Assembly: GCA_902763805.1 (NCBI GenBank)
Contig: CACWTN010000005.1
Coordinates: 62,001 to 126,000, forward strand
Source of the DNA: an uncultured bacterium
Lineage (GTDB): Bacteria > Cyanobacteriota > Vampirovibrionia > Gastranaerophilales > Gastranaerophilaceae
Reading direction: 5' to 3'
DNA: 64,000 bases
Part shown: positions 1 to 64,000 of the stretch, piece after piece
How positions within the stretch are numbered: position 1 is the stretch's first letter
How the letters are laid out: each line of letters starts with the position of its first letter
Translations under genes and position numbers: made by a program
Notes under the pieces: model-generated
The model's input: only the letters and a program-made list of their open reading frames with translations
Databases searched by the model: none
Told to the model about the DNA's origin: nothing

Positions 1-1263
1 GCTGCCATGATTGTAATGGCTTTTGATGAAAATGGTCAGGCAGCAACAACGGAAAGAAGAGTTGAAATTGCAAAAAGGGCATACAAAATCCTGACGGAAA
101 AAGCAGGAGTAAAAGACGAAGACATAATCTTTGACCTGAATATTTTCCCCGTTGCAACAGGAATAAAAGAACATAACATTAACGCCGTATCGTTTATTGA
201 ATCCGTTAAAATTATAAAATCTCTGTTTCCCAGAGTTCTGATATCGGGCGGAGTTAGCAACCTGTCCTTCTCTTTCAGAGGACTTAACCGTATAAGAGCC
301 GCACTGCACAGCGTATTTTTGTACCACGCTATCAATGCAGGAATGGATATGGGAATTGTTAACGCAGGGATGACAGAGATTTATGATGAGATAGAAGAAC
401 CACTGAGAACACTTTGCGAAAATGTTATTCTGAACAAATCAGATGATGCGGGCGAAAAACTCCTTGAATACGGCGAGGGTAATTGTAAAGAAGATAAAAA
501 CAAGAGTGACAACGCTCAGCTTGCCGAATGGAGAAACCGTTCCGTTGAAGAACGTTTGCAGCATGCTTTGATGAAGGGCGATGTCACATATCTTAAAGAT
601 GATATCACTGAGGCGCTAAAAACTTACACACCGCTTGAAGTTATTGAAAAACCTTTAATGGCAGGAATGGATAAAATCGGTATTCTTTTCGGCGAAGGCA
701 AAATGTTTCTTCCGCAGGTAGTAAAAAGCGCAAGAGTTATGAAACAGGCTGTTGATTTGATAAAAGAAGTTATGCCTAAAGCCTCGGAACAAAAAAGTAT
801 CGGAAAAATTGTCCTTGCAACTGTTAAAGGAGATGTTCACGACATCGGAAAAAATATTTTGTCGCTGATTTTAACCTGTAATAATTTTGAGGTTATTGAC
901 CTTGGAGTTATGGTAAGCTGCAAAGATATTCTTGAGGCTGCACGCAGTCATAATGCAGACTTAATAGGCTTATCGGGACTTATAACACCATCTTTGGATG
1001 AGATGATTACCGTTGCGGAACAAATGGAAAAAGAAGGGCTTAACCTTCCGGGGCTTTTAATCGGCGGAGCAACTACAAGCAAGCTCCATACGGCACTAAT
1101 GATTGCACCTAAATATCACGGCGTTGTGGTTCATACTTCAAATGCCTCCGAAGTTGCGTCTGTTGCACAAAAAATCATTAACGGTGATAATGAGTTTATA
1201 AAATCAGTAAAAGATGAGCAGGAAAGATTAAGAAAAGAATATGAGCAAAACAAACATAATTGA
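1..1263 (+). CDS. metH: Cobalamin-dependent methionine synthase, pterin- and B12-binding part (5' truncated by window)
   Basis: This transfers methyl groups from methyltetrahydrofolate to homocysteine through cobalamin. The frame is open to base 1, so the gene begins upstream. The visible part starts in the pterin-binding barrel ([38 protein letters not shown]), then has the four-helix B12 cap (about residues 180-260) and the Rossmann B12 domain with the cobalt-ligand motif GDVHDIGKN and the GGATTS loop. It stops after the B12 domain, so the AdoMet-binding reactivation domain of classical MetH is absent here. The homocysteine-binding module is in the next gene, which overlaps by 23 bp. A split MetH is therefore seen directly; how oxidised cobalamin is reactivated is unknown. 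Confidence 0.93.
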
Positions 1264-3085
1264 TAAAATGAACGAAACACCGCTTGTTTTTGATGGTGCT
1301 ATGGGAACGGTTATTTATGAAAAGGGAGTATTTATTAATGCCTGTTTTGATGAACTAAACCTCACACGTCCCGACTTAATCAAATCCATTCACAAAGAAT
1401 ATATTGATGCAGGAGCTGACGTTATTCTCACAAATACATTCGGTGCTAATAAGTTTAAGCTCGAAAAATTCGGACTCGGAAACAAAGTTTACAATATCAA
1501 TTACGCAGGCGCTAAACTTGCCGTTGAAACAGCATGTGAAAACACTTACGTTCTCGGCTGCGTGGGTCCCTGTCTGAGTAAAGGAACTTCTATTACTGTT
1601 GAAAACATTGATAAGCTTAAAGAAAACTATGAAACCCAGATAAAAGGACTTTACGACGGCGGTGTTGACGGTATTATTCTTGAAACACATCATAATCTGG
1701 AAGAAATAGACCTTGCTTCGGCAATTGTTAAAAAGTACAATCTGCCCCTTATTGCATCACTTGCCTGCCGAAAAGAAAAAGAAACCCTGAGCGGCTTAAA
1801 CATAAAAGATGCGGTAAAAATACTTGATAAAAATAATAAAATTGATGCAATAGGAATGAATTGTATTGTGGGTCCGCACGCAATGTTATCACTGTTAGAA
1901 GATGTCATTGACCTTACATCAAAGCCTTTTATTGTTGAACCAAACGCAGGACACCCGCAGAATGTTGACGGAAGAATGATTTATATGTCTACGCCTGAAT
2001 ATTTTACAACGTATTCTCAAAACTACATACGGCTTGGTGTGCGAGGTGTCGGCGGCTGCTGCGGAACAACTCCCAAACACATTGAGGAAATGGCTAAAAA
2101 TGTTAAATCCTTAACAGGAGTAAAAAAACATATTAAAATTGATAAAATTGAAGCCGCAGACGAAATTGACATAAAAGTTACACCTAAAGAAGAAAAAAGC
2201 AGATTTGCTAAAAAACTGTTTTCAGGCAAAAAAGTTACTACAATGGAGATTACTCCTCCCCGTTCGGTTGTTTTAGACTCAATACTTGATAAAGTAAAAG
2301 AGTGTAAAGATGCGGGAATAGATGCGATAAATATCCCTGACGGACCGAGAGCCAGCTCAAGAATATCATCTCTTGTAACCGCCATTATGATAGAACGGGA
2401 AATCGGAATTGAAACGATATTGCACTATTGCTGCCGCGACAGAAACCTAATCGGTATGCAATCTGATTTATTGGGCGGATTTGCCGCAGGATTAAAAAAC
2501 TATCTGATTATAACAGGCGACCCTCCGAAACTTGGTGATTACCCGGGAGCGACTGCAGTTTTTGATATTGATGCAGTCGGACTTACAAAAGTTGTTCATA
2601 ATCTTAACCGCGGGTTTGATATTGCAGGTAATATTATCAACCCTCCGACATCAATTTTAATAGGAGTGGGTGCAAATCCCTGTGCTGTTGATACTGAAAA
2701 AGAGCTTCAGCACCTCAAAAACAAATATGATGCTGGCGCTGAATACGTAATTACTCAGCCTGTGTTTGATCCGAATGCGCTTTTATCATTTTTGGAAAAA
2801 GCTCATAAAAAAGAAATAAATTTACCCGTCGTTGCCGGAATTTGGCCTCTTGTATCACTAAAAAATGCACTGTTCCTCAAAAACGAAGTTCCCGGAGTTT
2901 TTGTTCCGGATAGCGTCATCGAAAAAATGGAAAAAGCGAAAACAAAAGAAGACGGAATTAAGTACGGAGTTGAAATTGCACACGAAATAAAAGACAAAAT
3001 CAGCCAATACGTAAACGGATATCAGATAAGTGCACCGTTCGGTAAGGTTGAAATTGCACTTGAGGTCGTAAAAGAGGAAAATTAA
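1241..3085 (+). CDS. Bifunctional homocysteine S-methyltransferase / 5,10-methylenetetrahydrofolate reductase
   Basis: The N-terminal half (about residues 1-290) is a homocysteine-binding barrel ([10 protein letters not shown], then GMNCIVGP and GGCCGTTP, supplying the three zinc-ligand cysteines). The C-terminal half (about 320-610) is a flavin MTHFR barrel ([29 protein letters not shown]). The 614-aa size matches the YitJ-type fusion of Bacillus. With the upstream pterin/B12 protein it would supply the homocysteine module of methionine synthase and make the methyl-THF donor. The start overlaps the upstream gene by 23 bp, implying coupling. An in-frame ATG at 1268 ([10 protein letters not shown]) is an alternative start and lies closer to the conserved domain. 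Confidence 0.92.
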
Positions 3086-3366
3086 GCGAACAGACTAAAT
3101 CTTTTTGCATCTTCTTTCTGCTGTTTTTTAATCTGTTCCAGAACAGCTTGTGCATACATATACTGAAGACTGTTGGTCAATGCATCAAGCTCCATTTGCG
3201 TATCCATTGCGCAAAGAGCCTCCGGAGAACACGCGACACTGCCTGCCGTGTCACCGGGAGTACACATCATACTCATTCTTGCGTTGTTTATATTCATCAT
3301 GTTCATCATTGCATTATTCTTCATATTAAGATAATGCGCTGCGGATAGTGCTAAAATCGCTGACAT
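3082..3366 (-). CDS. Small methionine-rich protein of unknown function
   Basis: A 94-aa protein convergent with the MTHFR fusion; the two stop codons overlap by 4 bp. An AGGAGA Shine-Dalgarno lies just before the ATG, which supports a real gene. The N-terminal half is rich in Met and Asn (NNAMMNMMNINNARMSMM) and has three cysteines; the C-terminus is a predicted charged helix ending [16 protein letters not shown] do not recognise a family. It has no clear membrane segment or signal peptide. The Met-rich stretch could bind a metal, but that is a guess. Confidence 0.6.
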   Translation of the reverse strand: MSAILALSAAHYLNMKNNAMMNMMNINNARMSMMCTPGDTAGSVACSPEALCAMDTQMELDALTNSLQYMYAQAVLEQIKKQQKEDAKRFSLFA

Positions 3367-3452
3367 ATTTTCTCCTAAACTTCACATTATCATGTTAACA
3401 TATTTTTTAAACTTGTCTATCCCTACAAAGAATAAATTTAATATATTGGGCG

Positions 3453-3481
3453 TTGACAAAAATTTTTTTTTCGTGTTTTAT
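3453..3481 (+). promoter_or_regulatory. Promoter for the Cys leader / attenuator
   Basis: A perfect -35 TTGACA (3453-3458), a 17-bp spacer and a -10-like TTTTAT (3476-3481). The expected start point, about 7 nt further on, coincides with the ATG of the leader peptide at 3489, so the leader would be translated from a leaderless mRNA. No Shine-Dalgarno precedes that ATG. Confidence 0.6.
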
Positions 3482-3488
3482 TAAAAGT

Positions 3489-3545
3489 ATGAATACATCA
3501 TTTGTAAACAATTTAATCTGTTGCTGCTGTAAGTCTTGTTGTTAA
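3489..3545 (+). CDS. Cysteine-rich leader peptide (18 aa)
   Basis: The frame reads MNTSFVNNLICCCCKSCC then TAA. Four consecutive Cys codons (3519-3530) and two more directly before the stop (3537-3542) are the hallmark of an amino-acid attenuation leader. The stop codon lies inside the RNA segment that can pair either with the upstream Cys-codon region or with the 5' arm of the terminator. There is no Shine-Dalgarno; the promoter position predicts a leaderless start. The product itself is probably irrelevant and ribosome position is the signal. Inferred from sequence alone. Confidence 0.62.
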   Translation: MNTSFVNNLICCCCKSCC

Positions 3546-3631
3546 GAACTTACTTATAATTTTACGCGCAGATTTTAGTTAGAAATATTATAAAACGGGT
3601 TCTTAAATATGTTTTTAAGAACCCGTTTTTT
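3531..3631 (+). promoter_or_regulatory. Transcription attenuator with competing hairpins, Cys-responsive by design
   Basis: Four mutually exclusive segments are visible. Segment 1 (3531-3537, AAGTCTT) can pair imperfectly with segment 2 (3544-3551). Segment 2 (3542-3551, TTAAGAAC plus two wobbles) pairs with segment 3 (3597-3606, containing GTTCTTAA) as an antiterminator. Segment 3 (3592-3607) pairs perfectly with segment 4 (3614-3629) as the terminator. A ribosome stalled on the Cys codons would cover segment 1 and free segment 2, allowing read-through. A ribosome reaching the stop at 3543 would cover segment 2 and allow termination. This is the trp-operon logic transposed to cysteine. Confidence 0.62.
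3592..3631 (+). terminator. Intrinsic terminator of the attenuator
   Basis: A perfect 16-bp stem (3592-3607 with 3614-3629), a 6-nt loop and a T tract at 3626-3631. It sits only about 15 nt before the next start codon, so it must be conditionally read through for the 472-aa protein to be expressed from the promoter at 3453. Confidence 0.88.
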
Positions 3632-3645
3632 GAGGAGAATTACAA

Positions 3646-5064
3646 ATGAAAATAAATACTGTTAACAATACCCTGAATTTTACTTCGTCTTTAGGCGGTT
3701 TATCAAAAACGCTCTATACCCTGAGCAACAACGATATGCTGAATGCTTCATTCGTTGATGTCTTTGCAATGGATACACCAAGAACTATTGTTGAAACCAA
3801 AAACAGAGGCAAACAGGCAGGAATAGAAATGGGCTTCAGAGAATACACGGGAACCTTTATTGCAGAATTTTCCGCCGCAGTTTTCGCAATTCTTGCTTCT
3901 AAATTTATATCAAAAAAAATAAACCCGGATATAAAAGTTAACTCATCATCGTGGATTACAAATAACGGCCTGAACGTTTTTTCTGACTTGTATAACAAAT
4001 CAAACAAAACACCCGAAAGTTATGTTGAAACAACCCTGAACGCAATGTCAGGGATTGCTGGCAGGGAAACAAAAAACTTTTCTGATATTGATAAAGAAAA
4101 AGCAAAACCCGTTATTGAAAAATTAACGGACTTAATTACAAACAAAAATACGGATAAAAAAGTTTTGGAAAATATTCAGACCGATATAATAAACCTTCTG
4201 GGTGCAGATAACTCTATTACAATTAAATCAGGCAAAAACGAAGTATCCTCTAACCTTACCCATACTCTCAGAGATATTGTTGATTCGGGCAGAAATATTT
4301 TCTTCACCGAAACAAAACAAAATTCAGGCAAAATCGTTTCCAAACTGAAACACATGAACAACTTAAGAATCGGTATCGCAATACCTCTTTCAATGACACT
4401 TGCAATCACAAACCAATACTTAAACAGATATCTCACAAAACGCAGAACCGGCATAAGCAACTTTGTCGGAGAAAACGGATACGAAAACAACGTTGCTTTC
4501 AAAAACCAAAAAGGCAATGAAAAAGGACTATGGTGGAAAAAACTCCTGTCTGCCGGAATTTTCGTTTTGATGCTCACAAAAGTTATGGGAGTTAAAAAGC
4601 CTATGGATTTAATCAAAAAACTCGAATTTGACGGGCCTGCAACAAGCGGAAACGCTATTAAAACAATCTACGGAACTCTTATCCTCGGCAGAATTTTCGC
4701 CTCTAAAGATTCAACAGAACTAAGAGAAACAAACGTCAGAGATTACTTAGGGTTCCTGAACTGGCTCGTTTTAGGCGGTTTTGTAGCAAAAGGTGTCGGA
4801 CAGGCTATGGACAAAAAACAGGAAAAATTGTTTAATATATCTAAAAAGGGAACAGGTATTAATCATTGGCTAAAAGAGGTTTCTCTAAAATCTCAGAAAG
4901 AAATTATCGCACAGGGCGGGAATGTTAAAGCAAATCTGAGAAAATTAAACATAGCACAAATGTCAGGAATTGCTTACAGCGCAATAATGCTCGGGATACT
5001 CTTACCTAAATTAAACATCTGGATGACAAGAAGGAATAAATCTGCAGAGCAGACAGATAAATAA
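3646..5064 (+). CDS. Multi-pass membrane protein, lineage-specific, under a Cys attenuator
   Basis: A 472-aa protein with a GAGGAG Shine-Dalgarno. The N-terminus (MKINTVNNTLNFTSSLGG) has the short F-x-S/G style seen in orphan proteins of Gastranaerophilales (from memory). Hydrophobic segments appear near residues 70-90, 245-265, 300-320, 345-360, 375-395 and 440-460, separated by a soluble stretch rich in Asn, Lys and Thr. I recognise no catalytic motif. The protein contains no cysteine at all, which fits a product that must be made when cysteine is scarce. Function unknown; candidates are an envelope protein or transporter-like protein. Confidence 0.85.
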   Translation: MKINTVNNTLNFTSSLGGLSKTLYTLSNNDMLNASFVDVFAMDTPRTIVETKNRGKQAGIEMGFREYTGTFIAEFSAAVFAILASKFISKKINPDIKVNSSSWITNNGLNVFSDLYNKSNKTPESYVETTLNAMSGIAGRETKNFSDIDKEKAKPVIEKLTDLITNKNTDKKVLENIQTDIINLLGADNSITIKSGKNEVSSNLTHTLRDIVDSGRNIFFTETKQNSGKIVSKLKHMNNLRIGIAIPLSMTLAITNQYLNRYLTKRRTGISNFVGENGYENNVAFKNQKGNEKGLWWKKLLSAGIFVLMLTKVMGVKKPMDLIKKLEFDGPATSGNAIKTIYGTLILGRIFASKDSTELRETNVRDYLGFLNWLVLGGFVAKGVGQAMDKKQEKLFNISKKGTGINHWLKEVSLKSQKEIIAQGGNVKANLRKLNIAQMSGIAYSAIMLGILLPKLNIWMTRRNKSAEQTDK

Positions 5065-5090
5065 CTGAAAACACAGCAATGGCGGTAAAA

Positions 5091-5705
5091 ATGAAAAAGA
5101 TTATATGTTACGGTGATTCAAATACATTCGGATACAACCCGCTTGACGGTTCAAGATATGATGAAAACACAAGATGGACAGAAGTTTTGCAGAATAATCT
5201 GGGAGCGGAATATGAGGTTATAAACGAAGGAATGTGCGACAGAACAGGTTTTGTGAATAACCCTAAAGGATTTCTATTCTCAGCACCAAAACACTTTCCA
5301 AAATTTATATCAAAAGAAGAAAATTTCGATTTACTGATATTGTGGCTCGGTACAAACGATTTGCAATTTCAATATGATATAAGCATGGGGGCGGTTGAAA
5401 GAGGTCTGGAAAACTTAGTCCGCTTAGGGAATGAAAAAGCAAAAAATATCGTTATAATCCCGCCTGTCATTTTAAACGAAAACATTTTAAAAGGACCTTT
5501 TAACTTCCAGTTTAATGAAACTAGTGTTGTTAAATCAAGAAAAATCGGAAGAATATTCAGACAAATTGATAATATTTATCAATGCGGATATTTTGATATT
5601 AATAAGGTTACAACTCCATCCGACTTTGACGGTCTGCATTATGATGCAACGTCCCACAAACTAATCGGAGAAAGCCTTGCAGAGTTTATAAAACAAAACT
5701 TTTAA
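5091..5705 (+). CDS. SGNH/GDSL-family hydrolase
   Basis: The motifs are in canonical order: block I CYGDSNTFG (nucleophile Ser), block III LWLGTNDL (Gly/Asn oxyanion residues) and block V DGLHYD (catalytic Asp-x-x-His). This is an esterase/lipase fold, like bacterial arylesterases and GDSL acyl-hydrolases. There is no signal peptide, so it is probably cytoplasmic. Start choice: an ATG at 5079 is also open, but 5091 (MKKIICYGDS) sits 5 nt from GGCGG and fits the fold. It follows the membrane protein by about 26 bp, so they may be co-transcribed. Its 3' end overlaps the convergent glycosyltransferase by 4 bp. Substrate unknown. Confidence 0.82.
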   Translation: MKKIICYGDSNTFGYNPLDGSRYDENTRWTEVLQNNLGAEYEVINEGMCDRTGFVNNPKGFLFSAPKHFPKFISKEENFDLLILWLGTNDLQFQYDISMGAVERGLENLVRLGNEKAKNIVIIPPVILNENILKGPFNFQFNETSVVKSRKIGRIFRQIDNIYQCGYFDINKVTTPSDFDGLHYDATSHKLIGESLAEFIKQNF

Positions 5706-7165
5706 TTATTCAAAGGTGAAACTATATAATAATAAATCGTATACACCCTTGGCTGTCTGAGGGCATTTGTCAGTGTAAAGCTGTATGGTTTCGGTTCAAT
5801 TACGATATCCTCTGCCAGATAAGGACACGCAGAATGTGAAAATGAAACTACGCTGTCAGAAGTTCTTCCGATGATGAAAGCACCTGATTTTTTCAAATCA
5901 TCTTCATCAAGCCATAAGTTTTTATATCCGTACGTATCCATAATATTTATCGGATGAGTATCTCCGTATATAGTAAGAGGGAATGTCCATTCATGGAATC
6001 CGCCGACGTACTTTAACGGTGTATTGCAGTTATCATTCCATATTTGCTTAATATCACCAAATATAGAAGCAACAGGATATCTGCTTCTGTAATTCTTTTC
6101 TACGGTTAACATCGTACCAAATGCCAAAAATATAATTAACATTACGGTATACGAACCTTTTAAAACTGATTTGAAATTATCCTTACTTGTTTCTGTCGGA
6201 ATATAATAGTATAAAATTATACCGATTAAAGACCAGAATACATATCCCCACTGGGGTCTTACGTTACAGCCGGATACAGCAGCTATTATCATATGCATAA
6301 CTAGCGGTATAAGCGTAAGAATCAACAAAAAACAACCCTTTTCATCTGCTGTTTTATTTAATAAAACAGGAAGTTTTTTTCTTGCTGTCAAAAAAATGAT
6401 AACAGCACCTGCTATCTGCGCTATTTGATACCCCAAGAATATAAGAGGTTCTGTTATATGACTGAAAAAGTTGATGGTCTGAAGTTTTGAATCCAAATAT
6501 AAAAACGGCATAAAATCATGTTTTATTAACCAGCTTAAATGCGGATAAAAACATACAAAAGCGATTACAACAGCAATATAAAAAAATACATTTTTAAATG
6601 TTTCCCTCTTAAAAATAAGAGCCCAAATTGCCATTGCAATAATTATCAAACCTGTCTGCAATTTATCCATAAAACTTATTCCTGCAAACAAACCAAGCAA
6701 TATCCAGTCAATAAGCCTGTTAGAATATATACTTTTGTAAAAATAATATATTATTGCGGGAATAGTTAACAGCAACACTACATCAGGATTGAATCCGTAA
6801 TATCCTGTTATATAAGAATAAATCCAGCACCCCTCTAATACTACTACAGAAAGCATTGCCTGCTCTTTTGTCAGAAAATTTTGAGCAAGTTTATATGTGT
6901 AAATAAAACCTCCAAAAATAAAAGCCTGACTTAACAGATAAATAGAAATATTACATTTAAAAGTCGTATATGTCAGATAAGTCAGCCACCCGGCAAGCGG
7001 AGGGTGCTTAGGATTTCCCGGCATCATAAATGAACCCCACCAGATTCCCTCCAGAGTATCTGTCGGCAAAACAACCCTAATTAAACCAATTAGCGACCAT
7101 ACAAAAAAATGTATAATTAAAAACAAATAAAACTGCTTTTGTTCAAAACTCAACTTCTTGAACAT
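5702..7165 (-). CDS. Glycosyltransferase family 39-type membrane protein (PMT/ArnT-like)
   Basis: A 487-aa protein with an N-terminal membrane helix, an acidic first loop (PTDTLEGIWWG) followed by GNPKHPPLAGW, typical of the dolichyl-phosphate-mannose/undecaprenyl-phosphate-sugar dependent PMT_2 family, and about ten further hydrophobic segments. The C-terminal 110 residues form an extracytoplasmic domain (GGFHEWTFPLTIYGD, RQPRVYTIYYY). Family knowledge predicts transfer of a sugar from a polyprenyl-phosphate carrier to protein or lipid outside the membrane. An AGGGAG Shine-Dalgarno precedes the ATG. Donor and acceptor cannot be told from sequence. It is monocistronic here. Confidence 0.8.
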   Translation of the reverse strand: MFKKLSFEQKQFYLFLIIHFFVWSLIGLIRVVLPTDTLEGIWWGSFMMPGNPKHPPLAGWLTYLTYTTFKCNISIYLLSQAFIFGGFIYTYKLAQNFLTKEQAMLSVVVLEGCWIYSYITGYYGFNPDVVLLLTIPAIIYYFYKSIYSNRLIDWILLGLFAGISFMDKLQTGLIIIAMAIWALIFKRETFKNVFFYIAVVIAFVCFYPHLSWLIKHDFMPFLYLDSKLQTINFFSHITEPLIFLGYQIAQIAGAVIIFLTARKKLPVLLNKTADEKGCFLLILTLIPLVMHMIIAAVSGCNVRPQWGYVFWSLIGIILYYYIPTETSKDNFKSVLKGSYTVMLIIFLAFGTMLTVEKNYRSRYPVASIFGDIKQIWNDNCNTPLKYVGGFHEWTFPLTIYGDTHPINIMDTYGYKNLWLDEDDLKKSGAFIIGRTSDSVVSFSHSACPYLAEDIVIEPKPYSFTLTNALRQPRVYTIYYYIVSPLNN

Positions 7166-7224
7166 TAAAATTTTCTCCCTTTAACAAATCCTGCCCAAAT
7201 AATTCAGGGTTATATAAAAAAAAA

Positions 7225-7298
7225 TCGGAACGACAGGATTTGAACCTGCGACCCCCACCACCCCAAGGTGGTACGCTACCAAGCTGCGCTACGTCCCG
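7225..7298 (-). tRNA. tRNA-Pro (UGG)
   Basis: The complement folds as a cloverleaf: acceptor CGGGACG/CGTTCCG with one wobble, D-arm AGCGCAGCTTGGTAGCG, anticodon stem CCACC/GGTGG around loop TTGGGGT (anticodon TGG), and T-arm with GGTTCAAATCC. CCA is not encoded. Confidence 0.96.
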
Positions 7299-7583
7299 AT
7301 TTTATCTTTGATTATTGCTTCACACTACGCACTCACTCACTTTTTTTGCTTACGCAAAATTTCCGTTCGCTTTGCTCCGTGTTACTTCGAGTTTCGCTTT
7401 CGCTCACTCTACACAAAATCCGCTATTAAATTTTCAAATATTTCTTACTTGTACCAAGCTGCTACCTCTAAAAAACAGTCCGCAGGACGCTTTTTCTCGG
7501 CAGAGTGTCCGGATTTTTATTTATCCAAAGACATTATATCCCGCTGAAAAATATTTTTAAAGAGTCTTTTTTACTACTTACCA
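7299..7583 (+). other. Non-coding spacer with mini-hairpins beside tRNA-Pro
   Basis: About 285 bp without a credible gene. The open frames here have no Shine-Dalgarno and low-complexity composition. It contains perfect short hairpins TTTTGC-ttac-GCAAAA (7344-7359) and GTCC-gca-GGAC (7478-7488), and repeated TTCGCT/CTCACT words. Similar words and hairpins recur at 24.1, 40.3 and 43.7 kb. Confidence 0.45.
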
Positions 7584-7769
7584 CTAACCCCAAAAACTTT
7601 TTTCATATTTTTTAAGAATTTTCTCAACCGTTCTATCTGAAAAAGGGTTATAAACTCTCGACTTTGCAACAAAATCACGCACTATTTTAGTACTCTTATT
7701 TTGTTCTCTTAAAAAACTTTCACACCACCTGCGATGGCTTAGGTTTACACTGATTTTTGAGATATTCAT
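7584..7769 (-). CDS. Small hypothetical protein (61 aa) coupled to the uridine kinase-like gene
   Basis: It starts 8 bp after the upstream kinase gene, and its TAGGAG Shine-Dalgarno overlaps that gene's stop codon, so translational coupling is likely. The sequence is basic and aromatic (SHRRWCESFLREQNKSTK ... EKILKKYEKSFWG) with predicted helices and no membrane segment. No family recognised. The tight arrangement is the main reason to call it a gene. Confidence 0.5.
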   Translation of the reverse strand: MNISKISVNLSHRRWCESFLREQNKSTKIVRDFVAKSRVYNPFSDRTVEKILKKYEKSFWG

Positions 7770-7777
7770 CCGTACTC

Positions 7778-8635
7778 CTAGGAAAGATACAATTCCTGAA
7801 CAATTCCGATAATCTTATTGAGGAAATTTTTATATTTAATCCTGTCGGCAGAACCTGATAAAACAATGTCTGCTTTTGACTTACATGGTCTTATATGTAC
7901 TTCTGCTTTTTCATTGGCATTTTCATAAATATGTTCGGCAGAATCACCTAAGCCGCGTTCTTTAGCACGAACAAAAAATCTTTCTTTCTTTATATCTTCA
8001 TCAATATCAACATAAATTTTGAAATCGAAAGCATCTCTTACCTTGTCAGTAAGTGTAAATAAACCTTCCGAAATAATAACTTTGGAAGGCTTAGCAAGAG
8101 TGAAATTATCATGACGAATAGCAGTACCGCTCATGTCATATTTAGGAAGATAAGTTGATTTACCTGAAAGTAATTCCTTAATATGTTTGCTCATGAGTTC
8201 AAGCTCCAAAGCCTGAGGCACATCAAGGTCATAATTTTTTGCAAATTCTGCAAAACTGCCTGCTGCTTTTACCATCTCAGATCTGTCATAATAATAGTCA
8301 TCAGTATTAACTCTTGTTATGGCATCTTCTATATTAAACTCCGTCGCAAAAGATTCAATTGTATCAATCAAATCCATTGTAATAGTGGATTTTCCGCTTG
8401 CGGTTTCTCCTGCTATACCTATTGATGCCGGCATCTTTATCCTGCCTGAAAGATAACCTGCTATTTTCTTTATTACAAAAGAATTATAGCTGACTAAAAT
8501 CGAACCTTTTTCAGCCATCTCCTTCTCAAAAATATTGGTTAAATATCTCTCTATCTCATCATTGATTGAAATTGGTTGAGTAACATTTTTTGATTTTAAC
8601 GGACTATTTGCTTTTAAGTTGGATATATTTAACAT
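7778..8635 (-). CDS. Uridine kinase-like P-loop kinase
   Basis: A 285-aa protein with a 65-residue N-terminal extension, Walker A GETASGKST (76-84), then NTDDYYYDRSEM and a CoA/uridine-kinase type region (VDIDEDIKKERFFVRAKERG) resembling the lid and R-x-x-R-D segment of the phosphoribulokinase/uridine kinase family. A role in pyrimidine nucleoside salvage is inferred; other members phosphorylate pantothenate or sugars, so the substrate is not certain. The N-terminus (ISNLKANSPLKSKNV) is low complexity. Upstream a TGTATAAT -10 box lies about 30 bp before the ATG, with an AAGGAAAG ribosome site. It forms an operon with the 61-aa gene. Confidence 0.75.
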   Translation of the reverse strand: MLNISNLKANSPLKSKNVTQPISINDEIERYLTNIFEKEMAEKGSILVSYNSFVIKKIAGYLSGRIKMPASIGIAGETASGKSTITMDLIDTIESFATEFNIEDAITRVNTDDYYYDRSEMVKAAGSFAEFAKNYDLDVPQALELELMSKHIKELLSGKSTYLPKYDMSGTAIRHDNFTLAKPSKVIISEGLFTLTDKVRDAFDFKIYVDIDEDIKKERFFVRAKERGLGDSAEHIYENANEKAEVHIRPCKSKADIVLSGSADRIKYKNFLNKIIGIVQELYLS

Positions 8636-8801
8636 AATTAACTATTCTTTCCTTGTTCTATTATACACAATTCAAAACAAATGAAAAGATTTTTTGCGGG
8701 GGTAAATGTGTTTTTTTTACAATTATTTACATGTATGAAATTTTTTAGCAAAATTATTTTTTAGCAGCATAAATAACAGTATCAAACAAAAGGATGGTCA
8801 A

Positions 8802-9782
8802 ATGAAAATTATTAGTGTAAATCCTCAAACTATAGATAAATTGACAAAATATATTACCCCCTCTAGCATAGAAAAAGCACGACACCAAAAATTTAATGCC
8901 CCTAAAATCAAAGACACGAATCTGCGCTGCGATAAATTTTTCAGAACGGAAGAATTATTTGATAAAAAAACAGATGTTGTAACACCTCAAAATAAATACT
9001 CAATTGATGATATACCGGTATACGACAGCACAAGTACAGATGCGATTGACAAAAGATTTTTGGGAGGCACAAATAATTCATATATCTCTAGCGAAGTACC
9101 TTTTTATGTTGATATTATCGGTGAAAAAGAAAGAGTTTATATTGAAAATTACAGAAACAAGAACACAAGATACCCGTTTGAAAACAATATAAACAGTATT
9201 TATAAAGGTTTCAGCATTGATGAAGTAGTTAACATAAAACACTTTGCGCACATGGTATCTCCAAATAACAGTTATGTTGTTGAAGAAGAAGCCTTTAAAC
9301 TTCTTAAAGAAGGTTTCCCGCTCAGTACGGTTGTAAAACTTATTCAGGAATCGGCATTACACATGTCTAACGGCAAAACAAAAGAAGCAAAAGGGCTTAT
9401 GACCTTTTTGGCAGAGTTTCCCGACTTGCGCAGGTACATGATTACATATACAAACAGCAGAAGTGAAGCTTTTGATGCATCAGGCGCTAAAATTTTCAGA
9501 GAACTGCTTGATATGTGCAACGGCAACAAAAAACTTGCGAACAAAATTCTCTGGGAATGCAGAATTGAAAAAGAAGACGGTCACTTTGTTACAGACAACT
9601 TCCTGTTTAACATTGCAAAATACCTTTATAAATCCGACGACAAATGGACACAAAATAAAGAAGCAGTTATCCGCGATATTATAAAAAGAAAACCGCATTC
9701 CTTTAAATATGCCCTGAACAAAATTGTCAGAGGAAAAAGCAACCTTTGGGAAAATTTCCACGAAATAAACAACAGGCTATAA
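8802..9782 (+). CDS. Conserved-looking orphan protein, lineage-specific
   Basis: A 326-aa soluble protein with an AAGGATGG Shine-Dalgarno. No signal peptide or membrane helix. The first 110 residues are Lys/Asp-rich and probably disordered, and the remainder is helical (EEEAFKLLKEGFPLSTVVKLIQESALHMSNGKTKEAKGLMTFLAEFP), reminiscent of repeat-type helical hairpins. No catalytic motif recognised. The 3' end overlaps the convergent priA gene by 6 bp. Function unknown; helical-repeat scaffolds are one possibility. Confidence 0.75.
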   Translation: MKIISVNPQTIDKLTKYITPSSIEKARHQKFNAPKIKDTNLRCDKFFRTEELFDKKTDVVTPQNKYSIDDIPVYDSTSTDAIDKRFLGGTNNSYISSEVPFYVDIIGEKERVYIENYRNKNTRYPFENNINSIYKGFSIDEVVNIKHFAHMVSPNNSYVVEEEAFKLLKEGFPLSTVVKLIQESALHMSNGKTKEAKGLMTFLAEFPDLRRYMITYTNSRSEAFDASGAKIFRELLDMCNGNKKLANKILWECRIEKEDGHFVTDNFLFNIAKYLYKSDDKWTQNKEAVIRDIIKRKPHSFKYALNKIVRGKSNLWENFHEINNRL

Positions 9783-11981
9783 AATATCAAGCGGATCAAC
9801 ATCTATTGCAAGCCTTATATCCTTTGGCATCGATATTTTGCTCAAGAATTTGGATATAAAATCGTGCCCTTTTTGTGAAAGTTTGTTCTTGATTAAAATC
9901 TGGAACCTGTAAAAACCGTTTATTTTTTCAATAACGCAAGGCGTAGGGCCAAGGACTTCCACATATTCACCAAACCCGAATTTTTCTGTCATAGTAGTAA
10001 ATCTCATTCCGATTTCCATAGATGATTTTTCAGCTCTGTATTGATTTTCGGAAGAAATTATAAGTCTTACTATCTGGCTGAACGGAGGATAATCAAAGTC
10101 CTGACGGGATTTAATCTCTGTTTCAAAAAACTTTTCATAGTTTTGGGATTTTGCAGTCTGAAAAGCATAGTACTCAGGATTATACGTCTGGAACAGAACT
10201 TTCCCCTTAAACTCGCCCCTTCCTGCTCGGCCTGCAACCTGTGTTAAAAGCTGGAAACCTCTTTCAGACGCTCTGTAATCAGGAACGCTAAACCCTGAAT
10301 CAGCACTCAAAACTCCAACAAGAGTAACATTAGGATTATCCAGACCCTTTGCTATCATCTGAGTTCCTACCAAAATATCAATTTCACCCCTTTGGAATTT
10401 CCCTAACAGCTCAATATGAGCATTTTTCCTGGTAAGTATATCACTGTCTATTCTTTCAACTCTTGCATCCGGATAAAGCTCTTTTATCAGAACCTCAATT
10501 TTTTGTGTACCGACACCCGATGTCGCAAGCGCATCACTTCCGCACTGAGGACAATAATCAGGGAATGAAAGTTCTTTATTACAGTAATGGCATTTTAATT
10601 TTTTTATGCTTGAATGCCAAATCATAGGAATTGAGCAATCGGGACATTCTATAACCGTACCGCAGGATTTGCACTGAGTATAGGTTGAATACCCCCTTCT
10701 GTTCATCAGAAGAATAATCTGCTGACCTCTTTCCAATGTTTCCGTAATCTCAGTCTGCAGCGGTTTTGAGATAATTCCTCTGTAAGCAGCTTTTCCGTAT
10801 TCCTGCATATTAATAACCTGAGGTTTTGCAAGCGGAGAATTGTTATACCTGTGTTTCATCTCAAACAAATTGTTGTTATTTACTGCATAGTAATAAGTTG
10901 AAACATCAGGAGTTGCAGAACCCAAAATCAGCGGTGCTTTATAGAACTGAGCCAAACGTCTTGCAACAACTCTTGCATCATATCTCGGAGCAGGATTTGT
11001 CTGTTTATAAGCACCTTCATGCTCCTCATCAATAATTATCAGCCCTATATTTGAAAGCGGAGCAAAAACTGCAGACCTTGCACCTGCGAGTATTCTGATT
11101 TCGTTTTTGTAAAGCCTTTGCCAAACATCGTATTTCTCGCCTTCCCCAATTGAACTGTGCCAAATTGCAACGTCTTTTATCCCGAATTTTCTTGCAAGTC
11201 TTTTTGTAAGCTGTGACGCAAGCGCAATTTCAGGAGCAAGAAACAAAACATTTTTTCCTTCATCAAGAACATCCTGTATAAGCTTAAAATAAACTTCGGT
11301 TTTACCCGACGCAGTTACACCGTGTAAAAGTATCGGATTTGGTGATTTTAGTTTTGACTTTATACCTTCATAAGCCTCAATTTGCTCTCCCTGAAGCTCG
11401 TACAACGGTTCACGCTCTACATCTTTAAATATCGAAAGCGGATTTCTGTAAATATATTCTTCCTCAATTTTTACAAACCCTGCTTCCGCAAGTTTTTTCA
11501 TTGTTGCTCTTGTTGTCTTTGCAATTTCTTCAAACTCGGTCAGAGAAGATTTTCCTCTCTCTTTTAATAAGCTTAAAATCTCCTTCTGACGTTTGGTTAA
11601 GCCGTCACCGTCTTCCTTAATAAGCGAAACGGCAAGCTCAACTTTTGCGTTCTTTTCAATAAGCCTCATCGGAAGCGCCGTATTTAAAACCGTTACAAAA
11701 TCCGTACAATAATAATTTGCAACCCATTCCAGCAGCTTAAGATATTTAAGAGAAAAAAGCGGAGTTTCATCTAAAATCCTGTTAATCTTTTTTACCCGAA
11801 AATCACCGGGAATATAATCGGAAAAACCAACGACAAAAGCATTAATAAGCCCCTGACGCCCAAAGGGCACCATAACAGCCTGACCGATTTGAATAATATC
11901 CTTCATCTCATCAGGTATTAAATAGCTGAAAGTCTTTACTCCCAATCCCTTGATATTTACAAGCACCATTGCATACTTCAT
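9777..11981 (-). CDS. priA: Primosomal replication restart helicase PriA
   Basis: A 734-aa 3'-to-5' DNA helicase that reloads the replisome at stalled forks. The N-terminal 3'-DNA-binding domain (1-105) is followed by Walker A GVTASGKT (221-228), the DEEH box (IIIDEEHEGAYKQ), an eight-cysteine zinc-binding insertion (CKSCGTVIECPDCS ... CHYCNKEL ... CPQCGS), and helicase motifs V/VI (GTQMIAKGLD, QVAGRAGRG). It is full length. The ATG is preceded by an extended -10 at a 6-nt distance and no Shine-Dalgarno, so a leaderless transcript is likely. It stands alone between convergent and co-directional neighbours. Confidence 0.97.
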   Translation of the reverse strand: MKYAMVLVNIKGLGVKTFSYLIPDEMKDIIQIGQAVMVPFGRQGLINAFVVGFSDYIPGDFRVKKINRILDETPLFSLKYLKLLEWVANYYCTDFVTVLNTALPMRLIEKNAKVELAVSLIKEDGDGLTKRQKEILSLLKERGKSSLTEFEEIAKTTRATMKKLAEAGFVKIEEEYIYRNPLSIFKDVEREPLYELQGEQIEAYEGIKSKLKSPNPILLHGVTASGKTEVYFKLIQDVLDEGKNVLFLAPEIALASQLTKRLARKFGIKDVAIWHSSIGEGEKYDVWQRLYKNEIRILAGARSAVFAPLSNIGLIIIDEEHEGAYKQTNPAPRYDARVVARRLAQFYKAPLILGSATPDVSTYYYAVNNNNLFEMKHRYNNSPLAKPQVINMQEYGKAAYRGIISKPLQTEITETLERGQQIILLMNRRGYSTYTQCKSCGTVIECPDCSIPMIWHSSIKKLKCHYCNKELSFPDYCPQCGSDALATSGVGTQKIEVLIKELYPDARVERIDSDILTRKNAHIELLGKFQRGEIDILVGTQMIAKGLDNPNVTLVGVLSADSGFSVPDYRASERGFQLLTQVAGRAGRGEFKGKVLFQTYNPEYYAFQTAKSQNYEKFFETEIKSRQDFDYPPFSQIVRLIISSENQYRAEKSSMEIGMRFTTMTEKFGFGEYVEVLGPTPCVIEKINGFYRFQILIKNKLSQKGHDFISKFLSKISMPKDIRLAIDVDPLDIL

Positions 11982-11987
11982 AAAGAC

Positions 11988-11996
11988 ATTATACCA
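11988..11996 (-). promoter_or_regulatory. Extended -10 promoter of priA, leaderless
   Basis: On the minus strand TGGTATAAT (TGnTATAAT extended -10) is followed by 6 nt and then the ATG. No good -35 is visible, as is common for extended -10 promoters. The predicted start point falls at or next to the start codon. Confidence 0.6.
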
Positions 11997-12066
11997 AAAA
12001 AGTGCAAATGGTTGTTCTTTTCTGTCGAATAAAGAGATAAACCGTCATACTTAAAAGCGCTTTAAT

Positions 12067-13875
12067 TTAATCCAAATTAAGCTCTAACTGCGCCATCGGA
12101 GTTACTTCACCTGCTTCTTCAAGGTGTGAATAAAAATCCGCAACACGCTCATCAACCATAACCTTGTCCTTAGAAAAGTTCTTGAGATAAAGTCCGTCTA
12201 ATGTTTTTACACGGCTCATCGCAACATAAGCCTGACCACGCTCAAAAATCCGTGAACAGTCAACTACAAGCTTATCCAAAGTCATTCCCTGAGATTTATG
12301 AATAGTTATTCCGTAAGCCAGTTTCAGCGGGAATTGTGTTCTCTCTGCCGTAAGTTTATCGTGATAATAGTATTCAAACCTGTGACGGTGGATATCAGCA
12401 GTTTCACCGTTATCAAATTTTACGGTAATCGTATCCTCATTAAAACTCTGTATATCACCGCATGAACCGTTAATCAGTCCTTTGTTAAAATCCGTATTTA
12501 CAAGGAGCATAACTTTTGCTCCGAGCTTTAGCGCTATTTCTTTATCTGCTCTGCAATTTTTTCCGAAAATCTCAAGAACATATTTTTCGTTTTCCGTAAA
12601 TCCGCTGTAAACAGGTTTTGTACCGCGATATACACCGTCCTGAGCCTCAAATATTTTTACCGGCTCATCTATCATATTAAATTTAGCAATATTATATCTG
12701 TCCGCTTCAAAATTTGTTGAAAAAATGTGGAGCATATTAGTCTCAAACGTATCAAGATATGTTTCTCTGCTTTTCAGAAGTTCAATGTCATCTTCCGTCA
12801 AAGAGTTTGTCCTCATATCCGAAAGCGCTTTAATAAAATCCTTTTCGCTCTGTCTGTAGTTTTGTTTCAGAACAACATTTTTGAGTTTGAAATCCTCCCA
12901 CAAAAATGAGTCAAAACAATACCTGCGCTCGGGAGTAAATGTATTTTCATCAAACAATGAATTTTCACCTGTATTTAACCCTGCCCCTTCCACGGGCGGA
13001 AGCTGATAAAAATCACCGATAAAAAGAACCTGTATTCCGCCAAAAGGTTCTACCGATTCTCTTACAATTTTCAGAACTTCATCAATGTATTCAAAAACTT
13101 CCACGTTAAGCATTGAAATCTCATCAATCGCCAGTATCTTACAATTTCGAATTTGTTTATAAACGGAAGGACGGGAATAAATTTTCTCAACAGTTTTATG
13201 TATCGGATTTTTGCATAACCCCACCCCTGCCCAGGAATGAAGCGTCTGACCTTTTACATTAACAGCTGCAATACCTGTCGTGCTTGTAATTGTAAGTTTC
13301 TTTTGGAGTTTGTCTTTTAGTTTATTAAGAATATAACTTTTGCCCGTTCCAGCATATCCTGTTAAAAAAACATTTTCACCGTTCATAAGAAGATTAAGGA
13401 CTTTTTGATAATCCTCATTATCTTCCTGAGATTCTTCCTCATCTGACGGTAGAGTGGTTAGGGGTTTGGGGGGATTACTTGTTGTTTTCTTTTTTGTTTT
13501 CTTCACAACCTTATACTCATCTGCCCATTCGCTTTCACCAGATAAATCAACTTTTTCAAGGTTCACCATTTTGTACTCGCAAACCTCGCCTTTTCCGTTT
13601 ATTCTTTTAAAAGTTATCAAATCGTCTTTCGAAAATGTTTCGGGCGGAACCTTGTTTTCTGCTGTCCATTGACTTGAAGAATACCCGTTTATCCTCTTAT
13701 AACACTCTAAAATACACTGAGTAAGTGCATGAAATTTTCTGCCCTCTTTGTTTGTATGGAGTTCGGGGATTTGTTCCTCCAGTTTTTTCGCAAAATCATT
13801 TAACCCCTTATAATCTACATTCTCAGAAGTCAGGAGTTTCAGTGTTTCAGAAGGATTTTCGAAAGATAATTCCAT
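12067..13875 (-). CDS. PIF1/RecD-like superfamily 1B DNA helicase
   Basis: A 602-aa protein with Walker A LTGYAGTGKS (172-180), Walker B ILAIDEISML, motif III FIGDFYQLPP, and motifs V-VI (AYGITIHKSQGMTL, GQAYVAMSRVKT). These are the signatures of PIF1-type 5'-to-3' helicases. The first 150 residues are a separate domain (ALTQCILECYKRINGY; GKGEVCEYKMVNLEKVDL) joined by an acidic/proline linker. Its role in bacterial recombination, G-quadruplex or R-loop processing is inferred from the family. A possible leaderless arrangement exists (TAAATT 6 nt before the ATG), without Shine-Dalgarno. pnp ends about 100 bp upstream, after its own terminator. Confidence 0.88.
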   Translation of the reverse strand: MELSFENPSETLKLLTSENVDYKGLNDFAKKLEEQIPELHTNKEGRKFHALTQCILECYKRINGYSSSQWTAENKVPPETFSKDDLITFKRINGKGEVCEYKMVNLEKVDLSGESEWADEYKVVKKTKKKTTSNPPKPLTTLPSDEEESQEDNEDYQKVLNLLMNGENVFLTGYAGTGKSYILNKLKDKLQKKLTITSTTGIAAVNVKGQTLHSWAGVGLCKNPIHKTVEKIYSRPSVYKQIRNCKILAIDEISMLNVEVFEYIDEVLKIVRESVEPFGGIQVLFIGDFYQLPPVEGAGLNTGENSLFDENTFTPERRYCFDSFLWEDFKLKNVVLKQNYRQSEKDFIKALSDMRTNSLTEDDIELLKSRETYLDTFETNMLHIFSTNFEADRYNIAKFNMIDEPVKIFEAQDGVYRGTKPVYSGFTENEKYVLEIFGKNCRADKEIALKLGAKVMLLVNTDFNKGLINGSCGDIQSFNEDTITVKFDNGETADIHRHRFEYYYHDKLTAERTQFPLKLAYGITIHKSQGMTLDKLVVDCSRIFERGQAYVAMSRVKTLDGLYLKNFSKDKVMVDERVADFYSHLEEAGEVTPMAQLELNLD

Positions 13876-13911
13876 AAATAAAATTTATAATAAAGAGGTA
13901 AATTAATCAAC

Positions 13912-13946
13912 AAAAAGGCGGATTTGCTTTCAGCAAACCCACCTTA
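13912..13946 (-). terminator. Intrinsic terminator of pnp
   Basis: Read on the minus strand: AAGGTGGGTTTGC, a TGAAA loop, GCAAATCCGCCTT and a T run. The stem is 13 bp with two G-U pairs. It lies directly after the pnp stop. Confidence 0.88.
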
Positions 13947-13972
13947 TTTACCTTATTCTGACAAGGACTGTT

Positions 13973-16120
13973 TTAGTTAATACATTTAGCCTTATCTTCT
14001 TCTGTTACACCTTTAATTGTAAGGTTAATTCTGCCTTTGTCGTCGATTTTGATAACCTTAACGATTACTTCGTCGCCGATATTAACGTGAGGTTCGATTG
14101 TTTCGATTCTTTCCTGGCAGATTTGAGATATGTGAACCATACCGTCTTTTCCGCCGCCGAGTTCAACAAACGCGCCGATAGGAATAATTCTTACAACTTT
14201 ACCTTTTATAACCATACCAACTTCAGGCTTGAAGGTTAAATCGTTAATCATTTTCTTAGCGATTGCAGCACCTTCCTGATCGTTAGATGTAATTGTTACA
14301 ACACCGTTATCCTGAATATCGATTTCAGCACCAGATGCGTCAATGATAGCTCTGATTTGCTTACCACCCGGTCCGATTACTGTTCCGATGTCTTCAACAG
14401 GAATGTTCATCGTTGTAATGGCAGGAGCAAACGGTGAAAGATGATCAGCAGGTTTAGTGATAACCTTTCTCATTTCGCCTAAGATATGAAGTCTGCCTTC
14501 TTTAGCCTGAGCCAAAGCTCTTCTTAAAGTATCATTTGCGATACCCTTTGCCTTCATATCCATTTGAAGTGCTGTAATACCGTCGTCGTTACCTGTTACC
14601 TTGAAGTCCATATCGCCGAGGAAGTCCTCAATGCCCTGAATATCGGTTAATACAACAGGTTCTCTGCCGGGTTCAGTAATCATACCCATTGCAACACCGC
14701 CTATCATACATTTAACAGGAACACCTGCATTCATCAATGCCATTGAAGAACCGCAAGTTGAACCCATCGAAGTTGAACCGTTTGATTCAAGTACGTCAGA
14801 TGTTACACGGATAGTGTATCCGAATTCTTCCTGTGAAGGTAATGCCGGAACATTAGCTCTTTCAGCCAAATTACCGTGACCTACTTCACGTCTGCCTGGA
14901 CCTCTTAAAGGTTTAACTTCACCAACCGAGAATCCCGGGAAGATATATTTGTGCATATAAGTTTTTTCTGTTTCAGGATCAACACCGTCAAGCTCCTGTT
15001 TCATACCGGGGCCTGCAAGAGTTGCAACTGATAAGATTTGAGTTTGACCTCTTGTAAATACTGCTGAACCGTGTGCTCTCGGGATAACACCAACTTCGCA
15101 CCAGATAGGACGAACTTCGGTCGGTTTTCTTCCGTCTGCACGAACGCCTTCATCAAGAATCATTGCACGCATAATATGTTTTTCTGCATTCTTGAATTCT
15201 TCAGCAACAAAGTCAATGCCTGTTTCTTCAATAATTTGTTTGATATAGTGATCATCAGGCAATGCTTCTACTTTTTCTTTAACAAGCTTTTTAGCTTCTT
15301 CAAGTTTGTTTTGTCTGTATTCTCTGTCAAAGTGGTGATATGCATCAAAAATCATATCGTGAGCTGTTTCTTCAATAATTTTTGCAAGCTCAGATGTATC
15401 ATAAGGATTAACAAATTCTTCCTTAACAACACCGCAAGCCTTTGCAAACTCTAATTGAGCTTCGCATTGCTTTCTGATTTCAACCTGAGCAAACTCAACA
15501 GCGTTCATAATATCATCTTCTGTTACAAACTTACAGCCTGCTTCAACCATAATTACAGAATCGTGTGTACCTGCCACTACGATATCGAGGTCTGATTTGT
15601 CAGCTTGCGCGTGTGTCGGGTTAGCAATCATATTGCCGTTTTCATCTTTTGAAACTCTTACCGCACCGATAGGACCTTCAAAAGGTGCGCCTGATAACAT
15701 TAAAGCGCAAGATGCACCTAACATAGCTAATGTGTCAGGCTGGTTTTCCTGGTCATAGCTGAATAACTGAGCTACGATTTGGATATCGTTTCTGTATCCC
15801 TTCGGGAACAGAGGTCTGATAGGTCTGTCAATCAAACGTGAAATCAAAATAGCTTTGTCGCTGGCCTTACCTTCTGAACGGTTGTAACCGCCCGGGATAC
15901 GTCCGATAGCAGACATTCTTTCTTCATAATCAATCAGTAAAGGGAAGAAGTCGATACCAACTCTCGGCTCTTTACTTACACAACAGTGAACGAACAACAT
16001 TGTGTCGCCGCATCTTACTGTTACACTACCATTAGTTGAATTTGCATACTTACCTGTTTCAACGGTGACGGTTTTTCCGCCAATCTCTAACTGAAAACTT
16101 TTTGTTTCCGGTACTGTCAT
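13973..16120 (-). CDS. pnp: Polyribonucleotide nucleotidyltransferase (PNPase)
   Basis: A 715-aa 3'-to-5' phosphorolytic exoribonuclease of the RNA degradosome. It has two RNase PH cores (first with SRLIDRPIRPLFPKGYRN; second with FTRGQTQILSVATL and STSMGSTCGSSMALMNAGV), the helical linker, then a KH domain (IGPGGKQIRAI) and an S1 domain (GMVIKGKVVRIIPIGAFVELGGGKDGMVHIS). Full length. The start is set by AGAAGGAAAA before the ATG. The mRNA leader has a stable hairpin just upstream, a place where PNPase autoregulates its own mRNA in Escherichia coli; whether the same happens here is inference. Confidence 0.98.
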   Translation of the reverse strand: MTVPETKSFQLEIGGKTVTVETGKYANSTNGSVTVRCGDTMLFVHCCVSKEPRVGIDFFPLLIDYEERMSAIGRIPGGYNRSEGKASDKAILISRLIDRPIRPLFPKGYRNDIQIVAQLFSYDQENQPDTLAMLGASCALMLSGAPFEGPIGAVRVSKDENGNMIANPTHAQADKSDLDIVVAGTHDSVIMVEAGCKFVTEDDIMNAVEFAQVEIRKQCEAQLEFAKACGVVKEEFVNPYDTSELAKIIEETAHDMIFDAYHHFDREYRQNKLEEAKKLVKEKVEALPDDHYIKQIIEETGIDFVAEEFKNAEKHIMRAMILDEGVRADGRKPTEVRPIWCEVGVIPRAHGSAVFTRGQTQILSVATLAGPGMKQELDGVDPETEKTYMHKYIFPGFSVGEVKPLRGPGRREVGHGNLAERANVPALPSQEEFGYTIRVTSDVLESNGSTSMGSTCGSSMALMNAGVPVKCMIGGVAMGMITEPGREPVVLTDIQGIEDFLGDMDFKVTGNDDGITALQMDMKAKGIANDTLRRALAQAKEGRLHILGEMRKVITKPADHLSPFAPAITTMNIPVEDIGTVIGPGGKQIRAIIDASGAEIDIQDNGVVTITSNDQEGAAIAKKMINDLTFKPEVGMVIKGKVVRIIPIGAFVELGGGKDGMVHISQICQERIETIEPHVNIGDEVIVKVIKIDDKGRINLTIKGVTEEDKAKCIN

Positions 16121-16134
16121 TTTTCCTTCTTTCT

Positions 16135-16155
16135 CCCGATTACTCGAAAATCGGG
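16135..16155 (-). promoter_or_regulatory. Leader hairpin upstream of pnp
   Basis: On the minus strand CCCGATT, a 7-nt loop, then AATCGGG, ending about 14 nt before the pnp ATG and next to its ribosome site. It could be the target of PNPase/RNase autoregulation, by analogy only. Confidence 0.4.
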
Positions 16156-16271
16156 CGCTTCCATTATTTTTTTGTAATTCTTATCAACTAAAAGTATAAC
16201 ATGAACATGCAAATTTTGTTCCTTTTTGGAAAAACAACATCAAAAGAAAACAATGATTTCCATACTCTACA

Positions 16272-17612
16272 CTATTTACCGATACAAAAATGGTCGAAAA
16301 TATTATTCAAAATATCGTCCGTAATAAGTTCGCCCGTAAGCTCATCAAGCGCTAAAATTGCAGATTTCACATCAATAGAGATTAAATCCTGAAGTTCTCT
16401 GAGCTGAGAAGCCAAAAGCGCCTGTTCAATAGAATGTCTTGCTTTCTTAAGACATTCCTGCTGGCGGGTATTAGTCACAAAATCAAGGCTTTCAGGGTTA
16501 ATGTCGCAAACTTTTTCTGTTAATTTTTGCTTAAGCTCATTTACTCCTTCTCCTGTGAGCGCTGAAAGATATACAGCATCTGCATTTGGTTTGCCGCTCA
16601 TTAAATCTGATTTGTTTGCAATTAAAATATATTTTTTATCCTTCAGAAGTTCAAGCACTTCTTTGTCCTCATCAGTTACCCCCTGAGCTGCATCATATAC
16701 GAACAATACCAAATCAGCTTCATCAAGGGATTGTTTGGAGTATTCAATACCTATTTGTTCAACTTTATCAACCTCATTTACCCCGTCTCTTATACCTGCT
16801 GTATCAACCAGAGTAACAGGAATTCCCAAATCAAGGGTTTCTTTAATAACATCACGGGTTGTCCCTGCAATATCGGTAACAATAGCTCGGTCAAGATTTA
16901 AAAGAGCATTAAATAAAGATGATTTACCGACATTAGGCTTTCCTATTATTGCCACAGACGCACCCTGACGGAAAATATTTGAAGTTTCCGCACCCGAAAG
17001 AACCGCATCTATAGAAGAAATAATCTTTTCAAAACCCGATACAAGATAATCGTACTCCGGCTCTTTAACATCTTCGGGAAAATCTATTCCTGCGGTAATT
17101 TTGGAAAGAATCTCAAAAATCTCATTTCGGATTTCGTTAATTTTCTCTTTCAAGACACCTGAAAGATTTTTTACAGAAACTTTTGCAAACTCTGATGTCT
17201 TTGAGTGAATAATATCTGCAACAGCTTCTGCCTGAGATAAGTCCATTCTCTTATTCAAAAAGGCACGTTTTGTAAACTCGCCTTTTTCAGCCATTCTTGC
17301 ACCGTTTTTAAGAACAAGATTAAGAATGTTCTTTACCACATTAACTCCGCCGTGGCACTGTATCTCTATAACATTTTCGCCGGTATAACTGTTTGGCGCA
17401 AAAAACGGAAGCACAATAACTTCGTCTATTTGTTTTTCGTTTTCGACAATCCAGCCGTGGTTAAATTTTCTCGGCTCAAACTTCGGGTTAGTAAAAATTT
17501 TCTCGATAATTTCAAACGCTTTATCACCCGAAATCCTTATAACACCAACACCGCCCATTCCCATAGGCGTTGCGATAGCTGCTATTGTATCAAATTCATC
17601 CAAAATATTCAT
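16272..17612 (-). CDS. mnmE: tRNA uridine-5-carboxymethylaminomethyl modification GTPase MnmE
   Basis: With MnmG it installs the cmnm5 group on wobble U34 of tRNAs. It has an N-terminal folate-binding domain (TIAAIATPMGMGGVGVIRISG, QCHGG, KGEFTKRAFLNKRMDLSQAEA), an inserted G domain (GKPNVGKSS, DIAGTTRD, DTAGIRD, NKSD), and the C-terminal catalytic FCIGK motif (Cys at the fourth-last position), all intact. I place the start at MNILDEF: TACAAT ends 6 nt before this ATG and there is no Shine-Dalgarno, so a leaderless mRNA fits. A longer frame from 17630 would put that -10 inside the coding sequence. Confidence 0.96.
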   Translation of the reverse strand: MNILDEFDTIAAIATPMGMGGVGVIRISGDKAFEIIEKIFTNPKFEPRKFNHGWIVENEKQIDEVIVLPFFAPNSYTGENVIEIQCHGGVNVVKNILNLVLKNGARMAEKGEFTKRAFLNKRMDLSQAEAVADIIHSKTSEFAKVSVKNLSGVLKEKINEIRNEIFEILSKITAGIDFPEDVKEPEYDYLVSGFEKIISSIDAVLSGAETSNIFRQGASVAIIGKPNVGKSSLFNALLNLDRAIVTDIAGTTRDVIKETLDLGIPVTLVDTAGIRDGVNEVDKVEQIGIEYSKQSLDEADLVLFVYDAAQGVTDEDKEVLELLKDKKYILIANKSDLMSGKPNADAVYLSALTGEGVNELKQKLTEKVCDINPESLDFVTNTRQQECLKKARHSIEQALLASQLRELQDLISIDVKSAILALDELTGELITDDILNNIFDHFCIGK

Positions 17613-17618
17613 AAAGTA

Positions 17619-17624
17619 ATTGTA
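17619..17624 (-). promoter_or_regulatory. -10 box of mnmE, leaderless
   Basis: TACAAT on the minus strand followed by TACTTT and then the ATG at 17612. The -35 region is weak. It supports the internal start choice. Confidence 0.45.
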
Positions 17625-17665
17625 TATCAAAAAGGGGTAAATATACAGAGGAGGATATGGAAGTA

Positions 17666-17695
17666 TTGTTCTTTATATGATAAATTATGTATAAT
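17666..17695 (+). promoter_or_regulatory. Promoter of murF
   Basis: TTGTTC (17666-17671), an 18-bp spacer and a perfect TATAAT (17690-17695). The start would be near 17702, giving a leader of about 20 nt that contains an AGGGG ribosome site before the ATG at 17723. Confidence 0.75.
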
Positions 17696-17722
17696 ACAAC
17701 GTAGCAGGGGAAAAGATTTAAT

Positions 17723-19048
17723 ATGAAGATAAGAGAACTTATAGAAGCAACAAAAGCAGAAGTAAATAATACAAATATCAACTTAGAGTCGGAAGTAACT
17801 ATATCGACTGATACAAGAACAATAAAAGAGGGAGATTTTTATCTGCCGCTTAAGGGTGCATCTTTTGACGGCGAAAAATTTATCTCACAGGCAATTGAAA
17901 AAGGCGCAGCTGGGGCTTTCTGCACAGAAGAACACGATATAAACGTTCTCCTGCTTAAAGTGCCAAATACTTTAACCGCTTATCTTCAGCTTGCAAATTA
18001 CAGAAGAAATAAAATGAACCCGACTGTTGTCGCGATTACAGGAAGTTCAGGAAAAACAACAACAAAAGAGCTTGTTGCATCTGTATTAAGCGAAAAATTT
18101 AAAACTTTCAAAACTCCGCTTAACCACAACAACGAAATAGGTTTTTGCCAGACAATATTTGAAGCACCCGATGACACAGAAGTTATGGTGCTTGAGATGG
18201 GTATGAGAGGGTTAGGCGAAATCGAACTCTTATCAAAATATGCTGAGCCAGACATTACAATAATTTCAAACGTCGGAACAGCACACATCGGAAGACTTGG
18301 TTCCAGAGAAAATATCGCTAAAGCAAAATGTGAAATCGTTAAACACCAGCGCGGAAACCTGTTCATAGCACATGATGATGAACTGATAAGAAAAACTGTC
18401 GATTTTAACGGAGAAAAAATATTTTATTCGCTAAAAGATGTAGAAATACTTGAAAAATCAGCACAATATTCAAAATTTATCTATCAGGATTACGAATATG
18501 AACTAAATGTAGGCGGTGATTACAACATTGAAAATGCGCTGTCTGCAATTAATACCGGCATAAAACTTGGTTTAACAAAAGAACAAATCCATGCCGGACT
18601 AAAAAAATACAAACCGATTGAAAAACGCTGGGAAGCAGTTGGAGTAACCATCAACGGCAAAAACATTGATGTTATAAATGACAGTTACAACGCAAACCCG
18701 GAATCAATGAGAGTTTTTGTCGACACAATTTTTGAACTCTACAAAGATTATACACTCGTTCTCGGCGATATGGGCGAGCTTGGAGAAAATGAAATCAAAT
18801 ACCACAGAGAGCTTGGCGAATACATCAATAACAAAGCAAACCTCAACAAAAACGCTAAAATTATCTCCATAGGAACGCTTTCAAAAAATATAACGGATGA
18901 GATTACAAATTGCGAAGCACATCATTTTAATACAATTGAAGAAGGAGTGAATTACATAAAAAATAATATCACCCCTCCAAACACTCTGTTTTTAAAAGCT
19001 TCAAGAAGTATGAAGTTTGAAAATATTATATCAGGATTAGAAAACTAA
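17723..19048 (+). CDS. murF: UDP-N-acetylmuramoyl-tripeptide--D-alanyl-D-alanine ligase
   Basis: This cytoplasmic ATP-dependent ligase adds D-Ala-D-Ala to the peptidoglycan precursor. It has an N-terminal UDP-binding domain (STDTRTIKEGDFYLPLKGASFDGEKF, cut here for length), a central Mur ATP loop GSSGKTTTKE (107-116), a conserved HNNEIGFC-like stretch (NHNNEIGFCQTI), and the C-terminal Rossmann domain (DSYNANPESMR, VLGDMGELGE). Length 441 aa is normal. It has its own promoter divergent from mnmE and lies apart from other mur genes. Confidence 0.96.
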   Translation: MKIRELIEATKAEVNNTNINLESEVTISTDTRTIKEGDFYLPLKGASFDGEKFISQAIEKGAAGAFCTEEHDINVLLLKVPNTLTAYLQLANYRRNKMNPTVVAITGSSGKTTTKELVASVLSEKFKTFKTPLNHNNEIGFCQTIFEAPDDTEVMVLEMGMRGLGEIELLSKYAEPDITIISNVGTAHIGRLGSRENIAKAKCEIVKHQRGNLFIAHDDELIRKTVDFNGEKIFYSLKDVEILEKSAQYSKFIYQDYEYELNVGGDYNIENALSAINTGIKLGLTKEQIHAGLKKYKPIEKRWEAVGVTINGKNIDVINDSYNANPESMRVFVDTIFELYKDYTLVLGDMGELGENEIKYHRELGEYINNKANLNKNAKIISIGTLSKNITDEITNCEAHHFNTIEEGVNYIKNNITPPNTLFLKASRSMKFENIISGLEN

Positions 19049-19080
19049 AGCGGTGCACAAAATGACACACTGCCGCAGAT

Positions 19081-19569
19081 TTACTCCCTCTGTCCGAGTT
19101 CTTTATCAATAAGATAGAGCGTCGCTTTTTCTTCACCAAAGAGTTCAAGCCGTTTAATTATGTTTTTTACCTGGCGTTCTTCTTCGACCTGTTCTCCGAT
19201 AAACCACTCTATAAAGTTAAGTGTTTTTCTGTCACATTCTTCTTCCGCAAGCTTTGCAATATTCATTACAGAGTTTGTTATACATTTTTCGTGTTCGTAT
19301 AAAGTTTCAAAAACAGACTTAACCCCTTTAAACTCAAACTCCGGCGTACGAATTTGTTTAAGGGTTACATAACTGTTCCTTTCAAGCAGATAATCAAGCA
19401 GTTTAAGTCCGTGTTCAACTTCCTCCTTTGCCTGAATCTTAAGCCAGGATGCAATACCAAACAACCCCAGTTCATTAAGGTTTGCAGACATTGAAAGATA
19501 CAGATACCCGGAATAGAACTCTTTATTTATTTGTTCATTTATTACTTCATTAATTTTTTCGCTGACCAT
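19081..19569 (-). CDS. ftn: Bacterial ferritin (non-haem)
   Basis: A 162-aa four-helix-bundle iron-storage protein. Ferroxidase ligands are in place (NKEFYSGYLYLSM, AKEEVEHGLKLLDYL, LAEEECDRKTLNFIEWFIGEQVEEE). It oxidises and stores Fe2+ as a ferric core in a 24-mer. It follows the desulfoferrodoxin gene by 9 bp in the same direction, so both are probably one operon for iron and oxygen stress. An AGGAGAG Shine-Dalgarno precedes the ATG. Confidence 0.95.
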   Translation of the reverse strand: MVSEKINEVINEQINKEFYSGYLYLSMSANLNELGLFGIASWLKIQAKEEVEHGLKLLDYLLERNSYVTLKQIRTPEFEFKGVKSVFETLYEHEKCITNSVMNIAKLAEEECDRKTLNFIEWFIGEQVEEERQVKNIIKRLELFGEEKATLYLIDKELGQRE

Positions 19570-19578
19570 TTTTCTCTC

Positions 19579-19995
19579 CTATATTGAATAATTGCCCGTT
19601 TCATTTTCAAGCATTTTGTTATCACCCCAAAGATTATGAATATTACAGTATTCTATTGAGTTGAAGCAGTCTTCTTTAAACCCCGCTTCCATTTCGGGAA
19701 CTTCATTCGGGTAAAAGAACTTGAGATGAAGTTCGTTTTTATCGTTCGTGTACGTTTCTATAAACTGTACGTAATGTTCCTCACTCATTGGGTGTCCTAT
19801 TACATTTACAAACTTTTTACCTTCTTTTATTTTTACCTTTGGAGTATGTTTTTCTCCAAGCTCGGTTGTGTCATACTGAACTCCCATAAGCTCCATTTCC
19901 TTACCGCAGCAAACGAGATTTCCGTCACCTTCATTCAAAACCTGAACGATATTTCCGCAAATATTGCATTTATAGATTTGTAATTTTACTGTCAT
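19579..19995 (-). CDS. dfx: Desulfoferrodoxin / superoxide reductase
   Basis: A 138-aa protein. The N-terminal desulforedoxin iron site is CNIC ... CCGKEM (four Cys), and the C-terminal superoxide reductase centre has His ligands in GEKHTP and IGHPMSEEHY plus the Cys/His pair in EYCNIHNLWG. It reduces superoxide to peroxide without making oxygen, typical of anaerobes. First gene of an operon with ferritin; strong GGGAGG ribosome site. Only about 48 bp separates its ATG from the -35 of the divergent YkgJ-like gene. Confidence 0.96.
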   Translation of the reverse strand: MTVKLQIYKCNICGNIVQVLNEGDGNLVCCGKEMELMGVQYDTTELGEKHTPKVKIKEGKKFVNVIGHPMSEEHYVQFIETYTNDKNELHLKFFYPNEVPEMEAGFKEDCFNSIEYCNIHNLWGDNKMLENETGNYSI

Positions 19996-20043
19996 AAATA
20001 AAACCTCCCGAACCTATATTTTCATCCCCAAACTCTTATTACA

Positions 20044-20072
20044 TTGCCGAAAGCGGTAATTTATGGTATTAT
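20044..20072 (+). promoter_or_regulatory. Leaderless promoter of the YkgJ-like gene
   Basis: TTGCCG (20044-20049), a 17-bp spacer and TATTAT (20067-20072), with the ATG at 20080, 7 nt on. This decides the start: a longer frame from 20044 would lie inside the promoter. Confidence 0.65.
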
Positions 20073-20079
20073 CCTATGT

Positions 20080-20874
20080 ATGAGTAATTTTTTCACAACA
20101 GGCGGAAACAACTCCGAAAAACAAAATCTTTTTATAAAAAAAGAAAATGAAGAACCCAAAAAAGATAACTCGCTTAACGGTCAGTACAACGAGTTAAAAG
20201 ACAATTACGAACAAATTTTTATTGAGGCTGCAGAAAGCATCCGAAAAGAACTTGATACGATAAAACCTGAAAATCCCTGTGACGGTTGTTCTCATAAGGA
20301 CTGCAAAATTGAAAACAAAGAGATTTTTGCACCGTATCCGCCTACAGGCTGCAAATTAAGAGAATGGCAGATGCAGGCAATAACACATTTAACAGGCGAT
20401 TACAGAACAAAACTTAAAGCCGCATACAAGGCGATTATGGATAAAAAAGGTGACTATGAGTGCAACAGGTGCGGTGCCTGCTGTAAACTTGCCGTAAGTG
20501 AATACTCATATACCCAGCTTAAACAAAGGGCAATGAAGGGCGATAAATTTTCGGAAGACTTTATATCTGTTTTTGTCCCGTATGAAACGGAAGAAGAAGC
20601 ACGCGCGGTCAATCCCGAATACTTTGAACTTTTAAACAGGCTTGTACAGGATGACCGAATATACTATTACCATTGTCCGAAAATCGGCAGCGATAACCTC
20701 TGTACAATATACGAAGACAGACCTTCTATTTGCAGGGATTATCCGCATAATCCGCTTAAACTGCTGCCTTCTGAATGTTCATTCAATGAATGGAAAAACG
20801 AGGTTTCGCATCAGGCTATGCTTCTGAAAGCAAAAACTGATATAATCAGTTACTACAAAGAGAAATTGGGATAG
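20080..20874 (+). CDS. YkgJ-family cysteine-cluster protein
   Basis: A 264-aa protein, likely an iron- or zinc-binding cluster protein. The first 60 residues are Lys/Asn-rich; next is CDGCSHKDC, then the family core CNRCGACCK followed by CTIYEDRPSICRDYP. YkgJ proteins are thought to bind a metal or Fe-S cluster, and the function is not established. The start at MSNFFTTGG follows from the leaderless promoter. rlmN starts 15 bp downstream, so co-transcription with an Fe-S radical enzyme is likely. Confidence 0.82.
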   Translation: MSNFFTTGGNNSEKQNLFIKKENEEPKKDNSLNGQYNELKDNYEQIFIEAAESIRKELDTIKPENPCDGCSHKDCKIENKEIFAPYPPTGCKLREWQMQAITHLTGDYRTKLKAAYKAIMDKKGDYECNRCGACCKLAVSEYSYTQLKQRAMKGDKFSEDFISVFVPYETEEEARAVNPEYFELLNRLVQDDRIYYYHCPKIGSDNLCTIYEDRPSICRDYPHNPLKLLPSECSFNEWKNEVSHQAMLLKAKTDIISYYKEKLG

Positions 20875-20888
20875 GCTGGAGAGATAAA

Positions 20889-21905
20889 ATGATACTTGCC
20901 GGAATGACACTGGAAGAACTGGAAAACCTTATGGCCGAACTTAAAGCCACAAAGTTTCGTGCAAAACAAATCCATAACTGGATTTATACAAAGTCCGTAT
21001 CTTCAATTGATGAAATGACAAATCTATCCAAGGATTTCAGAGAACAACTGAAAACCTTTGCATCCGTCACGGACACAAAAATTAAAGTTAAACAGGTCAG
21101 CAAAGACGGAACCATAAAATATCTTGTAGAATACCCCGACAGAGAATGTGTTGAAACGGTTTTGATGAGATTTGATAACAGAGCAAATCTTACCGCCTGC
21201 GTCAGTTCACAGGTAGGATGTGCCGTTAACTGCTCATTCTGCGCAACCGGAAAGGGCGGTTTTAAGAGAAACCTTACTTACAAAGAAATTATTGAACAAG
21301 TTCTGACCATTCAGCGTGATACAGGTTTAAAGGTAACAAACATCGTATTTATGGGACAGGGCGAACCGCTTTTAAACCTTGACAACGTATTAAAGGCTCT
21401 CAGCATCTTTAATAACGATTTCCAAATCGGTGCAAGAAGGATAACTATTTCAACAAGCGGAATTGTTCCGGGGATTAAAAAACTTGCAGAACTTAATCTG
21501 CAGTCAACACTTGCAATATCACTTCACGCACCAAATCATGAATTAAGAAAACAGCTTATGCCTATTGAAGAAAAGTATTCAATAGACAAGGTGAAATCAG
21601 CCTTAAAGGAATATGTTGACAAAACAGGAAATCGGGTAACGGTTGAATATATTTTAATCCACGGATTTAATGACACGAACTCCGTTGCAAAAGAACTCGC
21701 ATACTTCCTGAAAGATTTGAAATGCAATATTAACTTAATTCCATACAATTCAGTAGTGGAAAATGACTATAAAAAACCGTCAAATCAGGATATTATGAAG
21801 TTTAAATACCTTCTTGAACATTCGGGGAAAAAAGTTACCGTGCGCCTTGAACGCGGAGCGGATATTGATGCTGCCTGCGGGCAATTAAGAGGGAAGCGCG
21901 GATAG
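20889..21905 (+). CDS. rlmN: Dual-specificity 23S rRNA/tRNA adenine C2-methyltransferase RlmN
   Basis: A radical-SAM enzyme methylating A2503 of 23S rRNA and A37 of some tRNAs. The CxxxCxxC cluster motif is at C111, C115 and C118 (GCAVNCSFCATG), with MGQGEPLLN, the HAPNHELR stretch, and the catalytic C-terminal Cys in DIDAACGQLRG. Length 338 aa is typical. A GGAGAG ribosome site precedes MILAGM. It is the second gene after the YkgJ-like protein and ends 2 bp before the convergent ZIP transporter. Confidence 0.97.
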   Translation: MILAGMTLEELENLMAELKATKFRAKQIHNWIYTKSVSSIDEMTNLSKDFREQLKTFASVTDTKIKVKQVSKDGTIKYLVEYPDRECVETVLMRFDNRANLTACVSSQVGCAVNCSFCATGKGGFKRNLTYKEIIEQVLTIQRDTGLKVTNIVFMGQGEPLLNLDNVLKALSIFNNDFQIGARRITISTSGIVPGIKKLAELNLQSTLAISLHAPNHELRKQLMPIEEKYSIDKVKSALKEYVDKTGNRVTVEYILIHGFNDTNSVAKELAYFLKDLKCNINLIPYNSVVENDYKKPSNQDIMKFKYLLEHSGKKVTVRLERGADIDAACGQLRGKRG

Positions 21906-21907
21906 AA

Positions 21908-22723
21908 TTAATACCCGTTCAACAATAACAGACTCGCCCAGATAACTATAATCCCTGACATTACGCCTGTTATCGCGTAGTGCCAATCGCCGTATTCATG
22001 AGAAAGCGGAAGCAGGGTATCAAAAGATATGTATATCATTATTCCGACAACTGCAATTAACAAGAACCCTATAAAAGCTTCCGGCAGGAACCAGTAGAGC
22101 AGTCCCAGTCCGATAATTGCGCCTATAGGTTCGGTAATTCCCGTCCAGAAAGAATACCAAATGGCCTTTCTTTTCTTACCCGTTGCATGATAAATCGGAA
22201 GCGCAACGGCGATACCTTCGGGAATGTTATGCAATGCAATTGCTATTGCAACAGAAGCTCCAAGTGCAAGATTTTGTGATGATACGAGAAATGTTCCAAG
22301 ACCTTCAGGAAAATTGTGAACCGCAATTGCTATAGCTGTCAACAAACCGGCACGTTTAATTTTGTGTTTTCTTTTGCAATCTTCATCATTTTCGCAAGTT
22401 GAGTCTCTGTCTGCAAAATCTGTTTCTTCTACGTGGTCGGGAATAAACTCATCTATGAGTTTTGCAATAACAACACCTGAGATAAATCCGAAAAATAACA
22501 ACCAGTGATATTTAACAGGATAATATGTCTTCAGAAGGTTTTCGGCAGTAGTTAAAATTTCCGTAAACGAAACAAAAATCATAACACCTGCGGAAAAACC
22601 AAGTCCGAGTGACAGAACTTTTAAATTACTTTTATGCACAAAAAAAGTTATAAAACCGCCGATAACGGTTGAGAATCCTGCTAAAAATGTCATTAAAAGA
22701 GGTATCTGCCAGTGTGTAATCAT
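21908..22723 (-). CDS. zupT: ZIP-family metal transporter (ZupT-like)
   Basis: A 271-aa protein with eight predicted membrane helices and the paired metal-site motifs HNFPEGLGTF (TM4) and HNIPEGIAVALP (TM5). The intracellular loop between TM3 and TM4 is charged with His, Asp and Cys (PDHVEETDFADRDSTCENDED). Family knowledge: uptake of Zn2+, Fe2+ or Mn2+. AAGGAA ribosome site. Monocistronic; no metal-regulator operator is recognised upstream. Confidence 0.92.
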   Translation of the reverse strand: MITHWQIPLLMTFLAGFSTVIGGFITFFVHKSNLKVLSLGLGFSAGVMIFVSFTEILTTAENLLKTYYPVKYHWLLFFGFISGVVIAKLIDEFIPDHVEETDFADRDSTCENDEDCKRKHKIKRAGLLTAIAIAVHNFPEGLGTFLVSSQNLALGASVAIAIALHNIPEGIAVALPIYHATGKKRKAIWYSFWTGITEPIGAIIGLGLLYWFLPEAFIGFLLIAVVGIMIYISFDTLLPLSHEYGDWHYAITGVMSGIIVIWASLLLLNGY

Positions 22724-22830
22724 TTGTAATTTTCCTTACTTAATAATATTAACACAAAAACACTTCTGCACCGCAAAAAAATATTTTACGGGGTTTATCA
22801 ATAATAAGACCTGCACAAAAGGAAGTTTAT

Positions 22831-23664
22831 ATGAATGCTTTAAATTACATAAGTTTGGGCGAAAAAATTATAAATGTTATTAATAACGGACAAAAACCGT
22901 CTTTAGAAGCAATTGCAAGCGGGAAAATAAACAAAACCAATATTACACTGAGCAAAGACTATCTTGTTAAACTGACAGAGACGGAAAATCCCGAATTTTT
23001 CGGAGATGGTTTGCAGGACTGGACATTGGATATCGTACACAAAGCAAAGTCCAAATACGAAATAGTTTCACTTATTTTAAAACAAAACGGCAGGGAGATT
23101 ATTAAAGGAGCGTTTTCAAAGGCAAAAAACAGCATTGGCGAAGTAAAAAAATATCATTTTGCCATCGATGAATTATTACTGCAAACAGGACATACAAACA
23201 ATATGGGTGTTTTGAAAACAGCAAAAAGAAGAGGAATTATTCCCGAAAAATACAAAGATTATATGTGGAGCTTACCCGATAAAAGTTTGCAGATAATCTC
23301 CGATTTTTACGGACTATTTGACAAGCCAAAAAGTGTTGAACAAATTTGCGGCAAGTGGAATATTAAGCCATACAGAGTAAAACTGCTTCGTTTGCAGGCA
23401 CTTTCAGAGCTCAGAAAAAGAATTCAGGATGGTATCCCGTCTATGAGAGAAACAACAAACGGAAAATATACTCTGGAAGATTTTGTCGAGGCATTAAATT
23501 ATATAAAAGAAAGCCCTGAATACAATTTTATGACCGGGAATTGCGACAAAAACACCCATCCGATTATAGATGAGAAATTTCTTGAGGGGATAAAAACAGT
23601 GCGAGAAAAACTTGAGATTATCAAGGAATGGCGTGAAAACGTAAAGATTTTACAAGAAAAATAA
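22831..23664 (+). CDS. Orphan protein with a sigma-70 region 4-like helix-turn-helix
   Basis: A 277-aa protein with an AAGGAAG ribosome site. Residues about 147-199 (SLPDKSLQIISDFYGLF, then KSVEQICGKWNIKPYRVKLL and RLQALSELRKRI) align by eye with sigma-factor region 4, where a DExxR-type loop precedes the recognition helix and a final ALxxLR helix. Regions 2 and 3 are not visible. The N-terminal 140 residues are of unknown type. It could be an anti-sigma or sigma-like DNA-binding regulator or simply share the HTH fold. It lies directly before tRNA-Asp and the island. Confidence 0.72.
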   Translation: MNALNYISLGEKIINVINNGQKPSLEAIASGKINKTNITLSKDYLVKLTETENPEFFGDGLQDWTLDIVHKAKSKYEIVSLILKQNGREIIKGAFSKAKNSIGEVKKYHFAIDELLLQTGHTNNMGVLKTAKRRGIIPEKYKDYMWSLPDKSLQIISDFYGLFDKPKSVEQICGKWNIKPYRVKLLRLQALSELRKRIQDGIPSMRETTNGKYTLEDFVEALNYIKESPEYNFMTGNCDKNTHPIIDEKFLEGIKTVREKLEIIKEWRENVKILQEK

Positions 23665-23720
23665 AAACCCTCTTTACAAAAAAATTTCAGCAAGTTATAT
23701 TTAAGTAGTAACCATGGTAT

Positions 23721-23798
23721 GGGAGCGTAGCTCAGTTTGGTTAGAGCGCATGCCTGTCACGCATGAGGTCGCGAGTTCGAGCCTCGTCGTTCCCGCCA
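23721..23798 (+). tRNA. tRNA-Asp (GUC), host of the island
   Basis: Cloverleaf: acceptor GGGAGCG/CGTTCCC, anticodon stem CATGC/GCATG around CTGTCAC (anticodon GTC), T-loop GTTCGAG. CCA is encoded (23796-23798), unlike tRNA-Pro and tRNA-Leu in this window. Its last 21 bases and 8 bases beyond are repeated exactly at 40501-40529. Confidence 0.97.
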
Positions 23799-23806
23799 TT
23801 AAAAGA
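23778..23806 (+). repeat. Left copy of the 29-bp att-like direct repeat
   Basis: It starts in the T-arm of tRNA-Asp (CGAGCCTCGTCG) and runs through CCA into ATTAAAAGA. Identical to 40501-40529 over 29 bp; flanking bases differ at both ends. Confidence 0.92.
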
Positions 23807-23829
23807 AGCCACCTAGTGTGGCTTTTTTT
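23806..23829 (+). terminator. Terminator of tRNA-Asp
   Basis: AAGCCAC, loop CTAGT, GTGGCTT, then a T run, directly after the att-like repeat. Confidence 0.85.
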
Positions 23830-23934
23830 AATGGTATATAGTTTCTGTGGACATTAGATGCGACTTTTTGAGGTAAGGATGCCTAATTATAGGGCGAATG
23901 AGGCAGATTTATAGTGTTGAGATTTGCCGGACTA

Positions 23935-24067
23935 TTTTTGCACTTTTGTCCCAATTTTTGCACTATTTTGCACCAAAAATTTGTCACCCTGAACTTGTTT
24001 CAGGGTCTATTTAGCATGGAATTTAGCATTGAGCCAAGTGCAAATAAGTGCAACAATGTGCAAAAAT
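23935..24067. repeat. Symmetric array of TTTTGCAC motifs with 10-bp period around a palindrome
   Basis: TTTTTGCAC occurs at 23935 and 23955 and TTTTGCAC at 23966, with a degenerate copy (TTTTGTCCC) at 23944, i.e. steps close to 10 bp. In the opposite orientation GTGCAA occurs at 24038, 24048 and 24058, exactly 10 bp apart. Between them is a perfect palindrome (23986-24006). The layout suggests an array of protein-binding sites, possibly transposase ends or iterons. Confidence 0.7.
23986..24006. repeat. REP-like palindrome
   Basis: ACCCTGAA, loop CTTGT, TTCAGGGT. I recall this CCCTGAACTTGTTTCAGGG type palindrome as dispersed in many bacterial genomes; here it sits at the centre of the 10-bp array. 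Confidence 0.6.
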
Positions 24068-24109
24068 AATTTATCTTGCGTTTTGATATGTGTCAAAAAG
24101 TCTCTGAGA

Positions 24110-24265
24110 TTAAGATGCGTGAGCCGGTGTGAAGTGCCGGTGTCGGCTTGCTGTAGGGCAAGACGAGCAGGGCACGAAACACTACGAAGCCGCCGTTTCA
24201 AATCTTTGATTTGACAGGCGAAAAAGAGATGCAGGACTTGATGTTTCTGCGAAACAGAGACATTA
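24110..24265 (+). other. Non-coding leader with mini-hairpins before the transposase
   Basis: Locally GC-richer than the island. Perfect short stems are CTTGC/GCAAG (24147-24162), TCAAATC-ttt-GATTTGA (24198-24214) and GTTTC-tgc-GAAAC (24243-24255). It may be a structured 5' leader RNA of the transposition operon; no known RNA family recognised. Confidence 0.45.
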
Positions 24266-24291
24266 ATGTGTATGCAAAGGAGCATACACAT
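24266..24291 (+). promoter_or_regulatory. Hairpin holding the transposase Shine-Dalgarno in its loop
   Basis: ATGTGTATGC (24266-24275), loop AAAGGA (24276-24281, the ribosome-binding site), GCATACACAT (24282-24291). The 10-bp perfect stem ends inside the start codon (ATG 24290-24292). It should restrict translation initiation of the transposase. Confidence 0.7.
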
Positions 24292-25969
24292 GGCAGAATT
24301 TACTCCAGAAAAATGTAAACAAATAGCTTTAGCAAGATTAGACATTATTCATCAATGGCTTGAGTTTAGGAAGAAATCTCAAAATAAACTCCAAGCCGAT
24401 TATGATTTTGTGAAATTGCATAATACTTCAAATTCTCACCTTTTTGAAATTTTAGGGGAAATATCTCGTGGAAGTTTGCACCGCTGGTATGCGATGCTAA
24501 ACGGAACAGAAGATTATACAAAACTTTTGCCACAATATAAATACAGTAGTGTTAATGATTATAGAACTGTACTAAATGATGAAGAAATAAAAATATTTAT
24601 GGGGTTGCTTTTGCACCCGAATAGAATTTCAATCGGAAAAGCAATCGCATTAACAAAATACAGATTAAAAGAGCAGAGACAAAGTTTTATTCCTGCTGAT
24701 ATTACATTCAGAAGATATGCAAAATGGTTTAAAGATAATAATTACGACAAATGGATTCTATCTCGTGACGGAGAAAAAGCATTATCGGATAAAGTCGAAC
24801 CCTACATAAAACGTGATGCAAGTTTGCTAGAAGTCGGGGATATTCTCGTAGCCGACGGACATAAATTAGCATTTCAAGTAATAAACCCATTTACAGGCAA
24901 ACCCTGCAGAGCAACATTAGTCGGATTTTTGGATTGGAAATCAACTGCGTTAGTCGGTTATGAAATTATGCTTGAAGAAAATACGCAGTGTATAGCATCG
25001 GCTCTCAGGAATGCAATTATAAATCTTGATATGATACCTAAAGTCGTATATCAGGATAACGGGAGAGCTTTCAGGGCAAAATATTTTACCGATGACAAAG
25101 GATTCACAGAATTAGGATTCCAAGGATTATACTCAAAACTAGAAATAGAAACCGTTTTTGCAAGACCGTATAACGCAAGAGCCAAAGTTATAGAAAGATT
25201 TTTCAAAGAATTTCAGGAAGGTTTTGAAAAACTTTTACCGAGTTACATTGGTTCATCAATAAATAATAAACCTGCTTTTATGATGCGGAATGAAAAATTC
25301 CATAAGAATCTTCATAATGATTTTATTCCAACGATTGAAGAAACTATAAAAATGATTGATATGTGGCTGAGTTTTAAGAATTCTCAACCTTGTCCAAATG
25401 CTCCGGATAAAACAATAGCAGAAGTATTATCCGAAAGAAAAAGACAAAATATTGATATTAGTATTCTTGAAACAATTCAGCGGAATGGTATCAGGTTTTT
25501 GAATTGTGATTATTTTGATGAAAGATTATACGGTTTTAAGAGCAAAGTTCTTATAAAATACAACCTTTTTGACCTGACTAGCATTAAAGTTTACACCCCA
25601 AAAGGCGAATATTTATGCACCGCAGAAAGAGTAACCGAAACGCATCCGATGGCAAAATTACTCGGGGATGTCAAAGATTATGAGGATTACAAGCAGAAAA
25701 TTGTAAGACAACGACAACTAAAAAAGAAAACAGCCGAATCAGTTAAAAAATATCTTCAATGTGAGGATATAAAGTTACTTGAAACCCAAGTAGAACAAGC
25801 CATTTCTCATTTACCCCTTCAAACCCCGTTCAAAACGGATTCAAAAAGGGTTCAAATGCTGTTCAAAAATAATTCAGAAAAATATGAGTATCTTGTAAAA
25901 AATGATCCTAATAATTCTTGGATAACAGAATTCAAAAACACAAAGGAGTATAAACTGCTTTATGAATAA
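24290..25969 (+). CDS. DDE transposase of the MuA/TnsB type
   Basis: A 559-aa protein from the ATG that follows AAAGGA. N-terminal helical DNA-binding regions (1-170) precede an RNase H-like core with catalytic residues read as D189 (LVADGHK), D256 (VYQDNGRAF) and E302 (ARAKVIERFFKEF), then a Mu-type beta-barrel segment and a charged tail. It would cut the element ends and join them to target DNA. It overlaps the ATPase gene by 8 bp. Its 3' coding region contains the six-unit 11-bp repeat (25818-25878). It differs from IS3/IS481 enzymes by its ATPase partner and length. Confidence 0.88.
   Translation: MAEFTPEKCKQIALARLDIIHQWLEFRKKSQNKLQADYDFVKLHNTSNSHLFEILGEISRGSLHRWYAMLNGTEDYTKLLPQYKYSSVNDYRTVLNDEEIKIFMGLLLHPNRISIGKAIALTKYRLKEQRQSFIPADITFRRYAKWFKDNNYDKWILSRDGEKALSDKVEPYIKRDASLLEVGDILVADGHKLAFQVINPFTGKPCRATLVGFLDWKSTALVGYEIMLEENTQCIASALRNAIINLDMIPKVVYQDNGRAFRAKYFTDDKGFTELGFQGLYSKLEIETVFARPYNARAKVIERFFKEFQEGFEKLLPSYIGSSINNKPAFMMRNEKFHKNLHNDFIPTIEETIKMIDMWLSFKNSQPCPNAPDKTIAEVLSERKRQNIDISILETIQRNGIRFLNCDYFDERLYGFKSKVLIKYNLFDLTSIKVYTPKGEYLCTAERVTETHPMAKLLGDVKDYEDYKQKIVRQRQLKKKTAESVKKYLQCEDIKLLETQVEQAISHLPLQTPFKTDSKRVQMLFKNNSEKYEYLVKNDPNNSWITEFKNTKEYKLLYE
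25818..25878 (+). repeat. Six TTCAAA-type repeats at exact 11-bp spacing inside the transposase gene
   Basis: TTCAAA or TTCAGA begins at 25818, 25829, 25840, 25851, 25862 and 25873. An 11-bp step cannot produce a codon-level repeat, so the periodicity is in the DNA or RNA. A related TTTAAA array with the same step lies at 34777. Confidence 0.75.
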
Positions 25970-26642
25970 GATTTTTGTAAAAACTCAAAATGTTAAAAAC
26001 TTTATCGGACTTATTGAAAATTTGATAAACAAACCGAAAAATATTCCTAAGATGGGACTTGTTTATGGTGAACCCGGATTAGGCAAATCACAAACGGCTT
26101 TATGGCTTGCGTGCAAGTATGACGGAATTTATTTAAGAGCATCAAATCTTATGACAGGCAGATGGCTACTTGAAGAAATGGTTAAAGAACTTGATGAGAT
26201 ACCGAGATTTCTAACTTCGGATAATTTCAACATTGTAGTTAAAAACTTAAAACAAAATCAGCAGGTCATTTTTATTGATGAAATTGATTACTTGATGAAT
26301 AACTATAAATCTATTGAAACCCTAAGGGATATTCACGATGAAACTGGCTGTCCGATAATCTTTATCGGTATGGGTTTGGCACACAGAAAACTTGAAAGAT
26401 ACAAGCACCTATATGACAGGTTTTCAGAAATTCTAAAGTTTGAAACATTTGGGGTAAATGATTTATCTCAAATAATTGGGCAGCTTTCGGAAGTTACATT
26501 TACTCCGGATGCAATTGAATATATCCATTCAAAATTTAACAGGTTCAGGCAAATTGTTCAGCTTATTAATCAAATGGAAATATTTGCTAAAGATAATAAC
26601 TTAACTGAAATTAATATGGAGGTCATAAGTCAAATACTATGA
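25962..26642 (+). CDS. AAA+ ATPase of the MuB/TnsC/TniB type
   Basis: A 226-aa ATPase with Walker A GEPGLGKSQ (36-44), Walker B VIFIDEIDYL (102-111), sensor region PIIFIGMGLAHRKLERY and an arginine-finger-like YDRFSE. MuB and TnsC proteins bind target DNA as ATP filaments and activate the transposase at chosen sites. It overlaps the upstream transposase gene by 8 bp and the next gene by 4 bp (ATGA), so the module is translationally coupled. Shorter than Mu B (312 aa), near the size of compact CAST TnsC. Confidence 0.9.
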   Translation: MNKIFVKTQNVKNFIGLIENLINKPKNIPKMGLVYGEPGLGKSQTALWLACKYDGIYLRASNLMTGRWLLEEMVKELDEIPRFLTSDNFNIVVKNLKQNQQVIFIDEIDYLMNNYKSIETLRDIHDETGCPIIFIGMGLAHRKLERYKHLYDRFSEILKFETFGVNDLSQIIGQLSEVTFTPDAIEYIHSKFNRFRQIVQLINQMEIFAKDNNLTEINMEVISQIL

Positions 26643-27193
26643 ATATTGAAAAACTAGCAAAACATTTGAAAGAATTTACCCAAGATGAAATCGAAATGAT
26701 TGCAGAGTGTGATTGTAAAACAGAACTTGAACGCCTTTTGAACGAGGGTAAAATAGTCTTTGAACAAGGATTGTATAAATATATTGAGAAAGAAGATACT
26801 CTTGAATACGGAATTTTTGCCACGCAAGAGAATTATAATTTGCAATTAAAATTCAAAGATGCCGTAGTCGGATTCATTGAAAATTATGCCAAAAAGAATT
26901 GCAAACAAAGAACTTATGAAACATATGAATCAATATTCCGAGTGAATATAATTCCGTATTTTAAAAATATATTTATTCAGGATATTTCACAAGAAACAAT
27001 TATCAGGTTTTATAAATGTTGCCGAAGAAGATGCCTTGGAGAAAGGCGGCTGAAAAATACAATGGCATTATTAAACCAACTAATAAAATATTATCAGAAT
27101 CTTGGAATCATTGATAAAACGTGTAATTTTCAAGTTAAACGACTGACAGATAAAAACAAGTTTAGTATTAACAGAATAATTTTTGAGGGATAA
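26639..27193 (+). CDS. Protein with an integrase core-binding-like domain but no catalytic domain
   Basis: A 184-aa protein. Residues 1-65 resemble a small helical/winged domain (ECDCKTELERLLNEGKIVF). Residues about 75-165 (VVGFIENYAKKNCKQRTYETY, cut here; then VNIIPYFKNIFIQDISQETI and LNQLIKYYQNLGIID) resemble the SAM-like N-terminal core-binding domain of tyrosine recombinases. It ends where the catalytic domain would start (KRLTDKNKFSINR), with no R-H-R-Y residues. Its place directly after the TnsC-like ATPase, overlapping by 4 bp, suggests a target-selection adaptor in the position held by TniQ in Tn7-like elements. This role is inferred. Confidence 0.7.
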   Translation: MNIEKLAKHLKEFTQDEIEMIAECDCKTELERLLNEGKIVFEQGLYKYIEKEDTLEYGIFATQENYNLQLKFKDAVVGFIENYAKKNCKQRTYETYESIFRVNIIPYFKNIFIQDISQETIIRFYKCCRRRCLGERRLKNTMALLNQLIKYYQNLGIIDKTCNFQVKRLTDKNKFSINRIIFEG

Positions 27194-27195
27194 AA

Positions 27196-27609
27196 ATGAC
27201 AAAATACAACCAACTGACACAAGCTGAACATATGTATATTTACAATAAAAAATCTTTGGCAGAGATTGGTATGGTACTTGGACTTTCCCGCAGGATTTTG
27301 TTTTATTGGAAAAAGGAATACAAGTGGGACGAAAAGCGGTTTGAAGTTGAACATACAAAATACCGCTTTAGTGAAGAATTGCTTGATTTCGCAAGAAAAA
27401 TGATGCAAAAAATATCAACAGATATTGATAAAAATCAAAAAACGCCACCACCGGAAATTTATTCATTAATAAATATTCTCAAAAACATTCCGCTAGTAAA
27501 ACAATATACCGACTCTTTACAGGAACAAACACAAAAAACAAAACCAACAGGATGCTTATCTCCGGATATCGTTCGTCAAATTGAAAGAGAAATTTTGGGA
27601 ATGGAATAA
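27196..27609 (+). CDS. DUF1804-like helix-turn-helix protein of the transposition module
   Basis: A 137-aa protein starting 2 bp after the previous stop. The N-terminal HTH reads LTQAEHMYIYNKKSLAEIG, MVLGLSRRILFYWKKEYKWDE, as in DUF1804/terminase-small-subunit-like proteins found with Mu-like phages. The C-terminus is a helical tail (EIYSLINILKNIPLVKQY; LSPDIVRQIEREILGME). It probably binds DNA at an element end or acts with the ATPase. No phage structural genes are nearby, so packaging is unlikely. Family assignment rests on pattern memory. Confidence 0.65.
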   Translation: MTKYNQLTQAEHMYIYNKKSLAEIGMVLGLSRRILFYWKKEYKWDEKRFEVEHTKYRFSEELLDFARKMMQKISTDIDKNQKTPPPEIYSLINILKNIPLVKQYTDSLQEQTQKTKPTGCLSPDIVRQIEREILGME

Positions 27610-27672
27610 TATATTAATTTGACTATTTTATCAAATAAAATTTTGTCATATAAATCCAGAATCATTTTGTTC

Positions 27673-27701
27673 TTGACTGCACAAGTGTTGTATTAGATAA
27701 T
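27673..27701 (+). promoter_or_regulatory. Promoter upstream of the 296-aa membrane protein
   Basis: TTGACT (27673-27678), a 17-bp spacer and GATAAT (27696-27701). The next gene starts at 27786 with an AAGGA ribosome site, giving a leader of about 80 nt. A second TATAAA lies at about 27754. Confidence 0.55.
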
Positions 27702-27785
27702 TAAATAGAAACAGTCTTTTTTAGTTTTTCTAAGGTGTATACAAAAATGCTATTATAAAAACAAATATTTTAAGGAATTTTTAAA

Positions 27786-28676
27786 ATGAATAAATACAAA
27801 TATATAGATAAATTTTATTTAGATAAATTTATTAATCCAATTTTTTTATTAATAAAACATATTTTATTTTTTTTAAAAGCACTTATTACAGTTTTATCTG
27901 AGAACATAATTGTCAACATAATCATACTTTCTTTTTATACATATGTTTACTTGCATACTAATATAAATGATAATATTAGGTATATGTTATATGGTGCAAT
28001 ATTTTCTATTTTATTAACACTCAATATTATTACTGCAGGTGAAAAATATAGAAAAGAAATCATTTGGGATGGCGATATAAGAATTATTGATTCAGGAAAT
28101 TATAATTTTGAACATAAAATAGATGCTTATTATATGTTAAGTCGCAATTTAACTCGTATAATTTCAATGATAATTACATATTTTGATAGGTCTTTCGCAT
28201 GGGGAATAATAACAAGTTATAAAGATTTTAATCAGACTGCAGAACATTTTAGTTTATGGCGGTATGAGAAAACAATTTTTGATTTGGATTATATAGATGA
28301 AATGAACTCATACGAAATATTTTCAAAATTTGTTAATTCCTTCAATGAAATTGAAGAAGTAATAACATCTCTGCAATCTATTCAAAGACAAATAAATACT
28401 TTTTGTCCATATGAATATATAAAAGCATCATTAGCATTGCTTTTAAATGAACTCTTGATTATTAGATATCATGTAATAAGTTTAAGAAAGTTTATACCGG
28501 AATGTTCTGTAGATGATAGTGCTGAACGATGGAAATTGAAATTATTAGGTTTATATCATTATAAAACTATAAATTCTTCAATAATACAGAATAACATAAG
28601 AAATCTTGTACAAAATTTATCAGTTATGTATAAAGATATAAATAAGGATTATAACTTTAGTAAAAGAAAAAATTAG
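27786..28676 (+). CDS. Membrane-anchored protein of unknown function (island cargo)
   Basis: A 296-aa protein, very AT-rich. Hydrophobic helices at about residues 15-35, 40-58 and 65-82 form an N-terminal membrane region; the remaining 200 residues are cytoplasmic and helical (EEVITSLQSIQRQINTF, LNELLIIRYHVISLRKF). No enzyme motif recognised. It follows the transposition operon after 176 bp with its own promoter and is convergent with the PIN gene. A membrane-plus-helical-domain design is common among defence effectors, but that is only an association. Confidence 0.75.
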   Translation: MNKYKYIDKFYLDKFINPIFLLIKHILFFLKALITVLSENIIVNIIILSFYTYVYLHTNINDNIRYMLYGAIFSILLTLNIITAGEKYRKEIIWDGDIRIIDSGNYNFEHKIDAYYMLSRNLTRIISMIITYFDRSFAWGIITSYKDFNQTAEHFSLWRYEKTIFDLDYIDEMNSYEIFSKFVNSFNEIEEVITSLQSIQRQINTFCPYEYIKASLALLLNELLIIRYHVISLRKFIPECSVDDSAERWKLKLLGLYHYKTINSSIIQNNIRNLVQNLSVMYKDINKDYNFSKRKN

Positions 28677-28732
28677 TTCTTGTAAATTAAAAGAATTAAC
28701 TATTGGTTATTTTAACTATATTCATTTATACA

Positions 28733-29794
28733 TTATTCATCTGCATCTAATGGCTCATCGATATTAAATTCTGTATGAATTTCATCTGGTTCTGATATAA
28801 CCTCAAATTCGCCATTAGATGTATCCAGTCCAACAACAATTTCAACTTCTTCAACTTGAAACCTGTTGTCAATTTCTATGTTTTCTACAAAATAATATCT
28901 ATCGTCTTCTTTATCATAGGATGCGTTACTGTAGTCATCAGCATTCAGTACAGAATTGACTTGATATTGCACAGATATTGCCAATTGTACATAATTTTCT
29001 TCTGGGTCAATATCATAAATGTCATAATCTGTTCGACTAAATTCTAATGAATCTGGAATATAATCGACACTTGATATATCAAAATCATAAAAAGAATTTT
29101 GTGACAATTCATTAGTATCATAACCATAATTATCAATATCTAAGCTTGCTAAAAATACATTTAATACTTGTTCTAAATTTGAACTTCTATTACTCATTGC
29201 TTGTGATATTCTCATTGTATATTCTTCATTTTCCGCATTTAACCTATTAAGTAATGTTCCGATTTTTTCTTCATAGGTTAATCTTTCATTATTATCAATA
29301 AATGATATACAATCGTGATCGCTACTTAAAAATATCCCACTCCAATTTCTTTCTTTTAAATATTCTGCTATTGTTTCAATTATAAATGCATCTGGGAATT
29401 CGTATTTTTTATCTTCTTTAGATGTATCAAAAGGTGGTTTATTGTTTAAATAATTACTTATAATTCTTCTACCAATGCCTTTTTCCGGAACTTCAATTAT
29501 TGTACAATTCTTTTTTATATAATTATTAAATTTATCTAATAGATTCTGAATAATATCTTCTTTCCTAGTATTAAAATATGACCATATGGTACGTGCTTCT
29601 TTTCTTACAATTTTTACACCTTCTTCTACTTCAAATTTTATACGATTTTCTATTTCTGCTTTTACAACATCAGTTATAAACAAATTTATCAATCCGTTTT
29701 GTCGTAATCTTTCAAGACTTATAAACTGTCTATTTTCAATATCAAAACATTGATTTTTAAATATGGATGTGTCTATAAAAATATTGTATGCCAT
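28733..29794 (-). CDS. PIN-domain ribonuclease-like protein with acidic C-terminal domain
   Basis: A 353-aa protein. The N-terminal 190 residues have the PIN acidic set in order: FIDTSIFKN, TDVVKAEIENRI, FPDAFIIETIAEYL, FLSSDHDCI. These coordinate the metal ions of a nuclease. The rest (about 200-353) is acidic with many Asp/Glu and Tyr (SSVDYIPDSLEFSRTDYDIYD) and repeated beta-like strands, function unknown. Larger than VapC toxins and similar to DUF4935-type PIN proteins. A 70-aa gene lies 72 bp upstream in the same direction and may be its partner. Confidence 0.8.
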   Translation of the reverse strand: MAYNIFIDTSIFKNQCFDIENRQFISLERLRQNGLINLFITDVVKAEIENRIKFEVEEGVKIVRKEARTIWSYFNTRKEDIIQNLLDKFNNYIKKNCTIIEVPEKGIGRRIISNYLNNKPPFDTSKEDKKYEFPDAFIIETIAEYLKERNWSGIFLSSDHDCISFIDNNERLTYEEKIGTLLNRLNAENEEYTMRISQAMSNRSSNLEQVLNVFLASLDIDNYGYDTNELSQNSFYDFDISSVDYIPDSLEFSRTDYDIYDIDPEENYVQLAISVQYQVNSVLNADDYSNASYDKEDDRYYFVENIEIDNRFQVEEVEIVVGLDTSNGEFEVISEPDEIHTEFNIDEPLDADE

Positions 29795-29866
29795 TTATAT
29801 TAATACTCCTATTATAATTTTTAAAAATTGCATTGTTTAGTTATTAAAAAATTATTTTTACTTTTA

Positions 29867-30079
29867 TTAACTCCTATGACTTATCCACTCTCTTATTACT
29901 TCCAATCTTGGATGATTTAATAATTCTTGTTCATTGGACAAAATAAGAAGATCTATTATTTCTTGTTTTTCTTTATCATTTGCCTCTGAGAAACGTCTTA
30001 TTAATTCTTCTGCAGCAATATCTATTTCTATAGTATTTTTGTCAAGTTCATTTAAATGTTGCCTAATAAGATTTTCCAT
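29867..30079 (-). CDS. Small acidic helical protein upstream of the PIN gene
   Basis: A 70-aa protein (MENLIRQHLNELDKNTIEID ... PRLEVIREWISHRS), predicted to be all helix, with a ribosome site AAAGGAG. Its size, order and direction (small gene, then nuclease) resemble a toxin-antitoxin or immunity pair. No DNA-binding motif is visible, so if it is an antitoxin it may act only by protein contact. Function inferred from context alone. Confidence 0.55.
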   Translation of the reverse strand: MENLIRQHLNELDKNTIEIDIAAEELIRRFSEANDKEKQEIIDLLILSNEQELLNHPRLEVIREWISHRS

Positions 30080-30214
30080 ATATACTCCTTTTTTATTTTT
30101 CTTCTAATAATTTAATTAAGAAAGTACAAATATTATAATACCTGTCCATATTATGTACAAGGTTTAAAGAGAATAGAGTATAATTTAGCCTGAAAGTATT
30201 GCTATTATGCAATA

Positions 30215-31342
30215 TTAATATTCAGGTGGCAATACTTTTTCGCCATTCCTATATGCGTTCTGGCTTAATGTCATTTGTATATCAATACTTTGACCATTGT
30301 AGTCATATGGCAATGGTCTAAAAGGAGCCGTTATTTCTACAGCTCTTAATGCAGAAGCATCTACTTCTGATATACCCGAAGATTTTTTTATCTGACTTGA
30401 CAATAATCTGCCATCTTTGGATATTTTAAAAGCAACAATAACTTCAACTGAATATGGAGTTTTAGGAGGTTCCCAGTTCGCATTTGTTCTTTCAATTACT
30501 TCTTGCATGTATGGTTGTAGGTCTTTAGCATTAATATCCGTTTTTTCTTTTGATGCTACAGGATAACGAAATGGATTTGTTACTTTTTTACCATCATTTG
30601 TAGATAATTCCTCTGATTTAATAGGTTTTTGAGTTGCTGGTGTAGGTTTTGCTATTGGTGGAGGAGTTGGTTTTGTAGATATATCTTGTGATTTAGTTGC
30701 TGATTTTTGTTCTTTGGTATTTTTATTCTTCTTATAATCTTCATATTTCCTTAAATTAGATACAAATTCTGATAAATTACATGAAACTTCTTCTTGAGCC
30801 CAAACATAAGCACAAGTATATTGATGAAAATTATAATCATAATGAATATATCCGACAGGGTTACCATTTTCATTAACTTCAAAAGAAGAGTTCAAACCAA
30901 GTGTTGTCATACTTGCTTCTTTAACATCTGTATAAGACTTATTTTTACATTTATAGTCTTTGTATACACCTATACCAAAGTCCCCCAAATATTCTTTTCC
31001 TTGTTCACAACCTCTTAACCAGTTATCAGTAGTGTAATAGTTACCTGTTCCTGAAATAATACCAAATAATATTGAGATTAATATTATAATACCAATGATT
31101 CCAAAGGCTGTTATCAAAGAATTGTTATAATACTTGTGACCATTTGCATTATTAATTAACCAATTTTTACAATGTTTACACTTTTTTGCGGTAGGTAATA
31201 TCTCTTCACCGCAAAATGGACAGTAAGTTTTTGAAGACGATATTTCCTCTATAGGTATATCTTCTGCACAAATCGGACATACTGTTGCATTTATATCAAT
31301 TATTTCTCCACAAAATGGACACTTCTTTGTACTTTTTATCAT
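30215..31342 (-). CDS. Zinc-ribbon membrane protein with TonB-type C-terminal domain
   Basis: A 375-aa protein with two zinc ribbons at the N-terminus (CPFCGEIIDINATVCPICAE; CPFCGEEILPTAKKCKHCKN), a single membrane helix (AFGIIGIIILISILFGIIS), a Pro/Lys/Thr linker (STKPTPPPIAKPTPATQKP) and a C-terminal TonB-like domain (NANWEPPKTPYSVEVIVAFK, SKDGRLLSSQIKKSSG). The C-terminal domain resembles that of the chromosomal gene at 59279. It is the fourth gene of the zinc-ribbon operon, 9 bp after the third. Topology predicts a cytoplasmic zinc sensor and an extracytoplasmic TonB-type domain; target unknown. Confidence 0.82.
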   Translation of the reverse strand: MIKSTKKCPFCGEIIDINATVCPICAEDIPIEEISSSKTYCPFCGEEILPTAKKCKHCKNWLINNANGHKYYNNSLITAFGIIGIIILISILFGIISGTGNYYTTDNWLRGCEQGKEYLGDFGIGVYKDYKCKNKSYTDVKEASMTTLGLNSSFEVNENGNPVGYIHYDYNFHQYTCAYVWAQEEVSCNLSEFVSNLRKYEDYKKNKNTKEQKSATKSQDISTKPTPPPIAKPTPATQKPIKSEELSTNDGKKVTNPFRYPVASKEKTDINAKDLQPYMQEVIERTNANWEPPKTPYSVEVIVAFKISKDGRLLSSQIKKSSGISEVDASALRAVEITAPFRPLPYDYNGQSIDIQMTLSQNAYRNGEKVLPPEY

Positions 31343-31351
31343 AATATTCCT

Positions 31352-31963
31352 TTAATCATATAAATTTGTAAATAATGATGCAAAATATAAACTCCACACC
31401 ACTAATGTTATAATTATAAAAATAGAAGTTATTACAATCCAAACAGCTAAACATATAGCAGCTTTAGCCCAATTAATTTGTACAGAATTAAAGTGTTCTA
31501 CACTATCCCAATTTTTATTATTCCATGCCCATTCATTTCCTTTGATACCAAACCATATGGCAAAACCTAGAGGTGCAAAATAACCAACATATGGAACAAA
31601 CATTAATAATACCGATGCCATGTACCAGAAAGTTAAATAACTATTATTAAATATACCCCAAAGCCAAGTAAAACCAAAAGCACCCCAGTTAAATCGTTGA
31701 AGTTCATAAGGTAATGGTTTATAAGGTCTACGATATGTATTTAAATTTGCTGAACCATCTAGTACTTCTCCACAAAATTTACATTTTTTTGCAACATCCA
31801 AAATCTCTTCTCCACAAGCAGGACAAATTTTTGTTTTTGGTGTTTCTGCCACTGTTGGCTCACTACTTTCCTCATTTAACCATTTTCCACAAAACTTGCA
31901 TTTTTGAGCCTTCGCTTTAATTGTTTCGCCACAAAAAGGGCATTGTTTAGTGTCTTCCATCAT
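31352..31963 (-). CDS. Zinc-ribbon protein with DUF2628-like membrane domain
   Basis: A 203-aa protein: two zinc ribbons (CPFCGETIKAKAQKCKFCGK; CPACGEEILDVAKKCKFCGE) then a membrane region beginning RFNWGAFGFTWLWGIFNNSY and containing GIKGNEWAW and two or three further helices. This resembles DUF2628, a small membrane domain of unknown function. Ribosome site AGGAG; 8 bp after the preceding gene. No catalytic residues recognised. Confidence 0.82.
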   Translation of the reverse strand: MMEDTKQCPFCGETIKAKAQKCKFCGKWLNEESSEPTVAETPKTKICPACGEEILDVAKKCKFCGEVLDGSANLNTYRRPYKPLPYELQRFNWGAFGFTWLWGIFNNSYLTFWYMASVLLMFVPYVGYFAPLGFAIWFGIKGNEWAWNNKNWDSVEHFNSVQINWAKAAICLAVWIVITSIFIIITLVVWSLYFASLFTNLYD

Positions 31964-31971
31964 TTATACTC

Positions 31972-33108
31972 CTATAATTTACTTTCTAATTCTTTTCGAT
32001 ATTCTTCATATACTTTAAAAGCATTCTCATCATCAAAACCTATATCAAAAGCTTTATTACAATCCTCAAGGGCTCCTTTAGTATCTTGTGTTAAATATCT
32101 TGCCATGCTTTTTACTATATATCTGTCTGCTGGTGGATTTTTACATAATTTAATAGATTTATTAGCATCAGATAGTGCAGATTTATACATAGTAGGTTCT
32201 TCTAATTTTATGGCAGCACGCATTCTATAATATTCACTTGATTCCGGTGCATATTTTACAGCTTTGTTTAAGTCATCTAATATTATTCTTTTATCAACGT
32301 TTTGCCTTATATATATGTGTGCCCTTAAATAATACAAGTTGGCATACTTTGGATTTTCTTCTATTGCTCTATTAATATATTCTAAGGCTTTTTCTGTATC
32401 ATTTTCCAACGTTCTACTATAACCAGAAAGTGTTTGTAAAGCTATATAGTTATTCGGATTTATACTTAATGCTTTATTTGTTAATTCAACGGATTCTTTA
32501 TAACGAGGGTTGTTTTTTATGAGTTCAACTTTATTTTTTGAATATATCGTACTCTCAACCCAAGCAGCATAACCTTTTATTGCGTATGGCATATCTTTAT
32601 CTGGGTTTTTCTTTATACCATTACTTGCAATAGCATACGCACTATTAATTGCTTTTAGTTGTTCGCCATCAGTACATGCATTCCGATACTCATCTAAATA
32701 TTCAATACCAAATTTTGTTGTACCAAAAAGAGATTTATACATAACGTCCGTATAAAGTACTTTTCCGACAAAATAAACTACACCCAACAATAATAGTAAA
32801 ATTATAATTTTGTGCTTATTTTTAGATATTAAATTAAAATCTAAAGATAAATTTAATTTAGGCTTTACCCGAATATTATCAGAGTTTTTTTCTATAATAG
32901 TATTATCTCTTTTTTTTAATACTTCATCACAAATAGGACATACATCAACATTTTTGTCTATTATTTCATTACAAAAAGGACAATGATATTCTTCTTGTTT
33001 AGTATCATTTGGCAATGTTTCACAACATATCGGACAAATTGTTAAATTTGAATCAATTATTTCATTACAATATGGACAACGTTTTTTATTAGGTTCCATG
33101 TCTTCCAT
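31972..33108 (-). CDS. Zinc-ribbon membrane protein with TPR repeats
   Basis: A 378-aa protein: two N-terminal ribbons (CPYCNEIIDSNLTICPICCE; CPFCNEIIDKNVDVCPICDE), one membrane helix (KIIILLLLLGVVYFVGKVLY) and a C-terminal array of TPR units (EKALEYINRAIEENPKYANL, LYYLRAHIYIRQN, SALSDANKSIKLCKNPP, GALEDCNKAFDIG). TPRs usually mediate protein binding. AAAGGAG ribosome site; second gene of the operon. Confidence 0.85.
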   Translation of the reverse strand: MEDMEPNKKRCPYCNEIIDSNLTICPICCETLPNDTKQEEYHCPFCNEIIDKNVDVCPICDEVLKKRDNTIIEKNSDNIRVKPKLNLSLDFNLISKNKHKIIILLLLLGVVYFVGKVLYTDVMYKSLFGTTKFGIEYLDEYRNACTDGEQLKAINSAYAIASNGIKKNPDKDMPYAIKGYAAWVESTIYSKNKVELIKNNPRYKESVELTNKALSINPNNYIALQTLSGYSRTLENDTEKALEYINRAIEENPKYANLYYLRAHIYIRQNVDKRIILDDLNKAVKYAPESSEYYRMRAAIKLEEPTMYKSALSDANKSIKLCKNPPADRYIVKSMARYLTQDTKGALEDCNKAFDIGFDDENAFKVYEEYRKELESKL

Positions 33109-33142
33109 ATAAACACTCCTTTGGGTTTTTATTTATTTTTAA

Positions 33143-33832
33143 TTAGTAACACTCTTCGTGGGTTCTCCACTCAACTCTATATAAATTTTTTGTAACATCT
33201 TTTGTCAAAGGATATGTTTTATCAAATTGTAGATTAAGTTTGCCATCTCTATCATACGACATGTTCGTTCGTTGCATATTTACAAAGTCAAGTTGTGTTA
33301 ATGCAACTTTTGCTAATTCATAATCATTCTTGTTATAGAAAGAAAGTGTTATTAATTCTTTATCATTGGATGTTGGAGACATACAAAAGGTATTCATTTT
33401 CATATCTCTTATATCATATTTTACCCTTATATAACCGTTTTCATATTCTGGTGTAATGGAAACAAAACTTCCTGAATCAGTTTCACCACTTTCTTGTGTA
33501 TAATGATATAATATTTTATTAATTTTGTCTTCTCTTCTCGCATTAAGACTAATAATTCTTTCTATAAATGTCTTTTTAGGAACATAGCCACTAATCTCTA
33601 ATTTATAATCGAGTTTAAGAGGTTGATATAATAAATAAGCCATAACAACCAAAAGAAGTAATCCGATAGACACAATTAAAGCATATCTTTTTATATCATT
33701 TACATTAATAACAACTTTTTGTCCGTTATTTTCATTGAGATATTGTCCACAATGTTTGCATTTTATTGCAACTTTTTTTATCTCGCCACCACAAAAAGGA
33801 CATTGCTTGGTGTCTTGTTCCATATCTGCCAT
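33143..33832 (-). CDS. Zinc-ribbon membrane protein, first gene of the operon
   Basis: A 229-aa protein from the ATG after AAAGGGG; a GTG at 33847 is open but carries that ribosome site inside it. One zinc ribbon (CPFCGGEIKKVAIKCKHCGQ), one membrane helix (ALIVSIGLLLLVVMAYLLY) and an extracytoplasmic domain of unknown fold (SGYVPKKTFIERIISLNARR ... YRVEWRTHEECY). It heads the four-gene set and lies divergent from the XRE gene, whose operator is about 110 bp upstream. Confidence 0.8.
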   Translation of the reverse strand: MADMEQDTKQCPFCGGEIKKVAIKCKHCGQYLNENNGQKVVINVNDIKRYALIVSIGLLLLVVMAYLLYQPLKLDYKLEISGYVPKKTFIERIISLNARREDKINKILYHYTQESGETDSGSFVSITPEYENGYIRVKYDIRDMKMNTFCMSPTSNDKELITLSFYNKNDYELAKVALTQLDFVNMQRTNMSYDRDGKLNLQFDKTYPLTKDVTKNLYRVEWRTHEECY

Positions 33833-33939
33833 ATAAACCCCTTTCACACTTTTATTGTTTTATAATACCATGTTTCACTCAAAAACGCAGTATTATTTTA
33901 AGTTTTATTTATAATTTTTACCCACAAAAACATATTCTT

Positions 33940-33965
33940 ATATAGACAGCTACGGCTGTCTATAT
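33940..33965. promoter_or_regulatory. Palindromic operator between the zinc-ribbon operon and the XRE gene
   Basis: ATATAGACAGC, centre TACG, GCTGTCTATAT: an 11-bp perfect inverted repeat. It overlaps the region upstream of the XRE gene and is a likely autoregulatory site; it could also act as a small hairpin in RNA. Confidence 0.65.
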
Positions 33966-33993
33966 GCATAAATTTATCATTAAAATTATAGTT

Positions 33994-34272
33994 ATGCAAG
34001 ATAGTTCTAAAGACAAAACAAACCAACTAATTAAGACATTTGGGAGAATAGTTGAACAACATAGAAAAGAGCAGGGGAAAACGGCATATAGAATCTCTGC
34101 TGAAATTGCTTTGTCTAAAACTACTTGGCGAGATGTTGAGTTAGGTGCAAATGACCTAAAACTATCAACAATGTGGAAAGTCGCAGAAGGCCTTGATATA
34201 CCCCTAGAAAAATTAATTAGTGAAGTAAATACAGCCTTAGGTGAAGATTTTTCTTTAGCTGATATAAAATAG
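33994..34272 (+). CDS. XRE-family HTH regulator
   Basis: A 92-aa protein (MQDSSKDKTN start). The Cro/C1-type HTH is FGRIVEQHRKEQGKTAYRIS, AEIALSKTTWRDVELGANDL, followed by STMWKVAEGLDIPLEKLI. It probably represses its own promoter and perhaps the divergent zinc-ribbon operon through the palindrome at 33940. TAAAAT lies 7 nt before this ATG with no Shine-Dalgarno, so leaderless expression is possible. An upstream ATG at 33964 lies within the operator. Confidence 0.85.
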   Translation: MQDSSKDKTNQLIKTFGRIVEQHRKEQGKTAYRISAEIALSKTTWRDVELGANDLKLSTMWKVAEGLDIPLEKLISEVNTALGEDFSLADIK

Positions 34273-34273
34273 T

Positions 34274-34501
34274 CTATATCCTTTCAACATACCAATTTGA
34301 ATTTCCAAAATGGTTGAAATTCCACTGTAAATTAAAGTAGAAGTCAGTTTCAGGATTTTTATTGGGTTTAAAGTAGGGCTTGTTATTTTCTGTTCGGAGG
34401 TAACTTTCAAGTGCGACCTGCATTTCTTTTGAAAATCTGTTTTTAAATTCTATGTAGGATAACTGTATTCTTTCTCGGGTTCTTTTATTTCTCAAAATCA
34501 T
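34274..34501 (-). CDS. Small hypothetical protein (75 aa)
   Basis: Read from the ATG overlapping the 3' end of the upstream 66-aa gene by 17 bp (MILRNKRTRERIQLSYIEFK). Basic, aromatic, helical, no membrane segment. It is convergent with XRE, whose stop is 1 bp away. A longer frame from 34591 would sit entirely within the 66-aa gene. Function unknown. Confidence 0.5.
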   Translation of the reverse strand: MILRNKRTRERIQLSYIEFKNRFSKEMQVALESYLRTENNKPYFKPNKNPETDFYFNLQWNFNHFGNSNWYVERI

Positions 34502-34685
34502 CTTCAAACCCTCTGATATTATCAAGTTCAATGTTGTATCGCTTACCGGTTTTATCAACACAAGTAGCAAAATCAACCATTTTATCAGCATATTTATTTT
34601 TCCATAAACAAATCAACAAGCCAATTTCTTGCGTTTTTAAATTCAAAATCTTTGTTCCGTATAGCATATAATCTTTTTCAACCAT
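34485..34685 (-). CDS. Small hypothetical protein (66 aa)
   Basis: A good ribosome site (AAAGGAA) precedes the ATG. The sequence (MVEKDYMLYGTKILNLKTQE ... YNIELDNIRGFEDDFEK) suggests a small beta-rich domain, similar in feel to DUF-type phage accessory proteins; no family assigned. It is first of a two-gene unit with the 75-aa gene; the TTTAAA array lies about 90 bp upstream. Confidence 0.55.
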   Translation of the reverse strand: MVEKDYMLYGTKILNLKTQEIGLLICLWKNKYADKMVDFATCVDKTGKRYNIELDNIRGFEDDFEK

Positions 34686-34776
34686 ATAATATTCCTTTCG
34701 CTATGAACATTAATCGATTACTTTTGGGAAAATATCAAGCACAGTACAGTAATTTTGTATCTTTCCGACATAAATT

Positions 34777-34826
34777 TTTAAATGCTGTTTAAAAGGGTTT
34801 TAAACAGGGTTTAAACGCAGTTTAAA
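34777..34826. repeat. Five TTTAAA repeats at exact 11-bp spacing
   Basis: TTTAAA starts at 34777, 34788, 34799, 34810 and 34821. It spans the stop of the 77-aa gene and the upstream region of the 66-aa gene. Same step as the TTCAAA array inside the transposase gene, with shared ATGCTGTTYAAA and GGGTTYAAA words. Confidence 0.75.
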
Positions 34827-35044
34827 TTTTCAACATCTTTTTCATGGTCAATAAAAAATGCATTCAGTAAATCTGCTTCGCGGTGCAAATGTTTTACTAC
34901 CGGAGCCAAGTTGTAACACTCTTCTTTATCCGGCTGCGTTTCACAAAAATAATCCACAACAACCGCAATATTATAAACCTCTTCCGCCAATTTGCTTAGT
35001 TGTTTAAATTCTTTAGGTGTAATGTTCAATCCGACTTTTTCCAT
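34811..35044 (-). CDS. Small helical protein (77 aa)
   Basis: A strong AAAGGAGG ribosome site precedes the ATG at 35044. Acidic helical protein (MEKVGLNITPKEFKQLSKLA ... FFIDHEKDVENLNCV) without known motif. It is immediately upstream of the 11-bp repeat array. Function unknown; size and position suggest a phage-like accessory or regulator. Confidence 0.6.
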   Translation of the reverse strand: MEKVGLNITPKEFKQLSKLAEEVYNIAVVVDYFCETQPDKEECYNLAPVVKHLHREADLLNAFFIDHEKDVENLNCV

Positions 35045-35263
35045 ATACAACCTCCTTTAACGTGTTGTATTAATCACTTGGAAGTTAATAAAAGTCAAGA
35101 TAAAATATTAATATATCTCATGAAGAAATGTAAAATATATTCCAATAGAACTATTGAGTTTTACTATAAACATGTTAAAATCATAATAGAAGTCATTGAT
35201 ACCGAATTCCAGGGATGATTCCTTGGACCTTTGAATTAAGGGCATATGTAGGTACTTTGACTT

Positions 35264-36007
35264 CTATTTTATTACAAGTTCTTTGTTAGATTTAAATAGC
35301 CATAAATTTAAATTTTTATATCCATTTTTACCAGTATTAAATACTAAATCAGACCTATTAATTTTATTTGCTATATATTGAGCTAGTTCACATTTATTCT
35401 GACTAGCACCCGGACGAAGATTCCTTTTATTATAGTGATAGCTTATAGCACCCATCAATATATCAGAAAACTGTATCAATTCGTGTGATTTCGAATTTAC
35501 AAACTCCAAGGCTTTTATATCAAGACCTTTTTTTGTTGTCCTAAATCCCATAAAATTTCTTGGATGTGTATCTTGCTTTAGGAAAGATTTCAAACGTTCT
35601 AATCTATTAGGTTCCCTGTTAGTTCGTCTATCCAAATATATATAATATGGTATATTAGGTACAGAATTTTTTCTTAATAGCTGATAATAAAATTTATAGA
35701 AACCGAGCTCCGGATCCTTTAATTCATTCGCCTTTAGTTCAATTTCAGTTCTGTCTATAATTATGCAATTAAATTGCAAATTGTACTTAAAGAAAATATC
35801 TATAAATTTACAATATTGTGGCAAAGTTTTCTTTGATACATTTTTCCAGTTAAATTTTGTTTGTTCATCCCAATTATTATCTTTTTTAAAATTTTTGCAT
35901 TCTTCCAGTACCTGCAAATAAGTCGGTTCATCTATCCATATGCCACCAATGAACATGTATCTTAATTTATCAGTACTGCTTTCATCTGCAAAAATTAAAT
36001 GTTTCAA
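35264..36007 (-). CDS. DUF3800 family protein
   Basis: A 247-aa protein: FADESSTDKLRYMFIGGIWI at the N-terminus, a central IIIDRTEIE, YIYLDRRTNR, and the C-terminal ELIQFSDILMGAISYHYN, the arrangement of DUF3800, a family with a predicted RNase H-like nuclease fold often found in mobile elements and defence regions. Start is TTG (36007) with GGGAG 6 nt upstream. Divergent from the NTPase operon; the intervening 155 bp carries TATAAT. Confidence 0.85.
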   Translation of the reverse strand: MKHLIFADESSTDKLRYMFIGGIWIDEPTYLQVLEECKNFKKDNNWDEQTKFNWKNVSKKTLPQYCKFIDIFFKYNLQFNCIIIDRTEIELKANELKDPELGFYKFYYQLLRKNSVPNIPYYIYLDRRTNREPNRLERLKSFLKQDTHPRNFMGFRTTKKGLDIKALEFVNSKSHELIQFSDILMGAISYHYNKRNLRPGASQNKCELAQYIANKINRSDLVFNTGKNGYKNLNLWLFKSNKELVIK

Positions 36008-36162
36008 ACCTTGCTCCCATGCAATTATAATAAGTCTATTATATCATGAAGATTTAAACATTCCTATTAAAAAGGATTTTAAATATAACAAAATTTTCTT
36101 AGGACTCTGTATATTTAAATTATGTCTTTTTGTTGCTTTATAATTTATGTTAATATCTAAAT

Positions 36163-38328
36163 ATGCAGGTGGATATGTTAAAACATTTATTAGTTAAAAT
36201 TCAAAATTATATAAGTATTTTAGATATACTATTATTGCTTATACTTGGCTTTGCAATTTTATACTCATCTATATTTTTTATTAAGAAATTTAATAATTAT
36301 TCTAAAGAACAGATTAACAAGTTGATTAAAGATAAAAAATATATAAAGAACCTATTTATAGAACTAAATGAAACTAAGGAAGTTCTAAGGTATTTTGTAT
36401 ATGGAATAAAATGGAAAATAAAAGTTTTAACTTTTTTTAATAACTTATTTGATAATCAAGTAGGGAAAATTATTAAAGATAATATTATAGATAAAACCAT
36501 TAAATTTAAATATAATATTATTGCAATTTGTACAATAACTCCAAAATTATTTTTAAATAATTTGGATTCTATTCTTAGTTTGTTCACAAATAGTCGTTTA
36601 AATCTAACCCATTTTATACCAAGAGATGACAGTACATATGAACTTTTTTTAGTAACAGATTATTTTTATAGAGAATCTCTAATTAATATAAAAAACAAAT
36701 TATTAGCAATGACAACTCAATTCTTTTTAATAAAAGGGTCTGCAGGAAACGGTAAAACTAATTTATTATGTAACATTTCAGAATTAATTATAAATACAAA
36801 TAGCCCTTGTTTATTTATAAATGCACGTGAAATAAATGACAAAGTTGAGAATTATATATTAAAAATTCTTCCGATTCCTAAACTTATAAAAAATAAATAT
36901 AATCTTGAAACTATTTTTGCATTCCTCAATATACTATTATTTATATTAAGGAAAAGATTTTTTATAGTAATAGATGCTATTAATGAAAATGACCAAGAAT
37001 GTTTTAGAAATTCCATGAATGATTTTACGAATCTAATTAAGTCTTTCACAAATATAAAGGTGCTGATGTCTTGTCGTTCTGAATATTTTGAAGAAAGATA
37101 TGAAAAACTTTTTAATGAGATGCAGGATGACAAAATCTTTATATATGAAATAGAAGTACAGCATTATTCTAAAAGAGCTATTAATAAACTTTATCAAGTT
37201 TATAGCAATACTTTTGGCTATAAAGGATCTATACAAAAAGATGTTTTTAATACTTTATCAAAATCATTATTACTGATGCGTATATTTTTTGAAGTATATG
37301 AAAATACCGATATTGAAATAACCCACTTAAATAAATATAAAATTTACAAAGCATATTTTGATAAATTAAAATCACAAATAAATAATCCTGAGATATTAAT
37401 ATCAAAAGTGATTAATAAAATGCTACAAAATCAAAGTTTTGATGAAGTATCTGCTTCCGAAATGAATATAAGTGATGATGAATTTCTGCAATTTAAAAAA
37501 ATTGCTGATGAGAACTTGTTTATAAGTCGCAAAATCAAAAAATATGAAAATACTTTGATTGAAAAAGAGGATGAGGTTTTTTATTTTGTATTTGATGAAC
37601 TAAAAGACTACTGTATAGCAAAACACGTTATTACAAATTGTAAAGAGATTCAAGACACAGAATATGAAGAACTATATAACTTGCTTAATTATATGAATGA
37701 GAAAAAACTCTCTTCTATTGAAGGGGTTGTTTATTATTCTTATAACTATTTTTACGAAACAAATGATGCAATAAATTGTACAAAACTAATTAATTTATTA
37801 ATTGATAAAAATGTACATCGAGCAGTCAGACGTGGAATACATAATTCTCAACCTATGATTTTTGATTTAATTTTAGATACTATTTTTAGTAATAATCAAC
37901 CATTAAAGGATTACGAAATAGAGTGTCTAAAAAAATATTTAAACAATATGAGTACCTATTCATTTTCAAATTTAGTATTTTTTCTAATAACAAGTGATTT
38001 AAAACAAAATATATATAGCTTGAGTTTGTTAAATGAATTACTTATTAGTATTCGTGATATTAATGTATTAAAGAAATTATATTCATTTTATAATTCAGAT
38101 ACAGATTTTGAAGAGAAATTTTTAAAAGCATATGAGCAAGTGTCACTTTCAAAACAATTAGACTATGAGATTTTTATTACTTTTTATGTATTGTGCACAG
38201 AAAAATACAACTATAGATTAATCAATTGTATAAAAACTCATTCGGAAAAAGTAAGAACATATATTTTACAATCGTCATGTAAAAATATAAGAAGCAGTAT
38301 TGAAGAATTTTTTAGTAGAGGTCAATAA
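36163..38328 (+). CDS. Membrane-anchored STAND/NACHT-type NTPase
   Basis: A 721-aa protein: an N-terminal membrane helix (about 18-40), a linker, then a NACHT-like domain with Walker A KGSAGNGKT (191-199), Walker B FFIVIDAINEND (266-277) and VLMSCRSEYFEER (sensor 1 region, 300-312), followed by winged-helix and long helical repeat regions to the C-terminus. STAND NTPases act as molecular switches, and many such proteins in islands are anti-phage sensors. The stop codon overlaps the next ATG (TAATG), coupling it to the radical-SAM operon. Alternative start at 36175. Confidence 0.85.
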   Translation: MQVDMLKHLLVKIQNYISILDILLLLILGFAILYSSIFFIKKFNNYSKEQINKLIKDKKYIKNLFIELNETKEVLRYFVYGIKWKIKVLTFFNNLFDNQVGKIIKDNIIDKTIKFKYNIIAICTITPKLFLNNLDSILSLFTNSRLNLTHFIPRDDSTYELFLVTDYFYRESLINIKNKLLAMTTQFFLIKGSAGNGKTNLLCNISELIINTNSPCLFINAREINDKVENYILKILPIPKLIKNKYNLETIFAFLNILLFILRKRFFIVIDAINENDQECFRNSMNDFTNLIKSFTNIKVLMSCRSEYFEERYEKLFNEMQDDKIFIYEIEVQHYSKRAINKLYQVYSNTFGYKGSIQKDVFNTLSKSLLLMRIFFEVYENTDIEITHLNKYKIYKAYFDKLKSQINNPEILISKVINKMLQNQSFDEVSASEMNISDDEFLQFKKIADENLFISRKIKKYENTLIEKEDEVFYFVFDELKDYCIAKHVITNCKEIQDTEYEELYNLLNYMNEKKLSSIEGVVYYSYNYFYETNDAINCTKLINLLIDKNVHRAVRRGIHNSQPMIFDLILDTIFSNNQPLKDYEIECLKKYLNNMSTYSFSNLVFFLITSDLKQNIYSLSLLNELLISIRDINVLKKLYSFYNSDTDFEEKFLKAYEQVSLSKQLDYEIFITFYVLCTEKYNYRLINCIKTHSEKVRTYILQSSCKNIRSSIEEFFSRGQ

Positions 38329-38744
38329 TGTTAAAAAAATATTCCTTTATTTTAAATAACAAATTTTATTTTGTTAAAATACCTTGTATTACAAATAAAT
38401 TAAAATTTATGCGATTATGGCATTGCAAAAAGGGCTCTTATTTATATAAAACGCTAGAGTATGTGTATAGTTTTTATTGTGCAAACGCAAAGAATTTGTA
38501 TAATGACTATAAGAAATATTATAAAAAGGAGTTTTTAAACTTTTATGATTATTTGTATGAAAAACATAATCTAACACAAGAAGAAATCAAATATTTGAAT
38601 AACAAATTTTCATATTTTAAAGATTATGCAACTTGTCCACATTGGAATTGTACTGAATTATTACGAGAACCAGCTTATTTAGAAATATTTAACAGTTTCT
38701 TTGGCGGTAATCATGATCCAGAGGAGAATTATTATGAAATATAG
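38328..38744 (+). CDS. Hypothetical protein coupled to the NTPase (138 aa)
   Basis: Starts on the stop codon of the NTPase gene (TAATG). Basic and aromatic, helical, rich in Tyr/Lys (YNDYKKYYKKEFLNFYDYLY), with four or five Cys, of which CPHWNC near the C-terminus could bind metal. No family recognised. The overlap on both sides implies a stoichiometric partner in the operon. Confidence 0.75.
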   Translation: MLKKYSFILNNKFYFVKIPCITNKLKFMRLWHCKKGSYLYKTLEYVYSFYCANAKNLYNDYKKYYKKEFLNFYDYLYEKHNLTQEEIKYLNNKFSYFKDYATCPHWNCTELLREPAYLEIFNSFFGGNHDPEENYYEI

Positions 38745-39111
38745 AAATGGTTTTGTAACGAATAGTTCATCAACAAATTTTATTATAATTTCAAAAGAAG
38801 AAATAACTGTTGAGTATCTATTTGAAAAGCTTGGTTTTAAGAAAGGTTCACCATTAGAAAGTGCCGGTTGGATGCTTTGTAATAATATACTTTCTTACCC
38901 AGAAAATGATTCTTTAAATTACGAAGAAATTAAAAGAGATTTTGGTTTAGCAACAGCCAAATATTGGTATAAAATGAATAAAAAAGGTTATTGTTCTTTA
39001 AGAAATAGAACAAGTAATAGTGAAGATCCATTAACTAATTATTTTACAATGGATTCCTTTGAAATTAAAGAAAAAGATTTTTATGTAAATGGTAAGAATT
39101 GTATCTGGTAA
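38734..39111 (+). CDS. RNGFVTNSSS-type small protein, possible radical-SAM substrate or partner
   Basis: A 125-aa protein from the ATG 8 nt after AGAGGAG. The N-terminus MKYRNGFVTNSSSTNFII matches a widespread N-terminal pattern (RNGFVSNSSSSSF) seen in uncharacterised proteins, often in phages and mobile DNA. The rest is soluble and acidic-aromatic. It overlaps the previous gene by 11 bp, and its stop directly abuts the radical-SAM start. A Ser/Thr/Asn-rich conserved N-terminus next to a SPASM enzyme suggests a peptide-like substrate or a recognition tag; this is inference. Confidence 0.8.
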   Translation: MKYRNGFVTNSSSTNFIIISKEEITVEYLFEKLGFKKGSPLESAGWMLCNNILSYPENDSLNYEEIKRDFGLATAKYWYKMNKKGYCSLRNRTSNSEDPLTNYFTMDSFEIKEKDFYVNGKNCIW

Positions 39112-40182
39112 ATGATAGTTTATAATGATAAAAAATACAATTTTATAGAATTCTTTAATCCGGAAAATGGTTTTTTAATCCGGAGTAATTGTGCTAGTAG
39201 TAGCAAGAATCCAAAAATGCGTTCATTCCCAGAATTGTTAGACATTGGTATAATGGGGCAGTGTCATATTAGTCACTTAAATATTTGTAAAAATGCTGGC
39301 ATAGATTGCTATCAAAAAGCCAAAAATAGAACGAGTGCTAATATGAGTATTGCTGATTATGTAAAAATAATTAAAGAAGCAAGTGGTAAAACATTTCAAG
39401 TAGCACTTGGAGGTGCTGGCGATCCAAATAAACATAAAGATTTTAAAGAAATATTAAAATTAACACGAGAATATAATATTATTCCAAATATGACAACAAG
39501 TGGAATGTATCTTACTGAAAATGAGATAAGTTTGATAAAAAAATATTGTGGTGCAGTTGCGATTTCATTTTATTCACGTTTAAATCTATTAAATTTTGAA
39601 GAATCCAATCCTAACACAATTAGCGCTATAGAGAGATTAGTAACAAGTAAGTGCAAGACAAATATTCATTTTGTTTTATCTAATAGAACTATTGAAGAAG
39701 CTATAGCAAGACTTGAACACAATTTATTCCCAGAAGGAATTAATGCAATAATTTTTATTTTATACAAAGCAACTGGTTTTGGAAAGACTGAATATGTTTT
39801 AACAAGTGATAACCCAAAACTACAACAATTTTTAAATTTAATTAATAACAATACTTATGATTTTGAAATAGGTTTTGATACTTGTATTTCTCCTGCAATA
39901 ATAAAGCATTGTAATAATATACCAATAGAATCCATTGATGTTTGTGAAGCTGCGCGATTTTCTATGTATATAGATGCGGAATTGAATGCTTATCCTTGTT
40001 CTTTTGACTGTTGTACCAATAATTATAAAATCTCACTGAAAGAACACTCTATTCAAGAGGCCTGGGAGTCAGAAATATTCAATGAATTTCGGCAAAAACA
40101 AGATTTATCATGCAAAAAATGTTCAATGAAATCGCGATGTAGTGGAGCTTGTGGTTTGGAATTATGCAATAGTATTTGTTAA
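39112..40182 (+). CDS. Radical-SAM/SPASM-like enzyme with atypical Cys spacing
   Basis: A 356-aa protein. The cluster site is read as C51-x7-C59-x6-C66 (MGQCHISHLNICKNAGIDCY), not the usual CxxxCxxC. GGAGDP, TTSGMYLT and an (alpha/beta) barrel pattern follow. The C-terminal region (CSFDCC, then SCKKCSMKSRCSGACGLELC) is SPASM-like, expected to hold auxiliary Fe-S clusters used in peptide or protein modification. It starts right after the stop of the RNGFVTNSSS gene. Probably modifies that protein or another partner; chemistry unknown. Confidence 0.85.
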   Translation: MIVYNDKKYNFIEFFNPENGFLIRSNCASSSKNPKMRSFPELLDIGIMGQCHISHLNICKNAGIDCYQKAKNRTSANMSIADYVKIIKEASGKTFQVALGGAGDPNKHKDFKEILKLTREYNIIPNMTTSGMYLTENEISLIKKYCGAVAISFYSRLNLLNFEESNPNTISAIERLVTSKCKTNIHFVLSNRTIEEAIARLEHNLFPEGINAIIFILYKATGFGKTEYVLTSDNPKLQQFLNLINNNTYDFEIGFDTCISPAIIKHCNNIPIESIDVCEAARFSMYIDAELNAYPCSFDCCTNNYKISLKEHSIQEAWESEIFNEFRQKQDLSCKKCSMKSRCSGACGLELCNSIC

Positions 40183-40500
40183 AAATTGTCATCTCCATCT
40201 CATAGATAGTTTAATCTTGTTCTGTATGTTAAATTACAAATGGCTGAAAGATAGTGGTGAGAATCGCTTATGCGAGTTGAGGATTTTGACAAGAGTGGAG
40301 TGAGCGGCAAATTAAAACGATAAAAAGTTTGCGAAAACAACAATCGGTCCGAAGGACAAAAGAGCAAACTTTTTCTTGTAGTGTAAACAATAATTAGAGC
40401 GAACGAAACTTGCCCCTGTGAAACCGTTGTAATGAGTGACTATTTTGCGTAAGCAAAAATTAACGAATACAAACGGTTGAACCGTCAATAATCCGATACA
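40183..40500. other. Non-coding right flank of the island with hairpins
   Basis: No gene. It has TCGC-ttat-GCGA (40264-40275), an 11-bp inverted repeat AAAAAGTTTGC (40322-40332) with GCAAACTTTTT (40364-40374) enclosing GTCC-gaa-GGAC (40347-40357), TTTTGC-gtaa-GCAAAA (40443-40458) and ACGGT-tga-ACCGT (40473-40485). Possibly a structured RNA or the right element end. Confidence 0.5.
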
Positions 40501-40529
40501 CGAGCCTCGTCGTTCCCGCCATTAAAAGA
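40501..40529 (+). repeat. Right copy of the 29-bp att-like direct repeat
   Basis: Identical to 23778-23806, carrying the tRNA-Asp 3' end including CCA, without the rest of the tRNA. Confidence 0.92.
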
Positions 40530-40551
40530 GAACCCTTTATGGGTTCTTTTT
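40529..40551 (+). terminator. Terminator after the right att copy
   Basis: AGAACCC, loop TTTAT, GGGTTCT and a T run, in the same relative position as the terminator of the intact tRNA-Asp but with a different stem. Confidence 0.8.
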
Positions 40552-40603
40552 TAATTATTGTCAGACAATTGCCTTACCTACAAATTTTTGTGGTTCTCCT
40601 TTG

Positions 40604-41248
40604 TTATAATTTTGCTTTTTTCAATAATTCACTAAGTGTTTTAGAACCGTTTTCTTTAACCTCTTTTACAAATGCCTGAGCTGTTCTATCATAAACTTCT
40701 GCTGTATTTGTAATAGCATTCAAATTACATTTGTATCCTCTTATTATATTTCCTTTAGGATCTTTTGTTATAACTTTATAATCGCCATTAGGTAAAACTG
40801 TTTGGATGGTTACATATTGGTTCTTTCTAAGACCTGATGATGCCCAATTATTACATCCGGCAACTCCTGTCATTTTTCTTTGCCCACCATCTTTTATTGG
40901 ATCAATGAATTGTTCTATTGTTCCTTCAGTCGTTATGACATTTCCAATGTCAGGATGCCTCTTTAAGCGTTCTTCTTTGGCGATTCCTAACAGTCCGGGC
41001 TGATCCTCACCATAGTTTGCTTGATACACACGATTACCCACAATGGAATTCCTATGTGCATAACTAAAATTGGTATGTCCAGGTACACCGTTAGGAGTTT
41101 CATAATAGAGTGTAGATACATCCTTTATATTTCCCAGTAGTTTGGGTAAATCTTCTTTAGAACCACGTATTTCCTTATTTCCATCACTTTTTAAGTATCC
41201 GTGATAACCACTTGTAGTTCTTGGGAAAATAATTGAAAATTCATTCAT
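40604..41248 (-). CDS. Hypothetical protein, possible permuted papain-like (H then C) domain
   Basis: A 214-aa protein with an AAAGG ribosome site, no signal peptide. The order GHTNFSYAH ... QANYGEDQPG ... GVAGCNNWASSG recalls permuted papain-like/NlpC-type families where a His precedes the catalytic Cys; the resemblance is weak. C-terminal helix (SKTLSELLKKAKL). It is the only gene between the second and third tRNA-Asp-like 3' ends, so it may be the cargo of a separate small insertion. Function unknown. Confidence 0.65.
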   Translation of the reverse strand: MNEFSIIFPRTTSGYHGYLKSDGNKEIRGSKEDLPKLLGNIKDVSTLYYETPNGVPGHTNFSYAHRNSIVGNRVYQANYGEDQPGLLGIAKEERLKRHPDIGNVITTEGTIEQFIDPIKDGGQRKMTGVAGCNNWASSGLRKNQYVTIQTVLPNGDYKVITKDPKGNIIRGYKCNLNAITNTAEVYDRTAQAFVKEVKENGSKTLSELLKKAKL

Positions 41249-41555
41249 ATTGGAACCTTTCTAGGCAATTGCCGACTTACTTCTACACATTTGTTACACC
41301 ATGTAAGTTTACTGAACTTTCAAAATTGCCTAATTTTTGAGAAATATTACAAAATTGTTACAATTCTCTATGCAACAAGCCCAACTTTTTTAATCATAGA
41401 GCAGATTTTAGTCACATTTGGAGTAAATAGATATTTTATGAATTTTGTTACAAAAAGTTCGAACCTTGCAACGTCAACCCCGCCATTAAAAAAGAGTCCC
41501 TATCGGGACTCTTTTTCTATAGAGTAATACAAATAATTGTACTCTACTAGTTATA
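41249..41555. other. Non-coding spacer ending in a third tRNA-Asp-like 3' remnant
   Basis: No gene. Contains the palindrome GGCAATTGCC near 41263, then a degenerate tRNA 3' half (GTTCGAACC at 41457-41465, CCCGCCATTAAAA at 41479-41491) and a terminator (AAAGAGTCCC, TATC, GGGACTCTTT, 41491-41516). Confidence 0.6.
41457..41491 (+). repeat. Third, degenerate copy of the tRNA-Asp 3' end
   Basis: Shares GTTCGA and the 13-bp CCCGCCATTAAAA with the tRNA-Asp gene and its copy at 40501; the middle has diverged. Followed by its own terminator hairpin, as are the other two copies. Confidence 0.6.
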
Positions 41556-41927
41556 TTACACATCTTTATCCTGAGTAAATATACTTCCATCCTTATTAAA
41601 AGATATGCGTTCTACAGGAACTTCGACAGCTTTTTGAGGTCTGTATGTATCCCAAATCAGCAATCTGTATCCTTTTTTTCTTAAATCGGCTGCTGCAGCA
41701 GAAAGTGCGTTTACGCCTTCTTTTGTCATATATGCAATCGGTGCATTATAACCGTTAATCCTGTTTCCTGTAAAATTATTCGGAGAATAATAACGAATAT
41801 CATAAGCCGCATCATCAATTACAGTATAAACAGGTACAAAATCACTTTTATCATAAGAAATTTGTGAAGCAATAGATGTTTGTACAAAACCAAACAGCAA
41901 TAACGTAATAAAAAATACCTTTTTCAT
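41556..41927 (-). pseudogene. D-alanyl-D-alanine dipeptidase (VanX/DdpX-like), 3' truncated
   Basis: A 123-aa remnant with signal peptide (MKKVFFITLLLFGFVQTSIA) and the N-terminal VanX pattern: VIDDAAYDIRYYSPNNFTG, ALSAAAADLRKKGYRLLIWD, TYRPQKAVEVPV. VanX family enzymes are about 200 aa and need the later SxHxxGxAxD and Glu residues, which are missing; the frame ends in FTQDKDV close to the third tRNA-like remnant. Most likely cut off when the neighbouring insertion arrived. Could still be transcribed with its upstream neighbour, 15 bp away. Confidence 0.8.
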
Positions 41928-41942
41928 ATTTTCTCCCTCTGT

Positions 41943-42971
41943 TTATAATTTTAATTGGCTAAGCGGAATAAAGTCAAATCTTTCATATTTTTCAAAAACC
42001 TTTTTTCTCTCATTAAAAGTTTGTTCAGTTACGTTTTCCCAGCTATCTTTATTCATATCTGTACCGTATGACAAAAACCAAGGCTTTTTCGGGTTTGCAT
42101 ATCCGTCGTATTTAAAACTTACCTGCGGGAACAGCTCTGTTGAGTTTTCAACCAAATTATAAACCCTTACACCGCTTTCCATTGCTCCTGAAGAATATTC
42201 ATTACAAATAAAACTACCGTCACAAACATAATATCTGTTTCTTGCTCCACCGCTTATAACATGCTTTGGTTCTCTATTAACCATTGTATAAATATCGTAA
42301 ATAACACCTTTCCAAGCGCCATCTGCGATTTCGCCAAGCAGGAGTTCTTCTATACCGTCGCCGTTTACATCATAATAAATATATCCTGTTTTATCAGTTA
42401 TATTGTACATATAACTGATATTTTCCTGTTCAAGTTTGTTTGAATCCCATTTTTCTTTTATTGCAGTCAAATGCTTTTTCAGAACATCTTTGTACAAGTC
42501 TTCGCCCTTTGTTCCCCTGTTTTTATAATAAACAGAGCCCCTGACTCCTTTAACCTCAGCAACCTCTGCAAAGTCATACAATTTCTTATACGAAACAGGA
42601 GGATATTCCGCTTTTGTATAATCATACTGAACATCTGTAGGATATTTCAAAACGACATCATATATGCGTCCTTTTTTATCCGTTAACTCTCCAAGCTTTT
42701 TACCGCCCGGAAGTGATGCATAATCAGCCGGATTTTTATACGCTTTTATTCCGAATGCAAAACCGCCAAAACCGGCCTGTTTAGACTTTTTATGGTATAC
42801 GGAAATTTTATCTTTTTCTTTTTTTACTTCATAAGTACCTTTAACTTCTTCCGGTAAAGAAATAGAAAATAATTTATTTGAATATACTTTATCGGCAGCA
42901 TTTGCCAATGCAAAAAAACTTCCAGCAGAACAAATAATAATTAGCAAAATAAAAACAGTAAATTTTTTCAT
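41943..42971 (-). CDS. Secreted protein with a DxNxDG calcium-type motif
   Basis: A 342-aa protein with a signal peptide (MKKFTVFILLIIICSAGSFF, cleavage near ALANA). The N-terminal half resembles lipoprotein-type domains (SNKLFSISLPEEVKGTYEVK); the middle contains YYDVNGDGIEELLLGEI, a DxDxDG-like calcium or FG-GAP-style loop, followed by a beta-rich C-terminus. It is periplasmic or exported. AAGGG ribosome site. It precedes the truncated dipeptidase in the same direction. Function unknown. Confidence 0.8.
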   Translation of the reverse strand: MKKFTVFILLIIICSAGSFFALANAADKVYSNKLFSISLPEEVKGTYEVKKEKDKISVYHKKSKQAGFGGFAFGIKAYKNPADYASLPGGKKLGELTDKKGRIYDVVLKYPTDVQYDYTKAEYPPVSYKKLYDFAEVAEVKGVRGSVYYKNRGTKGEDLYKDVLKKHLTAIKEKWDSNKLEQENISYMYNITDKTGYIYYDVNGDGIEELLLGEIADGAWKGVIYDIYTMVNREPKHVISGGARNRYYVCDGSFICNEYSSGAMESGVRVYNLVENSTELFPQVSFKYDGYANPKKPWFLSYGTDMNKDSWENVTEQTFNERKKVFEKYERFDFIPLSQLKL

Positions 42972-43138
42972 ATAAAAACCCTTATAATAAAATGCTTCAA
43001 CAAAACTTGAAAATATTATAACACAGAGTTAAACACCAAACCTCTGTATAAGCAATTTCCTAAAAAAAAACGTCCGGATACTGCAGAATTGTTACAATTT
43101 ATTTGTGCTAGAATTTAATTAAGGAAAGAAAAAGATTT

Positions 43139-43513
43139 ATGAACGGTTTAATTGTTTTTATAGGCGGAGGACTGGGCGCACTTGTCAGATATTGCCTGTC
43201 TTTAATTATGCCAAAGGTCACATACCTTCCGGAAAGTACTTTGGCTGCTAACTTTTTTGGCTGTTTTATCGCAACATTTGTTTTTACTTATTTACTCTAC
43301 AAAAGTAATCTTGATTCTTCTTATAAAGCATTTTTAATCACGGGGTTTTGCGGAGGTTTAAGCACGCTGAGTGCATTCTCGCTTGAACTTTTGGAATTTA
43401 TACAGTCAGGAGAATACATAAGAGCTTTTACATATACTGTTACGACAATTATAGTCTGCGTAGCCTCTGTTGTTTTGGGGTTATTGCTTGTTAAACACAG
43501 TATAAAGCTATAA
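43139..43513 (+). CDS. crcB: Fluoride exporter CrcB/FluC
   Basis: A 124-aa protein with four membrane helices, N-terminal GGGLGALVRYCLS, central ANFFGCFIATF and the pore motif GFCGGLSTLSAFSLE, all typical of Fluc dual-topology fluoride channels. One gene copy of this size should work as a homodimer. AAGGAAAG ribosome site. I looked for a fluoride riboswitch upstream and saw no match to the conserved core. Confidence 0.95.
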   Translation: MNGLIVFIGGGLGALVRYCLSLIMPKVTYLPESTLAANFFGCFIATFVFTYLLYKSNLDSSYKAFLITGFCGGLSTLSAFSLELLEFIQSGEYIRAFTYTVTTIIVCVASVVLGLLLVKHSIKL

Positions 43514-43535
43514 GAAAAGAGATTAACGCTTCCAC

Positions 43536-43608
43536 GTTAACTCCTTTGTTCAGGCAAATAAAAAAGAGAGGTTTATCCTCTCTTTTTTATTTGCCGAAGG
43601 CGGGACTT
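43536..43608. repeat. 73-bp direct repeat, copy 1 (terminator plus tRNA-Leu 3' fragment)
   Basis: Matches 43753-43825 with a single mismatch. It holds the 19-bp terminator stem and the last 16 bases or so of tRNA-Leu (GCCGAAGGCGGGACTT), then diverges. Confidence 0.92.
43553..43595. terminator. Perfect 19-bp bidirectional terminator, copy 1
   Basis: GGCAAATAAAAAAGAGAGG, loop TTTAT, complementary arm. Serves crcB on the plus strand. Confidence 0.88.
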
Positions 43609-43752
43609 ATATCGGATTATTCGGGTGTACATAACACTTCTTTCGCTGTTAAATCCTGACGGATTTAGTCGCTCATTCGTGTTATTTGCTCTGACGAGTG
43701 TCGCAACTTCGTTGCTCACTCTACCGAAAATCCTCTGAACCCGCAAAAACGT
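43609..43752. other. Non-coding spacer between the two 73-bp repeats
   Basis: 144 bp, no gene. Mini-hairpins AAATCC-tgac-GGATTT (43651-43666) and GCAAC-ttc-GTTGC (43703-43715) are perfect. Confidence 0.5.
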
Positions 43753-43825
43753 GTTAACTCCTCTGTTCAGGCAAATAAAAAAGAGAGGTTTATCCTCTCT
43801 TTTTTATTTGCCGAAGGCGGGACTT
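43753..43825. repeat. 73-bp direct repeat, copy 2, joined to intact tRNA-Leu
   Basis: The same 73 bp as copy 1, here continuing into the complete tRNA-Leu. Confidence 0.92.
43770..43812. terminator. Perfect 19-bp terminator, copy 2 (tRNA-Leu)
   Basis: Same stem-loop as copy 1; on the minus strand it follows tRNA-Leu and overlaps its last bases. Confidence 0.85.
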
Positions 43826-43889
43826 GAACCCGCATGGATTACTCCATACGCACCTGAAACGCACGTGTCTACCATTCCACCACTTCGGC
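43809..43889 (-). tRNA. tRNA-Leu (CAG)
   Basis: Complement begins GCCGAAGTGGTGGAATGGTA; anticodon stem TGCGT/GCGTA with two wobbles around TTCAGGT gives CAG; long variable arm (ATGGAGTAATCCAT); T-loop GGTTCAAGTCC; acceptor closes with CTTCGGC. CCA not encoded. Confidence 0.95.
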
Positions 43890-43963
43890 TTATTTCAGAC
43901 ATGATTATTCTACTACAAACATTTTAATTTTGAAATATCTGTATCAAATATCCGCTTAATTTC

Positions 43964-44509
43964 TCATAATTCAAACTGCATTGCCTTATCAAATGTTCTT
44001 TCAGTCCTGAAATAACTGTTATACAGCCTTGCATCTCTCATAACCTGAAGCCACAGCGTATAATTATTCTCAAAATCCTTCTTATCACGGTTCATGTACT
44101 GTATCGTTACCAAACCGCCATGCCCTTTTGTTATCCTTAAAAACTCACACTGTGCAGGAACTTCCTTGTATTTTTCGGTACACCTCGTAAAAATTGCATC
44201 ACGCTCGCGATTTTTTATAACTTTGTATTGCCCGTTTGGATTTATTCTCCGCATTTTCCGCATCTCATACTGAGAAAAAAATGGTATTGCTGAATCATTT
44301 TCATTATACGAATGAACAACAACAGACCTTGTCCAGTTGTTCGAAGTCTGTCCTCCCGGAACATACTGTAAAATTGCTTCAGCCCCAACTTTTTTGTAAT
44401 AAGCAGGCTCCCAAAGTTCTCCGTCAGGGAAATGAAAAATTATCGTTTCATACGCACAAACCGAAAGTACAGAAAGAAACATTACACTAAATAAAAGGAC
44501 TTTTTTCAT
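43964..44509 (-). CDS. Secreted hypothetical protein
   Basis: A 181-aa protein from the ATG after GGAG (a TTG at 44515 is a poorer choice). Signal peptide MKKVLLFSVMFLSVLSVCA. The mature part is beta-rich (FHFPDGELWEPAYYKKVGAE ... ITKGHGGLVTIQYMNRDKKD). Four Cys. No family recognised. It overlaps the upstream Nif3 gene by 23 bp, so it belongs to the coaBC-nif3 operon although it is exported. Confidence 0.75.
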   Translation of the reverse strand: MKKVLLFSVMFLSVLSVCAYETIIFHFPDGELWEPAYYKKVGAEAILQYVPGGQTSNNWTRSVVVHSYNENDSAIPFFSQYEMRKMRRINPNGQYKVIKNRERDAIFTRCTEKYKEVPAQCEFLRITKGHGGLVTIQYMNRDKKDFENNYTLWLQVMRDARLYNSYFRTERTFDKAMQFEL

Positions 44510-45158
44510 CTGCAATAACTCCTTCCTTAGCGATTCCCGATACTTCTTTCAAAATTTTCGGTGCAAATATTTCACTTTCAAAATGACCTATATCAAACAC
44601 AACAGGTCTGCATTCCAAAGCCGTATGAAATTTTAAGTCACCCGTAACAAAAGCATCAACTTCTGTTTCATTTATAAATTCACTGCCTGAACCTGCACAA
44701 AATCCTATCGTTTTTATATTTTCAATATGGTTATTATTGATATATCTTAGTTTGGGCGATATGTTCAAAAGTCTTTGCCTCAAATCTTCAACGCTTATTG
44801 CCTCATCAAGTCTTACAACTCTTACAAACTCATAACTATCGGTTTTTGTAAAACCAAGCTCCGCAATAAGTCTGTCCGTAGTTCCACCCTCAGCTTTATC
44901 AAGGTTTGTATGAGCAGAATAAATATTTATATCTTTCCATTGAAGCGGTACATAAAAAAGCGGATGATGAGAGATTATCATATCACACCCCTTTTCTCTT
45001 GCCTGCTGAACAATCTCATCCGTAACAGTCAGCGCAAAAAGTATTTTATGAACGTCAGTATTATTCAGCTCTACCCCCCAGCCGGAGCAGTCCCACTTTT
45101 CCTGAGTTTCAAGAGGTGCAAATTCCTCTATCTTGTTGACTATGTCATATTTATTCAA
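44487..45158 (-). CDS. Nif3-like dinuclear metal-centre protein (DUF34/YbgI family)
   Basis: A 223-aa protein: WDCSGWGVEL (equivalent of WDNSGL), ISHHPLFY with metal-binding HH, YSAHTNLDKAEGGTTDRL, and the C-terminal FDIGHFESE. These supply the ligands of the dimetal site. GTP cyclohydrolase I type 2 has been a frequent annotation, but the true role is unsettled. Shorter than most family members because the inserted PII-like domain is small. Overlaps coaBC by 4 bp. Confidence 0.9.
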   Translation of the reverse strand: MNKYDIVNKIEEFAPLETQEKWDCSGWGVELNNTDVHKILFALTVTDEIVQQAREKGCDMIISHHPLFYVPLQWKDINIYSAHTNLDKAEGGTTDRLIAELGFTKTDSYEFVRVVRLDEAISVEDLRQRLLNISPKLRYINNNHIENIKTIGFCAGSGSEFINETEVDAFVTGDLKFHTALECRPVVFDIGHFESEIFAPKILKEVSGIAKEGVIADEKSPFI

Positions 45159-46342
45159 AAAATATTCTCCAATATTTTTTCTGCAATATTTTCTTTGGTA
45201 TCTTTTTCAATATGATTGATATTTAAGTTTTTGTCAATGATGTAAACTTCATTTTCATCAGAATTAAATCCGATATCCCTGCGTGAAATATCGTTTGCCA
45301 CAATATAATCACACCCTTTTGCTTTAATCTTTGTTTTTGCATTTTCAATCAGATTTTCACTTTCTGCACAGAAACCTACTATTGTTGCTTTTGTATCAAC
45401 AGCGCTTATTTCTTTTAAGATATCAGGGTTTTTGACCAGCTCAAGAGTTAATCCTTCATCTTCTCCCGAACCCTTTTTAATCTTTTGTTCGGAATATTCT
45501 TTTGTTCTGTAATCGGAAACAGCTGCCGCCATTATTACACAATCCTGTTCCGGCAAATTTTCTTTAACAGCCTTTTCCATCTCCTGAGCGGTTTCAGTTA
45601 CAATGTTTTTAAAATCACCCTCTACTCCGAATGTAGATACCAATGTAACATCAGCACCCATTCTTGATGCGTTGTTTGCCAGCGCAATTCCCATTTTCCC
45701 TGAAGAATTGTTTGTTATATATCTTACGGGGTCTATTTTTTCCCTTGTTCCGCCTGCTGTAATCAGGATTTTTTTACCTGATAAATTTTTATCCACTGCA
45801 GAATTTCCGCTTAAAATCTCAACTGTTTTTTCAAAAATTTCTTCCGGTTCTCTCATTCTTCCGACAGCGTTACTTCCGCAAGCCAGAAAACCTTCCGAGG
45901 GGTAAATTATATTATAACCGTTGTTCTCAAGTTTTTTGATATTTTCCTGAACAAAAGTGTTTTCCCACATATTGTTATTCATTGCAGGTGCAATTAAAAA
46001 CGGATTTTTAAAAGCACAAGCCGTTGTTGTAAGTAAATTATCACAAATTCCGTTTGAGATTTTACCGATAGTGTTGGCTGTTGCAGGAGCGATAACAAAA
46101 ATATCAGCTTCTGTTAATGCAATATGCTCGGGTTTATATTCATCAATATCAAACTGTTCAACATAAACATCATTGTTTGAAAGTGTCTGTAAAGTAAGCT
46201 TGGTTACAAACTTCAGCGCATTTGGAGTAACCACGACTCTTACATCAGCGCCTGCTTTTTTATACAAACGAATGAGCGAACATATTTTATACGCTGCAAT
46301 TCCGCCTGTTATACCCAGTAATATTTTCTTTCCGTTTAACAT
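45155..46342 (-). CDS. coaBC: Bifunctional phosphopantothenoylcysteine decarboxylase / phosphopantothenate-cysteine ligase
   Basis: A 395-aa flavoprotein for two steps of coenzyme A synthesis. The CoaC half has GGIAAYK, the His of TEADIFVIAPATANTIGKIS (cut), and PAMNNNMW; the CoaB half has ITAGGTREKIDPVRYITN and KIKKGSGEDEGLTLELVKNP with a dinucleotide-like ATP site. The start is leaderless: an extended -10 TGCTATAAT ends 6 nt before the ATG with no Shine-Dalgarno. It heads an operon with the Nif3 gene (4-bp overlap). Confidence 0.97.
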   Translation of the reverse strand: MLNGKKILLGITGGIAAYKICSLIRLYKKAGADVRVVVTPNALKFVTKLTLQTLSNNDVYVEQFDIDEYKPEHIALTEADIFVIAPATANTIGKISNGICDNLLTTTACAFKNPFLIAPAMNNNMWENTFVQENIKKLENNGYNIIYPSEGFLACGSNAVGRMREPEEIFEKTVEILSGNSAVDKNLSGKKILITAGGTREKIDPVRYITNNSSGKMGIALANNASRMGADVTLVSTFGVEGDFKNIVTETAQEMEKAVKENLPEQDCVIMAAAVSDYRTKEYSEQKIKKGSGEDEGLTLELVKNPDILKEISAVDTKATIVGFCAESENLIENAKTKIKAKGCDYIVANDISRRDIGFNSDENEVYIIDKNLNINHIEKDTKENIAEKILENIF

Positions 46343-46348
46343 ACTGAT

Positions 46349-46357
46349 ATTATAGCA
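46349..46357 (-). promoter_or_regulatory. Extended -10 promoter of coaBC, leaderless
   Basis: Minus-strand TGCTATAAT followed by ATCAGT and the ATG. No clear -35. Confidence 0.62.
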
Positions 46358-46366
46358 TTAACATAA

Positions 46367-47752
46367 TCAGGCTAAATATTTTTGAAGAGTTGTTTTATCA
46401 AATACTTCAATACTGTCTTTTGAATGAATAAATATAAGACATGAAATAAGAGTTTTGAAAGTCTGAAAATCATCAAATGCAAGTTTTTGACGTAAATCAG
46501 TCATATTATTTGCCATAAATTCAGTCAAAATAACCTTGTCGTTATAATAAAGTTCAGATAAGAACTCGAACGCATCTCTGGTTTTTATACCCTCAAGGTA
46601 AATCGTATCGGGCGATTGAAACTCTATAAATCTCAACGCCTTATCCATATTAAACCCTATATTTTCATTAAGTTCGCACTGATTAACCCCAGGAAGTTCA
46701 TATTTGGCAATCGATTCAATTGTCATAATATTTTGTTTCTTAGTAGCTGCCTCTAAAAGCAATGAATAAATAATATGAGTCTTACCGCTTAATGGTGAAC
46801 CGCAGACAAGTATAATACCGGGATTCTGAACCGCATGAGATATTATGCTTCTTGATTTTTCATCAGGAATTATTTTATCTAACTTTTGCGGCGGTTTATA
46901 AATTTTTAATGATATTCTCTCTCCCATAATCGTCGGGAAAGAAGAAACAGACGCTATAAGCATCGTATTATCAACTTTAAAACACAGTTTACCGAGCTGA
47001 GGAATTTCGCAAACTGAAGCATCAAGGTTTGATAACGTCTTTAACTTTGATACAAAAGCAGAATTTAAAATTGCAGGGATAGTACCCTTATCTGCGATTT
47101 CACCGTTTTCTTTGAACACGACCTTCAGACCTTCCTCAACCTGTTCAAAGTTGAGTTCATGAACGTCTTCAATTATTGCCTGTTTGAGAATTGCACGGAT
47201 GACATGCTGGATATGTTCTTCTCCGGCTTCTTCCTTATGAAGTTCCTCTGTCCAGTCAAAACTTTCCGCTTCCTCATCATCCAAAATAATGTTATCGACA
47301 GTATCCGCAACTTTATAATATTCGTCTATTTTCTTTATTATTGAACTCTCGGAAGATATTACGGGTTCAATTGAACATTCTGCCGTTTCAATAATTTTGT
47401 CTATTGCAAACAAATCCAAAGGGTCTGACATTGCAACAGTTAAAACATCTTCTATTTTAAACAGCGGAATAATTTTATAACGTCTTGCATCAGGAAAAGA
47501 TACAAATCTGAAACACTTCGGATCAGGTGTATAGTCCTCAAGATTAACGTACGGAATGTGAAGCTTTGATTCTAAAAATTTCAGCAGGGTATCTTCAGTA
47601 AGTATACCTGAATTAATCAGAGCCTGACCTATATTTATACGCTGTACATTGGCTAATTCTTCCGCTTTTTCCAATGTTTCATAGGCAACTATTCCATCTC
47701 TTACAAGTTCATACTTTAGTTTTTCTAACGTTTTATTTGTTATCGTTTCCAT
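46367..47752 (-). CDS. GspE/PilB-like ATPase with degenerate active site
   Basis: A 461-aa protein. The N-terminal MshEN/GspE-N domain (IGQALINSGILTEDTLLKFL, then LHIPYVNLEDY and IIPLFKIEDVLTVAMSDPLD) is good. The ATPase core keeps Walker A GSPLSGKT (318-325), but the Asp box reads TIESIAKYELPG (normal TIEDPVEY), Walker B region PDTIYLEGIKT (normal PDIIMVGEIRD), the His box is lost (LTEFMANN) and the four-Cys zinc site is missing. Possibly an inactive or regulatory paralogue of a type IV pilus/type II secretion motor. AGGA ribosome site. Confidence 0.85.
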   Translation of the reverse strand: METITNKTLEKLKYELVRDGIVAYETLEKAEELANVQRINIGQALINSGILTEDTLLKFLESKLHIPYVNLEDYTPDPKCFRFVSFPDARRYKIIPLFKIEDVLTVAMSDPLDLFAIDKIIETAECSIEPVISSESSIIKKIDEYYKVADTVDNIILDDEEAESFDWTEELHKEEAGEEHIQHVIRAILKQAIIEDVHELNFEQVEEGLKVVFKENGEIADKGTIPAILNSAFVSKLKTLSNLDASVCEIPQLGKLCFKVDNTMLIASVSSFPTIMGERISLKIYKPPQKLDKIIPDEKSRSIISHAVQNPGIILVCGSPLSGKTHIIYSLLLEAATKKQNIMTIESIAKYELPGVNQCELNENIGFNMDKALRFIEFQSPDTIYLEGIKTRDAFEFLSELYYNDKVILTEFMANNMTDLRQKLAFDDFQTFKTLISCLIFIHSKDSIEVFDKTTLQKYLA

Positions 47753-47816
47753 ACAAAGTCCTAAAATATCAGTCCGTAAGATGATTATACCAAATAACAG
47801 ATACTATTTCAAATTA

Positions 47817-48047
47817 TTAAAAGGAATTATCTTCCAAAACTACAAGGTTATTTTTTATTAAAAATACTACCAATTCTACCTTATTATGAACATTACACTT
47901 TCGGTAAATATTTTCTGTAATTGTTTTTACGGTTGAAACTGAAATACATAAATCATCAGCAATTTCCCTTTTGTTTTTACCGTGAAGAATAAGAAGAAGA
48001 ATATCACTTTCTCTCTTTGTTAAAAATTTATTATCTACTACTCTCAT
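47817..48047 (-). CDS. LuxR-type HTH protein (76 aa)
   Basis: LTKRESDILLLILHGKNKRE, IADDLCISVSTVKTITENIY, RKCNVHNKVELVVF: a full GerE/LuxR DNA-binding domain with no receiver or sensor domain. The standalone HTH could be a regulator similar to GerE. It lies downstream of the two-component pair in the same direction, 128 bp from it. No Shine-Dalgarno is clear. Confidence 0.85.
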   Translation of the reverse strand: MRVVDNKFLTKRESDILLLILHGKNKREIADDLCISVSTVKTITENIYRKCNVHNKVELVVFLIKNNLVVLEDNSF

Positions 48048-48175
48048 AATTCAATAATAAACCTTTATTTTAAAAAATCATTCATATATTTTCCAAAAAG
48101 AAGAAAATTTGCAGACATAAATATTAAAAGCAGGGATGCTCATGCTTCACTTTAAACTTATCTGTAATAATTTAT

Positions 48176-48556
48176 TTATCCCTGTTCCTCTGCTTTTCCG
48201 AGGTATTCTTCAACTTTTTTTACAATTGCATCAAGTTCAAAAGGTTTAGTTATATACTCATTAACACCCGTTTCTTCGCCTATCATTTTATCTTCAAGCT
48301 GTGAACGCGCAGTAACCATAATAATCGGGATATCTTTATATTTCGCATCATATTTTAAAAGTCTGCTGATCTTATATCCGTTAATCTTCGGCATCATAAC
48401 ATCAAGAATTATCAGGTCAGGCATAATCTCTTTTGCAAGTTTTAGCCCATCCTCACCGTTAAATGCGGTGTAACACACGAAACCTGAAACTTCCAGGACA
48501 AACTTCAGGCTCTCTACAATATCCTGTTCATCATCCACTATAAGAATCTTTTTCAT
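48176..48556 (-). CDS. CheY-like response regulator (receiver domain only)
   Basis: 126 aa from the ATG after AAGGAGA, overlapping the kinase gene by 26 bp. Acid pocket DDE (8-10), phospho-acceptor D52 in LIILDVMMPKING, Thr in IMVTARS, Lys in YITKPF. There is no output domain, so it signals through protein contacts. The paired sensor kinase is directly upstream. Confidence 0.93.
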   Translation of the reverse strand: MKKILIVDDEQDIVESLKFVLEVSGFVCYTAFNGEDGLKLAKEIMPDLIILDVMMPKINGYKISRLLKYDAKYKDIPIIMVTARSQLEDKMIGEETGVNEYITKPFELDAIVKKVEEYLGKAEEQG

Positions 48557-50540
48557 GTGTATCTCCTTCAATCTCGTATGAATACATTATATCACATTTT
48601 CCGTATAAAGCTTGCTTTTGTTCTATTACGGAATCAATTTTTTTCTTCAGAAACTCTGCAGAGGGCTTGTCACCATCCATCAAAATCAGCGACAACGTTG
48701 TCATCAGGCCTTCTTTTTCTATCATCGAATTTGCCATATAAGTTTTGCTTAACAAATTATTTTCGTTTAACAATTTGTCTATTGTTTCATTAGTCGACTT
48801 AATTTTTATAACTGCAACAGTAGTTCCGTTTGAACGTGCCTGTTGAACAAGCTGTTTTCTAATCATCATAAAATTAGATTTATCGTTAGCTATAGGAATT
48901 ACAAAATAAAATTTTGAACCTTTGTTTATTTCACTGTCACACCAGATAGCACCGTTATGCGCCTCCATCAGCTGTCTTGCAATCGGAAGCCCCAAACCTG
49001 TACCGCCGACTTTTCGTGACAGAGAATTTTCTATCTGCGCAAACTTGTCAAATACGTGGTTCAAATCTTTGCGTTCTATACCTATACCGTGGTCCTCAAC
49101 ACATACCTGCAAATAGTTTCCCTGAAGTTTTTTAATATCTTCTTCGAAGCACTGGTCATAATGGAGTTCTCTTGCATTGACAACTTTCGTTGAAATCTCA
49201 ATATTACCTTCTGTTGTAAATTTAATTGCATTTGATACAAGGTTGGTCAAAACCTGTTCAAGCCTGTTAGAATCGGCATAAACTTCGACATCCTCTCCTC
49301 CGGGAGTAAACACAATCTCTAAACCTTTTTCTTTTGCAACTTCTGTCAGGTTTGTTTTTACATATTCAATTACAGGATCAACGTGCATAAGTTCAAATTT
49401 GAAATCCATTTTTCCTGCTTCAATTTTAGAGATATCCAGCAAGTCGTTAATAATCCCTGAAAGCCTTATTGCATTACGTTTTCCCATAGAAACAAATTTT
49501 TCTATGTTCTCTGTCATATCTCCCGCTTTTCCGCTCAGAATAATATCCATAGCATTTTTAATAGCTGTAAGCGGTGTTCTGAGTTCGTGAGAAACGATTG
49601 AGATAAACTCTGATTTAAGTCTTTCAAGTTTTTGAAGTTTTCTGTTTGTAGCCTTAAGTTCCTGTGTAAAAGATGCGCTCTGAAGCGGTATTGCAACCTG
49701 TCTTACAAGAGTCTGAAATACTGTTGCATCTTCTGTTGAAAAAGGCTTTTCTCTGTATATTTCCGTAAAGCCGAAAAATTCATCGTTCAAAACTATCGGC
49801 GCAAAAAGGTTATCAAACCTCAAAATAGAAAAATCATATTCTCTTATATTGTGCTTAATATTTTTTTCTATTTTCAGATTTCCGATTTTGATATCATAAG
49901 GCGGATCGCTTAAAAGTGATTTGTAACTCAGAATAGCTCTGAGTTTAAGTGCTTCAAGCAGTCTGTCTGATATCTGATAAAGCGAGTTAATAATTAAAAC
50001 AGGTTCTCTTTCAGAACGAAAAATCAACGTACAGGACAGTTCAAAGTTCAGAGATTTTTCAATCCCTTCTATCATAATCTTTATTAATTTATCCTTATCC
50101 AAAGAACCGGCAAGCTGAGAGCTTGTATTATAAAGAACGTTAAGCTGATAGAGGCTTGCAGCTAGCTCCTGATTAGATTTTGTCATCTTTAAAAGCGACT
50201 GACGGGTTCTAAGACTTGAATCAACCGTTGCAGACAAAAGTTTTTCATCCATTGGTGTCTTTATAAACAGGTTGACGTTATGCGTAACATCTTTGTTGTG
50301 TTCTTTTTCACCCATTATCAGCAAAGAAACCACGGGAAATGTTTTAATTTTTCTGCAGAGCGACTTAAGGTCTAGAACCTCTATATCGCCGTCTATAATT
50401 ACAACATCCGGTTCTTCAACCTTGAGAACATCAAAAATCATCGTTTCATCCGTACAGGTTATTACCTCATCGGCTGAAAACACTTTTTTGACTGTCTCAA
50501 TCTTCCCGCCATCTTCACTAATTAACAAAAACTTTGTCAT
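48531..50540 (-). CDS. Hybrid-type sensor histidine kinase with GAF domain
   Basis: A 669-aa soluble kinase. A receiver-like N-terminus (1-115, IIDGDIEVLD, degenerate), a GAF domain (about 130-290), HisKA with H318 (SIVSHELRTPLTAIKNAMD), HATPase (N box NLVSNAIKF, G1 EDHGIGI, G2 GTGLGL) and a 120-residue C-terminal domain of unknown type. No membrane helices, so it senses a cytoplasmic signal. TAATAT lies 6 nt before the ATG; a leaderless start is possible. Co-transcribed with the receiver-only regulator. Confidence 0.92.
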   Translation of the reverse strand: MTKFLLISEDGGKIETVKKVFSADEVITCTDETMIFDVLKVEEPDVVIIDGDIEVLDLKSLCRKIKTFPVVSLLIMGEKEHNKDVTHNVNLFIKTPMDEKLLSATVDSSLRTRQSLLKMTKSNQELAASLYQLNVLYNTSSQLAGSLDKDKLIKIMIEGIEKSLNFELSCTLIFRSEREPVLIINSLYQISDRLLEALKLRAILSYKSLLSDPPYDIKIGNLKIEKNIKHNIREYDFSILRFDNLFAPIVLNDEFFGFTEIYREKPFSTEDATVFQTLVRQVAIPLQSASFTQELKATNRKLQKLERLKSEFISIVSHELRTPLTAIKNAMDIILSGKAGDMTENIEKFVSMGKRNAIRLSGIINDLLDISKIEAGKMDFKFELMHVDPVIEYVKTNLTEVAKEKGLEIVFTPGGEDVEVYADSNRLEQVLTNLVSNAIKFTTEGNIEISTKVVNARELHYDQCFEEDIKKLQGNYLQVCVEDHGIGIERKDLNHVFDKFAQIENSLSRKVGGTGLGLPIARQLMEAHNGAIWCDSEINKGSKFYFVIPIANDKSNFMMIRKQLVQQARSNGTTVAVIKIKSTNETIDKLLNENNLLSKTYMANSMIEKEGLMTTLSLILMDGDKPSAEFLKKKIDSVIEQKQALYGKCDIMYSYEIEGDTHEKDSYSG

Positions 50541-50596
50541 AGCTATATATTAGCAAAAAATAAGTATTTATAGCAAGTTATGAAGTTTTTTATGTT

Positions 50597-51295
50597 TTAC
50601 TTTACAATAACTGCTTCCACTTCTTTCTTGTGCTGATTAATCATATTTTCCATTGACCTGAAAAGTTCAGCTTTGGTATCTGCCTCCGAAAACCTTCCGC
50701 CTGTAACATCTGCCGTGCATTTGAGCTGCGCCAAATCTTCACCATCCTCAACGTCAAAAGCTATAACATCAATTTTTATGTCACGTCTGCGTTTCATCAG
50801 CTCTATTGCATACTCACAGGGACTTTCATCGCAGTTTTCACCGCCGTCGGTTAAAAGAATAATGTGTTTTACACCTTCATATCCGTTAAAATCTTTTTTT
50901 ACCGCTTGTTTAAGCGAGTATGTAATAGGTGTCATTCCTCTCGGACGAAGTCTGTTAAGTTCATACGCTATCCTTTCGGTATTGTTTACCCCGAGCGGTA
51001 TAACAAGTTCAGAGCTTCGGCAGGCATTGTACGCAAGAAAATTGCACGTATGACCGTAGACTCTCAGTCCTACCTGCGTTTCCGAAGATATTTGCGGAAG
51101 AATATTTGCCATAAGCTCTTTCACCTGATTTGTCTTTGTCTGATTATTAAGATACTCAGACATACTGTTTGAAAAATCTATCACGAACAGAAGTTTATCC
51201 CCGTCACTGCGGTAAGCATAATTATCAGGAAAATAAACTTCGTAGGCAAACACCGGCAAAATTGCCAAAATAAGAAGAAACAAAAATTTTTTCAT
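50597..51295 (-). CDS. Exported von Willebrand factor A domain protein
   Basis: A 232-aa protein with a signal peptide (MKKFLFLLILAILPVFA) and a VWA domain with MIDAS residues D40-x-S42-x-S44 (VIDFSNSMSE), Thr in GMTPI and Asp in LLTDGGENCD. Six Cys suggest disulphides. VWA proteins bind metal-dependent ligands, often in surface complexes. Single-domain, no membrane anchor apart from the signal. AGGA ribosome site. Divergent from folK. Confidence 0.88.
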   Translation of the reverse strand: MKKFLFLLILAILPVFAYEVYFPDNYAYRSDGDKLLFVIDFSNSMSEYLNNQTKTNQVKELMANILPQISSETQVGLRVYGHTCNFLAYNACRSSELVIPLGVNNTERIAYELNRLRPRGMTPITYSLKQAVKKDFNGYEGVKHIILLTDGGENCDESPCEYAIELMKRRRDIKIDVIAFDVEDGEDLAQLKCTADVTGGRFSEADTKAELFRSMENMINQHKKEVEAVIVK

Positions 51296-51353
51296 ATCCT
51301 AAATTAATCCATAGATATATTTTTTACATTCCCTCACCGTACGATTTGCAATA

Positions 51354-51383
51354 TTGACAAAAAACGCTTTCAAAATGTACAAT
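51354..51383 (+). promoter_or_regulatory. Promoter of folK, leaderless
   Basis: Perfect TTGACA (51354-51359), 18-bp spacer, TACAAT (51378-51383), then 6 nt to the ATG at 51390. No Shine-Dalgarno. Confidence 0.78.
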
Positions 51384-51389
51384 TAGAGT

Positions 51390-51890
51390 ATGGCAATAGT
51401 GTTTTTATCATTAGGTTCTAATATCGGAGACAGACTTGGGTACGTTCAGCAGGCTGCAAGTATCTTAGGCACGACTAAAAATATCCAGATTATTACAACC
51501 TCATCTTTTTATGAAACCGAACCCTGGCAGATGGATTCGCCAAACTGGTTTGTGAACGCTATCGTCCAGATATCCACATCACTCTCGCCCGAAGAACTTC
51601 TGATTGTAATTAACAGAATAGAAGCCCAGCTTGGCAGGGAACGTTCAGAAAAGCGCGAATATACAGACAGAACGATTGATATCGACATTTTGTTTTATGA
51701 TGATAAAATAATGAACACGGATAAATTGATAATCCCGCACAAATTTTTCCACAGAAGGGCGTGCATGCTTGTTCCTATGCTTGAAATAGCTCAGGACTTT
51801 ATTCATCCGCTGTTCAAAAAATCAATATCCGACTTGTATGATGAACTTGAAGAACCTGAACAGGTTGTTCTTTACGGTACACGTATATGA
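51390..51890 (+). CDS. folK: 2-amino-4-hydroxy-6-hydroxymethyldihydropteridine pyrophosphokinase
   Basis: A 166-aa folate enzyme transferring pyrophosphate from ATP to the pterin. Motifs: LSLGSNIGDR at the N-terminus, SSFYETEPW, NRIEAQLGRER and YTDRTIDIDILFYDD, the HPPK signature with Asp ligands for Mg2+. Translated from a leaderless mRNA by the promoter position. The stop overlaps the start of the next gene (ATGA), forming a two-gene operon. folP and folB are not in the window. Confidence 0.96.
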   Translation: MAIVFLSLGSNIGDRLGYVQQAASILGTTKNIQIITTSSFYETEPWQMDSPNWFVNAIVQISTSLSPEELLIVINRIEAQLGRERSEKREYTDRTIDIDILFYDDKIMNTDKLIIPHKFFHRRACMLVPMLEIAQDFIHPLFKKSISDLYDELEEPEQVVLYGTRI

Positions 51891-53011
51891 TAAACAAATG
51901 TATCGGAATTATCGGAGCAGGAGCTTCCGGCTGTCTTTGCGCATACTTTCTGTTAAAAGCCGGTTTTGAAGTCACACTGTTTGATTACGGTTCCCCTCTC
52001 CGCACACTCCTTCCCACAGGAGGCGGAAGGTGTAATCTTGCCCACGCTGAGTATGATTTTAAAGAGCTGGCTAAAAATTATCCGAGAGGCGAAAAGTTCC
52101 TGTACTCTGTTTTTTCAAAGTTTTCAACTTATGATACAATTGCACTTTTTGAAGAACTTGGGATAAAAACCTATACTCAGGAAAACGGAAGAATATTTCC
52201 CGAATCGAACAGCTCTAAAGACGTCAGAGAAAAAGTTTTAAACTCCATCAAAAAAGCAAATTTTATTAAAGAAAAAGCAGATGAAATTGCACCGCTTGAA
52301 AACGGCTATAAAATAAAAACAAATAAAGCGGAATACTTCTTCTCTGATGTTGTTATAGCTATCGGAGGGGGAAAATCACTCAAAGGTTTAAACCATAAAA
52401 TTATTCGGTTTACACCTGCTCTTGTCGGATTAAATGCGGATATCAAAACCCTGAGCGGAGTTGTTTTAAAAGACGTTTATTCCATTGACTGCGATATAAC
52501 CGACGACCTGCTTTTCACCCACTTCGGCATATCAGGCCCGCTCACTTACAAAATATCGTCAATTAAAACAAAAGATAATTATCCGTATCAGTTAAGTTTT
52601 GACCTGTATAAAAAAGATTTTGACCTTCAAAAACTTCTTAATGAAAATCCGCACAAAGATTTAAAAAATATTCTGTCATCAATCTTCCCGCACAGATTTG
52701 CAGAATACATTTCATGCAAATATGCAGAAGTTAAAGCGCATAATATCGACGGAAAAACAAGAGATTTAATTTTAAACAAAATCCATAATTTCAAAATAAA
52801 CGTAACAGGAACAAACAAAGGAGAGGAAACAGTTACCGCAGGCGGATATGACCTGAATGAAATAAACCCGAAAACGATGGAATCGAAGCTTTATCAAAAT
52901 CTTTATATAACTGGAGAAGCACTTGATATTGACGGTTTTTGCGGGGGATTTAATCTCCAGAATGCCTGGTCGACAGCTTTTGTTGCATCGGAAGGAATTA
53001 TAAACAAATAA
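51887..53011 (+). CDS. BaiN/HI0933-family FAD-dependent oxidoreductase
   Basis: A 374-aa flavoprotein: N-terminal dinucleotide-binding motif GAGASGCLCAYFLLKAG, TGGGRCNLAH near residue 45, and C-terminal GEALDIDGFCGGFNLQNAW, typical of the family named aminoacetone oxidase or BaiN. The physiological substrate is not established. Overlaps folK by 4 bp, implying co-translation; a functional link is not known. Confidence 0.93.
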   Translation: MINKCIGIIGAGASGCLCAYFLLKAGFEVTLFDYGSPLRTLLPTGGGRCNLAHAEYDFKELAKNYPRGEKFLYSVFSKFSTYDTIALFEELGIKTYTQENGRIFPESNSSKDVREKVLNSIKKANFIKEKADEIAPLENGYKIKTNKAEYFFSDVVIAIGGGKSLKGLNHKIIRFTPALVGLNADIKTLSGVVLKDVYSIDCDITDDLLFTHFGISGPLTYKISSIKTKDNYPYQLSFDLYKKDFDLQKLLNENPHKDLKNILSSIFPHRFAEYISCKYAEVKAHNIDGKTRDLILNKIHNFKINVTGTNKGEETVTAGGYDLNEINPKTMESKLYQNLYITGEALDIDGFCGGFNLQNAWSTAFVASEGIINK

Positions 53012-53043
53012 AAAAGAGATGCGAAAATATCACATCTCTTTTT
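53011..53043. terminator. Bidirectional terminator between the oxidoreductase and the DUF378 gene
   Basis: AAAAAGAGATG, an 11-nt loop, CATCTCTTTTT. Confidence 0.82.
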
Positions 53044-53051
53044 AGTTTTGG

Positions 53052-53282
53052 TTAATAGCGTTTTGTTTCTTCAGAGCAGTTGCAATAGCATTCTTCAAAC
53101 TCACTTGTCGCAAGCAGAGTAACAGCACTAATACCCACAAGAGAATAAACAATTCTTGAAAGCAAAGTTGCATCACCAAATAAAGCAGCGACAATATTGT
53201 AGTTAAAGAAACCTACAATACCCCAGACAATAGCACCTGCGATAACAAGCGAATACGCTATCATTCGGAATACGTGCATCAT
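53052..53282 (-). CDS. DUF378 family small membrane protein
   Basis: A 76-aa protein with AGGAGG ribosome site, two membrane helices (AYSLVIAGAIVWGIVGFFNY; RIVYSLVGISAVTLLA) and the family GAIVWGIVGFFNYNIVAALFG pattern (shown in part). A short Cys-rich tail (EECYCNCSEE) is unusual for the family. Function unknown. Confidence 0.88.
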   Translation of the reverse strand: MMHVFRMIAYSLVIAGAIVWGIVGFFNYNIVAALFGDATLLSRIVYSLVGISAVTLLATSEFEECYCNCSEETKRY

Positions 53283-53406
53283 ATCACACCTCCTTTCGGG
53301 TCAGGGGTAAATATATTTACCTACCACCATTTTTATTATCAAATTTTTCCCAAAATTTTCATTACCCGAATGGAGAAAACTTTATTATACTTTTCGTTAA
53401 TCATAA

Positions 53407-53437
53407 AAAAACAGACAATGAAAACATTGCCTGTTTT
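53407..53437 (-). terminator. Terminator of the GGGtGRT gene
   Basis: Minus strand AAAACAGGCAATG, loop TTTT, CATTGTCTGTTTT and T run, with one G-U pair. Confidence 0.85.
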
Positions 53438-53461
53438 AAAATAATTTTAATACTTTAGAGC

Positions 53462-54463
53462 CTATGTCATAGCTTTTTCTACAGCAACAGCAACTGCAAC
53501 GGTTGCACCAACCATCGGGTTGTTACCCATACCGATAACACCCATCATTTCTACGTGAGCAGGAACTGAAGATGAACCTGCAAACTGAGCGTCACCGTGC
53601 ATTCTTCCCATAGTATCCGTCATACCGTAAGAAGCAGGACCTGCTGCAACGTTGTCAGGGTGTAATGTACGACCTGTGCCGCCGCCTGAAGCAACTGAGA
53701 AGTATTTTCTTCCGTTTTCCCAGCACCATTTTTTGTAAGTACCTGCAACAGGATGTTGGAATCTTGTCGGGTTAGTTGAGTTACCTGTAATAGAAACGTC
53801 AACGCCTTCTTTAATCATAATAGCAACACCTTCGTTAACATCATCAGCGCCGTAGCATCTTACTTTTGCTCTTTCGCCATCTGAGAACGGAGTTTCTTTA
53901 ACGATTTTCAGTTCGCCTGTTTTGTAATCGTATTCAGTTTCAACAGAAGTAAAACCGTTAATACGAGCGATTATATGAGCAGCGTCTTTACCAAGACCGT
54001 TCAAGATAACTCTCAAAGGTTCTTTTCTTACTTTGTTAGCATTTCTTGCAATACCGATAGCACCTTCAGCAGCTGCGAATGATTCGTGACCTGCCAGGAA
54101 ACAGAAACATTTTGTTTCTTCTCTTAAAAGCATTGCACCAAGGTTACCGTGACCGATACCAACTTGTCTTCTGTCACCAACTGAACCCGGAACAGCAAAT
54201 GCCTGCAGACCCAAACCGATAGCTTCTGCAGCTTCAGCAGCAGTCTTAATACCTTTTTTAATAGCAATAGCGCAGCCTAATGTGTATGCCCAAGATGCGT
54301 TATCAAATGCGATAGGCTGAATGCCTTTTACAATTGCATCAACATCGATGCCTTTAGATAAACACAAATCGCGAGCTTCTTCCAAAGATTTGAAACCGTA
54401 TTCCGGTAAAACTTTTGCAAGAGTTGCTTCACGTCTGTCTTGTCCTTCAAATTTTACTGTCAT
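53462..54463 (-). CDS. GGGtGRT family protein
   Basis: A 333-aa protein with the name-giving motif ASGGGTGRT in the second half, plus GIGHGNLGAMLLREE, FLAGHESFAAAEGAIG and MGRMHGDAQFAGS. I recall this family as occurring next to a NifU-like scaffold in anaerobes, as here (34 bp downstream of it). Its reaction is unknown; glycine-rich loops suggest nucleotide or cluster binding. Probably co-transcribed with the upstream scaffold gene, sharing the terminator at 53407. Confidence 0.9.
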   Translation of the reverse strand: MTVKFEGQDRREATLAKVLPEYGFKSLEEARDLCLSKGIDVDAIVKGIQPIAFDNASWAYTLGCAIAIKKGIKTAAEAAEAIGLGLQAFAVPGSVGDRRQVGIGHGNLGAMLLREETKCFCFLAGHESFAAAEGAIGIARNANKVRKEPLRVILNGLGKDAAHIIARINGFTSVETEYDYKTGELKIVKETPFSDGERAKVRCYGADDVNEGVAIMIKEGVDVSITGNSTNPTRFQHPVAGTYKKWCWENGRKYFSVASGGGTGRTLHPDNVAAGPASYGMTDTMGRMHGDAQFAGSSSVPAHVEMMGVIGMGNNPMVGATVAVAVAVEKAMT

Positions 54464-54497
54464 AATTTATTTCCCTTTACTTTATTCTTTTAATCTA

Positions 54498-55199
54498 CTA
54501 TTCTTCTCTAGGATCGATATATTTTACAGCGTCAGCAAATCTGCCGTATGTACCAACGTTCTTATCAAATGCTTCCTGAGGGTTAACACCTTTCTTGATA
54601 GCATCCATAAATTTACCCATGTTAATGAATTGGTAACCGATTACTTCATCATTCTTATCCAAACCAAGTTTCAGAATGTAGCCTTCAGTAAGCTGAAGAT
54701 ATCTTACACCTTTTTGTTTGGTTGAGTGAATAGTACCGCACATAGAGCAAAGTCCTTTACCAAGGTCTTCAAGACCTGCACCTACCGGCAAACCGTTTTC
54801 AGAAAATGCTGATTGAGTTCTACCGTATACGATTTGAAGGAACAATTCTCTCATTGCAACGTTAATTGCGTCACAAACCAAGTCTGTATTCAAAGCTTCC
54901 AAAATAGTTTTACCCGGAAGGATTTCACCTGCCATAGCAGCTGAGTGAGTCATGCCTGAGCAGCCGATAGTTTCAACAAGAGCTTCCTGTATAACACCTT
55001 CTTTTACGTTAAGAGTTAATTTACAAGTACCCTGCTGCGGTGCACAACAACCACATCCGTGAGTTAAACCTGAAATATCTTTAATTTCTTTACATTTTGT
55101 CCATTCGCCTTCTTGAGGGATTGGAGCAGGAGAACCTTTAACACCACGGTGTACGCAGCATTTTTCTTCGATTTCCTTTGTAATTTCTATTTTGCCCAT
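54498..55199 (-). CDS. NifU-like Fe-S assembly scaffold paired with GGGtGRT
   Basis: A 233-aa protein: an N-terminal Cys-rich stretch (EKCCVHRG, THGCGCCAPQQGTC) and an IscU-like core (ETIGCSGMTHSAAMAGEI, LVCDAINVAMRE, CSMCGTIHS). At least nine Cys. Likely builds or carries an Fe-S cluster for the partner protein downstream. AGGAGG-type ribosome site. First gene of the pair. Confidence 0.9.
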   Translation of the reverse strand: MGKIEITKEIEEKCCVHRGVKGSPAPIPQEGEWTKCKEIKDISGLTHGCGCCAPQQGTCKLTLNVKEGVIQEALVETIGCSGMTHSAAMAGEILPGKTILEALNTDLVCDAINVAMRELFLQIVYGRTQSAFSENGLPVGAGLEDLGKGLCSMCGTIHSTKQKGVRYLQLTEGYILKLGLDKNDEVIGYQFINMGKFMDAIKKGVNPQEAFDKNVGTYGRFADAVKYIDPREE

Positions 55200-55351
55200 T
55201 TGACCTCCTTATAATCAAAAATAAAGCTAATATCCTCTAATAAAATTATTATATTACAAACAGGGGTAAATACAAATAAGGTGCATGAAAACTAAATTAT
55301 ACACAATAATGCATATAATTGATTAAATTTTGGTCAAAATAAAATAATCTG

Positions 55352-55873
55352 TCAGGATTTCATTCTTATTGTATCCGTAACAAATTCACTTAAATCCGTC
55401 ACAATATTTTTGGCATATTTACTGTATTCCCCTGCGGCAAGTTTCTTCTCATAATCAAACAAACCATTGGTTTCAGTATCTGCCATGGAAGGTTTTGAAT
55501 CAAACAATGAATTAAAGAATGTAACAACCTCAGATGTCGACATATTTTTAGGCTCGTTCATATAACGAGAAACTGATTCGTCTGTTTCATTTACGGGTTT
55601 TACCGACTCTGACATATTGTTATCCCCCATTTTAATATTAATGTTATTCTGGGGTAATGCACTTTCTGCCAAATCTATTATATTCACACCTGACGGCAAA
55701 CCTAAATCTTTTGTTATATCAAAAGTTGCCTGATTTTTAATATTATTTATTTGTTTTTCCAGCATATCTGAAAAAGTCGTATCCTCCATATCAACATTCT
55801 GGACAGCTTTGTTTATGCTGTCTCCAAACATCTCCGGTGATATTGAACCTACAAAATTCGATACTGTACTCAT
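55352..55873 (-). CDS. Hypothetical helical protein
   Basis: A 173-aa soluble protein (MSTVSNFVGSISPEMFGDSI, then TTFSDMLEKQINNIKNQATF), Met/Ser/Asn-rich with predicted amphipathic helices, reminiscent of FliE- or hook-basal-body-type small proteins only in style. No signal or membrane segment. TAAAAT 6 nt before the ATG hints at a leaderless start. Function unknown. Confidence 0.7.
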   Translation of the reverse strand: MSTVSNFVGSISPEMFGDSINKAVQNVDMEDTTFSDMLEKQINNIKNQATFDITKDLGLPSGVNIIDLAESALPQNNINIKMGDNNMSESVKPVNETDESVSRYMNEPKNMSTSEVVTFFNSLFDSKPSMADTETNGLFDYEKKLAAGEYSKYAKNIVTDLSEFVTDTIRMKS

Positions 55874-55957
55874 AAGTCCATTTTATAATATTATTATCAT
55901 CCGGCGCATCCTTCAAAAAATGTAAATAATATAATATAATGTTCTAAGGAGAGCTTA

Positions 55958-56602
55958 ATGAAAAAAACACTTACAATACTTTTTGCTTTATTTTGTCTTG
56001 CAAACGCAGTCTGCGCAAGCAACATGCCGGACTTAAAATACAAAAACATTAACCTTAAAGACAAAATTTCTTATGACGCACAAACAGATATCTGGTCACG
56101 AAAATTTGACAGGAAAAACAAAAACTATTTTATTAAATCTAAAGGATTTGGTGCTTTTTATGATTACCTTGACGCGAACAGAAATTTTGCTTTTTCTACA
56201 GAGTGCGAATACGAATTTATACACAATAACAGCCTTATCGGATATTCAAACAGAGATTTGAAGTTTTATGAAATAATATACAGCCGTAACACAGTCGGAA
56301 AAAGACCTCTCACAAAGGAAGAAACAGAAGCAATACTTCCTGATTACAAAATAATATCATTATCCGAATTCAGCCCTAAAACAAACTCTTTAAAGATTAA
56401 AAAAGATTCGGGCGCACTGAAAATATTTCTGTTTAACGACACAAATTTTGCTTTTGATAACTATATCTTTTCTTCGGGAAACGCAAAATTTGAACAATAT
56501 GACCTCAGAGGCTTCTTGACGGTAGAAAAACCCGGAATGATACAATTTTCAAAACCCGGAGAAGAAGACAACAAAAACTGGTATGTTCTTTTGGTTAGAT
56601 AA
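55958..56602 (+). CDS. Secreted hypothetical protein
   Basis: A 214-aa protein with AAGGAGAG ribosome site and a signal peptide (MKKTLTILFALFCLANAVCA). The mature part is Phe/Tyr/Lys-rich and beta-like (FDRKNKNYFIKSKGFGAFYD ... VEKPGMIQFSKPGEEDN). No family recognised. Monocistronic with its own terminator. Confidence 0.78.
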   Translation: MKKTLTILFALFCLANAVCASNMPDLKYKNINLKDKISYDAQTDIWSRKFDRKNKNYFIKSKGFGAFYDYLDANRNFAFSTECEYEFIHNNSLIGYSNRDLKFYEIIYSRNTVGKRPLTKEETEAILPDYKIISLSEFSPKTNSLKIKKDSGALKIFLFNDTNFAFDNYIFSSGNAKFEQYDLRGFLTVEKPGMIQFSKPGEEDNKNWYVLLVR

Positions 56603-56613
56603 CAAAAAATAAA

Positions 56614-56640
56614 AAAAGGCACCGAAAATCAGTGCCTTTT
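56614..56640. terminator. Terminator between the secreted protein and minE
   Basis: AAAAGGCAC, loop CGAAAATCA, GTGCCTTTT. Works for both convergent genes. Confidence 0.83.
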
Positions 56641-56658
56641 CTTTTACTCAAAAAAGAT

Positions 56659-57297
56659 TTAAATCACACTTTCCACATCGGAAGAATCAGACTTGAAAGG
56701 ATTATTACCGTTACTTGAAATATCCTCAGGAGCAGAAACTTCTTTCTTTTCCTTTTTCTTGATAATTTTCGGAACTTCATTCAGTTCTTTTGCAATAGCA
56801 TCAGCCTTTTCTGCCTCTGCCTTTTCTTCTTCCGTTCTGTCTGCTTCTTCTGAATCAGCTTCTTTATCTTCTTCTTTTATTTCCTCAGCTGAATCTTCAG
56901 CTTCATCAGAGATTTCTTCTTCAGCATTACTTTCTTCTTCTGCTGCTTTTTTGTTCAATGCAGCTGCAAGCATTTCTTCATGCTCTTTTATTGCCGCATC
57001 AATTTCTTCCTCATCCTTTGCTCTTATAACAGGAATCGAAAGCATCAGTGCAACCTGATCGCCTTCCTGTTCAAAGTTCAGGTCAAGAAGCTCTTTATCA
57101 AGCTCTACATATCTGGAAAGAAGCTCGATAAGTTCACTTCTCATCTGTTCCAATATTCTTGGCGTCAGATTTGTTCTGTCCTGCATTAAAACCAGTTTTA
57201 ACCTGTTTGTTGCAACTGATTTTGAAGCATTTTCAGGTTCTTCCTGAGAGTGAAAGAACTTTGATATTGTATTGTATAAGTCAGAAAACAAGCTCAT
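56659..57297 (-). CDS. minE: Cell-division topological factor MinE with long acidic tail
   Basis: A 212-aa protein. The first 90 residues are MinE: amphipathic MTS (MSLFSDLYNTISKFFHSQ), KLVLMQDRTNLTPRILEQMR and the dimer domain (LIELLSRYVELDKELLDLNF). Normal MinE is about 90 aa; here a tail of 120 residues rich in Glu/Ala/Asp/Lys follows (KAAEEESNAEEEISDEAEDS), then a basic segment (KIIKKKEKKEVS). MinE stimulates MinD ATPase and drives pole oscillation. Last gene of minC-minD-minE, 1 bp after minD. Confidence 0.95.
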   Translation of the reverse strand: MSLFSDLYNTISKFFHSQEEPENASKSVATNRLKLVLMQDRTNLTPRILEQMRSELIELLSRYVELDKELLDLNFEQEGDQVALMLSIPVIRAKDEEEIDAAIKEHEEMLAAALNKKAAEEESNAEEEISDEAEDSAEEIKEEDKEADSEEADRTEEEKAEAEKADAIAKELNEVPKIIKKKEKKEVSAPEDISSNGNNPFKSDSSDVESVI

Positions 57298-57298
57298 C

Positions 57299-58111
57299 CT
57301 ACACCTTCACTTTCAGTTTGGCAATTGCATTTTTAATTTTTGCCATAAACCCTTTCGGTTCATCTAAGTCCAGGAACGGAACTTCTTCTCCTAAGATTCT
57401 TTCCGCAACATTTCTGTATGCTTTACCGGCAAGAGCATTTTCATCATTAACAATTGGTTCACCCTTGTTTGTTGATGTGATAATACCTGCGTCTTCAGGA
57501 ATAATACCAACGAGCGGAATCTCTAAAATACCGACTACATCATCAACACTCATCATTTCATTTGATTTAATCAGGTTCGGTCGAACTCTGTTCAAAAGAA
57601 GTTTTACACTTGTAATTTCTTCCTTTGTTGCCAGCAAACCGATAATTCTGTCAGCATCACGAATTGCAGACATTTCAGGAGTTGTAACAACAATTGCTTC
57701 ACTTGCTCCTGCAACTGCATTCTGAAACCCTTGTTCAATACCTGCAGGACAGTCAACGAGTACAAAATCGTTTTCTTCCTTCAATGTATCACAGATTTCT
57801 TTTAACTGCTCCGCATTGACAGCGGTTTTATCTCTTGTCTGAGCTGCAGCAAGAAGCTGAAGGTTCGGATTTTTCTTATCTTTTACCAAAGCCTGTCTTA
57901 ATTTGCAGCGTTCTTCAATTACGTCAACAATTGTATATACAATTCTGTTTTCAAGTCCGAGAAGCAGGTCTAAATTTCTCAAACCCAAGTCAGTATCAAT
58001 TAATACTACTTTATATCCGGATTTTGCAAGTGCTGTACCAATATTAGCACTTGTTGTAGTTTTACCTACTCCGCCTTTTCCTGATGTTATTACTATTACT
58101 CGACCGGTCAT
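57299..58111 (-). CDS. minD: Septum site-determining ATPase MinD
   Basis: A 270-aa ParA-type ATPase: deviant Walker A SGKGGVGKTT (10-19), DTDLGLRNLDLLLG, DCPAGIEQGF (switch II), and a C-terminal amphipathic helix (KGFMAKIKNAIAKLKVKV) for membrane binding. With ATP it binds membrane and recruits MinC to block FtsZ rings. Overlaps minC by 1 bp. Confidence 0.98.
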   Translation of the reverse strand: MTGRVIVITSGKGGVGKTTTSANIGTALAKSGYKVVLIDTDLGLRNLDLLLGLENRIVYTIVDVIEERCKLRQALVKDKKNPNLQLLAAAQTRDKTAVNAEQLKEICDTLKEENDFVLVDCPAGIEQGFQNAVAGASEAIVVTTPEMSAIRDADRIIGLLATKEEITSVKLLLNRVRPNLIKSNEMMSVDDVVGILEIPLVGIIPEDAGIITSTNKGEPIVNDENALAGKAYRNVAERILGEEVPFLDLDEPKGFMAKIKNAIAKLKVKV

Positions 58112-59121
58112 TAATCTCTCCTTAATTTTTTATAAATTACAATCTTACCATCTTCTATCAGAGCTTCCTCCGGGGTAAACTCGTTAGTTTTTTGAACGTA
58201 CGGTACATTTAATGTATCGTTGCGCCTTGCGTATAAACCAGCAATTCTCAGTTGTATTGCGTTAAGTTTCAAAGCTCTTACTTTAGAAGTTATGTTACCG
58301 TTGCATCCGGCATGAGCTATACCGCCCAGAATACCCCAAACAGTGATATCGCCGCCTGCAATTATTTCACTTCCCGGATGCGCATCACCTATGATGAAAA
58401 CATTTCCGTCATAGCTAATCGTTTGTCCTGAACGTAAAGTCTGATTTATATAAAGAGTCTGCATAGATTCTGTATTGACAGAATTTTCTTCAACTCCTTC
58501 TGGAAGCACATTTCCCGTATCAAGAAGAATATACTTGCTTGTTTCTTCCGGCAAAAGTCCTTCACTTGCTGCAAGAATACCAAAACCGTCAGGCTGATAA
58601 TTTTCGGAAGGAATAACTTCCGAAAGTTCCTGAGCAGATACTTCATCATAAATATCTTCTATACCTTCGGTTGTTTCTATCGGATTGTTGTGAACTTCGG
58701 TGTGAACTTCTACAATTTCCTGACTGTTGGTGTCCTGTACCGGATTCTCAGTTCTTTCTTCTACAGCTTCTTCTTTGTATTCACTGTCTTTAAAATCTTC
58801 TTCGCTTGGAGCGATGTCAGCAGTTAAATCAGAAGAAATCTCCTTAATCATAATCCCCAAACTTACAGCTGATGCCTCAGTCTGTTCTGATTTTGTATCA
58901 ATAAACGCAATTTTTGCATTCATGGATTCAATCAAAGCTTTTATACTCAAAAGCTGTGATTGTTTCAAATCCAGACTTCCCAATTTTAAACAAATGTTTT
59001 TCCCTTTTACATCAGGGTGTTCCATTATGGAGCTTAACTCAAATACCAGCTGTGACGTATTCTTGATACTGCTCAAATCAATAATGAAACCGTTTTCTAC
59101 TGCACTCTTTTCCATTAACAT
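58111..59121 (-). CDS. minC: Septum site-determining protein MinC
   Basis: A 336-aa FtsZ inhibitor. The C-terminal beta-helix domain (RSGQTISYDGNVFIIGDAHP, GGDITVWGILGGIAHAG) is clear and binds MinD. The N-terminal 95 residues are a divergent FtsZ-binding domain, and an acidic linker (about 100-220) separates them, longer than usual. A start at the second Met (59115, MEKSAV) is equally possible. First gene of the min operon. Confidence 0.95.
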   Translation of the reverse strand: MLMEKSAVENGFIIDLSSIKNTSQLVFELSSIMEHPDVKGKNICLKLGSLDLKQSQLLSIKALIESMNAKIAFIDTKSEQTEASAVSLGIMIKEISSDLTADIAPSEEDFKDSEYKEEAVEERTENPVQDTNSQEIVEVHTEVHNNPIETTEGIEDIYDEVSAQELSEVIPSENYQPDGFGILAASEGLLPEETSKYILLDTGNVLPEGVEENSVNTESMQTLYINQTLRSGQTISYDGNVFIIGDAHPGSEIIAGGDITVWGILGGIAHAGCNGNITSKVRALKLNAIQLRIAGLYARRNDTLNVPYVQKTNEFTPEEALIEDGKIVIYKKLRRD

Positions 59122-59243
59122 AATAACTAATTCCCAAATTGATATGTGACAATAAAAAGAATAGCCTAAAAATACGGGTAATACAATAAAGTGTGACGCT
59201 TTGTAAAGTAAAGATTTAATCGTTACATTTGCTTAAAATATTA

Positions 59244-59272
59244 TAGACATATACTGTTATTTCAAATAGAAT
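59244..59272 (+). promoter_or_regulatory. Promoter of the TonB-C/TPR gene, leaderless
   Basis: TAGACA (59244-59249), 17-bp spacer, TAGAAT (59267-59272), then 6 nt to the ATG at 59279. No Shine-Dalgarno. Confidence 0.68.
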
Positions 59273-59278
59273 AATTGT

Positions 59279-60100
59279 ATGTTTGGGAGATGGGGATTAA
59301 AATATATCGCTGTATTAATGCTTTGCTTTATGCTTAATTATTCTGCTGAAGCGGAAGATTTTAATTATGCACAGACACAAAAAAGAATATCCTTACAGGA
59401 AGAATTCGGCGATTATATGAATACGGTAAAGGACAAAATATCCGACACTTGGACACCGCCGGAGGTACTGGAATACGGGCATGCCACGGTTATATTTAAA
59501 CTTGATAAAAACGGTGAACTGCTTTCTTCGTACATCAAAGAAAGCTCAGGGAACAGTCTTTACGACGAGTCAGCTCTGCTTTCCATACAAAAAGCAGCTC
59601 CTTACGCCGAATTCCCAATAAACGCATCAAGAGAAAATATTACAATTATGTATTCTTTTGACTCGTCTGTTGTCAGCGCAAATGATGTAAAAATGCTTGT
59701 AGAACAGGCCGAAAAATACATTAATAAAGATAATTTAACCGCACGTAATATTTTGGATCAGGCTATAAAAACTATTGAAGGAGATCCTGCTTCGTACTTC
59801 CTGTATGCAAGAAGATACAAGCTTGATAAGCTTATTGGAGATACAGAAGCCGCAGATGCCGATTTGGAAAAATGCAAGTCGCTGAAGATTACATACGACG
59901 CACGTCGTATTGCAAAGTGCAAAGAAGCTCTTGCCAAAGACGAAACGCCTTTTGCTTACTTTACTCTCGCAAACGCTTATGAGCTTGCAGGCGACTATCA
60001 AAACGCTATATATAATATTGACAAAGCAATAAGCATGACTGAGCTTAATCACGCATACAAACGTTATCGTGCAGAAATTATTATGAAAAGTGACAAGTAA
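59279..60100 (+). CDS. Secreted TonB C-terminal domain / TPR protein
   Basis: A 273-aa protein with signal peptide (WGLKYIAVLMLCFMLNYSAE), a TonB-type domain (WTPPEVLEYGHATVIFKLDK, NGELLSSYIKESSG) and TPR-like helices (LFYLYARRYK-type, AYFTLANAYELAGDYQNAIY). The TonB-like domain is the chromosomal counterpart of that in the island gene at 30215, where it is fused to zinc ribbons. No partner ExbB/D genes nearby. Role in envelope assembly is inferred. Confidence 0.85.
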   Translation: MFGRWGLKYIAVLMLCFMLNYSAEAEDFNYAQTQKRISLQEEFGDYMNTVKDKISDTWTPPEVLEYGHATVIFKLDKNGELLSSYIKESSGNSLYDESALLSIQKAAPYAEFPINASRENITIMYSFDSSVVSANDVKMLVEQAEKYINKDNLTARNILDQAIKTIEGDPASYFLYARRYKLDKLIGDTEAADADLEKCKSLKITYDARRIAKCKEALAKDETPFAYFTLANAYELAGDYQNAIYNIDKAISMTELNHAYKRYRAEIIMKSDK

Positions 60101-60134
60101 AAAAAGAGATGTTCAATTGAACATCTCTTTTTTT
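60101..60134. terminator. Palindromic terminator
   Basis: AAAAAGAGATGTTCAA followed by its exact complement and a T run; serves both convergent genes. Confidence 0.85.
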
Positions 60135-60135
60135 C

Positions 60136-61008
60136 TTACATCTCCAGGTTCATCTGTGAGAACTGAATAATCTTGTTTTTGCCTCTGTGTTTTGCGTTAT
60201 AAAGGGCATGCTCAGCATATCTGATTACAGTATTGGCATCTTCATCAACATCCTTCATGCAAGGATATGTTGAAATACCGCCTGATATTGTAACTCTGTG
60301 CGCTTCATCTTCGCCTGACGGAATGAATTCCATCTTTTCAACTTCTCTTCTGAATCTTTCACCGAAAAGGAAGGCATTTTCTTCCGAAGTATTAGGAAGA
60401 ACAAGCAAAAATTCTTCATCGCCGTATCTTGTTACGATGTCTTCTTTACGTGCCATTCCGATAAGTTTGTTTGCTATATTTCTCAGAAGTATATCGCCCC
60501 ATTCATAGCCGTACATGTCGTTTACAACTTTGAAAAAGTCTATATCAAACAGGATACACGATAATTTCGTACCATACCTTCTTGAACGTGAAATTTCTTC
60601 TTCCAGACGTTCCTGAAGATATTTTCTGTTATGCAGACCTGTTAAATCGTCTGTTGTAGAAACTTTTTCAACCTTATCCTTATATTCTTTAATCTTCAAA
60701 AGAGCTTTCACACGAACAATAAGTTCTTCTTTATCCTCGTGATTTTTAATAAAATCATACCCTTCCGCTCTTACCGTAACGTCAGTTCTTGTCGGACCGA
60801 AGAAAAGTATAGGACACGGGAATTTGTTAGTCATTAATGCGTCCCGTGCAATATCTATATTCTCGACTATCATAAGCGACGGATTTAAAACCGCATACTC
60901 TTTTATCTGTTCTATAGAAACCGTTTTAACTTCGTATTCGACGGCATCACCGAGAACCGTCTGTAATTCAGGCATCGGTTTTGTTGAATAAATAACAATA
61001 TTGTTCAT
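60136..61008 (-). CDS. GGDEF-domain protein with receiver-like N-terminus
   Basis: A 290-aa protein. The first 120 residues look like a degenerate receiver (VIYSTKPMPELQTVLGDAVE). The GGDEF domain starts TTDDLTGLHNRKYLQERL, with FDIDFFKVVND and the signature read as RYGDEEF rather than RYGGDEF. Diguanylate cyclases make c-di-GMP; the altered loop could lower or abolish activity, or be a tolerated variant. No inhibitory RxxD site seen. AGGAAG ribosome site. Confidence 0.9.
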   Translation of the reverse strand: MNNIVIYSTKPMPELQTVLGDAVEYEVKTVSIEQIKEYAVLNPSLMIVENIDIARDALMTNKFPCPILFFGPTRTDVTVRAEGYDFIKNHEDKEELIVRVKALLKIKEYKDKVEKVSTTDDLTGLHNRKYLQERLEEEISRSRRYGTKLSCILFDIDFFKVVNDMYGYEWGDILLRNIANKLIGMARKEDIVTRYGDEEFLLVLPNTSEENAFLFGERFRREVEKMEFIPSGEDEAHRVTISGGISTYPCMKDVDEDANTVIRYAEHALYNAKHRGKNKIIQFSQMNLEM

Positions 61009-61082
61009 AAAGCTTCCTCTTATCTAATCTTATACGGATATAGTTTGATTATACCAAACTTGGCAACAAAACTCAATAATAT

Positions 61083-61121
61083 AAACAAACGGCTCAGATA
61101 AATTATCTGAGCCGTTTGTTT
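61083..61121 (-). terminator. Terminator of the DegT aminotransferase gene
   Basis: AAACAAACGGCTCAGAT, short loop, ATCTGAGCCGTTTGTTT; symmetric. Confidence 0.85.
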
Positions 61122-61138
61122 TATTAAATTTGTTCTCT

Positions 61139-62257
61139 TTATGCCAATGCTTTTGATTTTTCAATACATTCAATTAAAGTTGATGCAACAGTTTTTTGTT
61201 CTTCAATTGTAAGTTCAGGGAACATAGGAAGTGAAATTACGCATTCCGTGTTCTTTTCGGTAATCGGCAGATCGCCCATTTTATAACCGAGGTGTGCATG
61301 AACTTTTTGCATATGTAAAGGAATCGGATAATAAAGCATAGCACCGATACCTGCTTCCTGAAGCATTTTGTGAATGCTGTCTCTATTAGGAATTTTAACT
61401 GTGTATTGGTGATAAACACAATAAGTATCAGCTAATTCCTTCGGAGTTGAAATATCAGAACAGCCTGCAAATAAATCATTATAAACTGCAGCATGTTCTC
61501 TTCTTGCTTTGTTCCATTCATCAATGTAATTTAATTTAACTCTTAAAATTGCTGCCTGAATTTCATCTAAACGTGAGTTAACACCGATTTCATCATGGTG
61601 ATAACGAATTGCACCGCCGTGGTTACGTAATGCAACAATTCTGTTTTTAAGATTTTCGCTGTTAACGGTAATAAGACCGCCGTCACCCATACCGCCAAGG
61701 TTTTTGGTCGGATAGAAACTGTAACATCCGATATCGCCGAAAGTACCGACTTTTTTACCTTTGTATTCAGCACCGATAGCCTGGCAGCAGTCTTCAATTA
61801 CATATAAGTTATGACGTTTTGCAATGTCCATAATCTTATCCATGTCTGCCGGCTGACCGTATAAATGTACAGGCATAATTGCTTTTGTATGAGGTGTAAT
61901 TAAATCTTCAATTTTATCAGCATCAATGTTAAATGTATCAGGATTAATATCGCAGAATACAGGTGTTGCACCTACGATTTCGATGGATTCTGTTGTTGCA
62001 ACAAATGTAAATGCTGTTGTAATAACTTCATCACCTTTTCCTATATCCAATGCTCTTAATGCCAGGTGTAAGGCATCTGTACCGGAGTTTAAACCTACTG
62101 TATAATTACAGCCGATATATTTTGCAAGTTCAGCTTCTAAGGCTTTTACATTCGGTCCTAGAATGTATGAACCTGAACGAAGAACTTCACATACTGCTTT
62201 CTCAACTTCTGCACCGATTTTTGCATATTGTCTTTTTGAATCTAAAATTGGAATCAT
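61139..62257 (-). CDS. DegT/DnrJ/EryC1/StrS-family PLP aminotransferase
   Basis: A 372-aa sugar aminotransferase-type enzyme: GSGTDALHLAL-like start of the PLP domain (NSGTDALHLALRALDIGKGD), EDCCQAIGAEYKG, FYPTKNLGGMGDGG with the PLP lysine, and GVNSRLDEIQAAIL. It would transaminate a nucleotide-bound keto-sugar for envelope polysaccharide. AGGAGGG ribosome site. Stands alone here, so the sugar is unknown. Confidence 0.94.
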   Translation of the reverse strand: MIPILDSKRQYAKIGAEVEKAVCEVLRSGSYILGPNVKALEAELAKYIGCNYTVGLNSGTDALHLALRALDIGKGDEVITTAFTFVATTESIEIVGATPVFCDINPDTFNIDADKIEDLITPHTKAIMPVHLYGQPADMDKIMDIAKRHNLYVIEDCCQAIGAEYKGKKVGTFGDIGCYSFYPTKNLGGMGDGGLITVNSENLKNRIVALRNHGGAIRYHHDEIGVNSRLDEIQAAILRVKLNYIDEWNKARREHAAVYNDLFAGCSDISTPKELADTYCVYHQYTVKIPNRDSIHKMLQEAGIGAMLYYPIPLHMQKVHAHLGYKMGDLPITEKNTECVISLPMFPELTIEEQKTVASTLIECIEKSKALA

Positions 62258-62337
62258 ATTTTCCCTCCTATTGTTTAATACCCTTACTATTCTAGTGTAT
62301 CATATTTTTTAACTCCCTTTATATAATCTTTACTTAA

Positions 62338-63270
62338 CTAACGAACTTTACTGAGAAGATTTTTAATCTCACAGATTTTTTGTTCCAAAACTGCAGAAAG
62401 CGTTTTATCAATAATTTCAGATTTTTTAATTTTTTTCAGCATATCAGCATTATACATAATTTCCCTTTTTGCTTTTTCACAATCGGGTGTATAAGCTTCT
62501 CCCATGCGTTTTATGGATAATTCCAGAAAGTCAAACAGAGCTGTATCCATGCAGGGTTTTTTACCGGGTTTAAATTCTTTCAAACCGGCATCAACGATTT
62601 TGTCATATATTTTCTTGCCTGTGTTTTGCAAAGAACCGTAACAAGTAAGAATAGAATACATTTCACTTAATGGTTTTACAGGTCTCGGATTATCCGTTAC
62701 TCCAAAAAAGTCAATAGCTGTAAGTTTTTTTTGTTTAGAATCAACGATTAAGTTTCCGCCCGAAAAATCAAATAACATCTCATTATCTATAGCATTTGCT
62801 ATTTGATGTAAAAGCTCAGAATAGGATTTAACCGGCATTTCGGAAATTTTTTCCTGAAATTTATATCTTTCGTGATTATTATGCATGTGCCATTTTGGGA
62901 TTTCTCCGTCAAAATATTTCATAACGGAAGCTCCTGAACTAAGTTTTGCGACAGTATGGTTTACTTTATCAAAGGGGGTTAATTCCCTTGCGTAATCTGA
63001 CAAATAGTTGTTTTGCGCCCAATAAGGTATTCTGACACAGTAATCTGTGTCTTTTATGCGGTAAACCTCCGCTTCTGTTCCTTGTCCTAAAAAGTTTTCA
63101 GGAATAATAGAAGCTTTTATTCTTTTTAATATTTCTTCTTTTGGCAAATCAAGGAAATCACGGCTTTTAAAGCATACTGTATCTTGCTTTAAAGGCGTTA
63201 AAAATTTTCTGTAATACGGATTATTATATTTATATTGAATTGCCGGAGTATAACAGGAAAATATTTTCAT
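62338..63270 (-). CDS. Protein kinase-fold protein, lineage-specific
   Basis: A 310-aa protein with a Gly-rich loop-like FLGQGTEAEVYRI, a VRIP strand, a catalytic-loop-like LFDFSGGNLIVD, and a DFF in place of DFG (LTAIDFFGV). It resembles aminoglycoside phosphotransferase or HipA-like kinases in outline, but the Lys and HxD are not obvious. The N-terminus is basic and tyrosine-rich (QYKYNNPYYRKFLTPLKQD). Could be a pseudokinase or phosphotransferase; substrate unknown. Confidence 0.65.
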   Translation of the reverse strand: MKIFSCYTPAIQYKYNNPYYRKFLTPLKQDTVCFKSRDFLDLPKEEILKRIKASIIPENFLGQGTEAEVYRIKDTDYCVRIPYWAQNNYLSDYARELTPFDKVNHTVAKLSSGASVMKYFDGEIPKWHMHNNHERYKFQEKISEMPVKSYSELLHQIANAIDNEMLFDFSGGNLIVDSKQKKLTAIDFFGVTDNPRPVKPLSEMYSILTCYGSLQNTGKKIYDKIVDAGLKEFKPGKKPCMDTALFDFLELSIKRMGEAYTPDCEKAKREIMYNADMLKKIKKSEIIDKTLSAVLEQKICEIKNLLSKVR

Positions 63271-63312
63271 ATTTTTTATAAAACCTGAACATAATTAAAT
63301 TTGTTATCGGAA

Positions 63313-64000
63313 TTATAAATTTGAAAGAATCAGTCCCAGTGTTAAAAGCAAAGAAAAATACATCATTAGATTTCTTGACTGATACATTCTTATCATAAAA
63401 TTTTCAGCTTTTAATTTTTCTATATGTTCCATATTTTCCATAGGAAAATGAAACCATTTATGTTCCGGGATTGAGTTATTATCAAGAGAATATTCCATCA
63501 TTGATTTATATAAATCAACTGCAAGCGGTATCGTCAAAAGAGCAAGCAAAACCTGCCAGTTTGAAATATCAAAAATACATATTCCAAACAATGATACATA
63601 AGCTAGAATCAAAAATACCCTGAGGATTATAAGCGAATCAAGCTGTGAGTTAAAAATGTTTGCGACCGTGTAATGTCCTTCTTTTAAGTCATAATCAAAA
63701 TCCATTATCGAATGAATATAAAGTAAAATTACAGTCATTATCATTGTAGGAGCTGCCAGAACAAAAACTTCCCAGGGTATGGTTTTTGTCATAACGTAGC
63801 TCACTCCTGAAAAAAGCAAAGGACCGTACATCAGGGCAATTGCAAATTCAGACAATCTTATTTTTGAAAGAAATGAATAAAAAACTGCAATAAAACCTGC
63901 AATAGCACCTATTTTTACAACGAGGAATCCGCATTTAAACCAGAAAAACAGACCTATCAGACCCGCAATAAGAAAATACACGCCGGCAAGCTCCAATACC
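63313..64000 (-). CDS. UbiA-family prenyltransferase, C-terminal part (5' end beyond the window)
   Basis: At least 228 aa are visible with no ATG before the window end; an internal TTG could mislead. Six to seven hydrophobic helices and the second acidic motif region (IHSIMDFDYDLKEGHYTVA), similar to the NxxxDxxxD of UbiA/MenA enzymes that attach prenyl chains to an aromatic ring. The first DDxxD motif would lie outside. The last 60 residues add a loop with WFHFPMENMEHIEKLKAEN. Possible menaquinone or other prenyl lipid role, inferred. Confidence 0.7.
   Translation of the reverse strand, partial: VLELAGVYFLIAGLIGLFFWFKCGFLVVKIGAIAGFIAVFYSFLSKIRLSEFAIALMYGPLLFSGVSYVMTKTIPWEVFVLAAPTMIMTVILLYIHSIMDFDYDLKEGHYTVANIFNSQLDSLIILRVFLILAYVSLFGICIFDISNWQVLLALLTIPLAVDLYKSMMEYSLDNNSIPEHKWFHFPMENMEHIEKLKAENFMIRMYQSRNLMMYFSLLLTLGLILSNL

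Follow-up and report, generated by a model that had tools for sequence, protein, structure and literature searches.

Attenuators usually precede biosynthetic or synthetase genes and keep to one amino acid. The trp, his and leu attenuators work in the same way as the leaders described here, through a codon run and the alternative helices 1:2, 2:3 and 3:4; however, our leaders have no Rfam match, carry Cys or Ser codons, and stand before a target that is not biosynthetic. Closer with respect to the amino acid are the Cys-responsive, leaderless polycysteine short ORFs of mycobacteria (Canestrari et al. 2020, as reported in PMC9031893 and PMC13236596), which were first noted in PMC1262725. As far as these accounts go, the likeness lies in a short frame with a Cys run placed before a regulated gene, a frame that is plausibly leaderless here too. 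The mycobacterial frames, however, precede genes of Cys-pathway operons in a control that is described as translational in the account of PMC13236596, and no terminator hairpin was found for them (PMC1262725), while the present leaders have an intrinsic terminator, competing helices, an orphan membrane protein as the target and a sister type with Ser codons. Control of Cys-pathway genes at the level of translation is thus not matched at our locus, where a terminator is present and the target has no known family.

A second relevant case is the uORFC-8-2 motif found before cysS in Rhodobacterales, a predicted Cys-codon transcription attenuator with a terminator (PMC8632094). It differs in being alphaproteobacterial, in having two tandem Cys codons and cysS as its target, and in a structure unlike that of the present leaders. 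In Bacillus subtilis, serine shortage slows ribosomes at TCN but not at AGY codons, as studied with sinR, and Cys codons slow in parallel (PMC3862929). The sinR case resembles ours in that TCN, not AGY, reports serine shortage; however, it has no leader or terminator, whereas the TCN codons described below form part of an attenuator and occur infrequently in its target gene. The initial annotation of this DNA considered a cysteine attenuator with a leaderless leader peptide, in this lineage and before an orphan membrane protein, to be undescribed as far as known. In view of the mycobacterial polycysteine frames and the predicted cysS attenuator of Rhodobacterales this is only partly right: the lineage and the orphan target are new, and our literature search found no attenuator work for this lineage. 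New as well are the exchange of Cys for Ser codons on one scaffold and the matched residue depletion in the products.

A cysteine-codon leader, competing helices and a terminator precede a membrane-protein gene
The window, that is, the whole stretch of 64,000 nucleotides that was analysed, contains the following features at this locus:

3453-3458, plus strand: -35 element TTGACA (from sequence); TTGAC(A) is found at a fixed spacing to the leader ATG in most relatives
3476-3481, plus strand: putative -10 element TTTTAT, separated by a 17-nt spacer from the -35 element; the leader ATG lies 7 nt beyond
3489-3545, plus strand: leader ORF MNTSFVNNLICCCCKSCC, ATG at 3489 and TAA at 3543-3545; kept in relatives
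3519-3530, plus strand: regulatory codons TGT TGC TGC TGT; TCN serine codons take their place in paralogues
3529-3538, plus strand: segment 1, pairing with 3543-3553 (fold), in Cys and Ser types alike
3542-3553, plus strand: segment 2, TTAAGAACTTAC, whose partner is segment 1 or, as antiterminator, segment 3
3560-3576, plus strand: conserved element TTTTacgCGCAGATTTT, which separates segment 2 from segment 3; TGYAR/CGYAG in relatives
3592-3607, plus strand: segment 3, the 5' arm of the terminator (fold, covariation)
3614-3631, plus strand: segment 4, the 3' arm of the terminator, with the T run (fold, covariation)
3633-3637, plus strand: Shine-Dalgarno sequence AGGAG for the main gene, not included in the terminator stem (from sequence)
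3646-5064, plus strand: regulated gene, encoding a Cys-free protein of 472 aa with about 5-6 hydrophobic segments and no known family
5079-5705, plus strand: GDSL/SGNH hydrolase gene (PF13472), 15 nt downstream of the regulated gene

Both sequence and ORF translation bear out the 18-codon, Cys-rich frame of the initial annotation, with six Cys codons among the last eight. The consensus promoter scan made no call for the weak -10 element at 3476-3481; nevertheless, a TTTTAT-type -10 is kept in Cys-type relatives, and TATACT is found in their Ser-type counterparts. In most members of the family TTGAC precedes the ATG by 34-39 nt, a distance which places the start of transcription at the ATG itself, and it is plausible that the window transcript likewise begins at or adjoining the leader ATG and is leaderless. 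In others the distance is 48-49 nt, usually with AAGGA before the ATG, and this longer 5' end indicates that leaderlessness is not essential to the attenuator. As each of the two layouts occurs in both the Cys and the Ser type, leaderless translation seems to be a variant rather than a condition. The idea of a leaderless leader, therefore, fits the promoter spacing in the window and in most relatives, but not the several members with AAGGA and a longer 5' end.

Folding confirmed all three alternative hairpins proposed in the annotation. The 1:2 hairpin (3529-3538 with 3543-3553, -7.9 kcal/mol) contains the originally proposed pairing of 3531-3537 with 3544-3551; the 2:3 pairing of 3542-3551 with 3597-3606 is complete, two G-U pairs included; and the 3:4 helix (3592-3607 with 3614-3629) is a terminator with a 16-bp stem of -20.8 kcal/mol and a T run at 3626-3631. 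These three helices are mutually exclusive. The fold of 3440-3660 was better than all 200 of 200 dinucleotide shuffles (z -3.4), and the antiterminator pairing of the window exceeded that of shuffled leaders at p 0.02. An Rfam search of the window returned tRNAs only, with no amino-acid leader family at gathering score.

The arrangement is conserved and covaries in relatives
The codon run, the 1:2 hairpin, the 2:3 antiterminator and the 3:4 terminator are kept at 49 of 49 homologous Gastranaerophilales loci, and nearly all relatives retain the stem together with the T run that follows it. Close orthologues share the leader MxxSFVxNLICCCCKSCC with the same hairpins. Among relatives, the C-terminus of the leader varies in frame and length (ending, for example, in CCCCKSCC or in CCCCKFCRRTYL), while the RNA sequence AAGAACTTACTTATAATTTT stays constant, which argues for selection on the Cys codons and on the RNA and not on the peptide. 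Alignment of the upstream regions of homologues, the check proposed in the initial annotation, thus gave conserved Cys codons and stems, with covariation in both 2:3 and 3:4.

Covariation was counted for 2:3 and 3:4, while support for 1:2 comes from the folds. In 2:3, 6 of 8 pairs had changed on both sides and 95.4% of cells were paired (83.3% when shuffled); in 3:4, the corresponding values were 7 of 8 pairs and 97.1% (80.0% when shuffled). Cells changed on both sides, counted on 30 distinct rows, numbered 33 for 2:3 (9.7 in shuffles) and 47 for 3:4 (15.2 in shuffles), although these counts do not represent independent events, as the loci are related and all come from one order. Sliding the partner abolished the signal of both helices. 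Because segments in this alignment were chosen by best pairing, the independent check is a cross-pairing control, free of that choice, in which a fixed leader region was paired with every terminator arm. The values were -13.1 kcal/mol with the own arm, -13.0 with arms of the same core and -7.6 with those of other cores, and the own arm beat the mean of other cores in 49/49 leaders. In 46 of the 49 leaders the antiterminator pairing was better than in shuffled leaders at p<0.05. The cores of segments 2 and 3 are AAGAACTT/AGGTTCTT, AAGGACTT/GGGTCCTT, CGGAACTT/AAGTTCC, CGGGACTT/AAGTCCCG, CGAGACTT/AGGTCTCG and CAGGACTC/AAGTCCTG.

Between these two segments, 41 of 49 members of both types have the element TTTTG..TGYAG.TTTT (TGYAR/CGYAG), against 11.7 in shuffles. 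We can only guess that it might be an RNA polymerase pause site keeping ribosome and polymerase in step. When the Cys-leader pattern was searched across 97 genomes, true-looking matches were found solely before this protein family; 12 other Cys-run matches were due to chance and lay inside genes, and the short frames inspected there had no terminator layout.

The leader codon run has switched between cysteine and serine
Many paralogues at about 40% identity have a homologous leader with TCN serine codons in place of the Cys codons, as in MKNLHIELSNNSSSSSKFHSGLE and MKNFSINNTSSSSSSKSSAGLR, and such serine-run attenuators lie upstream of L018, L020, L065, L067, L069, L073 and other genes of the family. 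The RNA scaffold is common to both types, as is a Lys codon, AAG, that follows the run, belongs to segment 1 and is present in most members. A tree of 71 family members comprises 21 genes of the Cys type, 28 of the Ser type and 22 without a leader; 21 of the latter are outgroup paralogues. The remaining one, L017 (G051), belongs to the Ser clade and has neither a recognisable leader nor a Ser run, which looks like a loss of the attenuator.

The tree requires 3 changes of the Ser label and 2 of the Cys label on supported branches. The Cys-type genes L010-L012 are sister to the Ser-type L013 within the larger Ser side, and these genes have the segments CGGAACTT/AAGTTCC in common. The identity of the codon run has therefore switched more than once on one conserved RNA scaffold, as judged from the sequences. 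Several genomes (e.g. G005, G018, G013, G009, G030 and G057) contain both types. The initial reading of a Cys attenuator thus passes the conservation test as to its mechanism, but it was incomplete, as it described one half of a homologous Cys/Ser pair. A family in which the RNA switch is kept and the amino acid is changed amounts to a natural experiment in how attenuator specificity changes.

Products appear depleted in the residue encoded by the codon run of their own leaders
The 472-aa product of the window gene has no Cys, as had been noticed at the outset, and is the only Cys-free one among 26 window ORFs of at least 300 aa; this is unusual, as window proteins hold 1.6% Cys. All 16 of 16 proteins of Cys-type clade I have 0 Cys and the remaining Cys-type proteins 0-1, while Ser-type proteins have 1-6, i.e. 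a normal Cys content. The Ser type shows the reciprocal picture. Its proteins contain 4.7% Ser, in comparison to 7.0% in paralogues without a leader and 7.3% in the Cys clade. The difference lies in TCN codons (2.9% versus 4.7% and 5.8%, respectively), with AGY codons at 1.9%, 2.3% and 1.4%. TCN is also what the Ser leaders use, in 183 of 190 serine codons with 7 AGY (TCC 82, TCA 68, TCG 26, TCT 7, AGC 4, AGT 3); the share of TCC among Ser codons of window genes is 8%.

A matched depletion of the sensed residue is thus suggested, in a contrast that spans few independent clades; the most recent switch, L010-L012 versus L013, shows no clear difference in Cys or Ser content. We consider it probable that this orphan membrane-protein family switches its sensed amino acid between Cys and Ser, each product being depleted in the codons of its own leader (for Ser, TCN and not AGY) and hence makeable during the shortage that induces it. 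Such depletion suggests that the proteins have been selected for being made under starvation, and it provides a starting point for work on this uncharacterised family of membrane proteins from uncultured bacteria of the gut and rumen.

Proposed mechanism and alternative explanations
A leader codon run, mutually exclusive 1:2, 2:3 and 3:4 helices, an intrinsic terminator and covariation, which are the sequence hallmarks of a trp-type attenuator, are all found here. Hence, 3489-3631 is very likely a ribosome-mediated transcription attenuator sensing Cys-tRNA, and we infer stalling, termination and read-through, as well as their dependence on the supply of the amino acid, as follows. When Cys-tRNA is plentiful, the ribosome would clear the four Cys codons and, on reaching the stop codon, cover segment 2, or else leave, giving 1:2; the free segment 3 would pair with segment 4, and transcription would end at about 3631. 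When it is scarce, a ribosome stalled on 3519-3530 would cover segment 1, so that 2:3 would form, the terminator would not, and transcription would read through into 3646-5064 and the downstream GDSL hydrolase gene. The gene should thus switch on when cysteine runs short, and the Ser-type homologous genes of the same order, bearing the same device with TCN codons, when serine does.

That the arrangement is due to chance, or is an ordinary constitutive terminator that happens to follow an unrelated short ORF, has a negligible probability: Cys-run patterns do arise by chance inside genes, as in the 12 matches above, but conservation and covariation in relatives already refute it here. It is also improbable that the leader acts at the level of translation by freeing or hiding the ribosome binding site, with a hairpin that is not a terminator. 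The translation attenuation described for mycobacterial Cys genes (PMC13236596) is a precedent, yet AGGAG at 3633-3637 is outside the stem, and stem and T run are kept in nearly all relatives.

Other alternatives accept the leader but change its signal. Cys-rich leader peptides occur in copper regulation, and, judging from its sequence, CCCC-K-S-CC could bind metal; a nascent peptide sensing metal or redox state, with stalling unrelated to tRNA charging, is nonetheless very unlikely, as serine codons replace the cysteines in homologous leaders, the C-terminus shifts frame among relatives while the RNA is kept, and the residue sensed is exactly the one that the product lacks. Somewhat less remote, though still unlikely, is a loss of usable tRNA-Cys or tRNA-Ser by other means, for example through a toxin that cleaves tRNA or an inhibitor of the synthetase, in which case the membrane protein would be a protective factor and not a nutritional one. 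Such a loss would agree with one tRNA set being sensed per leader, with a target unlinked to Cys or Ser metabolism, and with the cysE and cysK-like genes of the window genome, which lead one to expect Cys synthesis. On the other hand, the protein has no consistent match to a defence or immunity family, and no toxin was seen among the neighbours. We therefore favour attenuation by the supply of charged Cys-tRNA or, in the sister type, Ser-tRNA.

The regulated protein, its neighbours and the host genome
Family members have 5-6 hydrophobic segments on average. The AlphaFold model of the 472-aa protein is helical and confident (pLDDT 84.9), and it had no match below E 0.001 in PDB and viral libraries. 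Pfam, NCBIfam, PADLOC and PDB sequence searches gave no family for the protein, with a few weak matches in one or two members. The family is present in 81 of 97 relatives, which are rumen and gut assemblies; nearly all of the 81 belong to the order, and faint matches extend to one more family within the class.

The GDSL hydrolase gene is probably cotranscribed with 3646-5064, and it lies downstream at 18 Cys-type loci. It is the sole conserved neighbour, in the Cys clade; the family gene neighbourhoods contain no conserved Cys or Ser gene, and neither target nor neighbours have a known link to the metabolism of these amino acids. In the window genome, cysK/cysE lie about 9 kb before the regulated gene, which directly follows split metH genes; this arrangement was not seen in the relatives examined. 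The split methionine synthase (window 7-3085) consists of a pterin/B12-binding part and a homocysteine S-methyltransferase fused to MTHFR.

Auxotrophy was considered as an explanation and is unsupported for the window genome: cysE and a full SerA are over the cut-offs and a cysK-like gene is just under, and simple auxotrophy therefore does not account for the gene. Full-length SerA is over the cut-off in 37 of 57 Gastranaerophilales genomes, while several genomes with Ser leaders (G003, G011, G019, G021, G023, G027, G029) lack it, with no strict rule. As to function, our guess is that the membrane protein might be needed when Cys (or Ser) is short, e.g. for uptake or in the envelope.

Some minor observations concern the family loci. 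At some Cys-type loci (L032, L036, L039, L044) a small regulator-like ORF with a Cys-rich tail (KCKSCSGGCCCSNK) is found upstream of the leader. An N-terminal motif resembling MKINNINxxxNFxG is common to the window 3646 protein and many family members, and similar motifs occur at the starts of other proteins in the family loci. Finally, the window genome also carries two tandem leader-free members of the family (L045 / G000:C5:237845-240695).
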